A DNA stretch of 64,000 bases from Bacteroidales bacterium (lineage in GTDB: Bacteria; Bacteroidota; Bacteroidia; Bacteroidales; UBA932). Both the position numbers and the translations under genes were made by a program. The stretch covers positions 1 to 64,000 of the forward strand of contig SUYX01000008.1 in assembly GCA_015060225.1 (NCBI GenBank), given 5' to 3'. Positions 1 to 64,000 of this stretch are shown one piece after another. Every line of letters starts with the position of its first letter. Positions within the stretch are counted from its first letter, which is position 1. Under the pieces are notes generated by a model. That model had not been told where the DNA came from, did not search any database, and saw nothing but the letters and a program-made list of their open reading frames with translations.

Positions 1-2
1 TG

Positions 3-986
3 GGTGGTGGTAAAGGTGGTTCAGATTTCGATCCAGTAGGAAAATCTGACGCTGAGATCATGCGTTTCTGCCAGGCATTCATGCTTGAGTTGTGGCACAA
101 CATCGGTCCTGATCAGGACGTTCCTGCGGGTGACGTAGGTGTTGGCGGACGTGAGATCGGTTACATGTTCGGTATGTACACCAAACTTGCAAGAGAGTAT
201 AATACAGGTGTTCTTACAGGTAAAGGCGCTTGTTGGGGTGGTTCAATCCTTCGTCCAGAGGCTACAGGTTTCGGTGCACTTTACTTCACTGAGCACGTTC
301 TTGCAAAAGCAGGTAAAGATATTAAAGGTAAAACTGTTGCCCTTTCAGGCTTCGGTAACGTTGCTTGGGGTGCTGCAACCAAAGCTACTGAGCTAGGTGC
401 TAAAGTTGTTGCTATCTCTGGTCCGGACGGTGTTTGCGAGATTCCAGACGGTATCACCAAAGAGATGATTGACTACATGCTTGTTATGCGTTCATCAAAC
501 CGCAACAAAGTTGAGGATATGGCTACCCAGTTCCCTGGTGCTGCCAAATTTACTGCAGGCAAGAAAGCATGGAGCGTAAAATGTGATATCGCTCTTCCTT
601 GTGCATTCCAGAACGAGTTGAACGGTGACGATGCTAAAGAGCTTCTTGCTAACGGTACTTGGTGCTGCTGTGAGGTTTCTAACATGGGTTGTACTCCTGA
701 GGCTATCAAGGCTTTCCAGGATGCCAAGATTCTATTTGCCCCTGGTAAGGCAGTTAACGCAGGTGGTGTAGCAACTTCAGGTCTTGAGATGACTCAGAAC
801 GCTACTCATATCAGCTGGTCTGGTGCTGAGGTTGACGCTAAACTTCACTACATCATGCAGAGCATCCACGAGGCTTGCGTTAAATTCGGTCAGCTTCCTG
901 ACGGTAGAGTAGACTATGTGAAAGGTGCAAACATTGCAGGTTTCATGAAAGTTGCTCAGGCTATGTTGGAGCAGGGTATTATCTAA
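3..986 (+). CDS. gdhA: NAD(P)-specific glutamate dehydrogenase, 5' truncated by the window edge
   Basis: Open frame continues upstream of the listed ATG (GGGKGGSDFDPVGKSDAEIMRFCQAFM); GDH motifs PAGDVGVGGREIGYMFG and ALSGFGNVAWGAA. Confidence 0.97.
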   Translation, partial: GGGKGGSDFDPVGKSDAEIMRFCQAFMLELWHNIGPDQDVPAGDVGVGGREIGYMFGMYTKLAREYNTGVLTGKGACWGGSILRPEATGFGALYFTEHVLAKAGKDIKGKTVALSGFGNVAWGAATKATELGAKVVAISGPDGVCEIPDGITKEMIDYMLVMRSSNRNKVEDMATQFPGAAKFTAGKKAWSVKCDIALPCAFQNELNGDDAKELLANGTWCCCEVSNMGCTPEAIKAFQDAKILFAPGKAVNAGGVATSGLEMTQNATHISWSGAEVDAKLHYIMQSIHEACVKFGQLPDGRVDYVKGANIAGFMKVAQAMLEQGII

Positions 987-1014
987 TAATATCTCTACAT
1001 TCCATAAAGATTTT

Positions 1015-1043
1015 GGGGTGGCTAGTGCCACCCCATTTTTTTT
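1015..1043. terminator. gdhA intrinsic terminator, overlapping the 3' end of the recombinase gene
   Basis: ggggtggc-tagt-gccacccc followed by a + strand T-run. Confidence 0.85.
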
Positions 1044-1621
1044 ATGTAATTTGAAGCCGTTGAACGGCTTACCTTCATTCTTCTTGCAATATTGGATATG
1101 GTATATCCTTCATTAAGCATTTCTTTAATTTTATTTTCTTTCCCTGTCAATTTCAATTTAAGGGATCTGCTTCCTTTAGGTCTTCCAAGGATTATTCCTT
1201 CCTTCTTTTTCCGGGCAAGGGCTTCCTTGGTCCTTTGGGAAATAAGGTTCCTCTCAATCTCGGCACTCAATCCAAATGCAAATGCAAGAACTTTTGAGTT
1301 AATGTCATTTCCAAGCCTGTAGTTGTCTTTAATTGTCCATACTTGAATATCTTTTTCCATGCAGACATTCAGTATAGACATAATCATCATCAGATTTCTT
1401 CCCAGACGTGATATTTCCGAGCAGATCAATATATCCTCTTTGGATAATTTTCTTAGAAGCAAGCCGAGTTTCCTTTTCTCAACTGCCATGTTTCCGGAAA
1501 TTGTCTCTTCAATCCATTTGTCGATTTTAATATTGAGAACTTTGCAGAAATTGTTTATTTCGAATCTCTGGTTTTCCACGGTCTGCTTGTCCGTGCTTAC
1601 TCTAATGTAACCATAAATCAT
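1022..1621 (-). CDS. Serine site-specific recombinase (resolvase/invertase; resembles the Bacteroides Mpi-type promoter invertase)
   Basis: IYGYIRVSTDKQTVENQRFEI N-terminus with catalytic-Ser motif, SRLGRN, AEIERNLISQRTKEALARKK, C-terminal HTH ISNIARRMKVSRSTASNYIKK. Confidence 0.93.
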   Translation of the reverse strand: MIYGYIRVSTDKQTVENQRFEINNFCKVLNIKIDKWIEETISGNMAVEKRKLGLLLRKLSKEDILICSEISRLGRNLMMIMSILNVCMEKDIQVWTIKDNYRLGNDINSKVLAFAFGLSAEIERNLISQRTKEALARKKKEGIILGRPKGSRSLKLKLTGKENKIKEMLNEGYTISNIARRMKVSRSTASNYIKKMGWH

Positions 1622-1751
1622 AATAATATTTTTAGGGGTTCGGGGGTAAATATATCAAAAAATTATCATAAGTCTGATTACTACTTCCTAAGAGAAATTC
1701 TAATTATTTAATTATCATAACAAAAAAAATTATAAATTCGCAATAGGGGAG

Positions 1752-1791
1752 CAATAAAAAAGAAGGTGACAAATAAGCAGCTGCCACCTTC
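1752..1791 (-). terminator. Intrinsic terminator downstream of the left SusCD/peptidase operon
   Basis: Minus strand gaaggtg...caccttcttttttatt. Confidence 0.65.
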
Positions 1792-1813
1792 ATTTCCTTG
1801 TAAATGATTACAT

Positions 1814-3700
1814 TCAATCTATAACAAACACAGGAGGAGCAAGTGGAACAAACTTCTCACCAGAAGATTTTGTCTGACCGGTATTGTCAGTCTTCTGTAC
1901 ATCATTTGCAATAAACTTCTCCAAAGTAAACTCCTCACCTGCTATTGACATAATCCTTTTTACAATCAGATAACGGCTGATAGAATCAAAATAAAGTCTG
2001 TTGTCATTCATGCAACTTATGCTCTCTGAACGCCACACACCTCTCTGGTATAACCATCCTCCTTCATACATTGATACATGTCCATATCCCTGCTGGCCCA
2101 ACAGCATACTCCATGGAGTCTCTTCCATGCTACTTGTCAATGACATGTTCAATCCTGCACCATATCCCTGCCATGCCGCATAAGAAGCCAGGGTCTCCGC
2201 CGACGGAGCAGAATCACTTGTAACATACTCGTCTACAAGTCTTCCAAATCCGTGACCACCCATCTCGTGAGTCAAGGTAGAGATAAGCTGCTGGTCACTC
2301 CTCTGCAAAGGAACCATTGAGATACTTTCACCATTTGAGGTCATAAGACAGGTACCGGCATATATAGGCTCATTTATAATCACACATACAGCACATTTGT
2401 ACAAATCCGAGGATGTAATCCCCGGTATCTTCTGTACCCAGTTGTTCACTTTATCATAATTGCACGAAATTCCCGTACTTCCTCCACCCTCACATACTGC
2501 AGAGAATGCTGTACTCCTCTGTTTCTTGTCAGCAGTAATGGTAGTACCTGATTCCTGAGAATAGGCGGCAATCTTGTAAACGGTAAAGTACTCCCTGTAT
2601 GTTTTGTACGGCTCTGCCGAAAAGAGACCTTCAATAGCCCAATCAACTTTTGTGTCAAAATGTCCACCCCTCTCATAGTCACCTTTTACAAAACCGTCAC
2701 CTGTGAATATCAATTTTACAGGATTTGGTTTTGTACTCTCCTGATATACAACCCACTCTCCATCAGCATAAAGGCTTGTAGAGGCTGTTGTAAATGAAAT
2801 CACATCAGATTCAGAAGTCTCACCAACCCCATCATCAGCTTTCAATTTTGCATAATATTTGGTGTTTATATCCAAATCTTCAGGCAAAGAATATGATCTC
2901 ACATGCCATATAGGACCGTACTCATCAAACTGGGCTCCATCTTTTGAAAGATAAAGATGATAAGTCAAAGTGTCACCATCCGCATCCTTGCAGTTCCATG
3001 CAAACTTAACATTGGAATATACATTCTCAGCACCATTTACAGGTGATGTAAACTCAGGTTTGGCAGGTGCTGTATTAGGTCCGGGTTCCTGCTCAATATA
3101 AAGAGTCTTGAAAATTCCAAAATAAGAGAACTTAAGTGGAATCTTCACATATTTATTATTTGGATTTGCTGTAACGACAGCAGAAATTGTAGCATTGCCC
3201 GTACCTGAAGTCTGCGATAAAGTAACTCTTGAGGTCTCAACAGATTCCTCAATCTTCCATGAGGTGTTTGAAGTAATGTTGATTGATACGGTCTCACCCT
3301 CTGCCTTTACCTTTACAGGATCAGGCGAGAATGTCAATTGCACAGGTACCTGCTTTACAATAAATGAAGCAGCAAGAGAGGCATCAGCATCAGCCTTTAA
3401 AGTAACTGTAGCACTCCTTTCGGCTCCGGAAATGTTGGCATCGGCCTTTACTTGCATCTGGAGACTCGAACTTCCTTTTTTCGGAGAAATCTGCAACCAG
3501 CTTCCATTAGTTACAGAAGCTGTCCATCCAATATTGGCAGTTACATCTACTGTCACTGCAGCCCCATCGGAACCCAATTCAACAGAAGACTGTGACACAA
3601 TGAGTTCCTTTGCAGGATCCTTTTCACAACCTGTCAGTGAGACAATCAGCAACAACAATATTGCATAAAGCCCACTCAATCTAAGAACACTTGTTTTCAT
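1814..3700 (-). CDS. Secreted lipoprotein: BACON-like repeats, Fn3-like region, C-terminal IgA-peptidase-M64-like metallopeptidase
   Basis: Lipobox LTGC; two BACON-like repeats (SVELGSDGAAVTVDVTANIGWTAS...); metal-binding-like TLTHEMGGHGFGRLVDEY. Confidence 0.85.
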   Translation of the reverse strand: MKTSVLRLSGLYAILLLLIVSLTGCEKDPAKELIVSQSSVELGSDGAAVTVDVTANIGWTASVTNGSWLQISPKKGSSSLQMQVKADANISGAERSATVTLKADADASLAASFIVKQVPVQLTFSPDPVKVKAEGETVSINITSNTSWKIEESVETSRVTLSQTSGTGNATISAVVTANPNNKYVKIPLKFSYFGIFKTLYIEQEPGPNTAPAKPEFTSPVNGAENVYSNVKFAWNCKDADGDTLTYHLYLSKDGAQFDEYGPIWHVRSYSLPEDLDINTKYYAKLKADDGVGETSESDVISFTTASTSLYADGEWVVYQESTKPNPVKLIFTGDGFVKGDYERGGHFDTKVDWAIEGLFSAEPYKTYREYFTVYKIAAYSQESGTTITADKKQRSTAFSAVCEGGGSTGISCNYDKVNNWVQKIPGITSSDLYKCAVCVIINEPIYAGTCLMTSNGESISMVPLQRSDQQLISTLTHEMGGHGFGRLVDEYVTSDSAPSAETLASYAAWQGYGAGLNMSLTSSMEETPWSMLLGQQGYGHVSMYEGGWLYQRGVWRSESISCMNDNRLYFDSISRYLIVKRIMSIAGEEFTLEKFIANDVQKTDNTGQTKSSGEKFVPLAPPVFVID

Positions 3701-3704
3701 AATA

Positions 3705-4373
3705 CTATCCGTTTATATAATCAACAATTTTCAAAAGGCTGGCGGGAGATTTCCATGAAATCTTATTCTGCTTGAGAAATGCTTTAAATCCCGATTTTTT
3801 ATCGGAAGGCAAAAGTAACTCAAGATTTTTTCTGTTTGCAGGATAAACATTCCCTTTTGTTACAATATAATACTCCTTCTCTACAGGGAGCAATACACCA
3901 AGATCCTTCTCATTCTTAAGATTCATATGATTTGTACTTGCCGATGGGCCTGAACCTTCTATAGAAGAAAGTCTGTTGACTGCCACAGAATTTGCAGAAG
4001 ATCCATATGCCGCCCCCCCCTGTGAATTCAATGCTGCCATATCAACAACCGTCACCTCACCTACAAAACCTTTATCATTAGCCGCAACTGCCTTCATCAT
4101 AAGCCCCTGTTTGGAGTAAAAAGAATCATTACCTATACTTACCAAAAGAATATCGGCAGATTTTGCCTCCATTATATCCTCTCCTTCCAAGTAATGGAAT
4201 TTGCTGTTCAGAATATGGATATTCACCTTGCACTCCCTCTTGCTTCCATCTTTGAAGAACACGGTAGCATCCTGAAAATCATTATAAAGATATGGCCATG
4301 TAGATGTCGGTTCCTGCGCTGCAAGCACATCACAAACAAACATGATAATAAATAAACTTAAAACCTTTCTCAT
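3705..4373 (-). CDS. Secreted protein of unknown function
   Basis: 222 aa ORF with signal peptide MRKVLSLFIIMFVCDVLAAQ, 4 nt from the downstream gene in the same operon. Confidence 0.7.
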   Translation of the reverse strand: MRKVLSLFIIMFVCDVLAAQEPTSTWPYLYNDFQDATVFFKDGSKRECKVNIHILNSKFHYLEGEDIMEAKSADILLVSIGNDSFYSKQGLMMKAVAANDKGFVGEVTVVDMAALNSQGGAAYGSSANSVAVNRLSSIEGSGPSASTNHMNLKNEKDLGVLLPVEKEYYIVTKGNVYPANRKNLELLLPSDKKSGFKAFLKQNKISWKSPASLLKIVDYING

Positions 4374-4468
4374 AGCATGTCAAATTAATAATTGTTTGTA
4401 AATGCACACATATATTACAAAATAAGCCTACCCGCAAGTAGGCTTATTGTAAACAAAGTAAATGACAA

Positions 4469-5332
4469 TTAGTCTTTAACCATAGTCCAGTCTGGCAACA
4501 GAACATTAATGCTGCCGGCACCGGCAATGTAAGCCCAAACTCCATAATCCACAGCAAGGTTCTTACCGCCATCCTTAATGGTAATAGTCCAGTTACCTTC
4601 ACCTGCACTATATCCGTTAAGCGCTGCATCAACACCCATAAACTCAACACTGGTTGTACCGCCATACTTGTACTCACTCATCTGTCCGAAAGGAACAGTG
4701 ATGGTAGTCACATCTTTATCAACGTTACCATATACAAGCATGTCATCACCAGCCCAAGATGCATCACCAAGGAAGTTGTCAATCCAAACCTTATAAGGGT
4801 CTGAAGGATCCTTCTTGAATGTAACTGTAAATTTGCTTGGACCGTTGAAGTAGCTTACAGCAGTAGCTGTATAAGTACCCAAAATTGATGTTAGAGGATG
4901 GTCAAGGTCATTAATTGTTATTGAACAAACATTCTCTGAACCAACTTTTACATCACCAGGATTTCCAATCTTCAACTGGAAAGAGATGTCACCTGAAAAC
5001 ACCCCAGGATTATCAATAATTTTTACAACAACATTCTGAGTAGGATTTCCCTCTGAGAAAGATAGAGAAGTTGTCTCAAGAACATAGTTGACACCAGCTT
5101 TAGCTGTGCCGTCAACAGCCTCTACAGAAACAGTAGCAGAAAGTCCGCTTAGAGAAGTCAAAGTAACAGGAACATTAATTGTACCTGCATTCTCAGCTGC
5201 AGATGCAGAGCCGCTGCCAAAAGCAACGAAAGCATCACTGTCATTGAACTTAGGCATCTCATTGATTTCACATGAAGCGAATAGAAATGCTCCTAAGGTC
5301 AAAGCGCTCAAATATTTGAATATCTTTTTCAT
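4469..5332 (-). CDS. Calx-beta-like domain lipoprotein of a SusCD locus
   Basis: Lipobox ASCE; Calx-beta-like pattern (GTINVPVTLTSLSGLSATVSVEAVDGTAKAGVNYV). Confidence 0.75.
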   Translation of the reverse strand: MKKIFKYLSALTLGAFLFASCEINEMPKFNDSDAFVAFGSGSASAAENAGTINVPVTLTSLSGLSATVSVEAVDGTAKAGVNYVLETTSLSFSEGNPTQNVVVKIIDNPGVFSGDISFQLKIGNPGDVKVGSENVCSITINDLDHPLTSILGTYTATAVSYFNGPSKFTVTFKKDPSDPYKVWIDNFLGDASWAGDDMLVYGNVDKDVTTITVPFGQMSEYKYGGTTSVEFMGVDAALNGYSAGEGNWTITIKDGGKNLAVDYGVWAYIAGAGSINVLLPDWTMVKD

Positions 5333-5347
5333 ATTATATGAATCTTT

Positions 5348-6760
5348 TTAGTTATAACCCTCATTCTGTACCAAATTCTCATTAACGTCCATCTCACGTT
5401 TAGGAATTGGAAGAGCAAACATGTAGCTGTGGGCAGCAACATTCTGGTTTGTAGGATCACCTACATAGTCAACTCTGGTAATACCTTTACCCCAACGTGA
5501 AAGGTCGAACCACAAGTGTCCCTCCCATGCAAGCTCTTTTCTTCTCTCATTGTAAACATCCTCTTTACCTGCAGATGTGTATAGGGTTGCATTTCTTGCC
5601 TCGGCAATCTTGTTAAGATCTGCCACTGCATCACCTGATGCACCGTTTACGATAGCCTCTGCCCTGTTCAAATACATCTCAGAAAGACGAAGAACTACAG
5701 TATTGTTTGCATCTGGAGTACCTACACCTTTTCCTGCATACTTGATTGTCCAGTACAAGTGGTCATATCCGTCAGCTTTCTGCCACTGGTTTCTTACATC
5801 ATCATCCTCATAAAGGTTTACAAGATCTGTACTTACAGCACAGTCAGCATAACCTTCAGGACTTGACATCCACATAGGAGACTCCCAATATGCATCATAG
5901 GCATTGGTCTGTGCACCGAACACCTCAAAAATAACCTCTGAAGTACCTACATTAGCCTTCCAAGCACTTGCATACTCAGCTGCAGTCCACAACTCGAATG
6001 CTGGGTTGTTGATAACCTTAGTTGCATACTCAGCAGCCTTGTTCCAATTCTCCATATATAGGTATACCCTTGAAAGCAAAGCCTGTACAGCAGGTTTGGT
6101 AACAGCTGCCTTATAATCTGAGATACCGTCTCTCTTATAGTCATCAGACATGATTGACTCAGCCTCAGTAAGGTCAGTAACAATCTGGTCATATACCTCT
6201 GCTACTGTATTTCTTGCAGGTTTGCCAGCAGGATCTGTTGACAATACTACAGGTACACCGTTGCCGTTTGGCTGGTAACCGTAAGGCTGTGCATATAATC
6301 TTACCATATCAAAGTGAGACAAAGCTCTAAGGAACAAAGCCTCAGCTTTAAGGTTGTTAATATCCTGAGCAGATACTTCACCACCCTCTTTACCCTCAAG
6401 ATTGGCAAGAACATTATTGGCTGCTGAAATCACAAAATAGCCGTAACCCCACAAACCTGAAGTTGCACTTGGGTTGTAGCTGATATTATAAGAACCGGAA
6501 TAACGGCCGGAATCAAAATCGCCTTCGGTAGGTTTTTTACCGTTACCTGAACGCATCTCTGCCTCAAAAACAAAGCCAGGACCATACCAAGTGCTGCTTA
6601 CCAATGGGCTATAAGCACCAGCGATAGAAGAGTTCAATCCATCAAAAGTAGAGAGAGTAATCTCTGTACTCTGAGTTAACTTAGGCTCCTTAACCAGAAA
6701 GTCTGAACAACTGGTGGCAAAAAGAGCAACTGTAATTGATAATATTAGTAATTTTTTCAT
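5348..6760 (-). CDS. SusD/RagB family outer membrane lipoprotein
   Basis: Lipobox TSCSD, EALFLRALSHFDMVRLYAQPYGY, YNERRKELAWEGHLWFDLSRWGKG; directly follows susC. Confidence 0.93.
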   Translation of the reverse strand: MKKLLILSITVALFATSCSDFLVKEPKLTQSTEITLSTFDGLNSSIAGAYSPLVSSTWYGPGFVFEAEMRSGNGKKPTEGDFDSGRYSGSYNISYNPSATSGLWGYGYFVISAANNVLANLEGKEGGEVSAQDINNLKAEALFLRALSHFDMVRLYAQPYGYQPNGNGVPVVLSTDPAGKPARNTVAEVYDQIVTDLTEAESIMSDDYKRDGISDYKAAVTKPAVQALLSRVYLYMENWNKAAEYATKVINNPAFELWTAAEYASAWKANVGTSEVIFEVFGAQTNAYDAYWESPMWMSSPEGYADCAVSTDLVNLYEDDDVRNQWQKADGYDHLYWTIKYAGKGVGTPDANNTVVLRLSEMYLNRAEAIVNGASGDAVADLNKIAEARNATLYTSAGKEDVYNERRKELAWEGHLWFDLSRWGKGITRVDYVGDPTNQNVAAHSYMFALPIPKREMDVNENLVQNEGYN

Positions 6761-6779
6761 CTTCTACTCATTTTAAAAA

Positions 6780-9752
6780 TTAGAATGACAACTCAATACC
6801 ACCAATGAATGATTTTGTCATTGGGTAGATACCTGCACCAATACCAGTTACACCACGCTCCGGATCCCAGAAGTCAACATCGTGGAAAGTAAACAGGTTA
6901 AGTGCACTTGCATATATCTTAACATTGCTTACACCTACTTTCTTGGTAAGTTTGCTTGGCAAAGTGTATGACAATGTAATATCCTTGATTCTTACGTAGT
7001 CACCATCCTGCAACCATCTTGTACTTGCAAAAGCATATGAGTTGCTTGCTGTACCTGCAACAGGTTTAGGGTTAACACCTGTATCACCAGGTTTCTTCCA
7101 GTAGTTACCGGCAATCTTGTACTGGTTCATTGACATCTGGTTACCGTCAGAGTTACAATATCTGCTCTCAATGATCATAACCTTGTTACCGCCCTTGAAC
7201 TCAAGGAATGCGCTCAAGCTAAGACCTTTCCAAGAAACTGAAGTATTGAAACCTCCAGTATATTTAGGCTCTGGTGAACCTGCATAGATATATCTTGCCT
7301 TATTGTAGTTGTTTGTAAGTGAACCGTCCTCAGCTACCCAAAGAGCCTCACCGTTTACTGGGTTCACACCATAGTACTCTTTAAGATAGAAAGTGTACAT
7401 GCCCTCACCAACAACATGTTTCAAACGGCTGTCACCAGAATATGTCATCTCAGTTACATCACCAAGGTTCTTGATCTCTGTCTGGTTGAATGAAAGGTTC
7501 AAACCTGCATCCCATTTCCAGTCCTTGTTGTTGATGATGTCATAATTCAACTGAATCTCAACACCGCGGTTAACCATCTCACCAATGTTCATGAAGTTAG
7601 ATGAGAAACCTGTAGTCTGGGGAACTGATTTGCTCAACAACATATCTGTAGTTGTTCTGTTGTACCAGTCGATGCTACCGTTCAATTTGCCGAAGAAACC
7701 GAAGTCAACACCGGCATTTACAGTTGCATTAAGCTCCCATGAAAGGTCATCGTTTGATGGAGAGCTTGGCAACATACCAACTGAACCGTTATACTGTGAA
7801 GAAGCATATACACCATAAGCCTGGTAAGCAGAAATGTTGTCATTACCGTTAACACCATAGCTTGCACGAACTTTCAATAGATCCAACCACTCAACATCTT
7901 TAAGCCAGTTCTCTGAATGAAGGTTCCATGATGCACCTACTGAGTAGAATACACCCCACTGCTTGTTCTTGCCGAACAAAGATGAACCGTCATAACGTAC
8001 AGAAGCCTGTAGGAAGTATTTTGAATCAAAGCTATAATCTGCAATACCAAAGAATGAAAGCAAAGTACGCTCATTGGTGCTGTAGCTTGCATAGTCTTTG
8101 TCTGAAGGTGCAGTAGAAGGATAAGGAATATTAGGATCTACCTGTGGAGAATAAGCATAGAATGAGCTGTAATCTCTCTGCATAGCCTCCTGACCTGCCA
8201 ATACTCTTACATTATGTTTGTCATTGAAAACATTGCTGTAAGTAATGGTATTTGAAGTGGTCATCTGAACATACTGCAATCTTGAGGTCTGAAGAGTTGC
8301 CTCACCCTCGCTGGTATAAGGATGCCAGTATCTTCTACCCTCACCAAATGTGGTCTCAATTGCATTGGTAGTCTTAACTGTAACATTCTTTACAGGTTTC
8401 CACTCCAAGTAGAAGTTACCGTTAATTCTGAACTGTTTCTCCCACTGCTCATCATATTTTGCAGTTGCCCTTGGGTTGGTATTTGAGTTCTCTGAGATAT
8501 TCACATTATGGTCACAGTCCTCATTATATGGTTTTGACCAAGGAAGAATGATTGAACCTGCCCACATAGGGTTTGAATAATACAAGCTTTGCATTGGAAC
8601 ATCATTTGCAACAGTGCGTGCGCCATTGAAACGGACACCCATCTCAAGTTTGTTACCCAATTTATGGTCTGCATTTACACGGAAGGTGATTTTTTCATAG
8701 TCAACACCATAGAACACACCTTCGTTCTTGTGGTAAGTAAGTGAGCTGTAGAATTTGCTCCTTGCAGTACCTGCAGAAGCGTTAATCTCATACTCATTAA
8801 GTTTACCGGCACGTGAGAAATGATCAATCCAATCGGTTGTACCACCATCCAACAAAGACATAGGACGATAGAATCTTCCATTAGGATCATCAGGGTTGCC
8901 GCCAGCATTTACAATCGCATCTCTCTGATAAGCCAAAAGCTCCTCACCTGTCATCAAGCCAAAATCATTGTCATTTGCAAGGTTTGAAATACCCATCTTG
9001 GCTCTTGCAGAGAATTTTGCCTTACCCTCTTTACCGCTCTTGGTAGTAACAAGAACAACACCGTTTGCAGCACGGGAACCGTAAACTGAGGCAGCAGCAG
9101 CATCTTTCAATACTGTAATGCTCTCAATATCGTTAGGGTTGATAGTTGCAATGGCATTACCGGTATTGGTAAAGTAAGTCTGATCACCGTTCATTACAGG
9201 AATACCGTCAACAACCCATAGAGGCTCGTTACCTGCATTGATAGAAGAAGTACCACGTACACGAATCTGAGAAGAAGCACCTGGCTGACCTGTAGCTGCA
9301 GTAATCTGAACACCAGCCATCTTACCTGCCAACATCTTGTCAACTGATGATACAGGGGCCTCAGAGATTGCATTACCCGAAACAGTAGTTACCGAACCTG
9401 TTTTAGCCTCTCTCTTTACAACACCGTAAGCAACAACCATAACATCATCAAGCACAACAGACTCTTCCTGCATAACTATGTTAATGACTGATTTGTTGTT
9501 AATCGGCATAACAACATCTTGCATACCAACAAGGGAGTAAACCAATGTGCCGTTAGCAGGAGCACTGATTTCATATTTACCGTCAGCATCTGTTGATGTA
9601 CCTGAGGTAGAACCTTGAAGTAGTACGTAAACACCAATAATGGGATCCCCATTCTGGTCTGTAACAGTACCCTTAACTGTTATGTTTTGTGCCCATGCAA
9701 AACTAACAGCCAATAATGAGAGTACTGTCAAGAAAAACTTTACTTTTCTCAT
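6780..9752 (-). CDS. SusC/RagA family TonB-dependent outer membrane receptor
   Basis: Carboxypeptidase-regulatory-like N-terminus, plug domain (IRVRGTSSINAGNEPLWVVDGIP), DAAAASVYGSRAANGVVLVTTKSG, C-terminal beta-barrel ending in F. Confidence 0.96.
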   Translation of the reverse strand: MRKVKFFLTVLSLLAVSFAWAQNITVKGTVTDQNGDPIIGVYVLLQGSTSGTSTDADGKYEISAPANGTLVYSLVGMQDVVMPINNKSVINIVMQEESVVLDDVMVVAYGVVKREAKTGSVTTVSGNAISEAPVSSVDKMLAGKMAGVQITAATGQPGASSQIRVRGTSSINAGNEPLWVVDGIPVMNGDQTYFTNTGNAIATINPNDIESITVLKDAAAASVYGSRAANGVVLVTTKSGKEGKAKFSARAKMGISNLANDNDFGLMTGEELLAYQRDAIVNAGGNPDDPNGRFYRPMSLLDGGTTDWIDHFSRAGKLNEYEINASAGTARSKFYSSLTYHKNEGVFYGVDYEKITFRVNADHKLGNKLEMGVRFNGARTVANDVPMQSLYYSNPMWAGSIILPWSKPYNEDCDHNVNISENSNTNPRATAKYDEQWEKQFRINGNFYLEWKPVKNVTVKTTNAIETTFGEGRRYWHPYTSEGEATLQTSRLQYVQMTTSNTITYSNVFNDKHNVRVLAGQEAMQRDYSSFYAYSPQVDPNIPYPSTAPSDKDYASYSTNERTLLSFFGIADYSFDSKYFLQASVRYDGSSLFGKNKQWGVFYSVGASWNLHSENWLKDVEWLDLLKVRASYGVNGNDNISAYQAYGVYASSQYNGSVGMLPSSPSNDDLSWELNATVNAGVDFGFFGKLNGSIDWYNRTTTDMLLSKSVPQTTGFSSNFMNIGEMVNRGVEIQLNYDIINNKDWKWDAGLNLSFNQTEIKNLGDVTEMTYSGDSRLKHVVGEGMYTFYLKEYYGVNPVNGEALWVAEDGSLTNNYNKARYIYAGSPEPKYTGGFNTSVSWKGLSLSAFLEFKGGNKVMIIESRYCNSDGNQMSMNQYKIAGNYWKKPGDTGVNPKPVAGTASNSYAFASTRWLQDGDYVRIKDITLSYTLPSKLTKKVGVSNVKIYASALNLFTFHDVDFWDPERGVTGIGAGIYPMTKSFIGGIELSF

Positions 9753-9777
9753 AAAGGTTTTTTTTAAGGTTAATATT
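9698..9777 (-). repeat. Left arm of perfect 80-bp inverted repeat (susC 5'UTR + start + signal-peptide codons)
   Basis: Reverse complement aatattaaccttaaaaaaaacctttatgagaaaagtaaagtttttcttgacagtactctcattattggctgttagttttg is identical to 10449-10528. Confidence 0.97.
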
Positions 9778-10448
9778 ATTATTATTTATTGTAGGTTTTA
9801 ATTGTGCGTTGCCGTATCCTGTATCGGAACAAAGGATTACGGAGAGGGGAAATTGTAAGGTCCATATTGAAAACATTTCCCTAAACAGTTGATTGTGTGA
9901 AGTATCTTCACTAAAAAAATGTAATGGAACTGAAATGATTCCAGTTATGCGGAAGCCCATTTTCACCATATTGGAAGTGGACAAGAAAATATCGGGAATA
10001 GAAAGGTGATATATGGTTTAAGAATATCGGGAAGCACTTTCATTATCCCGATAAAATTACCGATTGTTCGCAGAGAAACGGATTTTGCATCAATTTGGAA
10101 GAACTTTCTACGAAAAAGTTGGATTTATTTCAATCTTTCTGTGGAATGGAGTGAAAGGTTACAATCTGTTACTTTTATGGATATTCATTGGGTATTCAAA
10201 AAAAATCAAAAAAAGTTTTATCCAGTAAAAAGTTTTAATTTATACAATATTCGTAGAGAATAGTTAACATTCTTAATGCTTTTAATAATTTTTATTAAAA
10301 AAAGTTTTTATTTACAAAAATTACCTTATCTTTACAAAAATAACCGTTTCTCCCCAGATTTTTGGTTTTTAAAACTATATATTATATTTGCGGCTTGGAG
10401 CAAAAGTATTTGTTCCTATGTAGAGAAAACCTACAATTATTTTAATCA
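9778..10448. other. Candidate invertible promoter segment (671 bp) between divergent susC genes
   Basis: Intergenic region bounded by the perfect 80-bp inverted repeat; contains a Bacteroidota-type promoter facing right. Confidence 0.6.
10361..10390 (+). promoter_or_regulatory. Bacteroidota-type sigma-ABfr-like promoter for the rightward susC
   Basis: TTTG (10361-10364), 18 nt spacer, TATATTTG (10383-10390), matching TTTG / TAnnTTTG. Confidence 0.6.
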
Positions 10449-10528
10449 AATATTAACCTTAAAAAAAACCTTTATGAGAAAAGTAAAGTTTTTCTTGACA
10501 GTACTCTCATTATTGGCTGTTAGTTTTG
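10449..10528 (+). repeat. Right arm of perfect 80-bp inverted repeat
   Basis: Identical to the reverse complement of 9698-9777. Confidence 0.97.
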
Positions 10529-13440
10529 TATATGCACAGAACATAACAGTTAGAGGTACCGTTACAGACGCGGCCGATAATTCTCCACTTATCGGTGCCG
10601 GTGTTCAAGTAAAAGGTAGCGCTCAAGGTGTAATTACCGACGTGGACGGTAACTTTGAGATTTCATGTAGCCCAAATGCTACCCTTATCATAACTTATGT
10701 CAGTTATGAGGATATGGAGGTTGCGGTAAACGGTAAAGCCGTTATCAACGTACAGCTAAAGGCAAGCACAGAGATGCTTGAGGATGTGTTGGTAGTAGGT
10801 TATGGTTCCGCAAAGAAAATCAGCTCGGTTGTTGGAGCTGCTACAACAGTTAAGAAACAGGTGTTCCAGAACAGACCTGTGGCAAGTGCCGGTGATGCTC
10901 TTCAGGGCCAGGTAGCAGGTTTGCAGGTGTTCACATCATCAGGTGAGCCAAGTGCAGCTGTATCAATGCGTTTGCGTGGTGTAAACTCAATCAATGCGTC
11001 TAACACCCCTCTATTCATTCTTGACGGTTCTCCAGTAAGTTCATCAGTATTTACTACATTGAACTCAAACGATATTGAGAACATCACAGTATTGAAGGAC
11101 GCTTCATCAACTGCAATCTACGGTTCGCGTGCAGCAAACGGTGTTGTTTACATTACTACCAAGAAGGGTGCTTCTGACAAACCTACTGTAAAAGTTAGTG
11201 CACAGTATGGTATCTCTTCAGTAGCAAGCAACCCTTACGAGATGTGTAACACTGAGCAGTACTTCCAGTTGCGTGAGATGATTGACCCTGCTTTGGTTAA
11301 CAACGCACAGTTCCAGGCTTTGAAGAAATTCCGTATTGACAACAATTTTGATTTCGACTGGAGAGGTTGGATCCTTAACGAGAATGCTCCTACAGTAAGC
11401 GGTGACCTTTCAATTGCAGGAAGAACCAACAGACTGGACTACTATGTATCATTCAGTGCTTTTGACCAGCAGGGTGTTGAGCCAGAGTCTGCACTTACAA
11501 GATATGGTGTAAGATCAAACATCAACTCTAAAGTTACAGATTGGTTGAAAGTTGGTTTGAACTTGGGTCTAACTTATCAGGAGACTGAGACTGCAGGTTA
11601 CTCAGGAACAGGTAACTCATGGTACAACCCTATGAACATTGCTGACTGGTCACTTCCATACGCAGTTCCTTATGAGATCCTTACTGATGCTGCAGGTAAC
11701 TTCACCGGTTTTGGTGAGGAGCAGGACTACATCACTGATATGGGTCTTTACAACTACTACTACCTGATCGCTCAGCAGCCTACTTTCAAAAACTATATCA
11801 GATTGAACGGTAACACTTACCAGGAGATCACTCCTATCAAAGGTTTGGTTATCAGAGCTGCTCAGGCAATTGAGGCTTACGATTACAGATATACAGGTAA
11901 AGTTCTTTCAGATCCTTACAAATTGTTCACAACTTCAGCTACTGAGAACTTCTACAGAGATTATACTCTAACTTCTACAAACACTGCAGAGTACAAATTC
12001 ACTATAGCTGAGAAACACAATTTTGTGTTGTTGGCAGGTCACGAGTCAATCGTTAACCAGTATGAGGGCTTCCAGGCAAAATCATCTGGTATGACTGACA
12101 ACCGTGTGAACAATGTTAACCAGGGTACCAAATATGAGCAGCCTTCATACTCATTCTCTGAGAAAGCATACAACTCATACTTCGGCCGTATCAACTACGA
12201 TTACGCTGACAAATACCACTTTGAGGCTACTTTCCGTAGAGACGGTTCTTCATTGTTCGGTGCTAACAAGAGATATGCAAACTTCTACTCATTCGGTGCA
12301 AACTGGAATGCGAAGAAAGAGAGCTTCCTTGAGGATGTAGAGTGGTTGGACAAATTGAACGTTAGAGTATCTTACGGTACAACCGGTAACTCAGGTATCA
12401 GCGAGTACTTGGCTAACGGTTTGCTTGGCAACTCAGCACAGTACAACGGTGAGGAGACTTGGGGCCTTTCACAGGTTGAGAACCCAGACCTTACTTGGGA
12501 GACTGTAGAGTCAACCAACATTGGTATCAGCACAAGATTGTTTGACTTGGTTGATGTAGAGTTGGAGCTTTACAACAAGGATACCAAAGACATGTTGATG
12601 GAGATCCCTTATTCTTATGCTACAGGTTTCTCTGGCGGTTGGGGTAATGTTGGTAACATGAACAACAAAGGTATTGATGTTACTTTGAACTTCAACGTTC
12701 TTAACACTAAAGACATGACCTTTAATGTAAGTGGTACTTTCAACTACAACAAGAACGAGATTACCAAATTGTTTGGTGGTAGAGATGAGTTCGTAGTTGC
12801 AAATACAGGTATCAAATATCAGGTAGGCAAATCTCTTGGTGATTTCTATTATACAAGATGGGCTGGCGTTGATCCTGCAACCGGTAAACAGCTTTGGTTG
12901 GATAAAGAGGGTAATGTAACTGGCGTTTACAGCGAGGATGATGCTGTATTTACAGGCAAACAGCGTTACGCTCCTTATGCAGCAGGTCTTCAGTTGGATT
13001 TCGCTTGGAAAGGCCTTTCAGTAAGCGCAGCATTCTCAGGCGTATTTGGCAAATGGACTATCTCAAATACCAGATACTTCATTGAGAACTCAAACTTCGC
13101 AGCTGACCAGAACCAGGCAGCAGTTATGCTTGAGATGTGGCAGAAACCTGGTGACATTACCAGAATCCCTGCTGCTAACGAGCCATTGCAGTTCGATACT
13201 CACCTTTTGGAGAACGCTTCATTCGTTCGTTTGAAAAACTTGCAGATTGCTTACAGCCTTCCTAAGAAATGGTGTGAGAAATCAGGATTCCTTTCAGGTG
13301 CCAGAGTATATGCAATCGGTAGAAACTTGTTGACATTTACTGAGTACACTGGTTATGATCCAGAGGTTGACTCTAACCTTCAGTTGGGTAACTACCCTAA
13401 CTCTAAGCAGTTCTCATTTGGTGTTGAGCTAACCTTCTAA
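10474..13440 (+). CDS. SusC/RagA family TonB-dependent outer membrane receptor (start placed at MRKVKFFLTVLSLLAVSFVYAQ, not the upstream ORF start)
   Basis: Signal peptide; plug (MRLRGVNSINASNTPLFILDGSPV), DASSTAIYGSRAANGVVYITTKKG; C-terminal barrel. Confidence 0.95.
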   Translation: MRKVKFFLTVLSLLAVSFVYAQNITVRGTVTDAADNSPLIGAGVQVKGSAQGVITDVDGNFEISCSPNATLIITYVSYEDMEVAVNGKAVINVQLKASTEMLEDVLVVGYGSAKKISSVVGAATTVKKQVFQNRPVASAGDALQGQVAGLQVFTSSGEPSAAVSMRLRGVNSINASNTPLFILDGSPVSSSVFTTLNSNDIENITVLKDASSTAIYGSRAANGVVYITTKKGASDKPTVKVSAQYGISSVASNPYEMCNTEQYFQLREMIDPALVNNAQFQALKKFRIDNNFDFDWRGWILNENAPTVSGDLSIAGRTNRLDYYVSFSAFDQQGVEPESALTRYGVRSNINSKVTDWLKVGLNLGLTYQETETAGYSGTGNSWYNPMNIADWSLPYAVPYEILTDAAGNFTGFGEEQDYITDMGLYNYYYLIAQQPTFKNYIRLNGNTYQEITPIKGLVIRAAQAIEAYDYRYTGKVLSDPYKLFTTSATENFYRDYTLTSTNTAEYKFTIAEKHNFVLLAGHESIVNQYEGFQAKSSGMTDNRVNNVNQGTKYEQPSYSFSEKAYNSYFGRINYDYADKYHFEATFRRDGSSLFGANKRYANFYSFGANWNAKKESFLEDVEWLDKLNVRVSYGTTGNSGISEYLANGLLGNSAQYNGEETWGLSQVENPDLTWETVESTNIGISTRLFDLVDVELELYNKDTKDMLMEIPYSYATGFSGGWGNVGNMNNKGIDVTLNFNVLNTKDMTFNVSGTFNYNKNEITKLFGGRDEFVVANTGIKYQVGKSLGDFYYTRWAGVDPATGKQLWLDKEGNVTGVYSEDDAVFTGKQRYAPYAAGLQLDFAWKGLSVSAAFSGVFGKWTISNTRYFIENSNFAADQNQAAVMLEMWQKPGDITRIPAANEPLQFDTHLLENASFVRLKNLQIAYSLPKKWCEKSGFLSGARVYAIGRNLLTFTEYTGYDPEVDSNLQLGNYPNSKQFSFGVELTF

Positions 13441-13454
13441 ATAATTGACAGAGT

Positions 13455-14996
13455 ATGAAAAAATTAATATTCACATTACTATCAGTAATTCTTCTTGCTA
13501 CCTCTTGTAGCTTGGAGAAAATGCCTTCTGGAAAGGTCAGCACCAATGACATCCAGAGTGTAGATGATGTTCAGAAGTTGAGAAACTATTTGTACATCAG
13601 ACTTAGAGGTATGTATTCAGGCTCTTACATCTATTCTGGAGAGCTTATGGGTGACCTATTCCACGCTAGCTTGGGTTACGGTAACCGTGGTGGTGTATAC
13701 CACAAATGGCAGTGGACTTCTACCGACGCCCTTGCTGAGGGTCTTTGGGGACACGTATACTATACTACAGCTTCTGTAAACTACCTAGTACAGGAGATGG
13801 ACAAACTTGCTGAGAAAGTTGAGCTTACAGATGCTGAGAAAGCTCAGTTGGAGGTTTATTACGGTGAGGCTTACTTCATGAAAGCTGTTGCTATGTTTGA
13901 GGCAGTTAAAATGTTCTCTGAGCCTTATACCAAAAACCAGAATGCTCAAGGTATGATGTTGGTTGACACTTATGCTCCTACTTCTGATGCTTCTACATAC
14001 CCTGCCAGAAGCTCTGTAGCCGAGACATATGAGTTCATTGACAAATATCTTGGTATGGCTGCTACAAAATTGGCTAAAGTTCCTGGTAAAGTAGCTTCAA
14101 TGTTCCTTACATCTGATGCAGTTTCTGCAATGCAGGCTAGAGTTGCCCTTTTCAAAGGTGACTACGCAACTGCTATCTCAAAATCAACTGCATTGGTTGA
14201 CGGTGGCAATTATCCTCTAATCTCAGTTGAGGGTGTTGCTTCACAGGATGAGCTAAACGCTGTTATTGAGGAGTTCAACGCTCTTTGGACAGATGATAGC
14301 GGTAAAGAGTGTATGATGCAGCTTTATGCAGACTATGCAGCATCTTCTCTACCTTCTTCATTGGATTATTCATACATCAGCTTGAATGCTGCAGGTGTTT
14401 ATGCTCCTGACTACATTCCTGAGCAGTGGGTTGTTGACCTATATCCTTCAAACGATATCAGAACACTATGGTATGGCCAGCACAAGCTTACTTACGGTAG
14501 CGTAACAGGCAATGCTGTTCTTTTGAAGAAATTCCCTGGCAACAGAAAACTTCAGGACGCTTCAAAAACCACTTCAGACTATATCAACAAGATTAAATTG
14601 TTCCGTATCGCTGAGCAGTACCTAATTGCTGCTGAGGCCTACGCTTACTCAGGAGACGAGGAGAAAGCTAACGAGTATTTGAACAAATTGTTGGCAGCTC
14701 GTGAGATCTCTCATGAGGAGCTTACTCTATTTGGTGATGATTTGAAAGATGCTATCAAAGAGGAGCGCGTTAAAGAGCTTATCGGAGAGGGCTTCCGTTT
14801 CTATGACCTTAAGAGATATGGTCAGGGCTTCGCTAGAGGTGCAGCTCAGAACCAAGCACTTATTACAAATGCAGGTAGCACCCAGACTGAGTTGTTCAGC
14901 GCAAGTGCAAGCGACTTCAGATGGTTGTGGCCAGTACCTCAGGCTGAGATTGATTCAAACCCTCAGATCGCTGAGCAGCAGAATCCTGGTTATTAA
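13455..14996 (+). CDS. SusD/RagB family outer membrane lipoprotein
   Basis: Lipobox TSCS, ALFKGDYATAISKSTALVDGG, KEERVKELIGEGFRFYDLKRYGQG; follows susC. Confidence 0.92.
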   Translation: MKKLIFTLLSVILLATSCSLEKMPSGKVSTNDIQSVDDVQKLRNYLYIRLRGMYSGSYIYSGELMGDLFHASLGYGNRGGVYHKWQWTSTDALAEGLWGHVYYTTASVNYLVQEMDKLAEKVELTDAEKAQLEVYYGEAYFMKAVAMFEAVKMFSEPYTKNQNAQGMMLVDTYAPTSDASTYPARSSVAETYEFIDKYLGMAATKLAKVPGKVASMFLTSDAVSAMQARVALFKGDYATAISKSTALVDGGNYPLISVEGVASQDELNAVIEEFNALWTDDSGKECMMQLYADYAASSLPSSLDYSYISLNAAGVYAPDYIPEQWVVDLYPSNDIRTLWYGQHKLTYGSVTGNAVLLKKFPGNRKLQDASKTTSDYINKIKLFRIAEQYLIAAEAYAYSGDEEKANEYLNKLLAAREISHEELTLFGDDLKDAIKEERVKELIGEGFRFYDLKRYGQGFARGAAQNQALITNAGSTQTELFSASASDFRWLWPVPQAEIDSNPQIAEQQNPGY

Positions 14997-15014
14997 TATT
15001 TAATACGAAAAGAG

Positions 15015-15881
15015 ATGAAAAAATTATCAATGAAACTATTGTCTGTAGTAGGAGCATTGGCAGTTGTCTTTGCATTGACTTCTTGTAACCAGGATTTGAT
15101 GGAGACAACCTATACTCCAGACAATAATAACGTTACTTTTGAGATGTCCTCTGCTTCTTACAGCTTGGAGGGACAGCCAATTGTAGTTAAGATCAATAGA
15201 GGTGTGGCAAATGAAGCTATATCTATTCCTCTTACACTTACAGATGCTCATGGCGTTTACACTATGAACAAGAGATCTGCAGATTTCGCTGCAGGTGAGT
15301 ACACTACTGAGGTTCAGTTGTCTTACAATGTTGATGATTTGAAACCAGTGGTAAACTATGCTTTCACTTTGTCTTTCAACGAGGCTGATATGGCTATTTC
15401 TGGTGCAAACAAACTTACCGGTAACTGCCAGATGCCTTTGGTTTACAAAGATTGGGGTAAAATGTCTGCTTTGTCAGGTTCTTTCTTCGGTTATGTTCCT
15501 GCAGAGAAGAGAACTTGGGATATCCAGTTGGCTGACTATACCAATAACTATTTCAAAGTTAAAGGTTTCTTTGGTGGCGAGACTGATCTTGAGTTCAATA
15601 TTCAGAACGGTTCAGGTATTATCACTGCTCCAGGTGAAAGCTACTACAGCGCTACTGGTGCTGCTCCATTAGCAAAATTTGTTTCTGGTGCTGTTCACCC
15701 TACTTACGGAGTAGTTACTGTTTGGGTTGATTATGATCCTGCATACACTGTATTCGGTAATCTTAACGAGGATGGTACTCTTCAGTTGGGTTCTATCATG
15801 CAGTTTGATACTTTCATTACTGTATCTGCCGGATACTTTGGCTGGTATACTCATCAGGCTATCGTTTCAGAAGTTAAATAA
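15015..15881 (+). CDS. SusCD-associated lipoprotein with DUF1735-like N-terminal domain
   Basis: Lipobox TSCN; operon position after susD; beta-sandwich-like pattern. Confidence 0.65.
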   Translation: MKKLSMKLLSVVGALAVVFALTSCNQDLMETTYTPDNNNVTFEMSSASYSLEGQPIVVKINRGVANEAISIPLTLTDAHGVYTMNKRSADFAAGEYTTEVQLSYNVDDLKPVVNYAFTLSFNEADMAISGANKLTGNCQMPLVYKDWGKMSALSGSFFGYVPAEKRTWDIQLADYTNNYFKVKGFFGGETDLEFNIQNGSGIITAPGESYYSATGAAPLAKFVSGAVHPTYGVVTVWVDYDPAYTVFGNLNEDGTLQLGSIMQFDTFITVSAGYFGWYTHQAIVSEVK

Positions 15882-15910
15882 TAATTGATTTTCCAAAATC
15901 AATTATACCG

Positions 15911-15944
15911 GTTGGGGTGGCAATAGCTGCCCCAACTTTTTTTA
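15911..15944 (+). terminator. Intrinsic terminator after the right SusCD operon
   Basis: gttggggtggcaatagctgccccaac followed by ttttttt. Confidence 0.8.
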
Positions 15945-16009
15945 TTTATATGCCAGTTCTGAATATTATTTAGTATATTCGCATACAAATGTTAAAAAAA
16001 TATCAGACT

Positions 16010-16519
16010 ATGAAAAAATGTGTATTGTTACTTCTTGTATCTCTTTTATTTGTAGGAGCAGCTTATGCACAGAAGAAAGAGAAAAAACAGAAACAATTGA
16101 GTGATACCGAGCTTAGAGTTGCTCAGGCTGTTGCAGCAAAAATGCTTGATGAGGATCTTGTAATGTATATGACTGTCCTTGTCTCGAATTATGGCAGAAC
16201 TTCTCTTGATGGAATAAAGGTTACCCTTATAGGTGACAAGTTCACTTGTAATCTCCCGTATCAGGGAGGTTCCAGAATAAACACCTATGGTTCCCAGAGT
16301 ATCAATGTAACTGCCAATGAGGCTCCAGTTAAGGTTGAGAGCATATATAATGAGAAAAAAGGGTATTATAAGTTGAATTTTGCATTCGAAAGCGATTATG
16401 ATTCGGAGAGGTTTACAGCTACACTTAAGGTGTTTTTGTCGGGAAAAGTAAATCTTGAACTCAGTTCCTCAAGAAGGGGCAGTGCCAATTATCAGGGAGG
16501 ACTGTATATAGAGATGTAA
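16010..16519 (+). CDS. DUF4251-like secreted protein
   Basis: Signal peptide MKKCVLLLLVSLLFVGAAYAQ; GDKFTCNLPYQGGSRI...; pattern recalled from Bacteroidota DUF4251 proteins. Confidence 0.7.
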   Translation: MKKCVLLLLVSLLFVGAAYAQKKEKKQKQLSDTELRVAQAVAAKMLDEDLVMYMTVLVSNYGRTSLDGIKVTLIGDKFTCNLPYQGGSRINTYGSQSINVTANEAPVKVESIYNEKKGYYKLNFAFESDYDSERFTATLKVFLSGKVNLELSSSRRGSANYQGGLYIEM

Positions 16520-16525
16520 TTTGTA

Positions 16526-17341
16526 ATGATAGGCCTTTTTGATTCGGGTGTGGGTGGACTCTCTGTATGGAGAGAGTTGTACCGTGAGTTTCCGGATGAG
16601 AAGTATCTGTACTTTTCTGATGCCGGTTATTGCCCTTATGGCCCAAAATCCAAAGAAGAGATTATTGAAAGGGCCAGAGTCATTACTGAGTATCTGATGG
16701 CTGCAGGTGCAGAGATAATTGTAGTTGCCTGCAATACTGCTACTGCTGCGGCCATAGAGTATTTGAGAAAGAATTATGAAATCCCTTTTGTGGGAATGGA
16801 ACCGGCTGTAAAACCTGCAGCCATCAATACAAAAACAGGGGCTATTGGTGTGCTTGCAACCAAGGGCACCTTTAAAGGGGAGCTGTATTTGAGGACTTTG
16901 CACAAGTTTGCATTAAATGCAAAGGTGCTTGAGCAGGTGGGTGAAGGGCTGGTTGAACTGGTTGAAAATGGGGAGCTTGATTCTGAGTATGCAAAAAGGC
17001 TGATAGGGAGCTATATTATCCCCATGTTGGACCAGAATGTGGATCATATAGTATTGGGATGCACCCATTATCCTTTTTTGGAGGATATTATAAAAGGGTT
17101 TGCAGGAGATGCGGTTACTATTGTGAATCCGGCTCCGGCGATCGCCCGTAGGGCAGGTGAGGTCCTTTCCCAAAGGAGGGCGGCCGTGGCAACCCGGGGT
17201 GCAACATGTGTAAAGTCTGACGGCTCCCGTTTGAAGACCAATACATTTGTAACTACAGGTGACAATATTGGAGTAATGAAGTCTATGGTGGCAGAAATTG
17301 CACCTTGTGAGTATAATGATTTTGCTTTTAAAAAGATATAA
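16526..17341 (+). CDS. murI: Glutamate racemase
   Basis: IGLFDSGVGGLSVWREL, VVACNTATAAA, LGCTHYPFL. Confidence 0.96.
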   Translation: MIGLFDSGVGGLSVWRELYREFPDEKYLYFSDAGYCPYGPKSKEEIIERARVITEYLMAAGAEIIVVACNTATAAAIEYLRKNYEIPFVGMEPAVKPAAINTKTGAIGVLATKGTFKGELYLRTLHKFALNAKVLEQVGEGLVELVENGELDSEYAKRLIGSYIIPMLDQNVDHIVLGCTHYPFLEDIIKGFAGDAVTIVNPAPAIARRAGEVLSQRRAAVATRGATCVKSDGSRLKTNTFVTTGDNIGVMKSMVAEIAPCEYNDFAFKKI

Positions 17342-17343
17342 AT

Positions 17344-18237
17344 ATGGCAGCTTATAGAAAAGGTAGTGTCCTAAGGGAGATTACGCCGTTGTCTGATAAA
17401 GATTTCTTTTATATAGCAGACAGGAGCAAGAGTGAGTTCAGCTATCCCATGCATTCCCATGCTGAGTATGAACTGAATTTTATAGAGAATGGAAAGGGGG
17501 TAAGGAGGATTGTGGGTGACAGTGTGGAGGTTTTGGGTGATTATGACCTGGTACTTGTGTCAAGCAAGGATCTTGAGCATGTGCTTGAGCAGAATGAGTG
17601 CCGGAGTGAGCGCATAAGGGAGATCACCATACAGTTTTCTCCCGACATATTTGAAAAGAATTTTTTGAACAAGCACCAGTTTGATACCATAAGGAACATG
17701 TTGGAGAGGGGACAGAAGGGAATAGCGTTCCCAATGTCTGCAATTCTTAAGGTATATCCTATTCTTGATACATTGTCATACGAGCAGGATTCCTTTTATG
17801 CTGTGATGAAGTTCTTTACCATTTTGTATGAACTCTCAAGGGTGGAGGGGGCAAGGACACTTTCCAGTTCTCCGTTTGCCAGGGTTGAAACCCACTCGGA
17901 GAGCCGCAGAGTGCAAAATATTCAACAGTATATTAATGATAACTATAAGCATGATTTGAGATTGAATGTTCTGGCACAGATGGCCGGCATGTCTGCTGTC
18001 TCTTTCAGCCGTTTCTTTAAGATGAATGCAGGCAAGAGCCTCTCTGACTATATTATTGATGTCCGTCTGGGGTATGCTGTAAGTCTCCTTATAGATACAT
18101 CAACTCCAATTGCCGATATCTGTTACGAGTGCGGTTTCAACAATCTTTCCAATTTTAACCGTATTTTCAAGAAGAAAAAGAATTGTTCCCCAAAAGAATT
18201 CAGGGAGAATTTCAGATTAAAGAAGAAGGTGATTTAG
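17344..18237 (+). CDS. AraC family transcriptional regulator
   Basis: Cupin-like N-terminus and C-terminal double HTH (LAQMAGMSAVSFSRFFKMNAGKSLSDYIIDVRLGYA...ICYECGFNNLSNFNRIFKKKKNCSPKEFRE). Confidence 0.92.
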   Translation: MAAYRKGSVLREITPLSDKDFFYIADRSKSEFSYPMHSHAEYELNFIENGKGVRRIVGDSVEVLGDYDLVLVSSKDLEHVLEQNECRSERIREITIQFSPDIFEKNFLNKHQFDTIRNMLERGQKGIAFPMSAILKVYPILDTLSYEQDSFYAVMKFFTILYELSRVEGARTLSSSPFARVETHSESRRVQNIQQYINDNYKHDLRLNVLAQMAGMSAVSFSRFFKMNAGKSLSDYIIDVRLGYAVSLLIDTSTPIADICYECGFNNLSNFNRIFKKKKNCSPKEFRENFRLKKKVI

Positions 18238-18244
18238 TTGTCCA

Positions 18245-19354
18245 ATGAGATACAGTTTTTTGTTTGTCCTGCTTTTTTGTATATTGCAGGTAGAGTTGTA
18301 TGCTACAGATACACTTGCGTGCAAGGTTGACCGTAGCAGCAATTGGGCCTTTTATGGGAATGACAAGCCTCAAGCCAGGGTTATTCTTGTAAACGGTCGT
18401 CAGGTGCAGCGTAATTTTGATTTCAAGTGTGATATAAGGGATACGGAAGGCAATTCTCTCTACGAACTTGCCCAGAGCGGAGTAGTGCCCCCTTCTGATT
18501 CAGTTGCAGTCTCGTTTACTTTTAAAACGGTTTCTCCGGGCTTTTATGATATGACCCTTTATAATGGGGGACGGTTTATAGAAGACGTTGTCATTGCATA
18601 TGAGCCTGAGAAGATTGCATATGATCTTGCTGAGGGTGAGGATTTCCGGTATATGGCCCATCAGGTTGCTTTGGCAAGGAGAGATATCAGGCCACAGTAT
18701 GTCATGCTGTTAAACAGAAAATTGTCGGGAAGAGAGAGGAATGTCTATGATTTTACTATGGTCTCCAGGGGTGATGAAAGGGTAAATGGCTATATCTCTT
18801 TCCCAAAGGGGAAAAAGGAGCTCAAGGGAATGCTTACCATGGTGGAGAAGGGACATGCATCTGACAATCCGTTGGCTGATTTTACTGCCCCTTCCGATTT
18901 TGTTGAGCTTGTTTTATATCTCAATGCGAGGGGTGAAGGAGAGGAGATAATAAAGAATTCATTTACAGATATGTTGCTGGCTCTGGATTTTCTTTCTTAT
19001 AGAAATGAGGTTGATGGGTCATCCATTTATGTGCAGGGTAGGGGATATGCCGGCATGTGTGCGTTTGTTTCAAGTGCGTTGGCAGAAAATGTTGCCGGTG
19101 CAATTGTCTCTTCGCCCGATTTTTCACATCTTACAGGGAAATATTCCTTGTCTTCAATTTCTGGGAATGTTTCTGCACCCCTTCTCCTTGGAATGGGATT
19201 GCAGTGCAATATTTCTAACCTTCAAACGGTATTTTCCTTATATAATAAGGTAGGGGAAAAGAAAGAATATTTTGTAGATCCCCACGCAACGGAGTTGGAG
19301 CGGAACAGATGGAAATATATAAAGGATATATTTGTAAAGAGATTGGGTAAGTGA
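18245..19354 (+). CDS. Secreted alpha/beta-hydrolase-like protein (acetyl-esterase-like)
   Basis: Signal peptide; YISFPKG, VQGRGYAGMCAF nucleophile-elbow-like segment; Ser not confirmed. Confidence 0.5.
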   Translation: MRYSFLFVLLFCILQVELYATDTLACKVDRSSNWAFYGNDKPQARVILVNGRQVQRNFDFKCDIRDTEGNSLYELAQSGVVPPSDSVAVSFTFKTVSPGFYDMTLYNGGRFIEDVVIAYEPEKIAYDLAEGEDFRYMAHQVALARRDIRPQYVMLLNRKLSGRERNVYDFTMVSRGDERVNGYISFPKGKKELKGMLTMVEKGHASDNPLADFTAPSDFVELVLYLNARGEGEEIIKNSFTDMLLALDFLSYRNEVDGSSIYVQGRGYAGMCAFVSSALAENVAGAIVSSPDFSHLTGKYSLSSISGNVSAPLLLGMGLQCNISNLQTVFSLYNKVGEKKEYFVDPHATELERNRWKYIKDIFVKRLGK

Positions 19355-19360
19355 AACAAT

Positions 19361-19394
19361 AAAGGTGGCTCATTGATATGAACCACCTTTATTT
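19361..19394. terminator. Bidirectional terminator between convergent genes
   Basis: aaaggtgg...ccacctttatttg inverted repeat. Confidence 0.65.
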
Positions 19395-19414
19395 GTTTAT
19401 GTCAAAAGAGCAGA

Positions 19415-20800
19415 TTACTTCTCTTTATTTGGAACATCAAGTTTAAGCTGAGGGTTTTTCTTTGATGAGAAGTATAGCATCCATGAAACGATCATGGCTA
19501 CAATACCTAAACCAATGAAGATGTACTCTGCGTTGATTGCAGCTTTCTCAAGAAGGTTGACATCTGTAACACCGTCAACTTTTGCAAGGATTCTACCAAC
19601 AAAGATTGGAACTGTCATCATACCCATATTTTGAATCCAATATATAAGGGAGTATGCTGTACCAAGGTTCTTTTCAGGAACAATTTTTGGAACTGAAGGC
19701 CACATTGCGGCAGGAACAAGAGAGTAACCTACGCCAAGAATAGCGATTCCAAGGTAACCGAAAATAGCCTCACCTGGCGCAAATGCAATAATTACGTGTG
19801 CAATGAATACCATTACAGAACCGGTAATCATCCAGGTTGTTGCTTTACCAATCTTGTCAACCAATATTCCGAACAATGGAGTAAATCCAACTGTAAAGAA
19901 AGGAATCATTGATACCATCCATGATGCTGTCTGCTCAAATTCAGCTGCTCCTGCACCAAATCTTGGGATAAGGATTGCAGTAGCAAATTTCTTGAATGAG
20001 ATAATACAGCAGTAGAAGAATACGCAAAGCAGTGATATTAGCAAATAATGCTTATTACCAAGAATCTTGAAGATGTCTGAAAATTTGAATTTGTCTTCCT
20101 CTGCAGTTTCAACTTTGTCTGAGGTGCCTTGCTCTTTGTCGAATTTGGCATCCATTGCTACAAATATACCCCATACTACTGAACCGATCAGTAGAAGCAT
20201 AAGACCGTAGAAAGCTGGTCTGTTGGTTACATCCAAAGTATAGCCTGACTGTGATTCTGCAACAAGTACAGGTGAAAGGATCAAAGCTGCTGCTGTTCCC
20301 ATACGTGCAATGGCTAATTGAAGTCCCATAGCCAAAGCCATTGATTTACCCTTGAACCATTTTGCGATTGAACGGGTTACAGCTACACCTGCGATCTCAG
20401 AACCCAACCCGAACAACATACATCCTACATATGCGATATATAGAGATTTGCCTGTCTCTACAATTGCTTTAGACGAGATGGTTACATAAACAAGCGCAGC
20501 ACCTGCAGCCATTAGGCCAACAAAGATTGAACCTGTAACACGTACGCCCCATTTATCCAAAAGCATACCGCATACTATAAGTCCACCCCATACACAAAGG
20601 AATGAGTAACCGCCGGCATAGAAACCATAATCTTGTGAGTTCCAGCCAAGTTCAAGTAAGTCAGGATTCTGGAAGATGTGTGAGATAGTAGAGAACATGT
20701 CGTCAAAGAAGTATGACGCGAACATTGGGACCACAAGGCAAGCCCAGGCAATCCATCTTGCGCTAGGGCTCTCTTTTAAAGTCTTTACTACTTTATTCAT
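19415..20800 (-). CDS. MFS transporter
   Basis: 12-TM-like hydrophobic pattern; IAKWFKGKSMALAMGLQLAIARMGTAAA. Confidence 0.9.
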   Translation of the reverse strand: MNKVVKTLKESPSARWIAWACLVVPMFASYFFDDMFSTISHIFQNPDLLELGWNSQDYGFYAGGYSFLCVWGGLIVCGMLLDKWGVRVTGSIFVGLMAAGAALVYVTISSKAIVETGKSLYIAYVGCMLFGLGSEIAGVAVTRSIAKWFKGKSMALAMGLQLAIARMGTAAALILSPVLVAESQSGYTLDVTNRPAFYGLMLLLIGSVVWGIFVAMDAKFDKEQGTSDKVETAEEDKFKFSDIFKILGNKHYLLISLLCVFFYCCIISFKKFATAILIPRFGAGAAEFEQTASWMVSMIPFFTVGFTPLFGILVDKIGKATTWMITGSVMVFIAHVIIAFAPGEAIFGYLGIAILGVGYSLVPAAMWPSVPKIVPEKNLGTAYSLIYWIQNMGMMTVPIFVGRILAKVDGVTDVNLLEKAAINAEYIFIGLGIVAMIVSWMLYFSSKKNPQLKLDVPNKEK

Positions 20801-20845
20801 AAGTTTTTAAGTGATTTGTTGGTTAATATTTAATTGATGTATTTT

Positions 20846-22201
20846 CTATTTGATATTTGGCAATTCAAGGCCGTAACCTTTTTTCTTGTCTTCAACTTTC
20901 AGCCACAAACCAAGAAGCAGCGCCATAACTCCAAGTGATGAGAAGATGAGCATTGGTACGGTGTATCCTCCTGTTTCGTCAAGGCTCCAGCCGATGACGA
21001 TAGGGAAAGCCATGAGGCCTATGTTCTGGATCCAGAAGATTACTGAATAGGCAGAACCGAGATATCTCTCCTCCACAAGTTTTGGAACAGATGGCCAAAG
21101 GGCTGCAGGAACCAGTGAGAATGAGATTCCCAGAAGGATGATCGCTGCATATGCAATTGGTTTTGTAAGAGGTACAAGTGCAAATACAAGATGGCAGGTA
21201 ATCATGAGGATTGCTCCAAGTATAAGCATTGATGCCCCTTTACCTTTTTTATCCAAAAATGCACCAAGGAACGGGGTGAGTACCATTGCACCAATAGGGA
21301 ACCATGAAAACAGTCCGGCAGCCTCTTCTGTAGGCATCTGCAGGTTGGCTTCAAGCATACCGGTTGCAAATTTCTGGAATGGGAAGATTGCAGAATAGTA
21401 CAAGACGCACAAGCCCGATACTATGAGGAAAGTCTTGCTTGTAAAGAGGATTCTTATGTCGCTCACCTTGAACTGCTCCTCTGCCTCTTCTGCTGCAGTT
21501 TCTCCTATCTGTGCATCAAGTTTCCTGTCCATAACGGTGAAGATTGTATAGGTAAGGAGTCCTATTATAAGCAGTATGGTACAGAACAGTACTGGGGTTA
21601 CAACGGTAGGCATAGTTTCGTTAGCCCAGGTTGAGAGGTATGGAGAGAGGCGGAATACGGCAAAAACGCCCAAACGTGCAATGGCCATCTCAAGGCCCAT
21701 TGCCAATGCCATCTCTTTCCCCTTGAACCATTTTGCTATTGCTTTTGAAACGGTTACACCACCCATCTCAACGCCGCATCCGAATATCATGAATCCTACC
21801 GATGCCAGTTTGGCAGTTGCAGGGAAGCTTGTCCAGAATGAATCAAGGAATCTGTACAGTCCGCTGTCGGGAGTAAACATGTCGCTGATTGCATATAATT
21901 TGATGGATGCACCTATTACCATTACCGCTCCCGACAGGATTCCGGTGAAACGGATACCCATTTTGTCGAGAATGATTCCTGCAAAAATGAGGAAGAAAGC
22001 GAATACGTTAAGGAAGTATTCCGAGCTGCAGAAGGTTCCGTAGGTTTCTGCAGACCATCCTTTTGATGTCTCCAGCAGAGTTGACAGTGGAGACAGTACA
22101 TCTACAAACATGTAGGCAAAGAACATCATGAGTGCTATGAGCACGAGGGCTGTCCATCTTGCCACTCCGTTGTCATTCAATAGTTTTCTTGTTCCGGTCA
22201 T
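20846..22201 (-). CDS. MFS transporter, tandem paralog of 19415-20800
   Basis: Shares IAKWFKGKEMALAMGLEMAIARLG, SLVPAALWPSVPKLV with its neighbour. Confidence 0.9.
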   Translation of the reverse strand: MTGTRKLLNDNGVARWTALVLIALMMFFAYMFVDVLSPLSTLLETSKGWSAETYGTFCSSEYFLNVFAFFLIFAGIILDKMGIRFTGILSGAVMVIGASIKLYAISDMFTPDSGLYRFLDSFWTSFPATAKLASVGFMIFGCGVEMGGVTVSKAIAKWFKGKEMALAMGLEMAIARLGVFAVFRLSPYLSTWANETMPTVVTPVLFCTILLIIGLLTYTIFTVMDRKLDAQIGETAAEEAEEQFKVSDIRILFTSKTFLIVSGLCVLYYSAIFPFQKFATGMLEANLQMPTEEAAGLFSWFPIGAMVLTPFLGAFLDKKGKGASMLILGAILMITCHLVFALVPLTKPIAYAAIILLGISFSLVPAALWPSVPKLVEERYLGSAYSVIFWIQNIGLMAFPIVIGWSLDETGGYTVPMLIFSSLGVMALLLGLWLKVEDKKKGYGLELPNIK

Positions 22202-22343
22202 TATTTTTTATTTTTTTTGGTTCTTCAACTTTTTTCAAATAATTGAGCAAGTTACCACTTTTAGCGGAAACGGCCAAAAAAATTAAATTTTCCCATCACG
22301 TAAATAAATTGTAACTTGGCACAGTTTTTACAGAATATTTTTT

Positions 22344-24200
22344 GTGGATATACTCAATAATATAAATACACCGGCCGATTTAAAAAGACTTGATTCGGGG
22401 CAACTTGTTTCACTTTGCAGTGAGATAAGGGAATACATGGTAGATTGCTGTTCCAAAAATCCAGGGCACCTTGGTGCCAGCCTTGGAGCGGTGGAGCTTG
22501 CTGTTGCTATCCATTATGTGTATGATACACCTGAGGACAAGCTTGTCTGGGATGTGGGGCACCAGGCGTATGCCCATAAGATAATTACCGGCAGGAGGGA
22601 GGCTTTTGTGAACAACAGGAAGAAGGGGGGATTGAGTGGGTTCCCAAAGATGTCGGAGAGCGAATATGACAATTTTGGGGCAGGGCATACCTCTGTTTCA
22701 ATTTCAGCTGCTCTTGGAATTGCTGAGGCTGCCAGGATACGGGGGGAGAAGACCAATGTGGTGGCTGTGATAGGTGACGGAGCCATGACAGGAGGGTTGG
22801 CTTTTGAGGGGTTGAACAATGCAGGGGCGCTCAAATCAAATATTCTTGTAATATTGAATGATAACCAGATTTCAATAGACCAGAATGTGGGGGCACTCCA
22901 CAATTACCTTGTGAAGCTCTCCGTTTCACCTATATATAATAAGGTAAAGAACAGAATCTGGAGGTTTCTGGGTAACGGAAGGCTCAGGGGGCTTGTACAG
23001 AAGTTCATGTTCAGCACAAAACTTGCCTTCATGAAGAGCGGCTCCGTTTTCCAGGGATTGGGATTCAGATATTTCGGGACCATTGACGGCAATGATATGG
23101 ACGAACTTGTAACAACCCTGCAGAACCTTAAGGGGATTGATGGTCCAAAGTTGCTTCATGTAAGGACAGTGAAGGGGAAGGGGTATGCTCCGGCAGAGAA
23201 GGAGCAGAGTGTGTGGCATGCTCCAGGCAAGTTTGATGTGGCAACAGGTAAAAGGGTTGTTTCAAAGGGGGGGGCGCTGAAGTACCAGGATATCTTCGGG
23301 AAGACACTTGTGGAGCTTGCCCGTACAAATGATAAGATTGTGGGTATAACCCCTGCAATGGCATCGGGATGCTCACTCACTTATATGATGGAGGAGTTTC
23401 CCGGAAGGAGCTATGATGTGGGGATTGCAGAGCAGCATGCTGTAACTTTTTCTGCAGGTTTGGCGGCTAATGGAATGCTTCCGGTCTGCAACATTTACTC
23501 CACTTTTATGCAGAGGGCGTATGACAGCATAATTCATGATGTGGCAATCCCAAATTTAAAGGTGATTTTATGTCTGGACCGTGGTGGTATAGTTGGCGAA
23601 GATGGTGCAACGCATCATGGTGCTTTTGATCTTGCATATTTGAGGCCTATACCAAATATAACGGTTGCTGCACCTATGAATGAGGTTGAGTTGCGCAACA
23701 TGCTCTATTCGGCAACCCTTCCGGAGTATGGCATTACAGCCATAAGGTATCCGCGTGGCAGCAGCGAGGGGCTTGAGTGGGAGAGACCGTTTGAAAAGGT
23801 TGAGCCTGGAAAGGGGGTTGTTGTGAGTGAAGGTTCCGGTGTGGGTGTCCTTACTTTGGGAACTGTCGGGAACAGGGCGGCAAAAGCTGTGGAGATGGCG
23901 CAGAGGGATGGTATGGCTCCGCTCCATATAAATATGAGATTCCTGAAACCTTTGGATACAGATATGGTAGATTATGCATGCAGCAGGTGCGGTACCATAA
24001 TAACAGTTGAGGATGGAACTGTAATGGGAGGGTTGGCAAGTGCCGTGTCTGAGTATGTAGCTTCTGTGCATCCCGATAAAAAAGTTATATCATTGGGTAT
24101 TCCCGACAAATTTATTGAGCAGGGCACCGTGGATGAACTTATTTCGGAATGTGGCTATAACGTTGATAATATTTACAATAGCATAATTGCAGCAAAGTAG
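22344..24200 (+). CDS. dxs: 1-deoxy-D-xylulose-5-phosphate synthase (GTG start as listed)
   Basis: DVGHQAYAHKIITGR, GDGAMTGGLAFEGLNNAG, HVRTVKGKGYAPAE, VGIAEQHAVTFSAG. Confidence 0.97.
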   Translation: MDILNNINTPADLKRLDSGQLVSLCSEIREYMVDCCSKNPGHLGASLGAVELAVAIHYVYDTPEDKLVWDVGHQAYAHKIITGRREAFVNNRKKGGLSGFPKMSESEYDNFGAGHTSVSISAALGIAEAARIRGEKTNVVAVIGDGAMTGGLAFEGLNNAGALKSNILVILNDNQISIDQNVGALHNYLVKLSVSPIYNKVKNRIWRFLGNGRLRGLVQKFMFSTKLAFMKSGSVFQGLGFRYFGTIDGNDMDELVTTLQNLKGIDGPKLLHVRTVKGKGYAPAEKEQSVWHAPGKFDVATGKRVVSKGGALKYQDIFGKTLVELARTNDKIVGITPAMASGCSLTYMMEEFPGRSYDVGIAEQHAVTFSAGLAANGMLPVCNIYSTFMQRAYDSIIHDVAIPNLKVILCLDRGGIVGEDGATHHGAFDLAYLRPIPNITVAAPMNEVELRNMLYSATLPEYGITAIRYPRGSSEGLEWERPFEKVEPGKGVVVSEGSGVGVLTLGTVGNRAAKAVEMAQRDGMAPLHINMRFLKPLDTDMVDYACSRCGTIITVEDGTVMGGLASAVSEYVASVHPDKKVISLGIPDKFIEQGTVDELISECGYNVDNIYNSIIAAK

Positions 24201-24244
24201 CAGAAAAATTTTTTATAAAAATTGTGCAATTTTTTTAGAAAAAG

Positions 24245-24275
24245 TTTGGTAGATAAAAATAAATGGCTACCTTTG
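24245..24275 (+). promoter_or_regulatory. Bacteroidota consensus promoter for the tRNA-tuf operon
   Basis: TTTG (24245-24248), 19 nt, TACCTTTG (24268-24275). Confidence 0.85.
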
Positions 24276-24333
24276 CAATCCCAAACGAAAAGAAACCCTC
24301 TCCGGAGGTTATCAAGAGGGAGATTGACATTTT

Positions 24334-24410
24334 GCCGATGTAGCTCAGTTGGCCAGAGCAGCTGATTTGTAATCAGCTGGTCGGGGGTTCGAATCCCTCC
24401 ATCGGCTCCA
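24334..24410 (+). tRNA. tRNA-Thr(TGT), CCA encoded
   Basis: gccgatg/catcggc acceptor; gctga-tttgtaa-tcagc anticodon arm; gttcgaat T-loop. Confidence 0.96.
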
Positions 24411-24434
24411 AGTTTTTTGAAAGATATAAATAAT

Positions 24435-24517
24435 GGGGAGATACCAAAGTGGCCAACTGGGGCAGACTGTAAATCTGCTGGCGCACGCCTTCGTAGGTTC
24501 GAATCCTGCTCTCCCCA
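24435..24517 (+). tRNA. tRNA-Tyr(GTA), long variable arm
   Basis: ggggaga/tctcccc acceptor; gcaga-ctgtaaa-tctgc anticodon arm. Confidence 0.96.
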
Positions 24518-24539
24518 CTATTTTTGTATCTAAACGTAT

Positions 24540-24615
24540 GCGGAAGTAGCTCAGTCGGTAGAGCATCAGCCTTCCAAGCTGAGGGTCGCGGGTTCGAACC
24601 TCGTCTTCCGCTCCA
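24540..24615 (+). tRNA. tRNA-Gly(TCC), CCA encoded
   Basis: gcggaag/cttccgc acceptor; tcagc-cttccaa-gctga anticodon arm. Confidence 0.96.
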
Positions 24616-24622
24616 GTTAAAA

Positions 24623-24694
24623 GCCAGTGTAGCTCAGGGGTAGAGCGCTTCCTTGGTAAGGAAGAGGTCACGAGTTCAAATCTCGTCACCGGCT
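24623..24694 (+). tRNA. tRNA-Thr(GGT)
   Basis: gccagtg/caccggc acceptor with one A-C mismatch; cttcc-ttggtaa-ggaag anticodon arm. Confidence 0.93.
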
Positions 24695-24735
24695 CTATAA
24701 GTGTGTAAAATATTCAATTATAAAAATTTATTATT

Positions 24736-25920
24736 ATGGCAAAAGAAACTTTTAAGAGGGAAAAACCTCACGTTAACATTGGTACTATTGGCCACGTTGA
24801 CCACGGTAAAACTACCCTAACTGCAGCTATTACAACTGTATTGGCTAAAGCAGGTCTTTCAGAGCTTCGTTCATTTGACTCAATTGACAACGCTCCAGAG
24901 GAGAAAGAGCGCGGTATCACTATCAACACTGCACACGTAGAGTATCAGACTGCTAACCGTCACTATGCTCACGTTGACTGTCCAGGCCACGCCGACTACG
25001 TTAAGAACATGGTTACTGGTGCTGCTCAGATGGATGGTGCTATCCTTGTTTGTGCTGCTACTGATGGTCCTATGCCTCAGACTCGTGAGCACATTCTACT
25101 AGCTCGTCAGGTAAACGTTCCTAGAATCGTTGTATTCCTAAATAAAGTAGATATCGTTGATGACCCTGAGATGATTGACCTTGTAGAGATGGAGGTTAGA
25201 GAGCTTCTTTCATTCTACAACTTTGACGGTGACAACACCCCTATCATCCGTGGTTCTGCACTAGGTGCACTTAACGGTGACCCTCAGTGGGAGGAGAAAG
25301 TAATGGAGCTTATGGCTGCTGTTGATGAGTACATTCCACTTCCTCCACGTGACAACGAGAAACCATTCCTAATGCCTGTTGAGGACGTATTCTCAATCAC
25401 TGGTCGTGGTACAGTTGCAACTGGTAGAATTGAGACTGGTGTTATCAAAGTTGGTGAGGAGATCCAGATTATCGGTCTTGGCGAGGAGCCTAAGAAATCA
25501 ACTGTTACCGGTGTTGAGATGTTCCGCAAACTTCTTGATCAGGGTGAGGCTGGTGACAACGTAGGTCTTCTTCTTCGTGGTATTGACAAGAAAGAGATCA
25601 AGAGAGGTCAGGTTATCGCTAAACCTAACACAATCACTCCTCATAAGAACTTCACTGCAGAGATTTATGTATTGAAGAAAGAAGAGGGTGGCCGTCACAC
25701 TCCATTCCACAACAAATATCGTCCTCAGTTCTTTATCCGTACTTTGGATGTAACTGGTGAGATTCTTCTTCCAGAGGGTGTAGAGATGGTAATGCCTGGT
25801 GATAACGTAACTATTAATGTAGAGTTGATCTACCCAGTTGCTATCAATGAGGGTCTACGTTTCGCAATCCGTGAGGGTGGTAGAACAGTAGGTGCTGGTC
25901 AGGTAACTAAAATTGGTTAA
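24736..25920 (+). CDS. tuf: Elongation factor Tu
   Basis: [31 protein letters not shown]. Confidence 0.99.
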
Positions 25921-25972
25921 TTCCTAATCAAGAAAATACACAATGGGCTTCCTTAACCGGGAGCCCATATTT

Positions 25973-26043
25973 AGGGGCATAGTTCAAGGGTAGAATAGCG
26001 GTCTCCAAAACCGTTGATGGGCGTTCGAATCGCTCTGCCCCTG
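25973..26043 (+). tRNA. tRNA-Trp(CCA)
   Basis: aggggca/tgcccct acceptor; gcggt-ctccaaa-accgt anticodon arm; between tuf and secE. Confidence 0.95.
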
Positions 26044-26119
26044 CAAACCAAAGGTTACGGTTTGGTTCAATTTTAATCACAATAACGACAAGGCTTCCAA
26101 TTGTTGTTATTATAATTAA

Positions 26120-26320
26120 ATGGTAATGAACAAATTAGCTTTGCATTTCAAAGACTCATACATTGAGTTGTCCAAAAAAGTAACATGGCCTTCATGGGCC
26201 CAGCTCCAGAGCTCTGCGATAGTAGTGATGGTAGCTTCTGTTATTTTTGCCTTGGTCATATTTGGTATGGACCTAGTGTTCAAGAACATTATGACTTTTA
26301 TCTATAACATGCTTTACTAA
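26120..26320 (+). CDS. secE: Preprotein translocase subunit SecE
   Basis: Short single-TM protein, ELSKKVTWPSWAQLQSSA, directly before nusG. Confidence 0.93.
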   Translation: MVMNKLALHFKDSYIELSKKVTWPSWAQLQSSAIVVMVASVIFALVIFGMDLVFKNIMTFIYNMLY

Positions 26321-26324
26321 TATC

Positions 26325-26885
26325 ATGAGTGAGATTGCCAACAAAAAGTGGTACGTTGTACGCGCAGCTGGTGGAAAGGAGAAGAAAGCGAAGGAGTACA
26401 TTGAGAATGAGATCAAACGATTGGGTCTTACAGATTATGTCTCTCAGGTTCTTATTCCTACTGAGAAAATCTATCAGGTAAAGAACGGCAAAAAGGTTAG
26501 CACAGAGAGAATTTTCTACCCTGGCTATATTCTTATTGAAGCGGTTCTGACCGGCGAGATACAGCATATTATCAGAAACCTTCCTCACGTTTCAGGTTTC
26601 CTTACCGAAAAACAAGGGGGTAAAGATAAAGAGCCTTCTCCACTTCGTCAGTCTGAAGTGAACAGAATTCTCGGAAGAGTTGACGAGCTTATTGACAAGG
26701 AAGAGGAAATTATTACACCTTTTGTTGTAGGTGAGGCTGTTAAGGTAGTGGATGGTCCTTTCAACGGTTTTGACGGAACTATTGAGGAGATCTTGGAAGA
26801 CAAGAAGAAACTTAAAGTTATGGTTAAGATTTTTGGAAGGAAAACGATTTTGGAGTTAAACTTTGTTCAAGTAGTTAAAGAATAA
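26325..26885 (+). CDS. nusG: Transcription termination/antitermination protein NusG
   Basis: KKWYVVRAAGGKEKKAKEYIE, FYPGYILIEA, VKVVDGPFNGFDGTIEEI. Confidence 0.97.
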   Translation: MSEIANKKWYVVRAAGGKEKKAKEYIENEIKRLGLTDYVSQVLIPTEKIYQVKNGKKVSTERIFYPGYILIEAVLTGEIQHIIRNLPHVSGFLTEKQGGKDKEPSPLRQSEVNRILGRVDELIDKEEEIITPFVVGEAVKVVDGPFNGFDGTIEEILEDKKKLKVMVKIFGRKTILELNFVQVVKE

Positions 26886-26898
26886 TTAAAGAAGTATT

Positions 26899-27345
26899 AT
26901 GGCTAAAGAAATTGCCGCATTCATTAAATTGCAGATTAAAGGTGGCGCAGCAAATCCATCACCTCCTGTAGGACCTGCACTTGGTTCTAAAGGTGTAAAC
27001 ATTATGGACTTCTGCAAGCAGTTTAATGCTCGTACACAAGACAAGGCCGGTAAGGTGTTGCCAGTAATTATCACAGTTTACAGTGATAAATCATTTACTT
27101 TCGTAGTAAAACAACCACCTGTGGCTGTACAGCTTAAAGAGGCTGCCAAGATCCAGTCAGGTTCTGCTGAGCCTAACCGTAAAAAAGTTGCTTCAGTTAC
27201 CTGGGAGCAGGTTCGTGCAATTGCTCAGGACAAAATGCCTGACATGAACGCTTTCACTTTGAAGTCAGCTATGAGCATGGTAGCAGGTACTGCAAGAAGT
27301 ATGGGTATCACAGTTGAGGGAACTTTTCCTGCAGACGTAAACTAA
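26899..27345 (+). CDS. rplK: 50S ribosomal protein L11
   Basis: [35 protein letters not shown]. Confidence 0.99.
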
Positions 27346-27361
27346 TTAATCACAACACGCA

Positions 27362-28063
27362 ATGAGTAAGCTAACAAAAAATCAGAAAATAGCTAATGCT
27401 AAAGTTGAGGAAGGCAGACAGTACAGAGTGTCTGAGGCTTGCGCTTTGGTACAGGAGACATCTTATACCAAATTTGATGCAACCGTTGAGATTTCTGTCC
27501 GTTTGGGCGTAGATCCTCGTAAAGCAAACCAGATGGTTCGTGGTGTTGTGACTCTTCCACACGGAACAGGTAAACAGACCCGCGTACTTGTACTTTGTAC
27601 ACCAGACAAAGAGGAGGAGGCTAGAAATGCCGGTGCTGACTTTGTCGGTTTGGATGAATATATTGATAAAATCAAAGGTGGCTGGACAGATGTTGACGTT
27701 ATCATCTGTACCCCTTCTGTAATGGCTAAGATTGGTCCTATCGGTAGAATTCTAGGTCCTAGAGGTTTGATGCCAAACCCTAAAACCGGAACTGTTACCA
27801 TGGAGGTTGGTAAAGCTGTTACTGAGGTAAAAGCCGGTAAAATTGACTTTAAGGTTGACAAACAAGGTATTGTTCACGCTGGTATCGGTAAAGTATCATT
27901 CGGTGCTGAGAAACTTGCTGAGAATGCCCATGAGTTCCTTAATACAGTTATTAAACTTAAACCACAAGCACTTAAAGGTACTTATGTTAAGAGTGTATTC
28001 CTCTCTTCAACTATGGGTCCTGGAATTTGTGTTGATTGCAAAACAATCAGTGCTGCTGAATAA
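27362..28063 (+). CDS. rplA: 50S ribosomal protein L1
   Basis: [40 protein letters not shown]. Confidence 0.99.
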
Positions 28064-28078
28064 TAAATTGATTGGATT

Positions 28079-28603
28079 ATGAGAAAAGAAGAGAAAGCTC
28101 AGATTATTGAATCTATAGCAGCACAGCTTAAGGAGACTCCTAACTTCTATGTTACTGACATTGAGGGTTTGAATGCGGAGGCTACTACAAAGCTACGCCG
28201 TGCTTGCTTTGAAAAAGAGATCAAACTTGTTGTAGTTAAGAATACTTTGTTCTTCAAAGCTTTGGAGATGAACGAGGTTGCTGACTTCCAGCAGTTTGAG
28301 AGCGTATTGAAAGGCTCAACAGCAGTAATGTTCTGCAACACTGCAAATGCTCCAGCCAAACTTATCAAAGAGTTCGGCAAAGACGGTGGTAAACCAGCTC
28401 TTAAAGGTGCAATGGTTCAGGAGTGCGCTTACATTGGTGCTGAAAACCTTGAGACACTTGTTAACATCAAGTCTCGTGAGGAACTTATCGGTGATATCAT
28501 CGGATTGCTACAATCTCCTGCGAAAAATGTTATCTCAGCTCTTACTTCACAGGGCGGTGGCAAGATTGCAGGCATTGTAAAAACACTATCAGAAAAAGAA
28601 TAA
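28079..28603 (+). CDS. rplJ: 50S ribosomal protein L10
   Basis: L10 pattern and position between L1 and L7/L12. Confidence 0.97.
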   Translation: MRKEEKAQIIESIAAQLKETPNFYVTDIEGLNAEATTKLRRACFEKEIKLVVVKNTLFFKALEMNEVADFQQFESVLKGSTAVMFCNTANAPAKLIKEFGKDGGKPALKGAMVQECAYIGAENLETLVNIKSREELIGDIIGLLQSPAKNVISALTSQGGGKIAGIVKTLSEKE

Positions 28604-28629
28604 TAATAACAATTTAAAAATAAGAAATC

Positions 28630-29004
28630 ATGGCAGATATCAAAAAATTTGCAGAAGAGTTAGTTAACCTTACAGTAAAAGACGTTCAAGAGCTAGCTAA
28701 AGTACTTAAAGAGGAATACGGAATTGAGCCAGCTGCTGCTGCAGCTGTAGTTGCAGCTCCTGCTGCAGCAGGTGAGGCTGCTGCTGCTGAGCAGACTGAG
28801 TTCGATGTTATCCTTAAATCAGCTGGTGCAGCTAAACTTGGTGTAGTAAAAGTTGTTAAAGAGCTTACTGGCCTAGGTCTTAAAGAGGCTAAAGAGCTTG
28901 TAGACGGTGCTCCAAAAGCTGTTAAAGAGAAAGTTTCTAAAGCAGAGGCTGAGCAGGTTAAAGCAGCTCTAGAAGAGGCTGGTGCAGAGGTTGAGGTTAA
29001 ATAA
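28630..29004 (+). CDS. rplL: 50S ribosomal protein L7/L12
   Basis: Ala-rich hinge; [44 protein letters not shown]. Confidence 0.99.
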
Positions 29005-29034
29005 ATGTCAACCCCCGTTTAGCGGGAAAAAGTC

Positions 29035-29070
29035 AGGTTTAGGGCACAAATAGGCCCTAAACCTTTTTGT
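29035..29070 (+). terminator. rplL-rpoB intergenic terminator/attenuator
   Basis: aggtttagggc-acaaatag-gccctaaacct followed by ttttgtcgttttttt. Confidence 0.8.
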
Positions 29071-29107
29071 CGTTTTTTTAAGTTTATTTTCAACCAACCC
29101 ATAAACA

Positions 29108-32100
29108 ATGTCGCAAAACACAAATAATCAGCGGATTACATTCGCGACTTCTAAATCCCTCCTTGACTATCCGGATTTTCTAGAAGTGCAATTAAAGTCT
29201 TTCAAGGACTTTTTTCAGCTTGACACAACAGCAGAAAACCGTAGAAACGAAGGTTTGTTTAAGGTTTTTCAGGAGATATTTCCTATTACGGACACCCGTA
29301 ACAATTTTGTTCTGGAGTTTATAGACTACTTCATTGATCCACCTCGCTATTCAATGGATGAGTGTCTTGACAGAGGTCTTACCTACAGTGTTCCTCTCAA
29401 GGCAAAACTTAAATTGTATTGTACAGATCCTGAGCATGAGGATTTTGATACAGTTATCCAGGATGTTTATTTGGGAACCATCCCATATATGACACCAAGG
29501 GGTACTTTCATCATTAACGGCTCTGAGAGAATTGTTGTTTCTCAGCTTCACCGTTCTCCAGGTGTTTTCTTTGGTCAGAGTATGCATGCCAACGGCACCA
29601 AATTGTACTCTGCCAGAATTATTCCTTTTAAAGGTTCATGGATCGAGTTCGCTACTGACATCAATAATGTCATGTATGCTTATATCGACCGTAAAAAGAA
29701 ATTGCCGGTAACAACTCTTTTGAGAGCTATCGGTTTTGAAAGTGACAAGGATATTCTTGATATCTTTGGTTTGGCTACTGAGGTTAAAGTAAACAAGACT
29801 AACCTCAAGAAATGCATTGGCAGCAAATTGGCTGCAAGGGTCCTCAAGACATGGAACGAGGACTTTGTAGATGAGGATACTGGAGAGGTAGTTTCTTTGG
29901 ACCGTAAAGAGATTATCATTGACAGGGAGACAATTCTTGAGGAGCATCATATTGATGAGATCCTTGAGTCTGATGTGAATACTATCCTTATCCACAATGA
30001 GGATGCAAATGCAAGCGATTTTGCAATTATCCACAATACACTGCAGAAAGATCAATGTAACTCTGAAATAGAGGCTATTTTCTATACATACAGACAGTTG
30101 AGGAATTCAGAACCACCTGATGAGGCAACTGCAAGAGACGTTATCGACAAGCTCTTCTTCTCCGACAAGAGATATGATTTGGGAGAGGTTGGAAGGTACC
30201 GCCTGAACAGAAAACTTAATTTGTCAACCCCTAATGATGTAAGGGTTCTTACAAAGGCAGATATCATTGAGATTATCCGCTACCTGATTTCACTGATCAA
30301 CTCAAAGGCTACAGTTGATGATATTGACCATTTGAGCAACAGAAGAATCAGGACAGTAGGTGAGCAGTTGGCAAACCAGTTCAGTGTTGGTCTTGCCCGT
30401 ATGGCAAGAACAATCAGAGAGAGAATGAATGTAAGGGACAATGAGGTGTTTACTCCGATTGACCTTATCAATGCAAAGACTTTGTCTTCAGTTATCAATT
30501 CATTCTTTGGCACCAGCCAGTTGTCACAGTTCATGGACCAGACCAATCCATTGGCAGAGATGACCCATAAGAGAAGGTTGTCGGCTTTGGGTCCTGGTGG
30601 TCTTTCAAGGGACAGGGCAGGTTTTGAGGTACGTGACGTACACTATACACACTATGGAAGGTTGTGTCCGATTGAGACTCCTGAGGGTCCGAATATCGGT
30701 CTTATCTCTTCTTTGTGTGTTTATGCAAGAATCAATGAACTTGGTTTCATTGAGACACCATACAGAAAAGTTGATAACGGTGTAGTTGACCTCTCTCCAA
30801 AAGGTTGTGTTTACATGAGTGCTGAAGAGGAGGAAGATAAGGTTGTTGCACAGGCAAATGCCCATATTGACGAGAACGGAAACTTTACCGATGACAGAAT
30901 CAAATGCCGTTATGAGGCTGATTATCCTGTCGTAAGCAAGGATAAGGTTGACCTGATGGACGTTGCCCCTAACCAGATTGCTTCAATAGCTGCATCCTTG
31001 ATTCCATTCCTGGAGCATGATGATGCTAACCGTGCATTGATGGGATCCAACATGATGCGCCAGGCAGTGCCTGTAGTAAGACCAGAGGCTCCTATCGTAG
31101 GTACTGGACTTGAGGCTGCAGTGGTAAGGGATTCAAGGACACAGGTATCTGCGGAGACTACCGGTGAGGTTGTTTATGTAGATGCAAATGAGATACATAT
31201 CAGATATGACAGGACAGAGGAGGAGAGATTTGTAAGTTTTGACCCTGAGATTACAGTCTACAAGCTTCCTTTGTACAGAAAAACCAACCAGAGCACTTCA
31301 ATCCATCTTAAACCTATCGTGAAGAAAGGTGACAAGATTGTGAAAGGACAGATTCTCACTGAGGGTTATGCTACCCAGAAAGGTGAGCTTGCTCTTGGAA
31401 GGAACCTTAAGGTTGCATATATGCCTTGGAAGGGTTACAACTTTGAGGATGCGATTGTGCTTTCTGAGAGAATTCTTAGGGAGGATATCTTTACTTCAAT
31501 CCATGTTGATGAGTACATCATGGAGGTGAGGGATACCAAACGCGGTATGGAGGAGCTTACTTCAGATATCCCTAACGTAAGTGAGGAGGCAACAAAGGAT
31601 CTTGATGAGAACGGTATCATAAGAATAGGTGCAAATGTTGAGCCTGGTGATATCCTTATCGGTAAGATTACCCCTAAGGGTGAGAGCGATCCTTCTCCAG
31701 AGGAGAAACTGTTGCGTGCCATCTTTGGTGACAAGGCCGGTGATGTGAAGGATGCTTCTCTGAAGGCTTCACCTTCTTTGTCGGGAACAATTATTGACAA
31801 GAGGTTGTTTGCGAGGGTTGGTAAAGAGGCAAACAACAAGAAGGCCAAACAGAATACGAAGACACAGGTGCAGCAGGCGGAGGATACTTTCAACCGCAAG
31901 GCAGGCGTTCTAAGGGACAAATTCCTTGACAAGCTTGAGGTACTTGTAAAAGGTAAGGTTTCAGACGGTGTTAATGATCTTTATGGTGTAGAGATTCTTG
32001 CTAAGGGCGAGGGCTTTACAAGAGAGATTCTTGATACAATTGATTATGAGAATATCAATCCTACAAAATGGACTGACGACAAACATGCCAACGGATTGAT

Positions 32101-32929
32101 CAAGACCCTTATAAACAATTATCTGATTGCCCATAAAGAGTACGATGCAGAGCTCAAGAGAATAAAATACAATCTTACAATTGGTGATGAGCTTCCAACA
32201 GGAATCATGCAGCTTGCCAAAGTTTATGTTGCCAAGAAGAGAAAGATTAGAGTGGGTGACAAGATGGCAGGTAGACACGGTAACAAGGGTATCGTAGCCA
32301 AGGTTGTGAGAGACGAGGATATGCCGTTCCTTGATGACGGTTCTATCGTGGATATAGTTCTCAACCCTCTTGGTGTGCCTTCACGTATGAACTTGGGACA
32401 GATTTATGAGGCTGTATTGGGTTGGGCAGGCAAGGAGCTTGGTGTCAAGTTTGCAACACCTATCTTTGATGGTGCAACACTTGATGACATAAGCAAATAT
32501 ACAGACAAGGCAGGCCTTCCAAGATACGGCAAGACTTACTTGAGCGATGGTGGTACAGGTGAGAAGTTTGACCAGCCGGCAACTGTGGGTGTAACTTATA
32601 TGATCAAGTTGGGCCACATGGTTGATGACAAGATGCATGCCCGTTCTATTGGTCCTTACTCACTTATTACACAGCAGCCTCTCGGTGGTAAAGCGCAGTT
32701 CGGAGGTCAGAGATTTGGAGAGATGGAGGTATGGGCACTTGAGGCGTTCGGTGCATCTAATATCCTTCAGGAGATCCTTACAATCAAATCTGATGATGTG
32801 AACGGAAGATCAAGAGCTTACGAGGCTATTGTGAAAGGTGATCCAATGCCGTCGCCAGGTATTCCTGAGTCGCTCAACGTATTGTTGCATGAGTTGCGCG
32901 GATTGGGACTTAGCGTAAATTTGGACTAA
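29108..32929 (+). CDS. rpoB: DNA-directed RNA polymerase subunit beta
   Basis: RpoB motifs ([43 protein letters not shown]). Confidence 0.99.
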
Positions 32930-32961
32930 TTGGTTTTTGATAATTTGAAATAACAGTAAAT

Positions 32962-35900
32962 ATGTCGTCTTTTAAGAAAGATATTAAGGTTAAAAGCAAT
33001 TTCAACCGAATTACTATAGGGCTGGCTTCGCCGGAGGAGATTCTTGACAGGTCTTCCGGTGAGGTTTTGAAGCCAGAAACTGTAAACTACCGTACTTATA
33101 AGCCTGAGAGGGACGGTCTATTCTGTGAGAGGATTTTCGGACCTTCAAAGGATTATGAGTGTCATTGCGGCAAATACAAAAGAATCCGTTACCGCGGAAT
33201 CATTTGCGACCGTTGTGGTGTAGAGGTTACAGAGAAGAAGGTACGTAGGGAGAGAATGGGTCACATTACCCTTACTGTACCGGTAGCGCATATTTGGTAT
33301 TTCCGTTCTACTCCTAATAAGATTGGTTATCTTCTTGGCATTCCTACCAAGAAACTTGATGCAATCATCTATTATGAGAGATACGTAGTTATCCAACCGG
33401 GTCTTGCTGCTGAGAATGGTATTAAGGAGCTGGATCTCCTTACAGAAGAGGAGTACTTGAATGTTCTGGACAATCTTCCAAAGGAGAACCAGATGCTTGA
33501 TGATTCTGATCCCGACAAATTTGTTGCAGGTATGGGTGCCGAGGCAATCTATACATTGCTATGCAAAGTTGATCTGGATGACTTGTCATACAGCTTGAGA
33601 AGCAGAATTGAGACTGAGACTTCACAGCAGAGAAAGGCTGATGCGCTTAAGAGACTGAGCGTAATTGAGGCATTCAGGGAGTCTAAAGATATCAACAGGC
33701 CTGAGTGGATGATTTTGAAGGTGATTCCGGTTATCCCACCGGATTTGAGACCATTGGTTCCACTTGACGGAGGAAGGTTTGCAACTTCAGACTTGAATGA
33801 CTTGTACAGAAGGGTTATCATCCGAAACAACCGTCTGAAGAGACTTATTGAGATCAAGGCTCCGGAGGTTATCCTAAGAAATGAGAAACGTATGCTTCAG
33901 GAGGCAGTTGATTCATTGTTTGATAACTCAAGAAAATCAAATGCAGTCAAGACTGAGGCAAACAGAACCCTCAAATCTTTGTCTGACAGTTTGAAAGGTA
34001 AACAGGGACGTTTCCGTCAGAACTTGTTGGGTAAGAGGGTTGACTACTCTGCACGTTCTGTAATTGTCGTAGGACCTGAGCTCAAGATGCATGAGTGCGG
34101 TCTTCCAAAATTCATGGCTGCAGAGCTTTACAAACCGTTCATTATTAGAAAACTTATTGAGAGGGGTATTGTAAAGACAGTTAAATCTGCAAAGAAGATT
34201 GTTGACAGGAAAGATCCTGTAATTTGGGATATTCTTGAGAATGTGATGAAAGGTCATCCGGTATTGTTGAACCGTGCACCTACCCTTCACAGATTGGGTA
34301 TCCAGGCATTCCAGCCTAAATTGATTGAGGGTAAGGCTATCCAATTGCATCCGCTTGCATGTACAGCGTTCAACGCCGACTTCGACGGTGACCAGATGGC
34401 GGTTCACTTGCCTTTAGGCAATGCTGCAGTTCTTGAGGCTCAGCTGTTGATGCTTGGTTCGCACAATATCCTTAACCCTGCCAACGGTGCTCCTATTACC
34501 GTTCCTTCGCAGGACATGGTACTTGGTCTGTACTATATTACAAAACCAAGACCTGGTGCAAAGGGTGAGGGTATGAACTTCTACGGTCCTGAGGAGATCA
34601 TCATTGCCTACAATGAGGGGAGACTTGCCCTTCACGCAGAGGTTAACGTAAGACTTCCAAAAGTGATGGCAGATCCTTCGCAGGGTTACCACATGGTTAA
34701 GACTACCGCAGGTAGAATCCTTGTAAACCAGCTGGTTCCTGCTGAGGTAGGATATATAAATGAAATTCTTACCAAGAAGTCTTTGAGAGACATCATTGGT
34801 AACGTACTTAAAGTTTCAGGTGTTGCAAGGACTGCACAGTTCCTTGACGATATCAAGAACTTGGGTTACAAGATGGCATTCAAGGGTGGTTTGTCATTCA
34901 ACTTGGGTGACGTGATTATCCCGGAGGAGAAAGCCAAACTTGTAAACGACGGTTACGCTCAGGTTGAGAGCATCCAGGCCAACTATAACCTTGGTTTGAT
35001 TACCAACAACGAGCGTTATAACCAGGTGGTTGACATTTGGACAACTACAAATGCCAAACTTACCAACATTGTGGAGAAACAGATTTCTACAGACAACCAG
35101 GGTTTCAACCCGGTTTATATGATGCTTCACTCAGGTGCCCGTGGTTCCAAGGAGCAGATCCGTCAGCTTTGCGGTATGCGTGGTTTGATGGCTAAACCTC
35201 AGAAATCAGGTTCTACAGGTGCTGAGATTATCGAGAACCCAATTCTTTCAAACTTTAAGGAGGGTCTTTCGGTATTGGAGTATTTCATCTCTACCCACGG
35301 TGCACGTAAAGGTTTGGCCGATACAGCGTTGAAGACTGCCGATGCAGGTTACCTGACACGTAGGCTTGTTGACGTATCGCATGATGTTATCATCAACGAG
35401 GAGGATTGCGGTACATTGAGAGGTCTTGTTGCAACAGCTATCAAGAACAAGGATGACATTGTTGAGAGCTTGTACGATAGAATTTTGGGTAGAACTACTG
35501 TTCACGATGTATATAACCCTCTTACCGGTGAGAAGATCATTGGTGCAGGTGAGGAGATTACCGAGGATATTGCAGCTCTAATTGAGTCATTGCCGATTGA
35601 GGCTGTTGAAATACGTTCAGTGCTTACCTGTGAGAGCAAGAAGGGTGTTTGTGCAAAATGTTACGGACGTAACCTTGCAAGAGGCCGCATGGTTGAGAAA
35701 GGTGAGGTTGTGGGTGTAATTGCAGCACAGTCTATCGGTGAGCCAGGTACCCAGCTTACACTTCGTACTTTCCACGTCGGTGGTACTGCTTCAGGTAGCG
35801 TATCTGAGAGTGAGATCAAATCCAAATATGAGGGTAAGGTTGAGTTTGAGGAGTTGAGGACAATTACAAAAGTTGAAGGTGACACTACCAGAGAGATTGT

Positions 35901-37239
35901 GGTGGGCCGTACAGCTGAAATGAAGATTGTTGATGCAAATACAGGCATCACTTTGTCTCAGTACAATATCCCTTACGGTGCAGATTTGTTCAAGAAGGAG
36001 GGTGAGGCTGTTTCCAAAGGTGACCTTATCTGTAAATGGGACCCATATAACGCAGTAACCATCACAGAGCTTGCCGGTAAGGTAGTTTATGATGGCCTTG
36101 TAGAGGGTGTCACTTACAGGGAGGAGTCTGCTGACGAGTTCTCATTGCATAGAGATAAAGTTGTAATTGAGAGCAGGGACAAATCAAAGAACCCTAGTGT
36201 GAGAATCGTTGATGCCGGCGGCAATGACCTTAAACAGTACAACTTGCCTGTAGGTGCACACATTATGGTTGAGAACGGTCAGGATCTTGTAGCCGGTGAC
36301 ATCCTTATCAAGATTCCTCGTGCAATCGGCAAATCAGGTGATATCACCGGAGGTCTTCCTCGTGTAACAGAGTTGTTTGAGGCCCGTAACCCATCTAACC
36401 CTGCAATTGTATCAGAGATCAATGGTGAGGTTCTAATGGGCAAGATCAAACGTGGTAACAGGGAGATCATTGTAAAGAGCAAGACCGGAGAGGAGAAACG
36501 TTATCTTGTTCCGCTATCAAAACAGATCCTTGTACAGGAGAACGACTATGTACGCGCAGGTATGCCACTTTCTGACGGTGCAATTGCTCCAGCAGACATC
36601 TTGGCAATCCAGGGTCCTACAAAGGTTCAGGAGTATATCGTTAACGAGATTCAGGAGGTTTACCGCCTTCAGGGTGTGAAAATTAACGACAAGCACTTTG
36701 AGATCATTGTAAGACAGATGATGCGCAAAGTTGAGATTGTTGATCCGGGTGACACAAGATTCCTTCCTGAGCAGCTTGTTGACAAGTGGGAGTTCATGCA
36801 GGAGAATGATGAAATCTGGGACAAGAAAGTTATCCTTGATGCAGGTGATTCACAGACTTTGAAAGCAGGTCAGATTGTAAGCGTAAGAAGATTGAGGGAT
36901 GAGAACTCTATCCTCAAACGTCAGGATCTTAAACTTGTGGAGGCAAGGGATGCAGTTCCTGCAACTTCTAACCAGGTTCTTCAGGGTATTACCAGAGCAG
37001 CGTTGAAGACAAGCAGCTTTATGTCTGCAGCTTCTTTCCAGGAGACAACCAAGGTACTTAGTGAGGCAGCTATCCACGGTAAGATTGATACTTTGGAGGG
37101 TCTTAAGGAGAACGTTATCTGCGGTCATCCTATACCAGCCGGTACCGGCCAGAGAGAATACGAAAAACTTATCGTTGCATCTATGGAGGACTACCAGAGA
37201 ATGGCTAAGGCAAGACAGGCCAAAGAGCAGGCAGAGTAA
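32962..37239 (+). CDS. rpoC: DNA-directed RNA polymerase subunit beta'
   Basis: [15 protein letters not shown] catalytic motif. Confidence 0.99.
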
Positions 37240-37260
37240 TGTAAATTGCTATATGAAGAG

Positions 37261-37290
37261 AGGTGGGCAGTATATGTCCACCTTTTTTTT
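37261..37290 (+). terminator. Terminator after rpoC
   Basis: aggtgg...ccacct followed by tttttttt. Confidence 0.75.
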
Positions 37291-37325
37291 ACTATATTTG
37301 CCTATTATAAGTAATTATCGGGAAA

Positions 37326-37835
37326 ATGGCTATAATCAGAGAATTAAGAGGGTTTACCCCTAAGTTTGGCAAGGATTGCTTCCTTGCGGAGAATGCAGCA
37401 ATAATAGGTGATGTCACTATGGGTGATGATTGCAGTATATGGTACGGAACTGTGCTCAGAGGTGATGTCAATACTATAAAGATAGGGGACAGGGTGAATA
37501 TTCAGGATGGAGCTGTGGTTCATACATTATATGAGAGGTCTGTGAGTGAGATAGGAGATGATGTTTCAGTGGGGCATAATGCAATTATCCATGGAGCAAA
37601 AATTGGCAATAATGTCCTTATTGGCATGGGAGCAATAATAATGGACAATGCTGTTGTTCCCGACAATACAATAATTGCAGCCGGAGCTGTGGTTTTGAGC
37701 AATGCCGTGCTGGAACCGGGAGTTTATGCAGGTATTCCTGCCAAGAAGGTAAAGGATTCTTCCCAGGCTGTATATGAGGCTGCCCACAAGAATGCCCAGG
37801 GGTATCTTATGTATAAAGAGTGGTACAAAGAATAA
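37326..37835 (+). CDS. Gamma-carbonic-anhydrase-family left-handed beta-helix protein
   Basis: IWYGTVLRGDVNTIKIGDRVNIQDGAVVH hexapeptide repeats, VGHNAIIHGAKIGNNVLIGMGA. Confidence 0.92.
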   Translation: MAIIRELRGFTPKFGKDCFLAENAAIIGDVTMGDDCSIWYGTVLRGDVNTIKIGDRVNIQDGAVVHTLYERSVSEIGDDVSVGHNAIIHGAKIGNNVLIGMGAIIMDNAVVPDNTIIAAGAVVLSNAVLEPGVYAGIPAKKVKDSSQAVYEAAHKNAQGYLMYKEWYKE

Positions 37836-37859
37836 TAACAATCAATAAATTTTTACAAT

Positions 37860-38975
37860 ATGAAAAAATTACTTCTTATTGGAGCAGCTGCCATAATTGC
37901 GGCATGTTCTTCACAGCCTGAAGCAGGCTATACAGTTAATGTAACAGTTACCGGTGATCTTGCACAGTTGCCAAATGATACTCTTGTACTTACCGGAGGT
38001 ACAAGAAAAGCTCCTGTAGCTGATACTGCAGTTCTTGTAAACGGCAAAGCTACTTTCAAAGGGGAGACAACAACTCCTACATATTATACGCTTTCATTCA
38101 ATGGAAAGAAAGCTCTCAGCAGATTCTTTGTAGAGAATAATGCCAAGTATGACATTAATGCCAATCTTGATGCAGGCGAGACAACAGTTATTACAACTGG
38201 AGAAATCCAGTCTCACATTGAGAGTGTAAATGCAAAAAGAAAAGAGCTGTTTGCAGCCGGCAAACTTGATTCATTGATGAAGGTATACGGCAAAATGAGC
38301 GATGAGGAGAAAGCGGCTTTCAGAGAGGCTTACAACAATGTTGAGAAAGAGATCAACGGTATGAACGAAGCTTATCTTGCAGCAAATCCTGCATCTCCTT
38401 ATGCCCTTTACACTTTGGCTTCTACAATAGGTGATGTTCCGGTTGCTGAGCTGGATGCCAAATTGGCTACTTTTGATACATTGGCAGCTTATGCAAACAA
38501 TGACCTACTGAAAGATGCAAAAGAGACCGCAGCATTGATCAAATCTTTACAGCCAGGCAACAAGGCTCCTGATTTTGTACAGAATGACCCTGATGGAAAG
38601 CCTGTAAAATTTTCAGACATCTATTCAAAGAACAAGCTTACCATGGTTGATTTTTGGGCAAGCTGGTGCGGACCTTGCCGCGCTTTCAACCCTGATCTTG
38701 TAAAGATTTACAAGAAATATCATAGAAAAGGTTTTGAGATTCTTGGAGTATCTCATGATAGGGATTATAATGCATGGGTAAAAGGTATCAAGGATGACAA
38801 GCTTGCATGGCCTCAGGTTTCAGACCTCAAATATTGGGACAACGAGGTAGGCAAGATGTATTATGTAAGATATATCCCTCAGAATATTTTTGTTGACCAG
38901 AACGGTATCATTGTAGGAAGACAGATTGACAAACCTGAGGTTGAAGGATTTATTGGGGAGTTCCTGAAGAAATAA
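37860..38975 (+). CDS. TlpA-like thioredoxin-fold lipoprotein with DUF4369-like N-terminus
   Basis: Lipobox; VDFWASWCGPCRAFNPDL. Confidence 0.9.
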   Translation: MKKLLLIGAAAIIAACSSQPEAGYTVNVTVTGDLAQLPNDTLVLTGGTRKAPVADTAVLVNGKATFKGETTTPTYYTLSFNGKKALSRFFVENNAKYDINANLDAGETTVITTGEIQSHIESVNAKRKELFAAGKLDSLMKVYGKMSDEEKAAFREAYNNVEKEINGMNEAYLAANPASPYALYTLASTIGDVPVAELDAKLATFDTLAAYANNDLLKDAKETAALIKSLQPGNKAPDFVQNDPDGKPVKFSDIYSKNKLTMVDFWASWCGPCRAFNPDLVKIYKKYHRKGFEILGVSHDRDYNAWVKGIKDDKLAWPQVSDLKYWDNEVGKMYYVRYIPQNIFVDQNGIIVGRQIDKPEVEGFIGEFLKK

Positions 38976-38993
38976 TTATTATTCCGTACAATT

Positions 38994-40298
38994 ATGAGGA
39001 AAATTACATTCATAGGGATTGTGCTTCTGATATGCCTTCCCGTTATTTGTAAAGCCCAGTATTTGAGGAACTCATATTTTGTAGAAGGCAACAGTGCAAG
39101 ATTGTCCATGAATCCTGCACTGCAGCCTGTGCGTGGGTATTATAATCTTCCTGTTATAGGTGCGTTTAATTTGGAGGTCTCTTCCAATTCCTTAAGTTAC
39201 AGGGATATAATGGATGTTGTTGGTGAAGAGGATGATTTCTATAAGAGTAATGAGTTTATCAATAAGCTTGATATAGACAACAAACTGGATTTGAACCTTA
39301 ATACTGATATCATTTCATTCGGATATCATAAAGGTCCCAAATTCTACTCATTCAATATTGGGGCCCGTGTAAATGTTGATGCTTCCATTCCAAGGTCTAT
39401 GTTTGAGTATCTGAGGGATATGGACAGTGATCTCATTACAGGCAGCCGCAGATACAATATCCTTAATGAGGAGGTAAATGTAAATGCATATACCGAGATA
39501 GGTTTCGGCTATTCAAGGGTAATCAATGACCGTCTCACTATAGGAACCAAAATAAAGGGCCTTTTGGGTTGTGCCAATATGAAGCTTAAAGTAAATGAGC
39601 TGGATATTGATGCTCATCTTCCTGATTCAGATAATCTTTTCCTCCCATATGCAGATATTGCTACAAGTGCAGAACTTGAATTGTCGGGAAAAGGTGTGGA
39701 ATTGCAGGAGAATGCTGAGGGTTATATTGAAGATGTTGAGTTTGACAAGTTTGGAATAGGCGGTTTTGGTGCGGCCATTGATTTGGGTATTAACTACAAG
39801 CTAACAGACCACATTGCCCTTTCTGCAGCTATCCTGGATTTAGGATTCATTTCATGGAACAAAGGGAGTTCTACTGTAAGCAAAGCTTCAGGAAATATCC
39901 GTGTGGATGGTATAGATGATCTTGATGTGTTGGATTTTGATTTGTTCGGTTTGAAAAAGGGAGAAGGGAAGTCCCGTACAACAAGGCTTTGTCCTACACT
40001 TGTGTTGGGTGGTGAATACAGTATTCTGGAGAACAAGATAGGTTTGGGTATCCTTTCAACCACCCGTTTTGGCGAGATTGAGAATTACTCTGAGCTTACA
40101 GCCTCTGCCACATTCCGCCCTGGCAATTTCTTCAATGCAACAGTCAGCTACTCTTTGATGCAGGGTTCTGATACTTTTGGCCTTGCTCTTAAACTGGGAG
40201 GATTGTTTGTAGGTACAGACTATATGTTCCTGGGTGACGATACAAAGCATGTGAATGCATATGTCGGATTGTCAATACCTTTGGCCAAAAAGAAATAA
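38994..40298 (+). CDS. DUF5723-like outer membrane/secreted protein
   Basis: Signal peptide; beta-barrel-like C-terminus. Confidence 0.6.
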   Translation: MRKITFIGIVLLICLPVICKAQYLRNSYFVEGNSARLSMNPALQPVRGYYNLPVIGAFNLEVSSNSLSYRDIMDVVGEEDDFYKSNEFINKLDIDNKLDLNLNTDIISFGYHKGPKFYSFNIGARVNVDASIPRSMFEYLRDMDSDLITGSRRYNILNEEVNVNAYTEIGFGYSRVINDRLTIGTKIKGLLGCANMKLKVNELDIDAHLPDSDNLFLPYADIATSAELELSGKGVELQENAEGYIEDVEFDKFGIGGFGAAIDLGINYKLTDHIALSAAILDLGFISWNKGSSTVSKASGNIRVDGIDDLDVLDFDLFGLKKGEGKSRTTRLCPTLVLGGEYSILENKIGLGILSTTRFGEIENYSELTASATFRPGNFFNATVSYSLMQGSDTFGLALKLGGLFVGTDYMFLGDDTKHVNAYVGLSIPLAKKK

Positions 40299-40316
40299 AA
40301 TGGTGTATATAAAAAA

Positions 40317-40346
40317 ATAGCCCCGAAATAATTTCGGGGCTATTTT
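40317..40346. terminator. Bidirectional terminator between convergent genes
   Basis: atagccccgaaataatttcggggctat with flanking A- and T-runs. Confidence 0.9.
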
Positions 40347-40347
40347 T

Positions 40348-41619
40348 TTATTCCTCATTGCGGAAGATTGTCTGAACACGGTCTGGGCCGAGTGAAATTA
40401 CTGAGATTGGAACATTCAGCTCTTTCTCAATGAACCTCACATAGTTCATGAACTCAAACGGAAGTTCCTCCTCACGTGTAATTTGTGAAAGGTCCCTGTT
40501 CCATCCCTTGAACTCCTTGTAGATAGGCTCAATCTCTGCATATGTATCATATGGTACCTGATCTGTTTCAACACCGTCCACTTTGTAGCCTGTGGCAACT
40601 TTAATGGTTTCAAATGTGTCAAGCACATCTGCCTTCATCATAATGAGCTCAGTTACGCCGTCAAGCATGATTGCATATTTGAGGGCAGGAAGATCCAGCC
40701 ATCCGGTTCTTCTTGGACGTCCGGTAGTAGCACCGAACTCAAAACCTTTCTTGCGGAGCTCCTCACCGGTCTCGTCGTTAAGTTCTGTAGGGAATGGACC
40801 GCTTCCAACTCTTGTGCAGTAAGCCTTGAAGATACCGTAAACTTTGCCAATCTTGGTTGGAGCTACTCCCAAACCTGTACATACACCTGCGCAAGTGGTT
40901 GAAGATGAAGTTACGAATGGGTATGAACCGAAGTCAACATCAAGCATTGTCCCCTGAGCACCCTCTGCAAGAATCTTCTTGTTGTCTGTAAGATACTTGT
41001 TTGCTACATACTCACCGTCAACAAGGTTGAAGGTTTTAAGGTACTCTATGGCCTCCATCCACTCGCTCTCTTTCTCCTCTGCATTGAACTCGTAGTCGAA
41101 CTGAGCAAGGGTTGCAAGGTGCTTGTTCTTTAGGGTAAGGAATCTGTCTGCAAAATCAGCTGTAAGGACATCACCCACCCTTAGACCGTTACGGCCGGTC
41201 TTGTCCATATATGTAGGCCCTATACCTTTAAGGGTTGAACCAATTTTTGACTTGCCTTTTGCAGCCTCAGAAGCTGCATCCAAAATTCTGTGTGTTGGAA
41301 GGATGAGGTGTGCTTTTTTTGAAATGACAACCCTCTCCCTTACAGGAACACCTGTTGCCTCAATTTCCAGGCACTCCTCCTTGAAAATGATTGGGTCAAT
41401 GACAACACCATTTCCAATGATGTTTACAGCATTTTTTCTGAATACTCCCGACGGTACAGTGTGAAGGACAAATTTCTTTCCTTCAAAATGGAGTGAGTGT
41501 CCGGCGTTGGGACCTCCCTGGAATCTTGCAATTACAGGATAGGAGTTAGCCAGAACATCCACTATTTTACCCTTACCTTCGTCGCCCCATTGCAGGCCAA
41601 GTACAACATCTACTTTCAT
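40348..41619 (-). CDS. purA: Adenylosuccinate synthetase
   Basis: VVLGLQWGDEGKGKIVD, GPNAGHS, TTGRPRRTGWLD. Confidence 0.98.
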   Translation of the reverse strand: MKVDVVLGLQWGDEGKGKIVDVLANSYPVIARFQGGPNAGHSLHFEGKKFVLHTVPSGVFRKNAVNIIGNGVVIDPIIFKEECLEIEATGVPVRERVVISKKAHLILPTHRILDAASEAAKGKSKIGSTLKGIGPTYMDKTGRNGLRVGDVLTADFADRFLTLKNKHLATLAQFDYEFNAEEKESEWMEAIEYLKTFNLVDGEYVANKYLTDNKKILAEGAQGTMLDVDFGSYPFVTSSSTTCAGVCTGLGVAPTKIGKVYGIFKAYCTRVGSGPFPTELNDETGEELRKKGFEFGATTGRPRRTGWLDLPALKYAIMLDGVTELIMMKADVLDTFETIKVATGYKVDGVETDQVPYDTYAEIEPIYKEFKGWNRDLSQITREEELPFEFMNYVRFIEKELNVPISVISLGPDRVQTIFRNEE

Positions 41620-41661
41620 AAGTCTGGTATATTATTATTTCTTTCTGTTTATAGTTTCAAA

Positions 41662-42096
41662 TTAGAATGGAAGGTCATCTGACGTATCCTCTACAGGTGC
41701 TGTAAAGACCGGCTGTACAGGAGCTGACTGCTGCATTGGTGTCTCCATTGGAGATCCTGTTGCTGTACCCCTTCTGTCCAGGAGTCTTATATTGTCTGCA
41801 ACAATCTCAGTGGTATACCTCTTGGCACCTGTCTGGTCTGACCAGCTTCTTGTGCGGATCTTCCCTTCAACAAAAATCTGGGCCCCCTTCCTGATATATT
41901 TCTCAGAGAGTTCGGCAAGATTCCTCCAGCACACTATGTTGTGCCACTCTGTCTGGTCCTGCAACTCTCCATTCCTGTTCTTGTATCTCTCTGTTGTTGC
42001 CAGAGTGAAAGAGGCTACTGCTATACCTGTCTCCAGGTGCCTTACCTCGGGGTCCTTACCCACATTGCCAATTAGAATAACTTTATTGAATGACAT
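41662..42096 (-). CDS. ssb: Single-stranded DNA-binding protein (start at MSFNKVILIGNVGKDPEVR)
   Basis: OB-fold SSB pattern and acidic DDLPF C-terminal tip. Confidence 0.96.
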   Translation of the reverse strand: MSFNKVILIGNVGKDPEVRHLETGIAVASFTLATTERYKNRNGELQDQTEWHNIVCWRNLAELSEKYIRKGAQIFVEGKIRTRSWSDQTGAKRYTTEIVADNIRLLDRRGTATGSPMETPMQQSAPVQPVFTAPVEDTSDDLPF

Positions 42097-42180
42097 TCCT
42101 AATAATGTTTTAACGGCTAAAATTACAATTTTATTTGCACATAGGGATAAAAAAAAAGCAAAAGTTATCCACAAGATTTG

Positions 42181-42951
42181 TCAGATGCCCATAACCTGTT
42201 TCATGGCAACTGTATCCGGCTCCTTGCCGGTAAATAGCTTGAATGCCGGAATAGCTTGGTTATAAAGCCAATAGCGTCCACTAATGTAGCTTTCAGCTCC
42301 GGAATTTGCAAGATTGGGATGTGCGTAATTGGCTTCAAATACAATTTTTCCCTCCAGTGATATCCCCTGCAGCTGGCCAATTTCCATGGAGAGGTTGTAG
42401 ATTATGATGTCGGTTTCAGGGAGAATTTGCGGTATGTTATCAAGCGGAATGAATTCGGCCCCTATTTTTGACGCAAAAGGGGCTGCCGCATTGGAGCTTC
42501 TGTTGGCAAAGAAAACCCGCATTCCCATATCGCATACGGCAAGAGCTGCAGCTTTGCCAGCACCTCCGGCTCCAATTACAAGGGTTGTGAGGGATGGCAT
42601 TTCATCCTTTTTCCCTTTGCTTTCAAGAAAATCGGAAAGGGTATTCCTTACCCCATAATAATCTGTATTGAATGAGTGGAGCTTGCCTTCTCTTGATATT
42701 ACAGTGTTTGCACTTGACAGGATGGATGAAATTCTGTCGGGAAGAGAAATGTACTCCATTACATCATCTTTAAAAGGAGAGGTTACATTGCATCCGCTGA
42801 ACCCCTCTGATGTGAATCTTTCAATTGCCTCTTTGCATGTTGGTGCATGAAGGAGGCTGTATGTGTCCTCCCCCTCCGGGTAGGCGGCTTTGAAGAGTGC
42901 CGGACTCTTTGAGTGGGTAATTGGGTTACCTATGAGTGCGAATTTTGCCAT
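42181..42951 (-). CDS. aroE: Shikimate dehydrogenase (start at MAKFALIGNPITHSKSP)
   Basis: IGNPITHSKSP, CNVTSPFKD, VIGAGGAGKAAA. Confidence 0.95.
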   Translation of the reverse strand: MAKFALIGNPITHSKSPALFKAAYPEGEDTYSLLHAPTCKEAIERFTSEGFSGCNVTSPFKDDVMEYISLPDRISSILSSANTVISREGKLHSFNTDYYGVRNTLSDFLESKGKKDEMPSLTTLVIGAGGAGKAAALAVCDMGMRVFFANRSSNAAAPFASKIGAEFIPLDNIPQILPETDIIIYNLSMEIGQLQGISLEGKIVFEANYAHPNLANSGAESYISGRYWLYNQAIPAFKLFTGKEPDTVAMKQVMGI

Positions 42952-45167
42952 TATTTTCCCGATGGTTTCTGCAAATTTACGATTTTTCGTGAGCAAACGA
43001 AGAAAATGGTGCCGTAAATGAACAGTTGTGCCACCAGAAGGAGTATCTGTGGAGTGATATTGTGCAGGTTCCCTCCCATGGAGTTGAGTTTGAGATATCC
43101 TATGATTCCTGGAGATGTAGGGACAAGGTAATGGACAACCTGCCAGAAATGGGGAATCTGCACCATAGGGAATGAGGTGCCGGAGAGGAAGATGAGTCCT
43201 ATGGAGAAGAATGGTACATACAGCATTATCTCTTCTGTATCCTTAATGAAAAGGGTAAATGCAGCGGCAAATGCCAATGAACTTGCCAGAAAGATGAATA
43301 TGAAGAGGAACAGTTCCAGTTTGTTGGCCAGAGTTGGGAGATCAAATATATATGGTACTGCTCCTGCCAGGAAGAGTGAGAGGAAGAAATAGGCTGCAAA
43401 CAGTGGCGGGATGTATCTGTACGGATGAATCTTCCTGGTGCCGGCAAGGATACCGGCGCACATGAGCATTGTCTGGAAGAGGATAACGGTAATGGCTATC
43501 GGGAGGAGATACGAACCGTATCCCTCATTGTGGTTGTATATTGCCACATGGCAGGTGTTGAAGGTTGGGGTGCCGGCAATGGCGGGCTGTTGCGGCAATG
43601 GAAGGTTTCTTACAACGTTTTCCCGGAGAGAGCCGTTTATGGCTTGCATTGTTGCTGCAGCCCCCTTCTGTATTGTGAGATAGTAGAGGAACGAGGTGGT
43701 GGTTTCATATACAATGAATGGTGATTCTATACCCATGGCTACCAAAGTTGAGAAGTCAGGGGGGATTATGACAATACCTTTTGCTTTTGCACTGCGCATG
43801 AGTGATGTAGCCTGCTGCAGATCTGTGCATTCTGCGGCAATGTTTATCTGCTGTGTGGCATTCAGACTCCTCAGGTATTCCCGGCTGGTATATGTCCGTG
43901 AATTGTCAATTACAGCTACAGGTATCTCCGTTACAATATTTGGGTGGTACAGGAGTCCGTAAAGTACTCCGTAACCTATAGTGCCCCCAAGCATTACAAG
44001 TGCAACCCCCCACATTGTAGGGATGGGTTTCCCCTTTTCCTTTATTATAGCCTTTTTAAGCAGCGGAATTGTAGCTGCGGCAACGGCAATGGTAAGGAGC
44101 ATTGCTGCGTAATATTGCCATTTGAATACAAAAGGGGCATCATTGTAGAGGATGGAGCGGTTTGCCTCAATAAAGTGCCTTATTGGGAACAGGCTGCATA
44201 GCATCTCAAATGGAGGGTACATGCTTTCCAGTGGAAAAGTTACTCCGGAGGCAGTGGCACCCAGCGCCCCAATCATTGAGGCAATGCTTATGGCAACTGA
44301 TACTTTGGGTATAATGGAAATAATTGCCGTACCAAGGGCCACAGTTGTGAGAATGAACAATATGGAACTCAATAGCAGAGGAATGGTGTTGCTCTGCCCT
44401 GGAATCCCCCCAATTGTAAAGAACACAGCATTTGCTACAATTGCCTGTACTGTAAAGATGATTGTGTAGGGGAGAAGTTTCCCTGCAAGTGCCTTTATGA
44501 TATTTCCGTCCGAGGCTGCAAGCCATTCCTTAGTAATGTCTGTTCCAATGATATATACTGTAAATGTAAGGATAAATATCTGGAAGAATATGAAAAAGAA
44601 CGGGTAGGAGAGGAATATCCCGTAGTTGAGGGAGGAGTTGTAGGTGGATGCAAAGATCCCGTTTGTAGGGAGTGCAATGGACTCCATCTGCAGAGGTGTT
44701 ATTCCCGATGAATTTCCCCTTTCTGCAATCAGTTTCCTGGATACCTCTCCCAGCCCCTTTACAAAGGCACTCTCCATTTCACCTCCTACTGCCAGCAGCG
44801 TATTGTGGTAATAACAGGTTATGGTAGGGGTATCCCCTCCGTTGAGTTTGCTGCTGAAGTTTTGCGGAATTTCCAGGTATCCGAATATCTCCATATTCTG
44901 GAGAGCTTTTTTTGCCTCTGCGGGATTGCTGTAGATATGGTTTTTATCTATCCTTATTATGGGTGATGCGTCAACTGATGAGATTATTTCACGTGAAAAA
45001 GTGGTGTTGTCGCAATCCACCACACCTGCCGGAAGATCTTCAATTTTCCCCGAACCGAATATGGTAGCCATGAAGATGAGGGAAAACAATGGTATCACTA
45101 TGGCGGCAACGGTGCCCCTCCTGTTGCTGCGCATCCTCTGCAATTCCCTATGAAGCGAGTTTCTCAT
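42951..45167 (-). CDS. Fused tandem ABC-2-type permease (two membrane domains in one 738 aa chain)
   Basis: Two repeated halves, each TM - extracytoplasmic domain (PAGVVDCDNTTFSREI / PVAVIDNSRTYTSREY) - TM cluster. Confidence 0.85.
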   Translation of the reverse strand: MRNSLHRELQRMRSNRRGTVAAIVIPLFSLIFMATIFGSGKIEDLPAGVVDCDNTTFSREIISSVDASPIIRIDKNHIYSNPAEAKKALQNMEIFGYLEIPQNFSSKLNGGDTPTITCYYHNTLLAVGGEMESAFVKGLGEVSRKLIAERGNSSGITPLQMESIALPTNGIFASTYNSSLNYGIFLSYPFFFIFFQIFILTFTVYIIGTDITKEWLAASDGNIIKALAGKLLPYTIIFTVQAIVANAVFFTIGGIPGQSNTIPLLLSSILFILTTVALGTAIISIIPKVSVAISIASMIGALGATASGVTFPLESMYPPFEMLCSLFPIRHFIEANRSILYNDAPFVFKWQYYAAMLLTIAVAAATIPLLKKAIIKEKGKPIPTMWGVALVMLGGTIGYGVLYGLLYHPNIVTEIPVAVIDNSRTYTSREYLRSLNATQQINIAAECTDLQQATSLMRSAKAKGIVIIPPDFSTLVAMGIESPFIVYETTTSFLYYLTIQKGAAATMQAINGSLRENVVRNLPLPQQPAIAGTPTFNTCHVAIYNHNEGYGSYLLPIAITVILFQTMLMCAGILAGTRKIHPYRYIPPLFAAYFFLSLFLAGAVPYIFDLPTLANKLELFLFIFIFLASSLAFAAAFTLFIKDTEEIMLYVPFFSIGLIFLSGTSFPMVQIPHFWQVVHYLVPTSPGIIGYLKLNSMGGNLHNITPQILLLVAQLFIYGTIFFVCSRKIVNLQKPSGK

Positions 45168-46153
45168 AATTCAACAATTACACTCATTCCCGGACGTAAT
45201 TTCCCTTCATGTTTGTTGTGTCCGGCAGGTTTTGCCTTAATCTTGAAAGTCTTGAGGTTATAGCCATTGTCCTGGCTGCTCTGCCATGTGGCATAACTCC
45301 CCAAAGGGGCGTTGTAGTAAACTTCAAACTCAATCTTTTCATTCTCCAGAGCCGGAACCTTACCTTTGAATTTCTTGCCTGGATGGAAATGGTGGAGCAA
45401 ATCTTCCCTTATGTTCAGCACCACATGGCTCTCTTCCAGCTGGAGAAGGTTCATGATAGTTGCTCCAGGCATTACAAGTTCCCCTTCTGAAGGGTATATT
45501 TCAGAGATAATCCCTGCGGCCGGAGCTGTAAGGGTGGAATCTTTCAGCAGAGCACCAACTTCTTCCACACCACCTTGTGCTGCCTCCACCAGAGCTTTTG
45601 AAGCTTCCTTGTCTTCTTTTCTGGCCCCTTCCAGTGCCATTTCGTATTGGTACCTGGCAGCTTTTTCTGCTGCTTGAGCCGCTTGTGCAAGGGCGTTTGC
45701 CTCATCCCTGCGCTGCAGGGTAACCACACTGTCCAGGTATAGCCTCTCTATCCTCTCATTGGTTGAGAGGGCCAGTGCTGCCTGTGCCTGTGCTGCATTC
45801 CACGCCTGTTTGAGACTCTGGATAATCTGTTCCCTGGCCCCCGAATCAATCTTGCGGCTCTCATACCAGGCAGCATCCTTCATTGCAGATGCACTTTGCA
45901 TCATGGCCCGGGCCTCCGGACTGTTTATCCGAACCAGAGGGTCACCTTTCTTTACATGTGTCCCCTCTTCAGCATAGAGTTTGTCTATCCTTCCAAGAAG
46001 TTTTCCCGATATCTTTATTTGTGTGCATTCCATCTCCCCCTGCAGTATTTGTGGGGAGTCGTTGTAGAGTACCATGCAGAATATTGATATTACCGCTGTT
46101 ATTGCCACAATAAGGATGGTAATCTTGAGCAGAAGTTTATTGTCTGTATTCAT
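45164..46153 (-). CDS. HlyD/EmrA-family membrane fusion (periplasmic adaptor) protein
   Basis: N-terminal TM, IKISGKLLGRIDKLYAEEGTHVKKGDPLVRI biotinyl-like, coiled-coil, LTAPAAGIISEIYPSEGELVMPGA. Confidence 0.93.
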   Translation of the reverse strand: MNTDNKLLLKITILIVAITAVISIFCMVLYNDSPQILQGEMECTQIKISGKLLGRIDKLYAEEGTHVKKGDPLVRINSPEARAMMQSASAMKDAAWYESRKIDSGAREQIIQSLKQAWNAAQAQAALALSTNERIERLYLDSVVTLQRRDEANALAQAAQAAEKAARYQYEMALEGARKEDKEASKALVEAAQGGVEEVGALLKDSTLTAPAAGIISEIYPSEGELVMPGATIMNLLQLEESHVVLNIREDLLHHFHPGKKFKGKVPALENEKIEFEVYYNAPLGSYATWQSSQDNGYNLKTFKIKAKPAGHNKHEGKLRPGMSVIVEL

Positions 46154-47582
46154 TGTGCAATTCTATAAATTTTTCTGTTTTTGAACTTAGAGCCAGCAGG
46201 TTTGCCAGTGTTGTGCAATATTGCCATCGGGCAAGGTTGAGTGCTGTACGGGCTTTTGTGAGTGTGGTGCGTGCCCCCACAACATCAGTTGAGGTGCACA
46301 GCCCCTCTGCAAAACTCCGCTCTCTCTCCCTTAGAAGTTCACAGGCGAGTGCTTCTGTCCCTTTTAGAACTTTTATGTTGTATGTTGCATCTGCAAGGGT
46401 GGAGTGGAGGGCTGTTGCGGCCGTTTCAAGATCCCTCTCAGCCTGGTCCGCTGCAAAAGATATCTGCTCCTGTTCCAGACGGCTCTTCTTTATCTCCTTT
46501 TCCCTGGCAAGACCGTCAAAGAGATTCCACTGCATGGCAGCACCTATTGTGGCGCGGGGAATCAGGTTCTTTGGAATGTTGTTGGAATAGATGTTCTGTC
46601 TTGCAAACAGGGCTATATTGGGGAGGTATCCGCTTTTTGCCATTTTCTCCCTGTTGCCGAGTATGTTGCCTTGGCTTTGCAGAATCTTCAATTGTGCATT
46701 ATGCGCAAGGATATCCTGTTGTATGGAGTATATGTCGGGAAGAGTATCCAATGTGAAATAACTGCAGTAGGGAGTTATTTCATGCTCTATCCCCAGAATG
46801 GCGTTGAGGGCTCTGGAGGCGGTTTCCCTGTTATGGCGGGCTTTTTCCAGCTCTCTTACAGCTTCATCCGAGGCTACTTGCACTACAAGATACTCAGCTT
46901 TGTTTATGAATCCCTCTTTCTTGAGTTTCCCGGCATTCTCCAGCAGTTTGGAGATATACCGGAGGTTTTCCTGCTGCATCTGCTCAACCTCACTGCTCAG
47001 CTTGAGTGTATAATAGGCGTTGAACATGATGGCCATCTGTGTATTGGTGGCAAGGGTGTTGAAATGTATGGCGGTTGTATGGAGTTCTTTGCCTATTTTT
47101 CCTGCAAAGATACGTTTGCCCCCTGTAAACAGGGGCCAGATTGCTGTTGCATCAACGGTTGCGGCATTCTGCCTTACCAGGGGAACAGAGATAGTCATGT
47201 TTCCAAGTGCTGACAGAGTCTGCTCAAATTGTGGAAGCAGTTGTTGCAGAAGCTGTCCCAGTCCGGGGAATGCCTCTTCCATGTTGCCCAAGGCATCCTG
47301 GGCGAGCTCTCCCATATTTGCTTTTGCAGATATGTCATTGGAAAAGTGGAAATATCCTCCCGATGCAGAAATGAACGGATACCAGGTGGCATTCAGCTGC
47401 TGCTTTTGTACTCTGGCTATCTCCACCGTATGCTGAGAAATTTTTATTGTATTGTTGTTTGTGAGCAGTATCTGTACAGCCTCCTCCAACGGTAGCGGGT
47501 ATGGATGCTGATGTGGTGGCTGGGCATGCAGGTCCGCTCCCAAAGCCGCCATTATTGCCAATGTTAAAACCTGTTGTTTCAT
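46137..47582 (-). CDS. TolC-family outer membrane efflux protein
   Basis: Signal peptide; coiled-coil OEP pattern (GYLPNIALFARQNIYS). Confidence 0.92.
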   Translation of the reverse strand: MKQQVLTLAIMAALGADLHAQPPHQHPYPLPLEEAVQILLTNNNTIKISQHTVEIARVQKQQLNATWYPFISASGGYFHFSNDISAKANMGELAQDALGNMEEAFPGLGQLLQQLLPQFEQTLSALGNMTISVPLVRQNAATVDATAIWPLFTGGKRIFAGKIGKELHTTAIHFNTLATNTQMAIMFNAYYTLKLSSEVEQMQQENLRYISKLLENAGKLKKEGFINKAEYLVVQVASDEAVRELEKARHNRETASRALNAILGIEHEITPYCSYFTLDTLPDIYSIQQDILAHNAQLKILQSQGNILGNREKMAKSGYLPNIALFARQNIYSNNIPKNLIPRATIGAAMQWNLFDGLAREKEIKKSRLEQEQISFAADQAERDLETAATALHSTLADATYNIKVLKGTEALACELLRERERSFAEGLCTSTDVVGARTTLTKARTALNLARWQYCTTLANLLALSSKTEKFIELHNEYRQ

Positions 47583-47739
47583 AACTCCCTTTTGCTTATA
47601 TACAATTTTTACCCTTTTTTGTTTTAGGTTTTTGGCGGTGTCTGTAGGGTTTTGTCCAAAAATGTATTATTTTTGTGTTTTGTAATTTCCCAGAAATTTG
47701 TGGAGATACAATTGATTGATAATTAAAGATGATACATAT

Positions 47740-49254
47740 ATGGAATTGAATTTGAACGAGCAGGAGTTGAACAGGCGTAATGCTCTTGTACAGATGAGGG
47801 AGCTGGGCATTGAGCCGTATCCGGCAGCAATGTATCCGGTTAATGCAACAACAGAGGATATTAGGGAGAGGTTCAACCCTGAGGAGGGCAATTTTGCGGA
47901 TGTGGCAATTGCAGGCCGTATAATGAGCCGCAGAATTATGGGTGCAGCTGCATTCATTGAACTGATGGATGAGAAGGGGAGAGTGCAGGTTTATGTAAAG
48001 AGGGATGAGATTTGCCCCGGTGAGGACAAGACCCTTTACAACACTGTTTTCAAGAAACTTCTTGATATTGGAGACATCATTGGAATCAAGGGATTTGCAT
48101 TTGTAACCCAGACAGGACAGAAATCTGTACATGCAAAGGAACTTACAGTGTTGAGCAAATCCTTGCGTGTGCTTCCTATAGTTAAGGAGAAGGATGGGGA
48201 GGTGTTTGATGCATTCTCTGACCCTGAGTTGAGATATCGCCAAAGGTATGTAGACCTTATTGTAAACCCTCAGGTTAGGGAGACATTCATGAAGAGGTCA
48301 AAGATTATATCTACAATGCGCCGCTTCTTTGATGAGAGGGGGTGCCTTGAGGTGGAGACACCTATCCTTCAGCCAATACCTGGAGGTGCAACGGCAAGGC
48401 CGTTCATTACACACCATAACACACTTGATATGCCTCTTTATTTGCGTATTGCAAATGAACTTTACTTGAAACGCCTTATTGTAGGTGGCTATAATGGTGT
48501 TTATGAGTTTGCAAAGAACTTCCGCAATGAGGGGATGGACAGGACCCATAATCCCGAGTTTACCTGTATGGAGATTTATGTTGCATATAAGGATTACAAC
48601 TGGATGATGGATTTTGTAGAGGAGATGTTAAAGACTGTAGCCCAGGCTGTAAACGGCACTACCAAAGTGGATATAAACGGTACGGAAGTTGATTTTGGGG
48701 CTGAGTACAGAAGGCTCCCTATGCTTGATGCCATAAAGGAGTATGCAGGTGTGGATATTGAGGGTATGAGTGAGGCAGAACTCCGTGAGACTTGCAAGAA
48801 ACTGCATATTGAGACAGATGAGAAGATGGGTGAAGGTAAACTTATTGATGCAATCTTTGGCGAGTATTGTGAGAAGCACCTTGTGCAGCCTACATTCATT
48901 ACAGATTACCCTGTATCGATGTCTCCCCTTACAAAACGTCACAGGAGCAAACCGAATCTTACAGAGCGTTTCGAGTTGTTTGTATGTGGCAAGGAGCTCG
49001 CAAATGCCTACAGTGAGCTGAACGACCCTATTGATCAGCTTGCCCGTTTTGAGGACCAGCTCAAGTTGAAGGATAAGGGAGATGATGAGGCTATGTATAT
49101 AGATATGGACTTTGTCCGTGCACTTGAGTACGGTATGCCTCCAACATCAGGTATGGGTATTGGTATTGACCGTCTTACAATGTTCATGACTGGTCAGACA
49201 ACCATTCAGGATGTGCTGTTCTTCCCTCAGATGAGGCCGGAGAGCTACAAATAA
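47740..49254 (+). CDS. lysS: Lysyl-tRNA synthetase (class II)
   Basis: [34 protein letters not shown]. Confidence 0.98.
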
Positions 49255-49259
49255 ATTGA

Positions 49260-49285
49260 AAAAAGCGGCAACTGCCGCTTTTTGT
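49260..49285 (+). terminator. lysS terminator, overlapping the upstream end of the next ORF
   Basis: agcggca-ac-tgccgct followed by tttttgtttt. Confidence 0.8.
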
Positions 49286-49312
49286 TTTACGGATACAAAG
49301 TCTGCTTTAGAA

Positions 49313-50128
49313 ATGAAGATTTTTGAAATAGCTTCTGCTCAGAATCCAAAAATAAAGGAGGTGGCGCTTCTGCTGGAGAAATCCAGGGAGAGGCGTAAAG
49401 AGGGGCTTTTTGTAGTGGAAGGGTTACGCGAAATCCGGGCGTGCCTGCGCAATGGGTATAAAGTAAGGAGTGTTTTTTATAATGCCTGTATATTGGCAGC
49501 AGAAGAGATTGTGAAGATGTTCCCTGCAGGGGTGGACGCTGATGTTGCTTTATTTTCCCTTTCAGAGGCGGCATATTCAAAAATAGCCTATCGGGAGAAT
49601 ACTGAGGGGGTGGTTGCTGTGGTGGAGCAGAAGAGGCTCCAGCTTGGCGATGTGGTATTTGGCAGGAGATGGAGCAAGCCCCTTGTGCTGGTGGTGGAGA
49701 GTGTGGAAAAGCCGGGGAATCTGGGTGCATTGCTAAGGACCGCTGATGCGTGTGGGGTAGATGCGGTGCTGGTATGTGATCCCCTTACTGATTTGTATAA
49801 CCCAAACCTTATACGTTCAAGTCTGGGAGGAATTTTTACCAATCAGGTAGTGGCTTGCAGCAATGAGGAGGCACTTGGGTGGTTGAGGGCAAACAGTATC
49901 AATATCTTTACTGCCCAGTTGCAGGATTCGCAGTGGTACTACAATACCGATATGGTTTCCCCTACGGCAATTGTAATGGGTACAGAATCTACAGGGCTCA
50001 CTGATTTCTGGAGGGAGGCATCCAATGCCAAGATAAAGATTCCTATGCTTGGTGAGCTGGATTCCCTTAATGTCTCTGTTTCAGCGGCGGTGTTGTGTTA
50101 TGAGGCTGTGCGGCAGCGAAATTTGTAA
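49313..50128 (+). CDS. SpoU/TrmH-family rRNA methyltransferase
   Basis: LVLVVESVEKPGNLGALLRTADACGVDAVLV, MGTESTGL, IPMLGELDSLNVSVSAAV. Confidence 0.94.
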   Translation: MKIFEIASAQNPKIKEVALLLEKSRERRKEGLFVVEGLREIRACLRNGYKVRSVFYNACILAAEEIVKMFPAGVDADVALFSLSEAAYSKIAYRENTEGVVAVVEQKRLQLGDVVFGRRWSKPLVLVVESVEKPGNLGALLRTADACGVDAVLVCDPLTDLYNPNLIRSSLGGIFTNQVVACSNEEALGWLRANSINIFTAQLQDSQWYYNTDMVSPTAIVMGTESTGLTDFWREASNAKIKIPMLGELDSLNVSVSAAVLCYEAVRQRNL

Positions 50129-50129
50129 C

Positions 50130-50161
50130 ATTGTTTTAAATGAATTAATTTCTTATCTTTG
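50130..50161 (+). promoter_or_regulatory. recJ promoter candidate
   Basis: ATTG-like -33 region, 20 nt spacer, TATCTTTG (50154-50161). Confidence 0.55.
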
Positions 50162-50167
50162 CATGTT

Positions 50168-51910
50168 ATGGAAATTAATAATATTGGAAGAAAATGGATT
50201 GTAAAGGAGCCGGGGAATCCGGCTGCCGTGCGGCGTCTGGCACATGAACTGGGAACAGATCCTGTGCTGGCCAACCTTTTGGTGCAGAGGGGAATAAATA
50301 CATATGAGGAGGCAAGAACCTTCTTCAGGCCTGATCTCTCAATGTTGCATGACCCTTTCCTTATGCAGGATATGGAGAAGGCTGTTGAGCGTCTGCACAA
50401 GGCCATTACAAACAGTGAAAAGATTCTTGTATATGGAGACTATGATGTGGATGGAACATCGGCAGTCTCGCTTGTATATACATTTTTGAGTACCCTTACC
50501 CAGAATCTGGAGTACTATATTCCCATGAGATATGATGAGGGATATGGTATCTCATATAAGGGAATTGATTGGGCCCATGAAGGTGGATATACCCTTGTAA
50601 TTGCACTTGATTGCGGAATAAAGGCAGTTGAGAAAGTGCAGTATGCCAAGGAGAGGGGTATAGATTTCATCATCTGTGACCATCATCTTCCCGATGAAAC
50701 CCTCCCTGAGGCGGTGGCCATTCTCGACCCTAAAAGGGATGACTGCCACTATCCGTTTGATGATTTGTCGGGATGCGGAGTGGGATTTAAACTGGTGCAG
50801 GGGTATGCGAAGAAATTCGGTATCCCGTTTGAGCAGATAGTGCACCTGCTGGATCTTGTTGCAGTGAGCATTGCAACAGATCTTGTTTCGGTTACAGGTG
50901 AGAACAGGGTACTGGCATTTTATGGACTGAAACAGCTGAATGAGGCACCGCGGAAGGGGTTGCTCTCAATGATAAAATTGTCTGGGCTGGAAAAACATAC
51001 AATTTCCATAGATGACATTGTCTTTAAGATTGGCCCGAGGATCAACGCTGCGGGAAGGATGGAGAGCGGGCGTATGGCGGTAGATCTGCTTACCTCAAGG
51101 AGGGAGGAGGATGCCCTCAATATTGGCAAGGAGATAAATGTCCATAACAATGAGCGCAAGAATGTTGACCGTGAGATTACCGTAGAGGCAATTGAGATGG
51201 TTAAGCAGTCGCCCGATTTTGAGACACGCAAATCAACAGTGGTATATAATCCCCAATGGCACAAGGGTGTTGTTGGTATTGTTGCAAGCCGTCTGGTTGA
51301 GGCTTACTACAAGCCTACAATTGTACTTACCAATTCCAACGGCTTTGTAACAGGTTCTGCAAGGAGTATCCCGGGTTTTGACCTTTATGAGGCAATAGAG
51401 AGTTGTTCAGATTTGCTTGAGAATTTTGGCGGCCACATGTATGCAGCCGGCATGACCCTTAAAGAGGAGAATCTGGCAGAGTTCTCGGAGAGATTTGAGA
51501 ATTTTGTGGCACAGAAGATTACAAAGGAGATTCTTACTCCAATAGTGAATATAGATTCATTCCTGGACTTCAAGCAGATTACCCCCAAATTCTTCAGGAT
51601 ATTGAAGCAGTTCCAGCCTTTTGGTCCCGGCAACAGCTCTCCGGTTTTCGTTACGGAGAATGTGTACGATAACGGAAACGGAAGGATTGTAGGAAGTGAT
51701 AACGGCCACCTGAAACTTGAACTTATACAGGAGGATGAACCGTACAGGCACATCTCTGCCATTGCGTTCAACAAGAGCGAGCATTTCAGCCACATGCAGG
51801 GGGGTAATCCGGTGGATATATGCTACTCTATTGCAGAGAACTACTACAGGGGAATTGCCAACCTTCAGTTGAGGATAAAGGATATACGTAACAGGGAAGA
51901 TTTTATTTAA
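50168..51910 (+). CDS. recJ: Single-stranded-DNA-specific exonuclease RecJ
   Basis: VYGDYDVDGTSAVSL, CDHHLPDE, GPRINAAGRM. Confidence 0.97.
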   Translation: MEINNIGRKWIVKEPGNPAAVRRLAHELGTDPVLANLLVQRGINTYEEARTFFRPDLSMLHDPFLMQDMEKAVERLHKAITNSEKILVYGDYDVDGTSAVSLVYTFLSTLTQNLEYYIPMRYDEGYGISYKGIDWAHEGGYTLVIALDCGIKAVEKVQYAKERGIDFIICDHHLPDETLPEAVAILDPKRDDCHYPFDDLSGCGVGFKLVQGYAKKFGIPFEQIVHLLDLVAVSIATDLVSVTGENRVLAFYGLKQLNEAPRKGLLSMIKLSGLEKHTISIDDIVFKIGPRINAAGRMESGRMAVDLLTSRREEDALNIGKEINVHNNERKNVDREITVEAIEMVKQSPDFETRKSTVVYNPQWHKGVVGIVASRLVEAYYKPTIVLTNSNGFVTGSARSIPGFDLYEAIESCSDLLENFGGHMYAAGMTLKEENLAEFSERFENFVAQKITKEILTPIVNIDSFLDFKQITPKFFRILKQFQPFGPGNSSPVFVTENVYDNGNGRIVGSDNGHLKLELIQEDEPYRHISAIAFNKSEHFSHMQGGNPVDICYSIAENYYRGIANLQLRIKDIRNREDFI

Positions 51911-51930
51911 CTTAGATACAACACAACGGT

Positions 51931-54648
51931 ATGCAGGAAGACGAATTGACAGGTATGCAGGAGGATTTTGAGGATATTCCCGACAGTTCTGAAGAAGGGT
52001 CGGGAAAGTTTGAGAAACTTTTGCAGGATGGGGAGAACAAGTACAAACTCACCGGAATGTACAGAGACTGGTTCTTGGATTATGCTTCGTATGTAATCTT
52101 GGAGCGTGCGGTGCCGCACATCTCAGATGGTTTCAAGCCTGTGCAGAGGCGCATCATGCATGCCATGAAGAACATTGATGATGGCCGTTATAACAAGGTG
52201 GCAAACATTATAGGCCAGACAATGCAGTATCACCCCCATGGTGATGCCTCCATTGGTGATGCCCTTGTGCAGTTGGGCCAGAAAGACCTGCTGGTGGATT
52301 GTCAGGGAAACTGGGGAAATATCCTTACCGGCGACAGCGCTGCTGCACCCCGTTATATTGAGGCCCGTCTGAGCGAGTTTGCCAAGGAGGTGGTGTTCAA
52401 TCCCAAGACTACCGAGTGGATGAACTCATACGACGGAAGGAACCAGGAGCCTGTGAACCTCCCTGTAAAATTCCCTTTGCTGCTTGTACAGGGTGTTGAG
52501 GGTATTGCTGTGGGTCTTGCATCAAAGATTCTTCCACATAACTTCAATGAGGTTATTGATGCTGCCATTGCCCACTACAAGGGGGAGGAGTTTGAACTTT
52601 ATCCCGATTTCCCTACCGGGGGACTCATAGACTGCTCAAAATACAACCGTGGTTTGAGGGGAGGTGCAGTGAAGGTGAGGGCAAAGATTTCCAAACTGGA
52701 CAAAAAGACACTTGTCATAAATGAGATACCTTTCGGGAAGAGTACATCTGTGCTGATTGAGAGTATCCTAAAGGCAAATGACAAGGGAAAGATAAAGATA
52801 AAGAAGGTGGATGACAACACCGCTGCAAATGCGGAGATAATCATTCATCTGCATAATGACATTTCTCCCGACAAAACCATTGACGCACTCTATGCATTTA
52901 CCGATTGTGAGGTCTCAATCTCGCCAAACTCGTGCGTGATTATGGAGAAACATCCCCATTTCATTGGGGTTGACGAGATACTCCGTTACAGTGCAGACTA
53001 TACCAAGGAACTGCTCCGCAGGGAACTGGAGATAAGGATGGGGGAACTGGAGAATGAGTGGCACTATTTCTCTCTGGAGAAGATTTTCTTTGAGAACAAG
53101 GTTTACCGCATTCTTGAGCAGGAGGCAAAGACCTGGGAGGAGCAGTTGGGCGAGGTGCTCAAGAAGATGCTTGAGTTCCAGAATCTTGTCCGCAGACCAA
53201 TAGTTATGGACGATATACTCAAACTTGTGGAGAAGCCGGTGAGGAAAATCTCCAAGTTTGATGTTAAGGTTGTGGATGAGAAGATTGCCAAACTGGAGGA
53301 GGAGATGAAGAGTGTCCAGCACAATCTTAACAACCTTGTGGCATACGCAATTGCATACTTTAGGAAACTGAAGAAGAAATATGGGGAGAAATATCCGAGA
53401 CTTACGGAAATTAGCAATTTTGAGACTATTGAGGCTACAAAAGTTGTGGTTGCAAATGCCAAACTGTATGTTAACAGGAGCGAGGGATTTGTGGGTACAG
53501 ACCTCAAGAAGGATGAGAGCGCGGAGTATTTGTGCGAGTGCTCTGATATAGACGATATAATTGTATTCCTCAAGAACGGAAAATATATTGTAACCAAGGT
53601 GCAGAGCAAGGCTTTCATAGGGAAAGACATTATCCATGCGGCGGTATTTGCCAAGAATGATGCCCGTACAATATACAATGTGGTTTATAAGGACGGCAAG
53701 TATTCTGCAGACGGCAAAACCGGTACAGTATATGCCAAGAGATTTGCGGTAACTTCCGTTACAAGGGACAAGTGGTATGATGTAACCCAGGGCAAGCCTG
53801 ATTCAACTTTAGTATGGTTCTCTGCCAACCCCAATGGAGAGGCGGAGGTGCTTAAAGTGTTCCTCAAACCAAGGCCTAAACTCAAGAAACTCATATTTGA
53901 ATACAACTTTGCGGATCTGGCAATAAAGGGAAGAGGATCGATGGGTAACATCCTCTCAAGGAACCCCTTGCACAAGGTGCAATTGAAGTCCAAGGGCGTT
54001 GCTACAATGGGTGGCAAACCTGTGTGGTTTGATGAAGATATAAACAGGCTCAACGAAGATGGCCGGGGCTTGTTGCTGGGAGAATTCCTCCCTGGAGACC
54101 GTATTCTTGTAATCTGCAAGGACGGTACATTCTATACCACAAACTTTGATCTGAGCAACAGGTATCAGGGAGATTTGCTTAAGGTGGAGAAGTTTGATTC
54201 TGAAAAATGTTTCAGCGCAATATACATAGATGGTGAAACAGGGTTCCATTACATAAAGAGGTTCTCTTTTGAACCGAGTGACAATGTGTCTGCTCTGTTT
54301 ATCTCGGATGCCCCGGGTTCAAAATTTGTGGAACTCTCTGAGGATGCACATCCTCAGGCCCTCATTACCTTTGGCGGCAAGCATGCCAAGAGGGAGGATG
54401 AGGCAATTGATGTTGAGGAGTTCATAGGAAAGAAAGGTTTCAAGGCAAAAGGGAAGAGGGCTACAGCATTTGAAGTGGAGAGTGTGAAGTTCATTGAGCC
54501 TCTCCAGAAGGAGGAGGATAATCTTCCCGACAGTAATCCCGAAGGTGAAGAGCCGGTCACAGATGGATTGGAGGGCACTGCAGGAACTCCGTTAGAGGGA
54601 TTCGCACCGGGAAGCACCATAGAGTTTGACGAGCCCACTCTGTTTTAA
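51931..54648 (+). CDS. Type IIA topoisomerase subunit A (ParC/GyrA-like)
   Basis: YASYVILERAVPHISDGFKPVQRRIMHAM, HPHGDASIGDALV; divergent C-terminal domain suggests Bacteroidota ParC. Confidence 0.93.
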   Translation: MQEDELTGMQEDFEDIPDSSEEGSGKFEKLLQDGENKYKLTGMYRDWFLDYASYVILERAVPHISDGFKPVQRRIMHAMKNIDDGRYNKVANIIGQTMQYHPHGDASIGDALVQLGQKDLLVDCQGNWGNILTGDSAAAPRYIEARLSEFAKEVVFNPKTTEWMNSYDGRNQEPVNLPVKFPLLLVQGVEGIAVGLASKILPHNFNEVIDAAIAHYKGEEFELYPDFPTGGLIDCSKYNRGLRGGAVKVRAKISKLDKKTLVINEIPFGKSTSVLIESILKANDKGKIKIKKVDDNTAANAEIIIHLHNDISPDKTIDALYAFTDCEVSISPNSCVIMEKHPHFIGVDEILRYSADYTKELLRRELEIRMGELENEWHYFSLEKIFFENKVYRILEQEAKTWEEQLGEVLKKMLEFQNLVRRPIVMDDILKLVEKPVRKISKFDVKVVDEKIAKLEEEMKSVQHNLNNLVAYAIAYFRKLKKKYGEKYPRLTEISNFETIEATKVVVANAKLYVNRSEGFVGTDLKKDESAEYLCECSDIDDIIVFLKNGKYIVTKVQSKAFIGKDIIHAAVFAKNDARTIYNVVYKDGKYSADGKTGTVYAKRFAVTSVTRDKWYDVTQGKPDSTLVWFSANPNGEAEVLKVFLKPRPKLKKLIFEYNFADLAIKGRGSMGNILSRNPLHKVQLKSKGVATMGGKPVWFDEDINRLNEDGRGLLLGEFLPGDRILVICKDGTFYTTNFDLSNRYQGDLLKVEKFDSEKCFSAIYIDGETGFHYIKRFSFEPSDNVSALFISDAPGSKFVELSEDAHPQALITFGGKHAKREDEAIDVEEFIGKKGFKAKGKRATAFEVESVKFIEPLQKEEDNLPDSNPEGEEPVTDGLEGTAGTPLEGFAPGSTIEFDEPTLF

Positions 54649-54681
54649 AAAGTAATGGTAAAATAATGTAGAAGAAAAGAG

Positions 54682-54782
54682 ATGTAGCAAAGTGGGGACC
54701 TCATTAGACGGTTACGAGTTATTGCGGAGCAATGACGAAGTAGAGGAGACTGTGTCGTCCCCACTTTGCAACATTTTTTTTA
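54682..54782. repeat. Structured intergenic element: 17/18-bp outer stem with nested hairpin and T-tract
   Basis: atgtagcaaagtggggac ... gtccccactttgcaacat + T-run; inner gttattgc-gga-gcaatgac. Confidence 0.75.
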
Positions 54783-54809
54783 TGATATAAACGGTAAATT
54801 GTCGGGAAT

Positions 54810-55352
54810 ATGATAATATCTCTTTGCGGTTTTATGGGAAGCGGTAAGAGTACCCTTGGAAGGGGACTTGCCTCTGCATACAACTGCAGGTTCATAGATC
54901 TGGATGATTACATTGAGGCCAAATGGGCCATGAGTGTCTCCACAATTTTTGCGAAAAAAGGGGAGGAGTGGTTCCGTAATGAAGAATGCGAGTCCCTTAT
55001 GGAGATAGTTGAGGAGTACAATTACCTCAATTCCAAAGCTCCATATACTCTGGTGCTGGCATTGGGGGGGGGAACGGTAACTCACGCTCCAAGTGCGGCG
55101 GTTGTGAAAACCCGGACACAATGTGTGTATCTGCGGTGTCCTAAGGAGGTGCTGCTGGAGCGTCTTATGAAAAACAATTCCAGAAGACCTCTTGTGGCAG
55201 GAAAATCGGAGGAGGAGATGATGGCTGTAATAGAAGACCTCATGAGAAGGAGAGAATCTTTATACAGGGAATGTGCAAAAGAAGTGTTGCCTGTAGAAGG
55301 GAAAAGGATGGGGGAGATCCTGAGATATTTTTCTGAAAAATATGGGTTGTGA
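54810..55352 (+). CDS. aroK: Shikimate kinase
   Basis: ISLCGFMGSGKSTLGRGLA, FIDLDDYIE, LALGGGT. Confidence 0.96.
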   Translation: MIISLCGFMGSGKSTLGRGLASAYNCRFIDLDDYIEAKWAMSVSTIFAKKGEEWFRNEECESLMEIVEEYNYLNSKAPYTLVLALGGGTVTHAPSAAVVKTRTQCVYLRCPKEVLLERLMKNNSRRPLVAGKSEEEMMAVIEDLMRRRESLYRECAKEVLPVEGKRMGEILRYFSEKYGL

Positions 55353-55369
55353 TTTTTTATCCCACTGTT

Positions 55370-56641
55370 TCACTCATACCTCAATGCCTCTATAGGATCA
55401 AGTCTTGATGCCCTCTCTGCCGGAAGATATCCGCTTGCTACCCCTACAAAAAGACAAACAGCCATTGCAGAGAAAATCCATTTCCATGGAATTAAAAACG
55501 AGGCACTCATTGCAACGGCGACCAGGTTTCCTGCTGCCATGCCAAGAACCACACCCACTGCACACCCAATCTGGCTTATTACTACAGACTCATAGAGGAA
55601 CTGGGCCTTTATTGTTTTTGCGGAGGCGCCAAGGGCCTTTCTGGTGCCAATCTCCCTGGTACGTTCTTTTACGGAAACCAACATAATGTTCATCAGTCCC
55701 ACAGCTGCTCCAAGGAGGGTTATCAATCCGATTACTGCAGAAACAGCAGTAATTATCCCCATTATTTCGGTCATCTCCGAGAGCATTGCCTCGCTGTTGT
55801 TAATCCTGAAATCTGTTTCATCTATTGGGGAAAGTCTTCTTACTGAGCGCATAAGCTGCTCTGCCTCACCCTGATAATCAGCTCCGGCTGTGAAATTTCC
55901 TGGAGAAACGCCTATGTTAAAAGAGGTGTTTTCCCCCATAAAATATGCCCTGGCTGAGGTTGTAGGGATTATCACCTGGTCGTCTGCACTTCCCCCAAAG
56001 GCAGATCCTACCTGATTCATCACTCCAATTACCTCAAATTTTACCCCCTGTAGGGAAATCATCTTCCCAATAGGGGAGCCTGAACCTCTGAAAAGGGAAT
56101 TGACCACGCCGTTACCCACAACACATACAAAAGCGGCGCAGGAGAGGTCATTTTCACTTATTCCCCTCCCCTGAGCTATACCTGTATTTCTGAACTTCAG
56201 ATAATTCTCATCAGCAGCAATAACTCTTACCGTGGGATTGGTACTTGTTCCTTCATGTTTTATTGTAGCATTGCTGTTTACTACAGTATATATAGAAACT
56301 GATGCATCAAGGGGGTAATTTTCCTTGAAAGATCTGGCCTGGCCATATGTTATGGCTCTGGCATTCCTTACTCTTGACCGGGTGCCTCCCTCTATAGAAT
56401 AATAATTTGGACTTATGGTGAAAGTTGTGGTGCCGAATTTCTCAAAACTTGAGAAAACCTCCCTCTTCAAAGCCTCAGTAGCGGTAAGGATACCAACCAG
56501 TGACATAATGCCCACAGCAATTATCGCAATCGTAAGCAAAGACCTCAACCTGTTGCTTTTAATTGACTTCAACGCCACATTCAAATTCTCCCTCACCAAA
56601 GGTGAAACCAAATTTTTTCTTTTCACAATCCGTTCCTCCAC
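55370..56641 (-). CDS. MacB-type ABC transporter permease (FtsX-like)
   Basis: MacB periplasmic core pattern; VKERTREIGTRKALGASAKTIKAQFLYESVVI. Confidence 0.93.
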   Translation of the reverse strand: MEERIVKRKNLVSPLVRENLNVALKSIKSNRLRSLLTIAIIAVGIMSLVGILTATEALKREVFSSFEKFGTTTFTISPNYYSIEGGTRSRVRNARAITYGQARSFKENYPLDASVSIYTVVNSNATIKHEGTSTNPTVRVIAADENYLKFRNTGIAQGRGISENDLSCAAFVCVVGNGVVNSLFRGSGSPIGKMISLQGVKFEVIGVMNQVGSAFGGSADDQVIIPTTSARAYFMGENTSFNIGVSPGNFTAGADYQGEAEQLMRSVRRLSPIDETDFRINNSEAMLSEMTEIMGIITAVSAVIGLITLLGAAVGLMNIMLVSVKERTREIGTRKALGASAKTIKAQFLYESVVISQIGCAVGVVLGMAAGNLVAVAMSASFLIPWKWIFSAMAVCLFVGVASGYLPAERASRLDPIEALRYE

Positions 56642-56711
56642 AAATTATATGGTAAAAGTAGGAAAATCTCACAGATTAACATAACTTTGCCGCCGATTTT
56701 TATATAAATAG

Positions 56712-57869
56712 ATGAGAAATAACACTACCAACAAACGTGCCGGTGCAAGAGGTACCGGACGTACAGGTGCAGCAGACAGGAGAGGTTCCGGTTTTGCAAA
56801 AGGCACCGGGGCAGGCAGACCTGCTTCAAGACGCTACTCAGCCGGAGAAGGCTCAGTTAAAGGCTCAACTGATGATAGTTCAGCAAAGCGTAATTTCAGA
56901 GGTTCAAAACCATTTGGCAAAGGTGAGGGTGCCGGAAGATCATTCAGAGAGGAAAAATCTTTCGGGAAGAACACCAGAGGAAAGAAAAACTTTGCGGAGG
57001 AGAGATTTCAGGAGAGGGACAGCAGAAGTTTTGCAGAGAAGGAGTATACAGGCAAGAGGGCTTACGGAATGGTAAAGAACTTTGAGGAGAGAAAAGGCTA
57101 CAAGAATGTACAGGCCTATACCCCTGCACAGCGCGCTCCAAAGGCAAAGGCTGATGAAGGTGTAAGACTCAACAAATACATTGCAAACTCAGGAATCTGC
57201 TCAAGAAGGGAGGCAGATGATTTCATCACAGCCGGTCTTGTAAGTGTAAACGGTGTTACCATTACAGAGTTGGGCACAAGGGTATATCCTAATGATGAGG
57301 TAAGATTCAACAACGAGCGCATTAAAGGTGAGAGCAAGGTTTATATTGTAATGAACAAACCTAAAGACTTTGTAACCACCATGAGCGACCCTCACGCAGA
57401 GCGCACAGTAATGCAGTTGGTTGAGGGCAAATGCTCTGCGAGAGTATATCCTGTAGGTAGATTGGACAAGGCTACAACAGGTGTGCTCCTGCTTACCAAT
57501 GATGGCGAACTTGCTGACAAACTCACCCACCCTTCATTTGAGAAGAAGAAGATTTACCATGTATTCCTTGACAAGAACTTTAAGGGAACAGACATGAAAT
57601 CACTTCTTGACGGTGTAAAACTCGAAGACGGATTCATTCAGGCAGATGCCCTTTCTTACATAGATGAGGATAGAGCTCAGGTAGGAGTTGAGATCCACTC
57701 GGGGAGGAACAGAATTGTAAGAAGGATGTTCGAGCACTTCGGTTACAAGGTAAAGAAACTTGATAGAGTTTACTTTGCAGGCCTTACCAAGAAGAACCTC
57801 AGAAGAGGACAGTGGAGATTCCTTACAGAGCAGGAGATTGCAATGCTGAAAATGGGTTCCTTTGAGTAA
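56712..57869 (+). CDS. RluB/RsuA-family pseudouridine synthase with long basic low-complexity N-terminus
   Basis: S4-like VRLNKYIANSGICSRREADDFI; YPVGRLDKATTGVLLLTNDGELADKLTHPSF. Confidence 0.95.
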   Translation: MRNNTTNKRAGARGTGRTGAADRRGSGFAKGTGAGRPASRRYSAGEGSVKGSTDDSSAKRNFRGSKPFGKGEGAGRSFREEKSFGKNTRGKKNFAEERFQERDSRSFAEKEYTGKRAYGMVKNFEERKGYKNVQAYTPAQRAPKAKADEGVRLNKYIANSGICSRREADDFITAGLVSVNGVTITELGTRVYPNDEVRFNNERIKGESKVYIVMNKPKDFVTTMSDPHAERTVMQLVEGKCSARVYPVGRLDKATTGVLLLTNDGELADKLTHPSFEKKKIYHVFLDKNFKGTDMKSLLDGVKLEDGFIQADALSYIDEDRAQVGVEIHSGRNRIVRRMFEHFGYKVKKLDRVYFAGLTKKNLRRGQWRFLTEQEIAMLKMGSFE

Positions 57870-57884
57870 TAAATTGTCGGGAAT

Positions 57885-58790
57885 ATGGAAATGGACAACT
57901 CAATGGACCAGATAAACAAGGCTGGGTTTGTAAATATAATAGGTAATCCCAATGTAGGCAAATCTACCCTTATGAATGCCCTTGTGGGGGAGAAACTCTC
58001 CATAGTAACTGCCAAGGCGCAGACCACAAGGCACCGCATAATGGGTATTGTAAACGGAGACGACTACCAGATTGTATTTTCAGACACCCCGGGTATCCTC
58101 AAACCCAACTATATGCTTCAGGAGAGCATGATGGACTTTGTGGAGACCGCCATAGGTGATGCAGACATCATCCTCTATGTAACTGATGTAATTGAAAAGA
58201 TGGACAAGAACATTGAGTACATAGAGAAGCTGAACAAAGTTGAATGCCCTGTAATAATAGCAATCAACAAAATAGATGAGACAAGCCAGGAGAAGGTAGT
58301 TGAACTGGTAGAAAAATGGCACACCACAGTACCAAAGGCTGAGATACTTCCAATATCTGCCCTCAACAAGTTTAATGTGGATGTACTCCTTGCCAGACTT
58401 GTGGAACTCCTTCCAAAGCAGCATGCATGGTACGACCGTGATGTCTTCACCGACAAATCCATGAGGTTCTTTGCCTCTGAGATAATAAGGGAGAAGATCC
58501 TCCTCAACTACAACAAGGAGATCCCATACTGCACAGAGGTTGTAATTGATGCCTTTGAGGAGAACGAGGATATCTACAACATAAATGCAGTGATAAATGT
58601 AATAAGGGAATCCCAGAAAGGAATAATCATAGGCCCTAAAGGTCTGGCCCTGAAACGTGTAGGAACCCAGGCCCGCAGGGACATGGAGAAATTCTTTGAA
58701 AAGAAAGTGTTCCTTAAGATGTTTGTGAAGGTAAATCCTAACTGGAGGGAAAACAAGAAGGAACTCAAAAAGTTTGGTTACATATACTGA
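57885..58790 (+). CDS. era: GTPase Era
   Basis: GNPNVGKSTLMNALVGEKLSIVTAKAQTTRHRI, DTPG, NKID, KH domain GLALKRVGTQARRDMEKFF. Confidence 0.98.
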   Translation: MEMDNSMDQINKAGFVNIIGNPNVGKSTLMNALVGEKLSIVTAKAQTTRHRIMGIVNGDDYQIVFSDTPGILKPNYMLQESMMDFVETAIGDADIILYVTDVIEKMDKNIEYIEKLNKVECPVIIAINKIDETSQEKVVELVEKWHTTVPKAEILPISALNKFNVDVLLARLVELLPKQHAWYDRDVFTDKSMRFFASEIIREKILLNYNKEIPYCTEVVIDAFEENEDIYNINAVINVIRESQKGIIIGPKGLALKRVGTQARRDMEKFFEKKVFLKMFVKVNPNWRENKKELKKFGYIY

Positions 58791-58798
58791 TAATAATG

Positions 58799-58830
58799 GC
58801 GATCCAAATTTTTGGGTCGCTTTTTTTTTT
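58799..58830 (+). terminator. era terminator
   Basis: gcgatccaaa...tttgggtcgc followed by a T-run. Confidence 0.85.
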
Positions 58831-58999
58831 ATAAAAATTCCGGTATAATATTGGAATTATGCGGGGAAAACATTATGCTATAAAAACATTATGTTTGTGG
58901 AGCATAATAATTTTAAGTTATGGAGTCTGTTGAATGGTATTTTGAGATATGTTCTTAATTGACTAATTTTGTGAAACAAGTATTTATAATAAGTAAAAT

Positions 59000-59602
59000 A
59001 TGCTGGTTATGAGAAAGATTATATTTGGCTTGTTTTTAATAGCTTCCATGTTTATATCGAATTTGAGTTATGCCCAGTATTTGGGAGAAACTATTACTTT
59101 GGAAAGTTATGTGGGGGAATGGAAATGGGAAACAGAGAATGAGTGCCTGATGTTGTATCTAAGGGATACGACATGGAAAATTCTTTCTTCTTCAAATGAG
59201 TATGTTGATGATATAATAGGAACATATAAGTACTACAAGAATGGTGTATTGATTGTAGATAATACCAATGTTGATACAAAGCCAATGGATATGCCTATAT
59301 ATGCGTCAATAGGCAAAGAAGATGAAAATGGGAACGTATGGGAGTTGGATTTGGCATTTACAGATACTATAACAGGTAAAGAATCTGATTATGAAGTGTC
59401 AACATTGAAATATTCGTTGGGTAGGAATACACCACAGTTACAGATAAATCTTGTGTCGGGAACAAAATGGTATGATGGTATAGAAGATGAAATTGCCCGT
59501 ACACCGGAAGAGGCTGCGCAGTTGAAACAGCTTTCAGCGGCGGCAAAGTTGCCGGGGTGGAGTATCCCAAATAATGTTACTTTAACGAAGGTGATACCTT
59601 AG
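59000..59602 (+). CDS. Secreted DUF6705-like protein of unknown function
   Basis: Signal peptide MRKIIFGLFLIASMFISNLSYAQ; 200 aa. Confidence 0.6.
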   Translation: MLVMRKIIFGLFLIASMFISNLSYAQYLGETITLESYVGEWKWETENECLMLYLRDTTWKILSSSNEYVDDIIGTYKYYKNGVLIVDNTNVDTKPMDMPIYASIGKEDENGNVWELDLAFTDTITGKESDYEVSTLKYSLGRNTPQLQINLVSGTKWYDGIEDEIARTPEEAAQLKQLSAAAKLPGWSIPNNVTLTKVIP

Positions 59603-59675
59603 ATAGTATGTATGATATTGTCAATTGTATAAATAAATTGATTATTCTTAAAGAAACAGTTTAAAATTACTTGTT

Positions 59676-60164
59676 ATGAAAAAAATGATGTTCGCCTTTT
59701 TGGCTTTGTTCTTGGTGAGTGCTGTTTGCTCTAATGATATTTATGCGCAAAAGAAGAAGGACAAAAAAGAAAATGTGCAGGAGTCAGTGGTTCCTCCGCA
59801 ATTTAAAGGTAAATCAGCAAAGGCTTTCATGTCGTGGTTATATTTTACATTGGAAGACAAGTGGAAGACCCATACAGATTATCAGGGGCAGGCAATAATT
59901 ACCTTTATTGTAGGCATAGATGGTAAGGTAAGCAATTTTGAACTGAAAAAGGGTACTGGTATAGTTGTACTGGATAACATGATTAGAGATATTGTCCTCT
60001 CTTCTCCGGAATGGACTCCAAAGATGGTAAATGGGGCACCTGTTGCGCACAGGTTTACCCTTCCTGTTGCTTTTAAAGGAGTGTCCAAATCCAAATTCTC
60101 AAAGCCTCAGAATGTTGGACGGACCAATGAGGCGGCAAAGAATGTAAGGGGCTGGCAGAGGTAA
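59676..60164 (+). CDS. TonB C-terminal-domain-like secreted protein
   Basis: GQAIITFIVGIDGKVSNFELKKGTGIVVLDNMIRDIVLSSPEWTPKMVNGAPVAHRFTLPVAF. Confidence 0.75.
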   Translation: MKKMMFAFLALFLVSAVCSNDIYAQKKKDKKENVQESVVPPQFKGKSAKAFMSWLYFTLEDKWKTHTDYQGQAIITFIVGIDGKVSNFELKKGTGIVVLDNMIRDIVLSSPEWTPKMVNGAPVAHRFTLPVAFKGVSKSKFSKPQNVGRTNEAAKNVRGWQR

Positions 60165-60205
60165 TCTGTGATTTCATGGAACTGCGCGTACAATGCATCC
60201 GTAAC

Positions 60206-60238
60206 GGTTTTGATACATTTGGTAGCAGATTTGTTCCT
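60206..60238 (+). repeat. Copy 1 of an imperfect direct repeat
   Basis: ggttttgatacatttggtagcagatttgttcct resembles 61027-61059. Confidence 0.65.
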
Positions 60239-60271
60239 GAGTAATGGGTAAATTATAAATTTATACAGATT

Positions 60272-60985
60272 ATGAAAAAATTCAGATTTTATTTATTCTT
60301 GCTTGCTTTTGTTTTTATGTCAAATTTGAGTTATGCCCAAGGGATAGTGGTGAGGGTTAATGGGGAGGTTGTGCAGCAAATGGGGAATGTCTCAGATGAA
60401 AAAAAGGAAAGCAAAAAAGAGCAGGAGAAGCTGATTACTATTTCCGGAACAGTGACATGCCAGGGCGAACCTGTATATGCTGTTGCTGTAAAGATTAAAG
60501 ATGCTGGCCAAGCACCTGTCTACACCAATATGAACGGTGAATATAAGATAAGTATCCCGGAAAATGGGGCAACACTGGACTTCTCAGGGCTTACTCTTAA
60601 AACAAAGTATGTTGAGGTTAAAGACCAGGGGGTTGTAGATGTTGTTATGGATGAGGAGCCTCAAAAATATGATAATTACAGAACCGGTCCTCTTGCAAAA
60701 AATATGACTGTTGTAACCGGATATGTAACCTGGGGAGGAGAGCCGGTCACAGGTGCATATGTAGGGGTCAAGGGGAAAAAAATATATACTATTACCAAAT
60801 GGAACGGAAAGTATTCAATTGCGGTTCCAAAAAACTCTACTCTTGTTTATTCATTTGTGGGTGATATGATTAAAGAAAAAGTTAAAGGCAGATCCAGGAT
60901 AGATGTACAACTGAGTGGCGTCATGATATTTGATGACCGCGATTTGAACCGTTCAATAAAAAAAGCTCGAAGATCAAAAAAATAG
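60272..60985 (+). CDS. Secreted protein with two CarboxypepD_reg-like domains
   Basis: Signal peptide MKKFRFYLFLLAFVFMSNLSYAQ; ITISGTVTCQGEPVYAVAVKIKDAG...NGEYKISIPENGATLDFSG; second similar domain. Confidence 0.75.
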   Translation: MKKFRFYLFLLAFVFMSNLSYAQGIVVRVNGEVVQQMGNVSDEKKESKKEQEKLITISGTVTCQGEPVYAVAVKIKDAGQAPVYTNMNGEYKISIPENGATLDFSGLTLKTKYVEVKDQGVVDVVMDEEPQKYDNYRTGPLAKNMTVVTGYVTWGGEPVTGAYVGVKGKKIYTITKWNGKYSIAVPKNSTLVYSFVGDMIKEKVKGRSRIDVQLSGVMIFDDRDLNRSIKKARRSKK

Positions 60986-61026
60986 TGTGCCAGATAATGT
61001 TGCTTTAGCAAAGGTGCTGTCGTAGA

Positions 61027-61059
61027 GGTTTTGGCAAATTTGGTAGCGGATTTGTGCCC
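61027..61059 (+). repeat. Copy 2 of an imperfect direct repeat
   Basis: ggttttggcaaatttggtagcggatttgtgccc resembles 60206-60238. Confidence 0.65.
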
Positions 61060-61212
61060 ATCGGGAAGACGGTGGGCACGTTTTGTATGTGGTATGTGCC
61101 CGGGGAGAGTTTTTTTGGGTGCAGGGGAACAAATAAGTGGCATTTTGTGCCCGGGGAGTGCGTGGAAAGCCTGGAAGGAGGGCGAGGGAACCCCGACCCC
61201 CCGTAAAGGGAC

Positions 61213-61626
61213 CTACTTCGGGGAGGTGGCAAGGATTACCTTGTATTTGTTCCTTTTGCCAATGTTCATCATATTCACCACCTGCTCAATTGGAACGGTT
61301 TTGTCTGCGTAGATTGAGAAGGTTGGGTCGTCGTCATTCTGGAGCAGTTCCTGCAGGCGCGGCTCCACCTCATCTATCCTTACAGGGGTTTTGTTGCCGT
61401 TTATATGGAATGAGAAGGTACCATTATCGGGATAATGCTTTATAGAAACGCTTACCTGCTGTTTTGCGGTGATCTGGTTTGTGCTTTTTGGGAGCAGCAA
61501 CTTCAATGCATTGGGGTTGATTAAAGTTGATGTCACCAGAAAAAAGATGAGCAGCAGGAACACTATGTCTGTCATTGAAGACATACTGAACTCTGCATTT
61601 GCCTTTGCCCTCTGTTTTATTGCCAT
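61213..61626 (-). CDS. exbD: ExbD/TolR-family biopolymer transport protein
   Basis: FSMSSMTDIVFLLLIFFLVTSTL single TM. Confidence 0.92.
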   Translation of the reverse strand: MAIKQRAKANAEFSMSSMTDIVFLLLIFFLVTSTLINPNALKLLLPKSTNQITAKQQVSVSIKHYPDNGTFSFHINGNKTPVRIDEVEPRLQELLQNDDDPTFSIYADKTVPIEQVVNMMNIGKRNKYKVILATSPK

Positions 61627-61644
61627 TGCTGCATCTTTTGTAGG

Positions 61645-62331
61645 TTAGTCATTCTTCAGTTCCCCAAAGAGCATATCCATGAACTCTACGGTTGTGCTCT
61701 GCATCTTGAATACAACGTCGGATACCTGGTTGGTGAGGAAGTTGTATCCGAAATATGCCATAATTCCCACAATGAGGCCGGCAACGGTTGTTACCATTGC
61801 GGTGTATATTCCTCCCGACAAAAGAGTGATATCTATGTTGCTTCCAGCCTGTGCCATATTGAAGAATGCCTGCACCATTCCCATAACTGTACCGAGGAAT
61901 CCTATCATAGGGGCACCTCCGGCAATTGTAGCAAGCATAGGGAGCCCTTTTTCAAGTGCGGCAACCTCTATGTTTGCGGTGTTCTCAATGGAAACTTGAA
62001 TATCCTGGAGAGGACGTCCGAGCCTCTCAATACCTTTTTCAATCATCTTGGCGGTAGGGGTGGCAGTTTGCCTGCAAAGTTCCTGGGCCTGTGTTATTTT
62101 ACCGGCCTTTACATACTCCTTTATCTGCCCCATGAATGCTGCATCCACCTTGGAGGCCTTTCTTATGGTACTCCATTTCATTGCAAAAAGGTATATTGTA
62201 ACAATTGAAAGCAGCAGCAGGGGTATCATTAGCCATCCTCCCTTGCATGCCATATCTATTAGTGAAAATTCAAGTTCCGGCTGAGCTGCAGCCACTGCTG
62301 CTGCATTTGCCTGTAAAAATGTAAATAGCAT
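61645..62331 (-). CDS. exbB: MotA/TolQ/ExbB proton channel family protein
   Basis: LPMLATIAGGAPMIGFLGTVMGMVQAF, TALMV-like TAMVTTVAGLIVGI. Confidence 0.93.
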   Translation of the reverse strand: MLFTFLQANAAAVAAAQPELEFSLIDMACKGGWLMIPLLLLSIVTIYLFAMKWSTIRKASKVDAAFMGQIKEYVKAGKITQAQELCRQTATPTAKMIEKGIERLGRPLQDIQVSIENTANIEVAALEKGLPMLATIAGGAPMIGFLGTVMGMVQAFFNMAQAGSNIDITLLSGGIYTAMVTTVAGLIVGIMAYFGYNFLTNQVSDVVFKMQSTTVEFMDMLFGELKND

Positions 62332-62365
62332 ATAAGTCCGTTGTATTTTGCTTGCAAAGATAATT

Positions 62366-63115
62366 CTAATACTCAATTTCTACAAGGAACAAAGCGTTTC
62401 CCGGTACTGAGTGGCCGGCTGCGCACCTGTTTTTTTGCAGCAGCATCTGCTGTATCCATTGCGGTTCCTTTTTCCCGAACCCCACATCCAAAAGGGATCC
62501 TACCATGGCCCTTACCATATTTCTGAGGAACCTGTTTGCAGTTACAGTAAAAACAAAGTGGCTTGCGTTTTCAAAAGTTGGAGCATCGAGCGGCTCCCAA
62601 TATGCCTGAGTGACATTGCAGATGGAGGTCTTGTTGCCTCCTCCAAGTTTCTCCAGGCTCGTAAAATCCTGTTCTCCAATAAAATATTTGGCCGCTTCAT
62701 TCATTTTTCCAAAATCCAGCCTTGGTGGAAGAAAATAGGAAAATTCAGAACAAAAAGGGTCTTTAGTTGTATGTATGTAGTATTTATAGGTTCTGCTTCT
62801 GGCACTGAATCTGGCATGCAAATCTTCGTCAACCTGCCATATGTTGTGAATGGCTATCCCTTTGGGTAAAATGGCATTCAATTTGTATATGGTTGTAGGG
62901 CCGCAGGATACGGGGCTGCCGATATCAAAGTGGGCAATGTAGTTCCTTGCATTTACACCGGTGTCTGTTCTCCCTGCTCCAACTGCCTGTATTGGGGTTT
63001 TGAAGAGGGTTGACAAGGCATTCTGGAGCTCTGCCTGAACGCTGTTGGCATTTTCCTGAATCTGCCAGCCGCAAAATGCGGAGCCATTGTAGGACAAACA
63101 AATGAAATATCTCAT
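62366..63115 (-). CDS. truA: tRNA pseudouridine(38-40) synthase TruA
   Basis: YNGSAFCGWQIQENANSVQAELQNAL, AGRTDTGVNA, FLRNMVRAMVGSLLDVG. Confidence 0.96.
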   Translation of the reverse strand: MRYFICLSYNGSAFCGWQIQENANSVQAELQNALSTLFKTPIQAVGAGRTDTGVNARNYIAHFDIGSPVSCGPTTIYKLNAILPKGIAIHNIWQVDEDLHARFSARSRTYKYYIHTTKDPFCSEFSYFLPPRLDFGKMNEAAKYFIGEQDFTSLEKLGGGNKTSICNVTQAYWEPLDAPTFENASHFVFTVTANRFLRNMVRAMVGSLLDVGFGKKEPQWIQQMLLQKNRCAAGHSVPGNALFLVEIEY

Positions 63116-63209
63116 AAAAAAACAGTAAATTTGCAGGTTGCATTTGCACAGCAGTGCAAAATTAGTGATTGGAAGAGGATTTTAAAAATTTAAGATATAA
63201 AACATTCAT

Positions 63210-64000
63210 ATGGAAACTGTTAACATTAAGGAATTGAATGAGAGAATCCAGAAGGAGAGTGCTTTTGTAGATATCATCTCAATGGAGATGAACAAAGTTA
63301 TTGTAGGGCAGAAGCATCTGGTTGAGAATCTCCTTATAGGACTTCTTGCAGACGGACACATTCTTCTTGAGGGTATGCCTGGCCTGGCAAAGACCTTGGC
63401 TATAAATACCTTGGCAAATATTGTGGATGCAAAGTTCAGCAGAATACAGTTTACACCTGACCTTTTGCCTGCAGATGTCATTGGTACAATGATATACAGC
63501 CAGAAGAGCGAGCAGTTCCAGGTAAAGCAGGGCCCTATCTTTGCAAACTTCGTACTTGCAGATGAGATTAACCGTTCCCCTGCAAAGGTTCAGAGTGCCC
63601 TTCTTGAGGCAATGCAGGAGAGACAGGTTACAATTGGTGACAATACATACAAACTTCCAATGCCTTTCCTTGTAATGGCAACACAGAACCCGGTTGAGCA
63701 GGAGGGTACCTATCCGCTTCCAGAGGCGCAGGTAGACCGTTTCATGCTCAAGGTTGTGGTAAGTTACCCTAAGAAGGAGGAGGAGAAACTCATCATTAAG
63801 ATGCACAATGCAAGGGAGTTCCCTAAAGCCTCTGCAGTTCTCAAACCTGAGGATATAGTAAGGGCACGCGAGGTGGTTAAGGATGTGTACATGGATGAGA
63901 AAATAGAAAAATACATCGTTGATATAGTTTATGCAACCCGTACTCCCGACGAGTATGGCCTGGGCAAACTGAAGGATCTCATCTCATACGGAGCATCACC
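63210..64000 (+). CDS. MoxR-family AAA ATPase, 3' truncated by the window edge
   Basis: Starts at ATG 63210; HILLEGMPGLAKTLAINTLA Walker A, LADEINRSPAKVQSALLEAMQERQVTI, MATQNPVEQEGTYPLPEAQVDRF. Confidence 0.94.
   Translation, partial: METVNIKELNERIQKESAFVDIISMEMNKVIVGQKHLVENLLIGLLADGHILLEGMPGLAKTLAINTLANIVDAKFSRIQFTPDLLPADVIGTMIYSQKSEQFQVKQGPIFANFVLADEINRSPAKVQSALLEAMQERQVTIGDNTYKLPMPFLVMATQNPVEQEGTYPLPEAQVDRFMLKVVVSYPKKEEEKLIIKMHNAREFPKASAVLKPEDIVRAREVVKDVYMDEKIEKYIVDIVYATRTPDEYGLGKLKDLISYGAS

Follow-up and report, generated by a model that had tools for sequence, protein, structure and literature searches.

A candidate two-sided promoter toggle between divergent susCD operons, with an Mpi-family invertase gene alongside, in a gut-type Bacteroidales genome

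SusCD transporters are main nutrient importers of gut Bacteroidota and are also surface antigens. Among described promoter inversions, the Campylobacter fetus sap S-layer system holds one promoter between opposed surface-protein genes, whose 5' ends are identical and take in the secretion signal region, the inverting element being larger than the one considered below and RecA-dependent. In the Salmonella Hin/fljBA system a serine invertase, encoded inside the promoter-bearing segment that it flips, acts on a promoter that serves one side. In Bacteroides fragilis, as three sources describe, DNA inversion picks which SusC/SusD is expressed through the tyrosine recombinase Tsr0667 (Nakayama-Imaohji 2009), which acts globally over 12 regions, and the inversion at three susCD clusters is of the shufflon type (PMC4747536, PMC11852207, PMC12632263). 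The Bacteroides Mpi recombinase acts in trans on 13 regions via short repeats, for which the published B. fragilis motif is ARACGTTCGT (PMC8375218), and turns capsule loci ON or OFF (PMC4747536, PMC8375218). Phase-variable susCD promoters are already known, as are Tsr0667 susCD inversion and Mpi promoter inversion in Bacteroides (PMC4747536, PMC8375218, PMC12632263). Furthermore, TonB/SusD genes are enriched beside invertons (PMC11892184), the regions with the greatest orientation differences between IBD patients and controls include inversions near susC/susD (PMC10939037), and the C. fetus sap inversion is itself named in PMC11852207.

The window analyzed here, a 64-kb stretch of the draft MAG (64 contigs, 86% complete; genome G000) of an uncultured gut-type Bacteroidales bacterium, holds one consensus promoter and its 5' leader in a 671-bp core between 80-bp inverted repeats, with two susCD operons pointing outward (Table 1). 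It is proposed, with a probability of about 70%, that this locus works as a two-state toggle of the promoter, is operated by an Mpi-family invertase encoded nearby and includes an alternative susCD cassette that can be replaced. Recombination between the arms would flip the core. As assembled, the locus would transcribe the right susCD operon; once flipped, the promoter would serve the left susCD operon with an unchanged 5' UTR and signal-peptide start, the candidate catalyst being the Mpi-family serine invertase encoded at the left-operon end. The layout of the locus, the uniqueness of the promoter by consensus, the family of the invertase, the conservation and the replacement of the cassette are observed, whereas the inversion of the core, the part played in it by the invertase and its ON/OFF effect are what we infer from sequence.

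As described for the Tsr0667 loci, expression of SusC/SusD outer-membrane proteins would be selected by inversion; in contrast to those loci, this one has a single core, one local Mpi-family serine invertase and arms that lack the Tsr0667 motif, and its 80-mer occurs only twice in the genome whereas multiple shufflon-type repeats are described there. Like the Mpi capsule loci it would have a promoter that inverts, and its candidate recombinase falls in the same NCBIfam family, but the arms are long and lack ARACGTTCGT, the genome contains a single such site, and operons lie on both sides. The resemblance to C. fetus sap consists of a promoter between oppositely oriented surface-protein genes with identical 5' ends; the proteins, however, are unrelated, and the sap element is larger and recombines in a RecA-dependent manner. 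Hin/fljBA offers a further parallel, i.e., a serine invertase (here a candidate enzyme) and a promoter-bearing segment, although here the invertase gene lies 8 kb outside the segment and operons flank both sides. What would set the present locus apart is a two-sided toggle with arms that span both gene starts, an Mpi-family enzyme encoded locally and content that can be replaced. If the toggle is strictly either/or rather than ON/OFF, the cell would choose between two nutrient-uptake or surface states. Its native sites, single promoter and single enzyme make the system directly testable in E. coli.

Table 1. Features of the candidate toggle locus, with positions in the 64-kb window.
Feature	Position	Strand	Remarks
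199-aa serine DNA invertase of the Mpi family, candidate switch recombinase	1022..1621	-	NF009949, PF00239 + PF02796
Terminator-like hairpin, left operon/invertase gap	1762..1791	-	11-bp stem then T-run
BACON-domain protein with IgA-peptidase-type (M64) domain, left operon	1814..3700	-	PF09471, PF19190, PF13004
222-aa protein, family unknown, left operon	3705..4373	-	
Calx-beta surface protein, left operon	4469..5332	-	PF03160
Left SusD	5348..6760	-	PF14322, PF07980
Left SusC/RagA receptor, 990 aa	6780..9752	-	TIGR04056 834 bits; predicted OFF
Left inverted-repeat arm	9698..9777	-	25 nt leader + ATG + 18 codons of left susC; 80/80 to right arm
Putative invertible core, 671 bp	9778..10448	.	aligns to G203 core, same orientation, 68% over 974-column alignment
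Bacteroidota-type promoter TTTG-N18-TATATTTG	10361..10390	+	faces right operon; sole full consensus match in core, either strand
Right inverted-repeat arm	10449..10528	+	same 80 nt, start of right susC; identical in G203 right-operon ortholog
Right SusC/RagA TonB-dependent receptor, 988 aa	10474..13440	+	TIGR04056 779 bits; predicted ON
Right SusD	13455..14996	+	PF07980, PF14322
288-aa protein, probable lipoprotein, right operon	15015..15881	+	without Pfam match

The original prediction held that the two arms are perfect reverse complements, each covering leader, ATG and first codons of one of two divergent susC genes, and every part of this description was reproduced, both genes being TIGR04056 SusC/RagA members. 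Similarity of the arms runs on outward into the coding sequence (94% across 121 nt), and past the arms the DNA identity of the left and right susC genes soon drops to about 45-55%, their products sharing about 34-36% of residues. The repeat is the sole exact repeat of at least 25 bp in the window: all 56 inverted 25-mer matches derive from it and no direct repeats of at least 25 bp were found, which excludes a chance origin. A genome-wide search for the 80-mer, suggested as a check for a larger shufflon, returned just two copies in the assembled genome, so the repeat does not belong to one there. An artefact of MAG assembly, conceivable in a 64-contig draft that is 86% complete, is highly improbable, since each arm is continuous with a distinct gene and the same arms, core and promoter are present in the independently assembled sister genome G203 (SUYL01000031.1, MAG Bacteroidales bacterium SIG149).

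Inverted repeats flanking a promoter, the arrangement by which invertons are recognized, were found at 9698-10528. A consensus search of both strands yielded no left-facing promoter in the core, and the locus as assembled is predicted to have its right operon ON and its left operon OFF. A counterpart of the right-facing promoter occupies the same position in G203, G204 and G210 (four species including that of the window); no genome with the left-facing orientation was found, both complete examples (G000 and G203) facing right. Positions 9000-11200 contain no Rfam elements, and no viral-contig or plasmid copies were found. Upon simulated inversion, the promoter came to lie 83 nt before the left ATG, the same distance as it now has from the right ATG, and both SusC proteins were unchanged wherever the crossover fell within the arms, because every such crossover yields an identical product; the expectation that inversion would keep both reading frames intact was thus borne out. 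An invertible promoter switch is the best-supported reading, as originally proposed, and it is strengthened by a single one-way promoter and an adjacent Mpi-family invertase kept in the sister species, neither of which had been noted; the accompanying idea of a promoter swap between the operons does not stand, as one promoter would be common to both.

The identity of the arms at synonymous sites, previously read as a sign of recombination, is real but occurs without the repeat as well, which weakens the argument drawn from it: conservation of the segment from -25 to +55 reaches 98-100% in the right-operon orthologs of G204, in which the invertase is fragmented and the left cassette absent, and of G210, in which the invertase was not found, and no working toggle was found in either. 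The right SusC genes of G000 and G203 are separated by a dS of 0.33, yet the 80-nt arm is identical between them. Because G204 and G210 show hardly any variation in the arm, it may be held constant by the function of leader and signal peptide, and the identity of the arms may come partly from this function and not from recombination alone. The same near-invariance in single-copy orthologs would agree with there being no programmed inversion: the arms would be alike because a conserved leader and signal-peptide start was once duplicated or gene-converted, and the left operon would have its own weak or unrecognized promoter; a chimera-like SusC in G210 suggests that conversion between such genes happens. 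We consider this quite unlikely, given that conversion accounts neither for repeats inverted around one promoter, nor for the invertase next to them, nor for the recurrence of this architecture in G203 with another left susCD, and that a consensus promoter facing left is absent.

The candidate recombinase gene, overlooked in the original prediction, follows the last gene of the left operon. Its product passes the NCBIfam Mpi-family model NF009949 (336 bits, cutoff 272), consists of a resolvase catalytic domain (PF00239) and a C-terminal HTH (PF02796), and possesses the catalytic residues R7, S9, R72 and R75, which are invariant in six homologs; its dN/dS is 0.03-0.06. It is the only PF00239 gene, and the only serine recombinase, found in the 86% complete assembly; no other recombinase was found on the contig of the window. 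This protein is a likely catalyst of the core inversion. The terminator-like hairpin separates its gene from the left operon, so that the two are probably not simply co-transcribed, and a T-tailed hairpin was also seen by eye at the corresponding place in G203. Feedback via such co-transcription was considered, and is weakened by both hairpins.

The components were compared across the genus. G203 keeps the right operon (SusC 96%), the core, the promoter orientation and the invertase (93%), with arms of 57 bp that differ by one mismatch, while its left susCD is a different, non-orthologous pair whose SusC is about 34-37% identical to either SusC of the window. In G204 the right SusC (95%) and the promoter are kept, the left susCD is missing, and two invertase fragments lie just behind the promoter; in G208 the left pair is gone and an invertase fragment adjoins the homolog of the right SusC. 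Degeneration of the invertase where the left cassette has been lost is expected if both are useful only together. G210 retains the right SusC (85%) and the promoter. The G210 SusC (L134, G210:C34, 7577-10540) looks chimeric, its first ~100 codons being like the left SusC of the window and the remainder right-like. Further susCD genes that end in an invertase, 78-82% identical to that of the window, occur in G167 and G173, the G173 copy containing an in-frame stop.

These comparisons also bear on whether the promoter inverts by another route, i.e., via RecA homologous recombination or a distant tyrosine recombinase, the Mpi-family gene acting elsewhere or being a passenger. An identity of 80 bp suffices for RecA, at least 10 tyrosine recombinase genes are present elsewhere in the genome, and no invertase-like site was recognized in the arms. 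The motif ARACGTTCGT is absent from them even when one mismatch is allowed; as this motif belongs to B. fragilis Mpi, its absence counts against the same specificity and not against family membership. The repeat motif of Tsr0667, which Nakayama-Imaohji reportedly gave in 2009 as AGTYYYN4GDACT, was in this form likewise not found in the arms, its one match in the window (at 29196) being at chance level, and no dyad in the arm exceeded those of shuffled sequence. A site shared with ~24-bp repeats beside related invertases (about YTGT-NN-AGRAA, by eye) was dropped after a profile test, in which a profile from 15 related-invertase sites ranked the arms 71st-106th or worse among about 127,950 positions. 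Inversion by RecA or a tyrosine recombinase is nevertheless unlikely, for the invertase keeps its place at the end of the left cassette across species while the accompanying susCD changes, is degenerate where that cassette is lost, and has no rival among serine recombinases in the assembly or among recombinases of any kind on the contig.

Homologs of the right SusC (E<=1e-150) are present in 26 of the 39 genomes of the genus, whereas orthologs of the left SusC are few and ~56% identical, which marks the right operon as a probable genus-wide resident and the left susCD plus invertase as an accessory cassette, the susCD part of which is replaceable. The left SusD is under purifying selection (dN/dS of 0.12 against G167); maintenance by selection of an operon that no recognized promoter faces is an indirect sign that it is sometimes expressed. 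On this basis a modular toggle may tentatively be envisaged, in which an accessory cassette of alternative susCD and Mpi-family invertase sits beside a genus-core susCD operon and has the leader and signal-peptide start in common with it, which would turn the resident promoter into a switch between the two; the cassette's susCD would be exchanged between species and the invertase and arms would stay. If the invertase does keep its place while the partner operon changes, the locus would illustrate how switches of this kind are assembled and take on new content.

Several other arrangements were observed around related genes. In locus L044 (G167:C52) the contig reads as a near-perfect palindrome of a susCD-invertase unit. 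Its two ends each share an exact 141-bp overlap with another contig, and this probably reflects branching of the assembly graph around such genes. Other long inverted repeats at susC starts occur in the same genus in L137 (G141:C3), L139 (G208:C301) and L135 (G173:C29), those of L137 and L139 containing a AAACGTTCGTTT-like palindrome that is close to the published Mpi motif. In L058 (G087:C17), a divergent susC pair has 59- and 57-bp inverted repeats (4475-4604 and 10863-10990) about 6.4 kb apart, and a related invertase gene lies inside the repeats, directly adjoining one arm.

Invertase relatives also stand beside methyltransferase-like genes, an identity read from translated repeats rather than from a family search, with ~24-bp inverted repeats GGAnGATTTTTCTAAACAnAAAAT (L047, L151, L152, L165, L170, L196, L200 and L210). 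The repeats at these genes are 645-826 bp apart, and the invertases, found in many genomes, are 67-73% identical to that of the window. These loci are likely to represent a family of modification genes that invert, with members in several bacterial groups. The association of relatives with such genes and repeats is consistent with an invertase lineage for the protein encoded at 1022-1621, a lineage that may have been recruited from DNA-modification switches.
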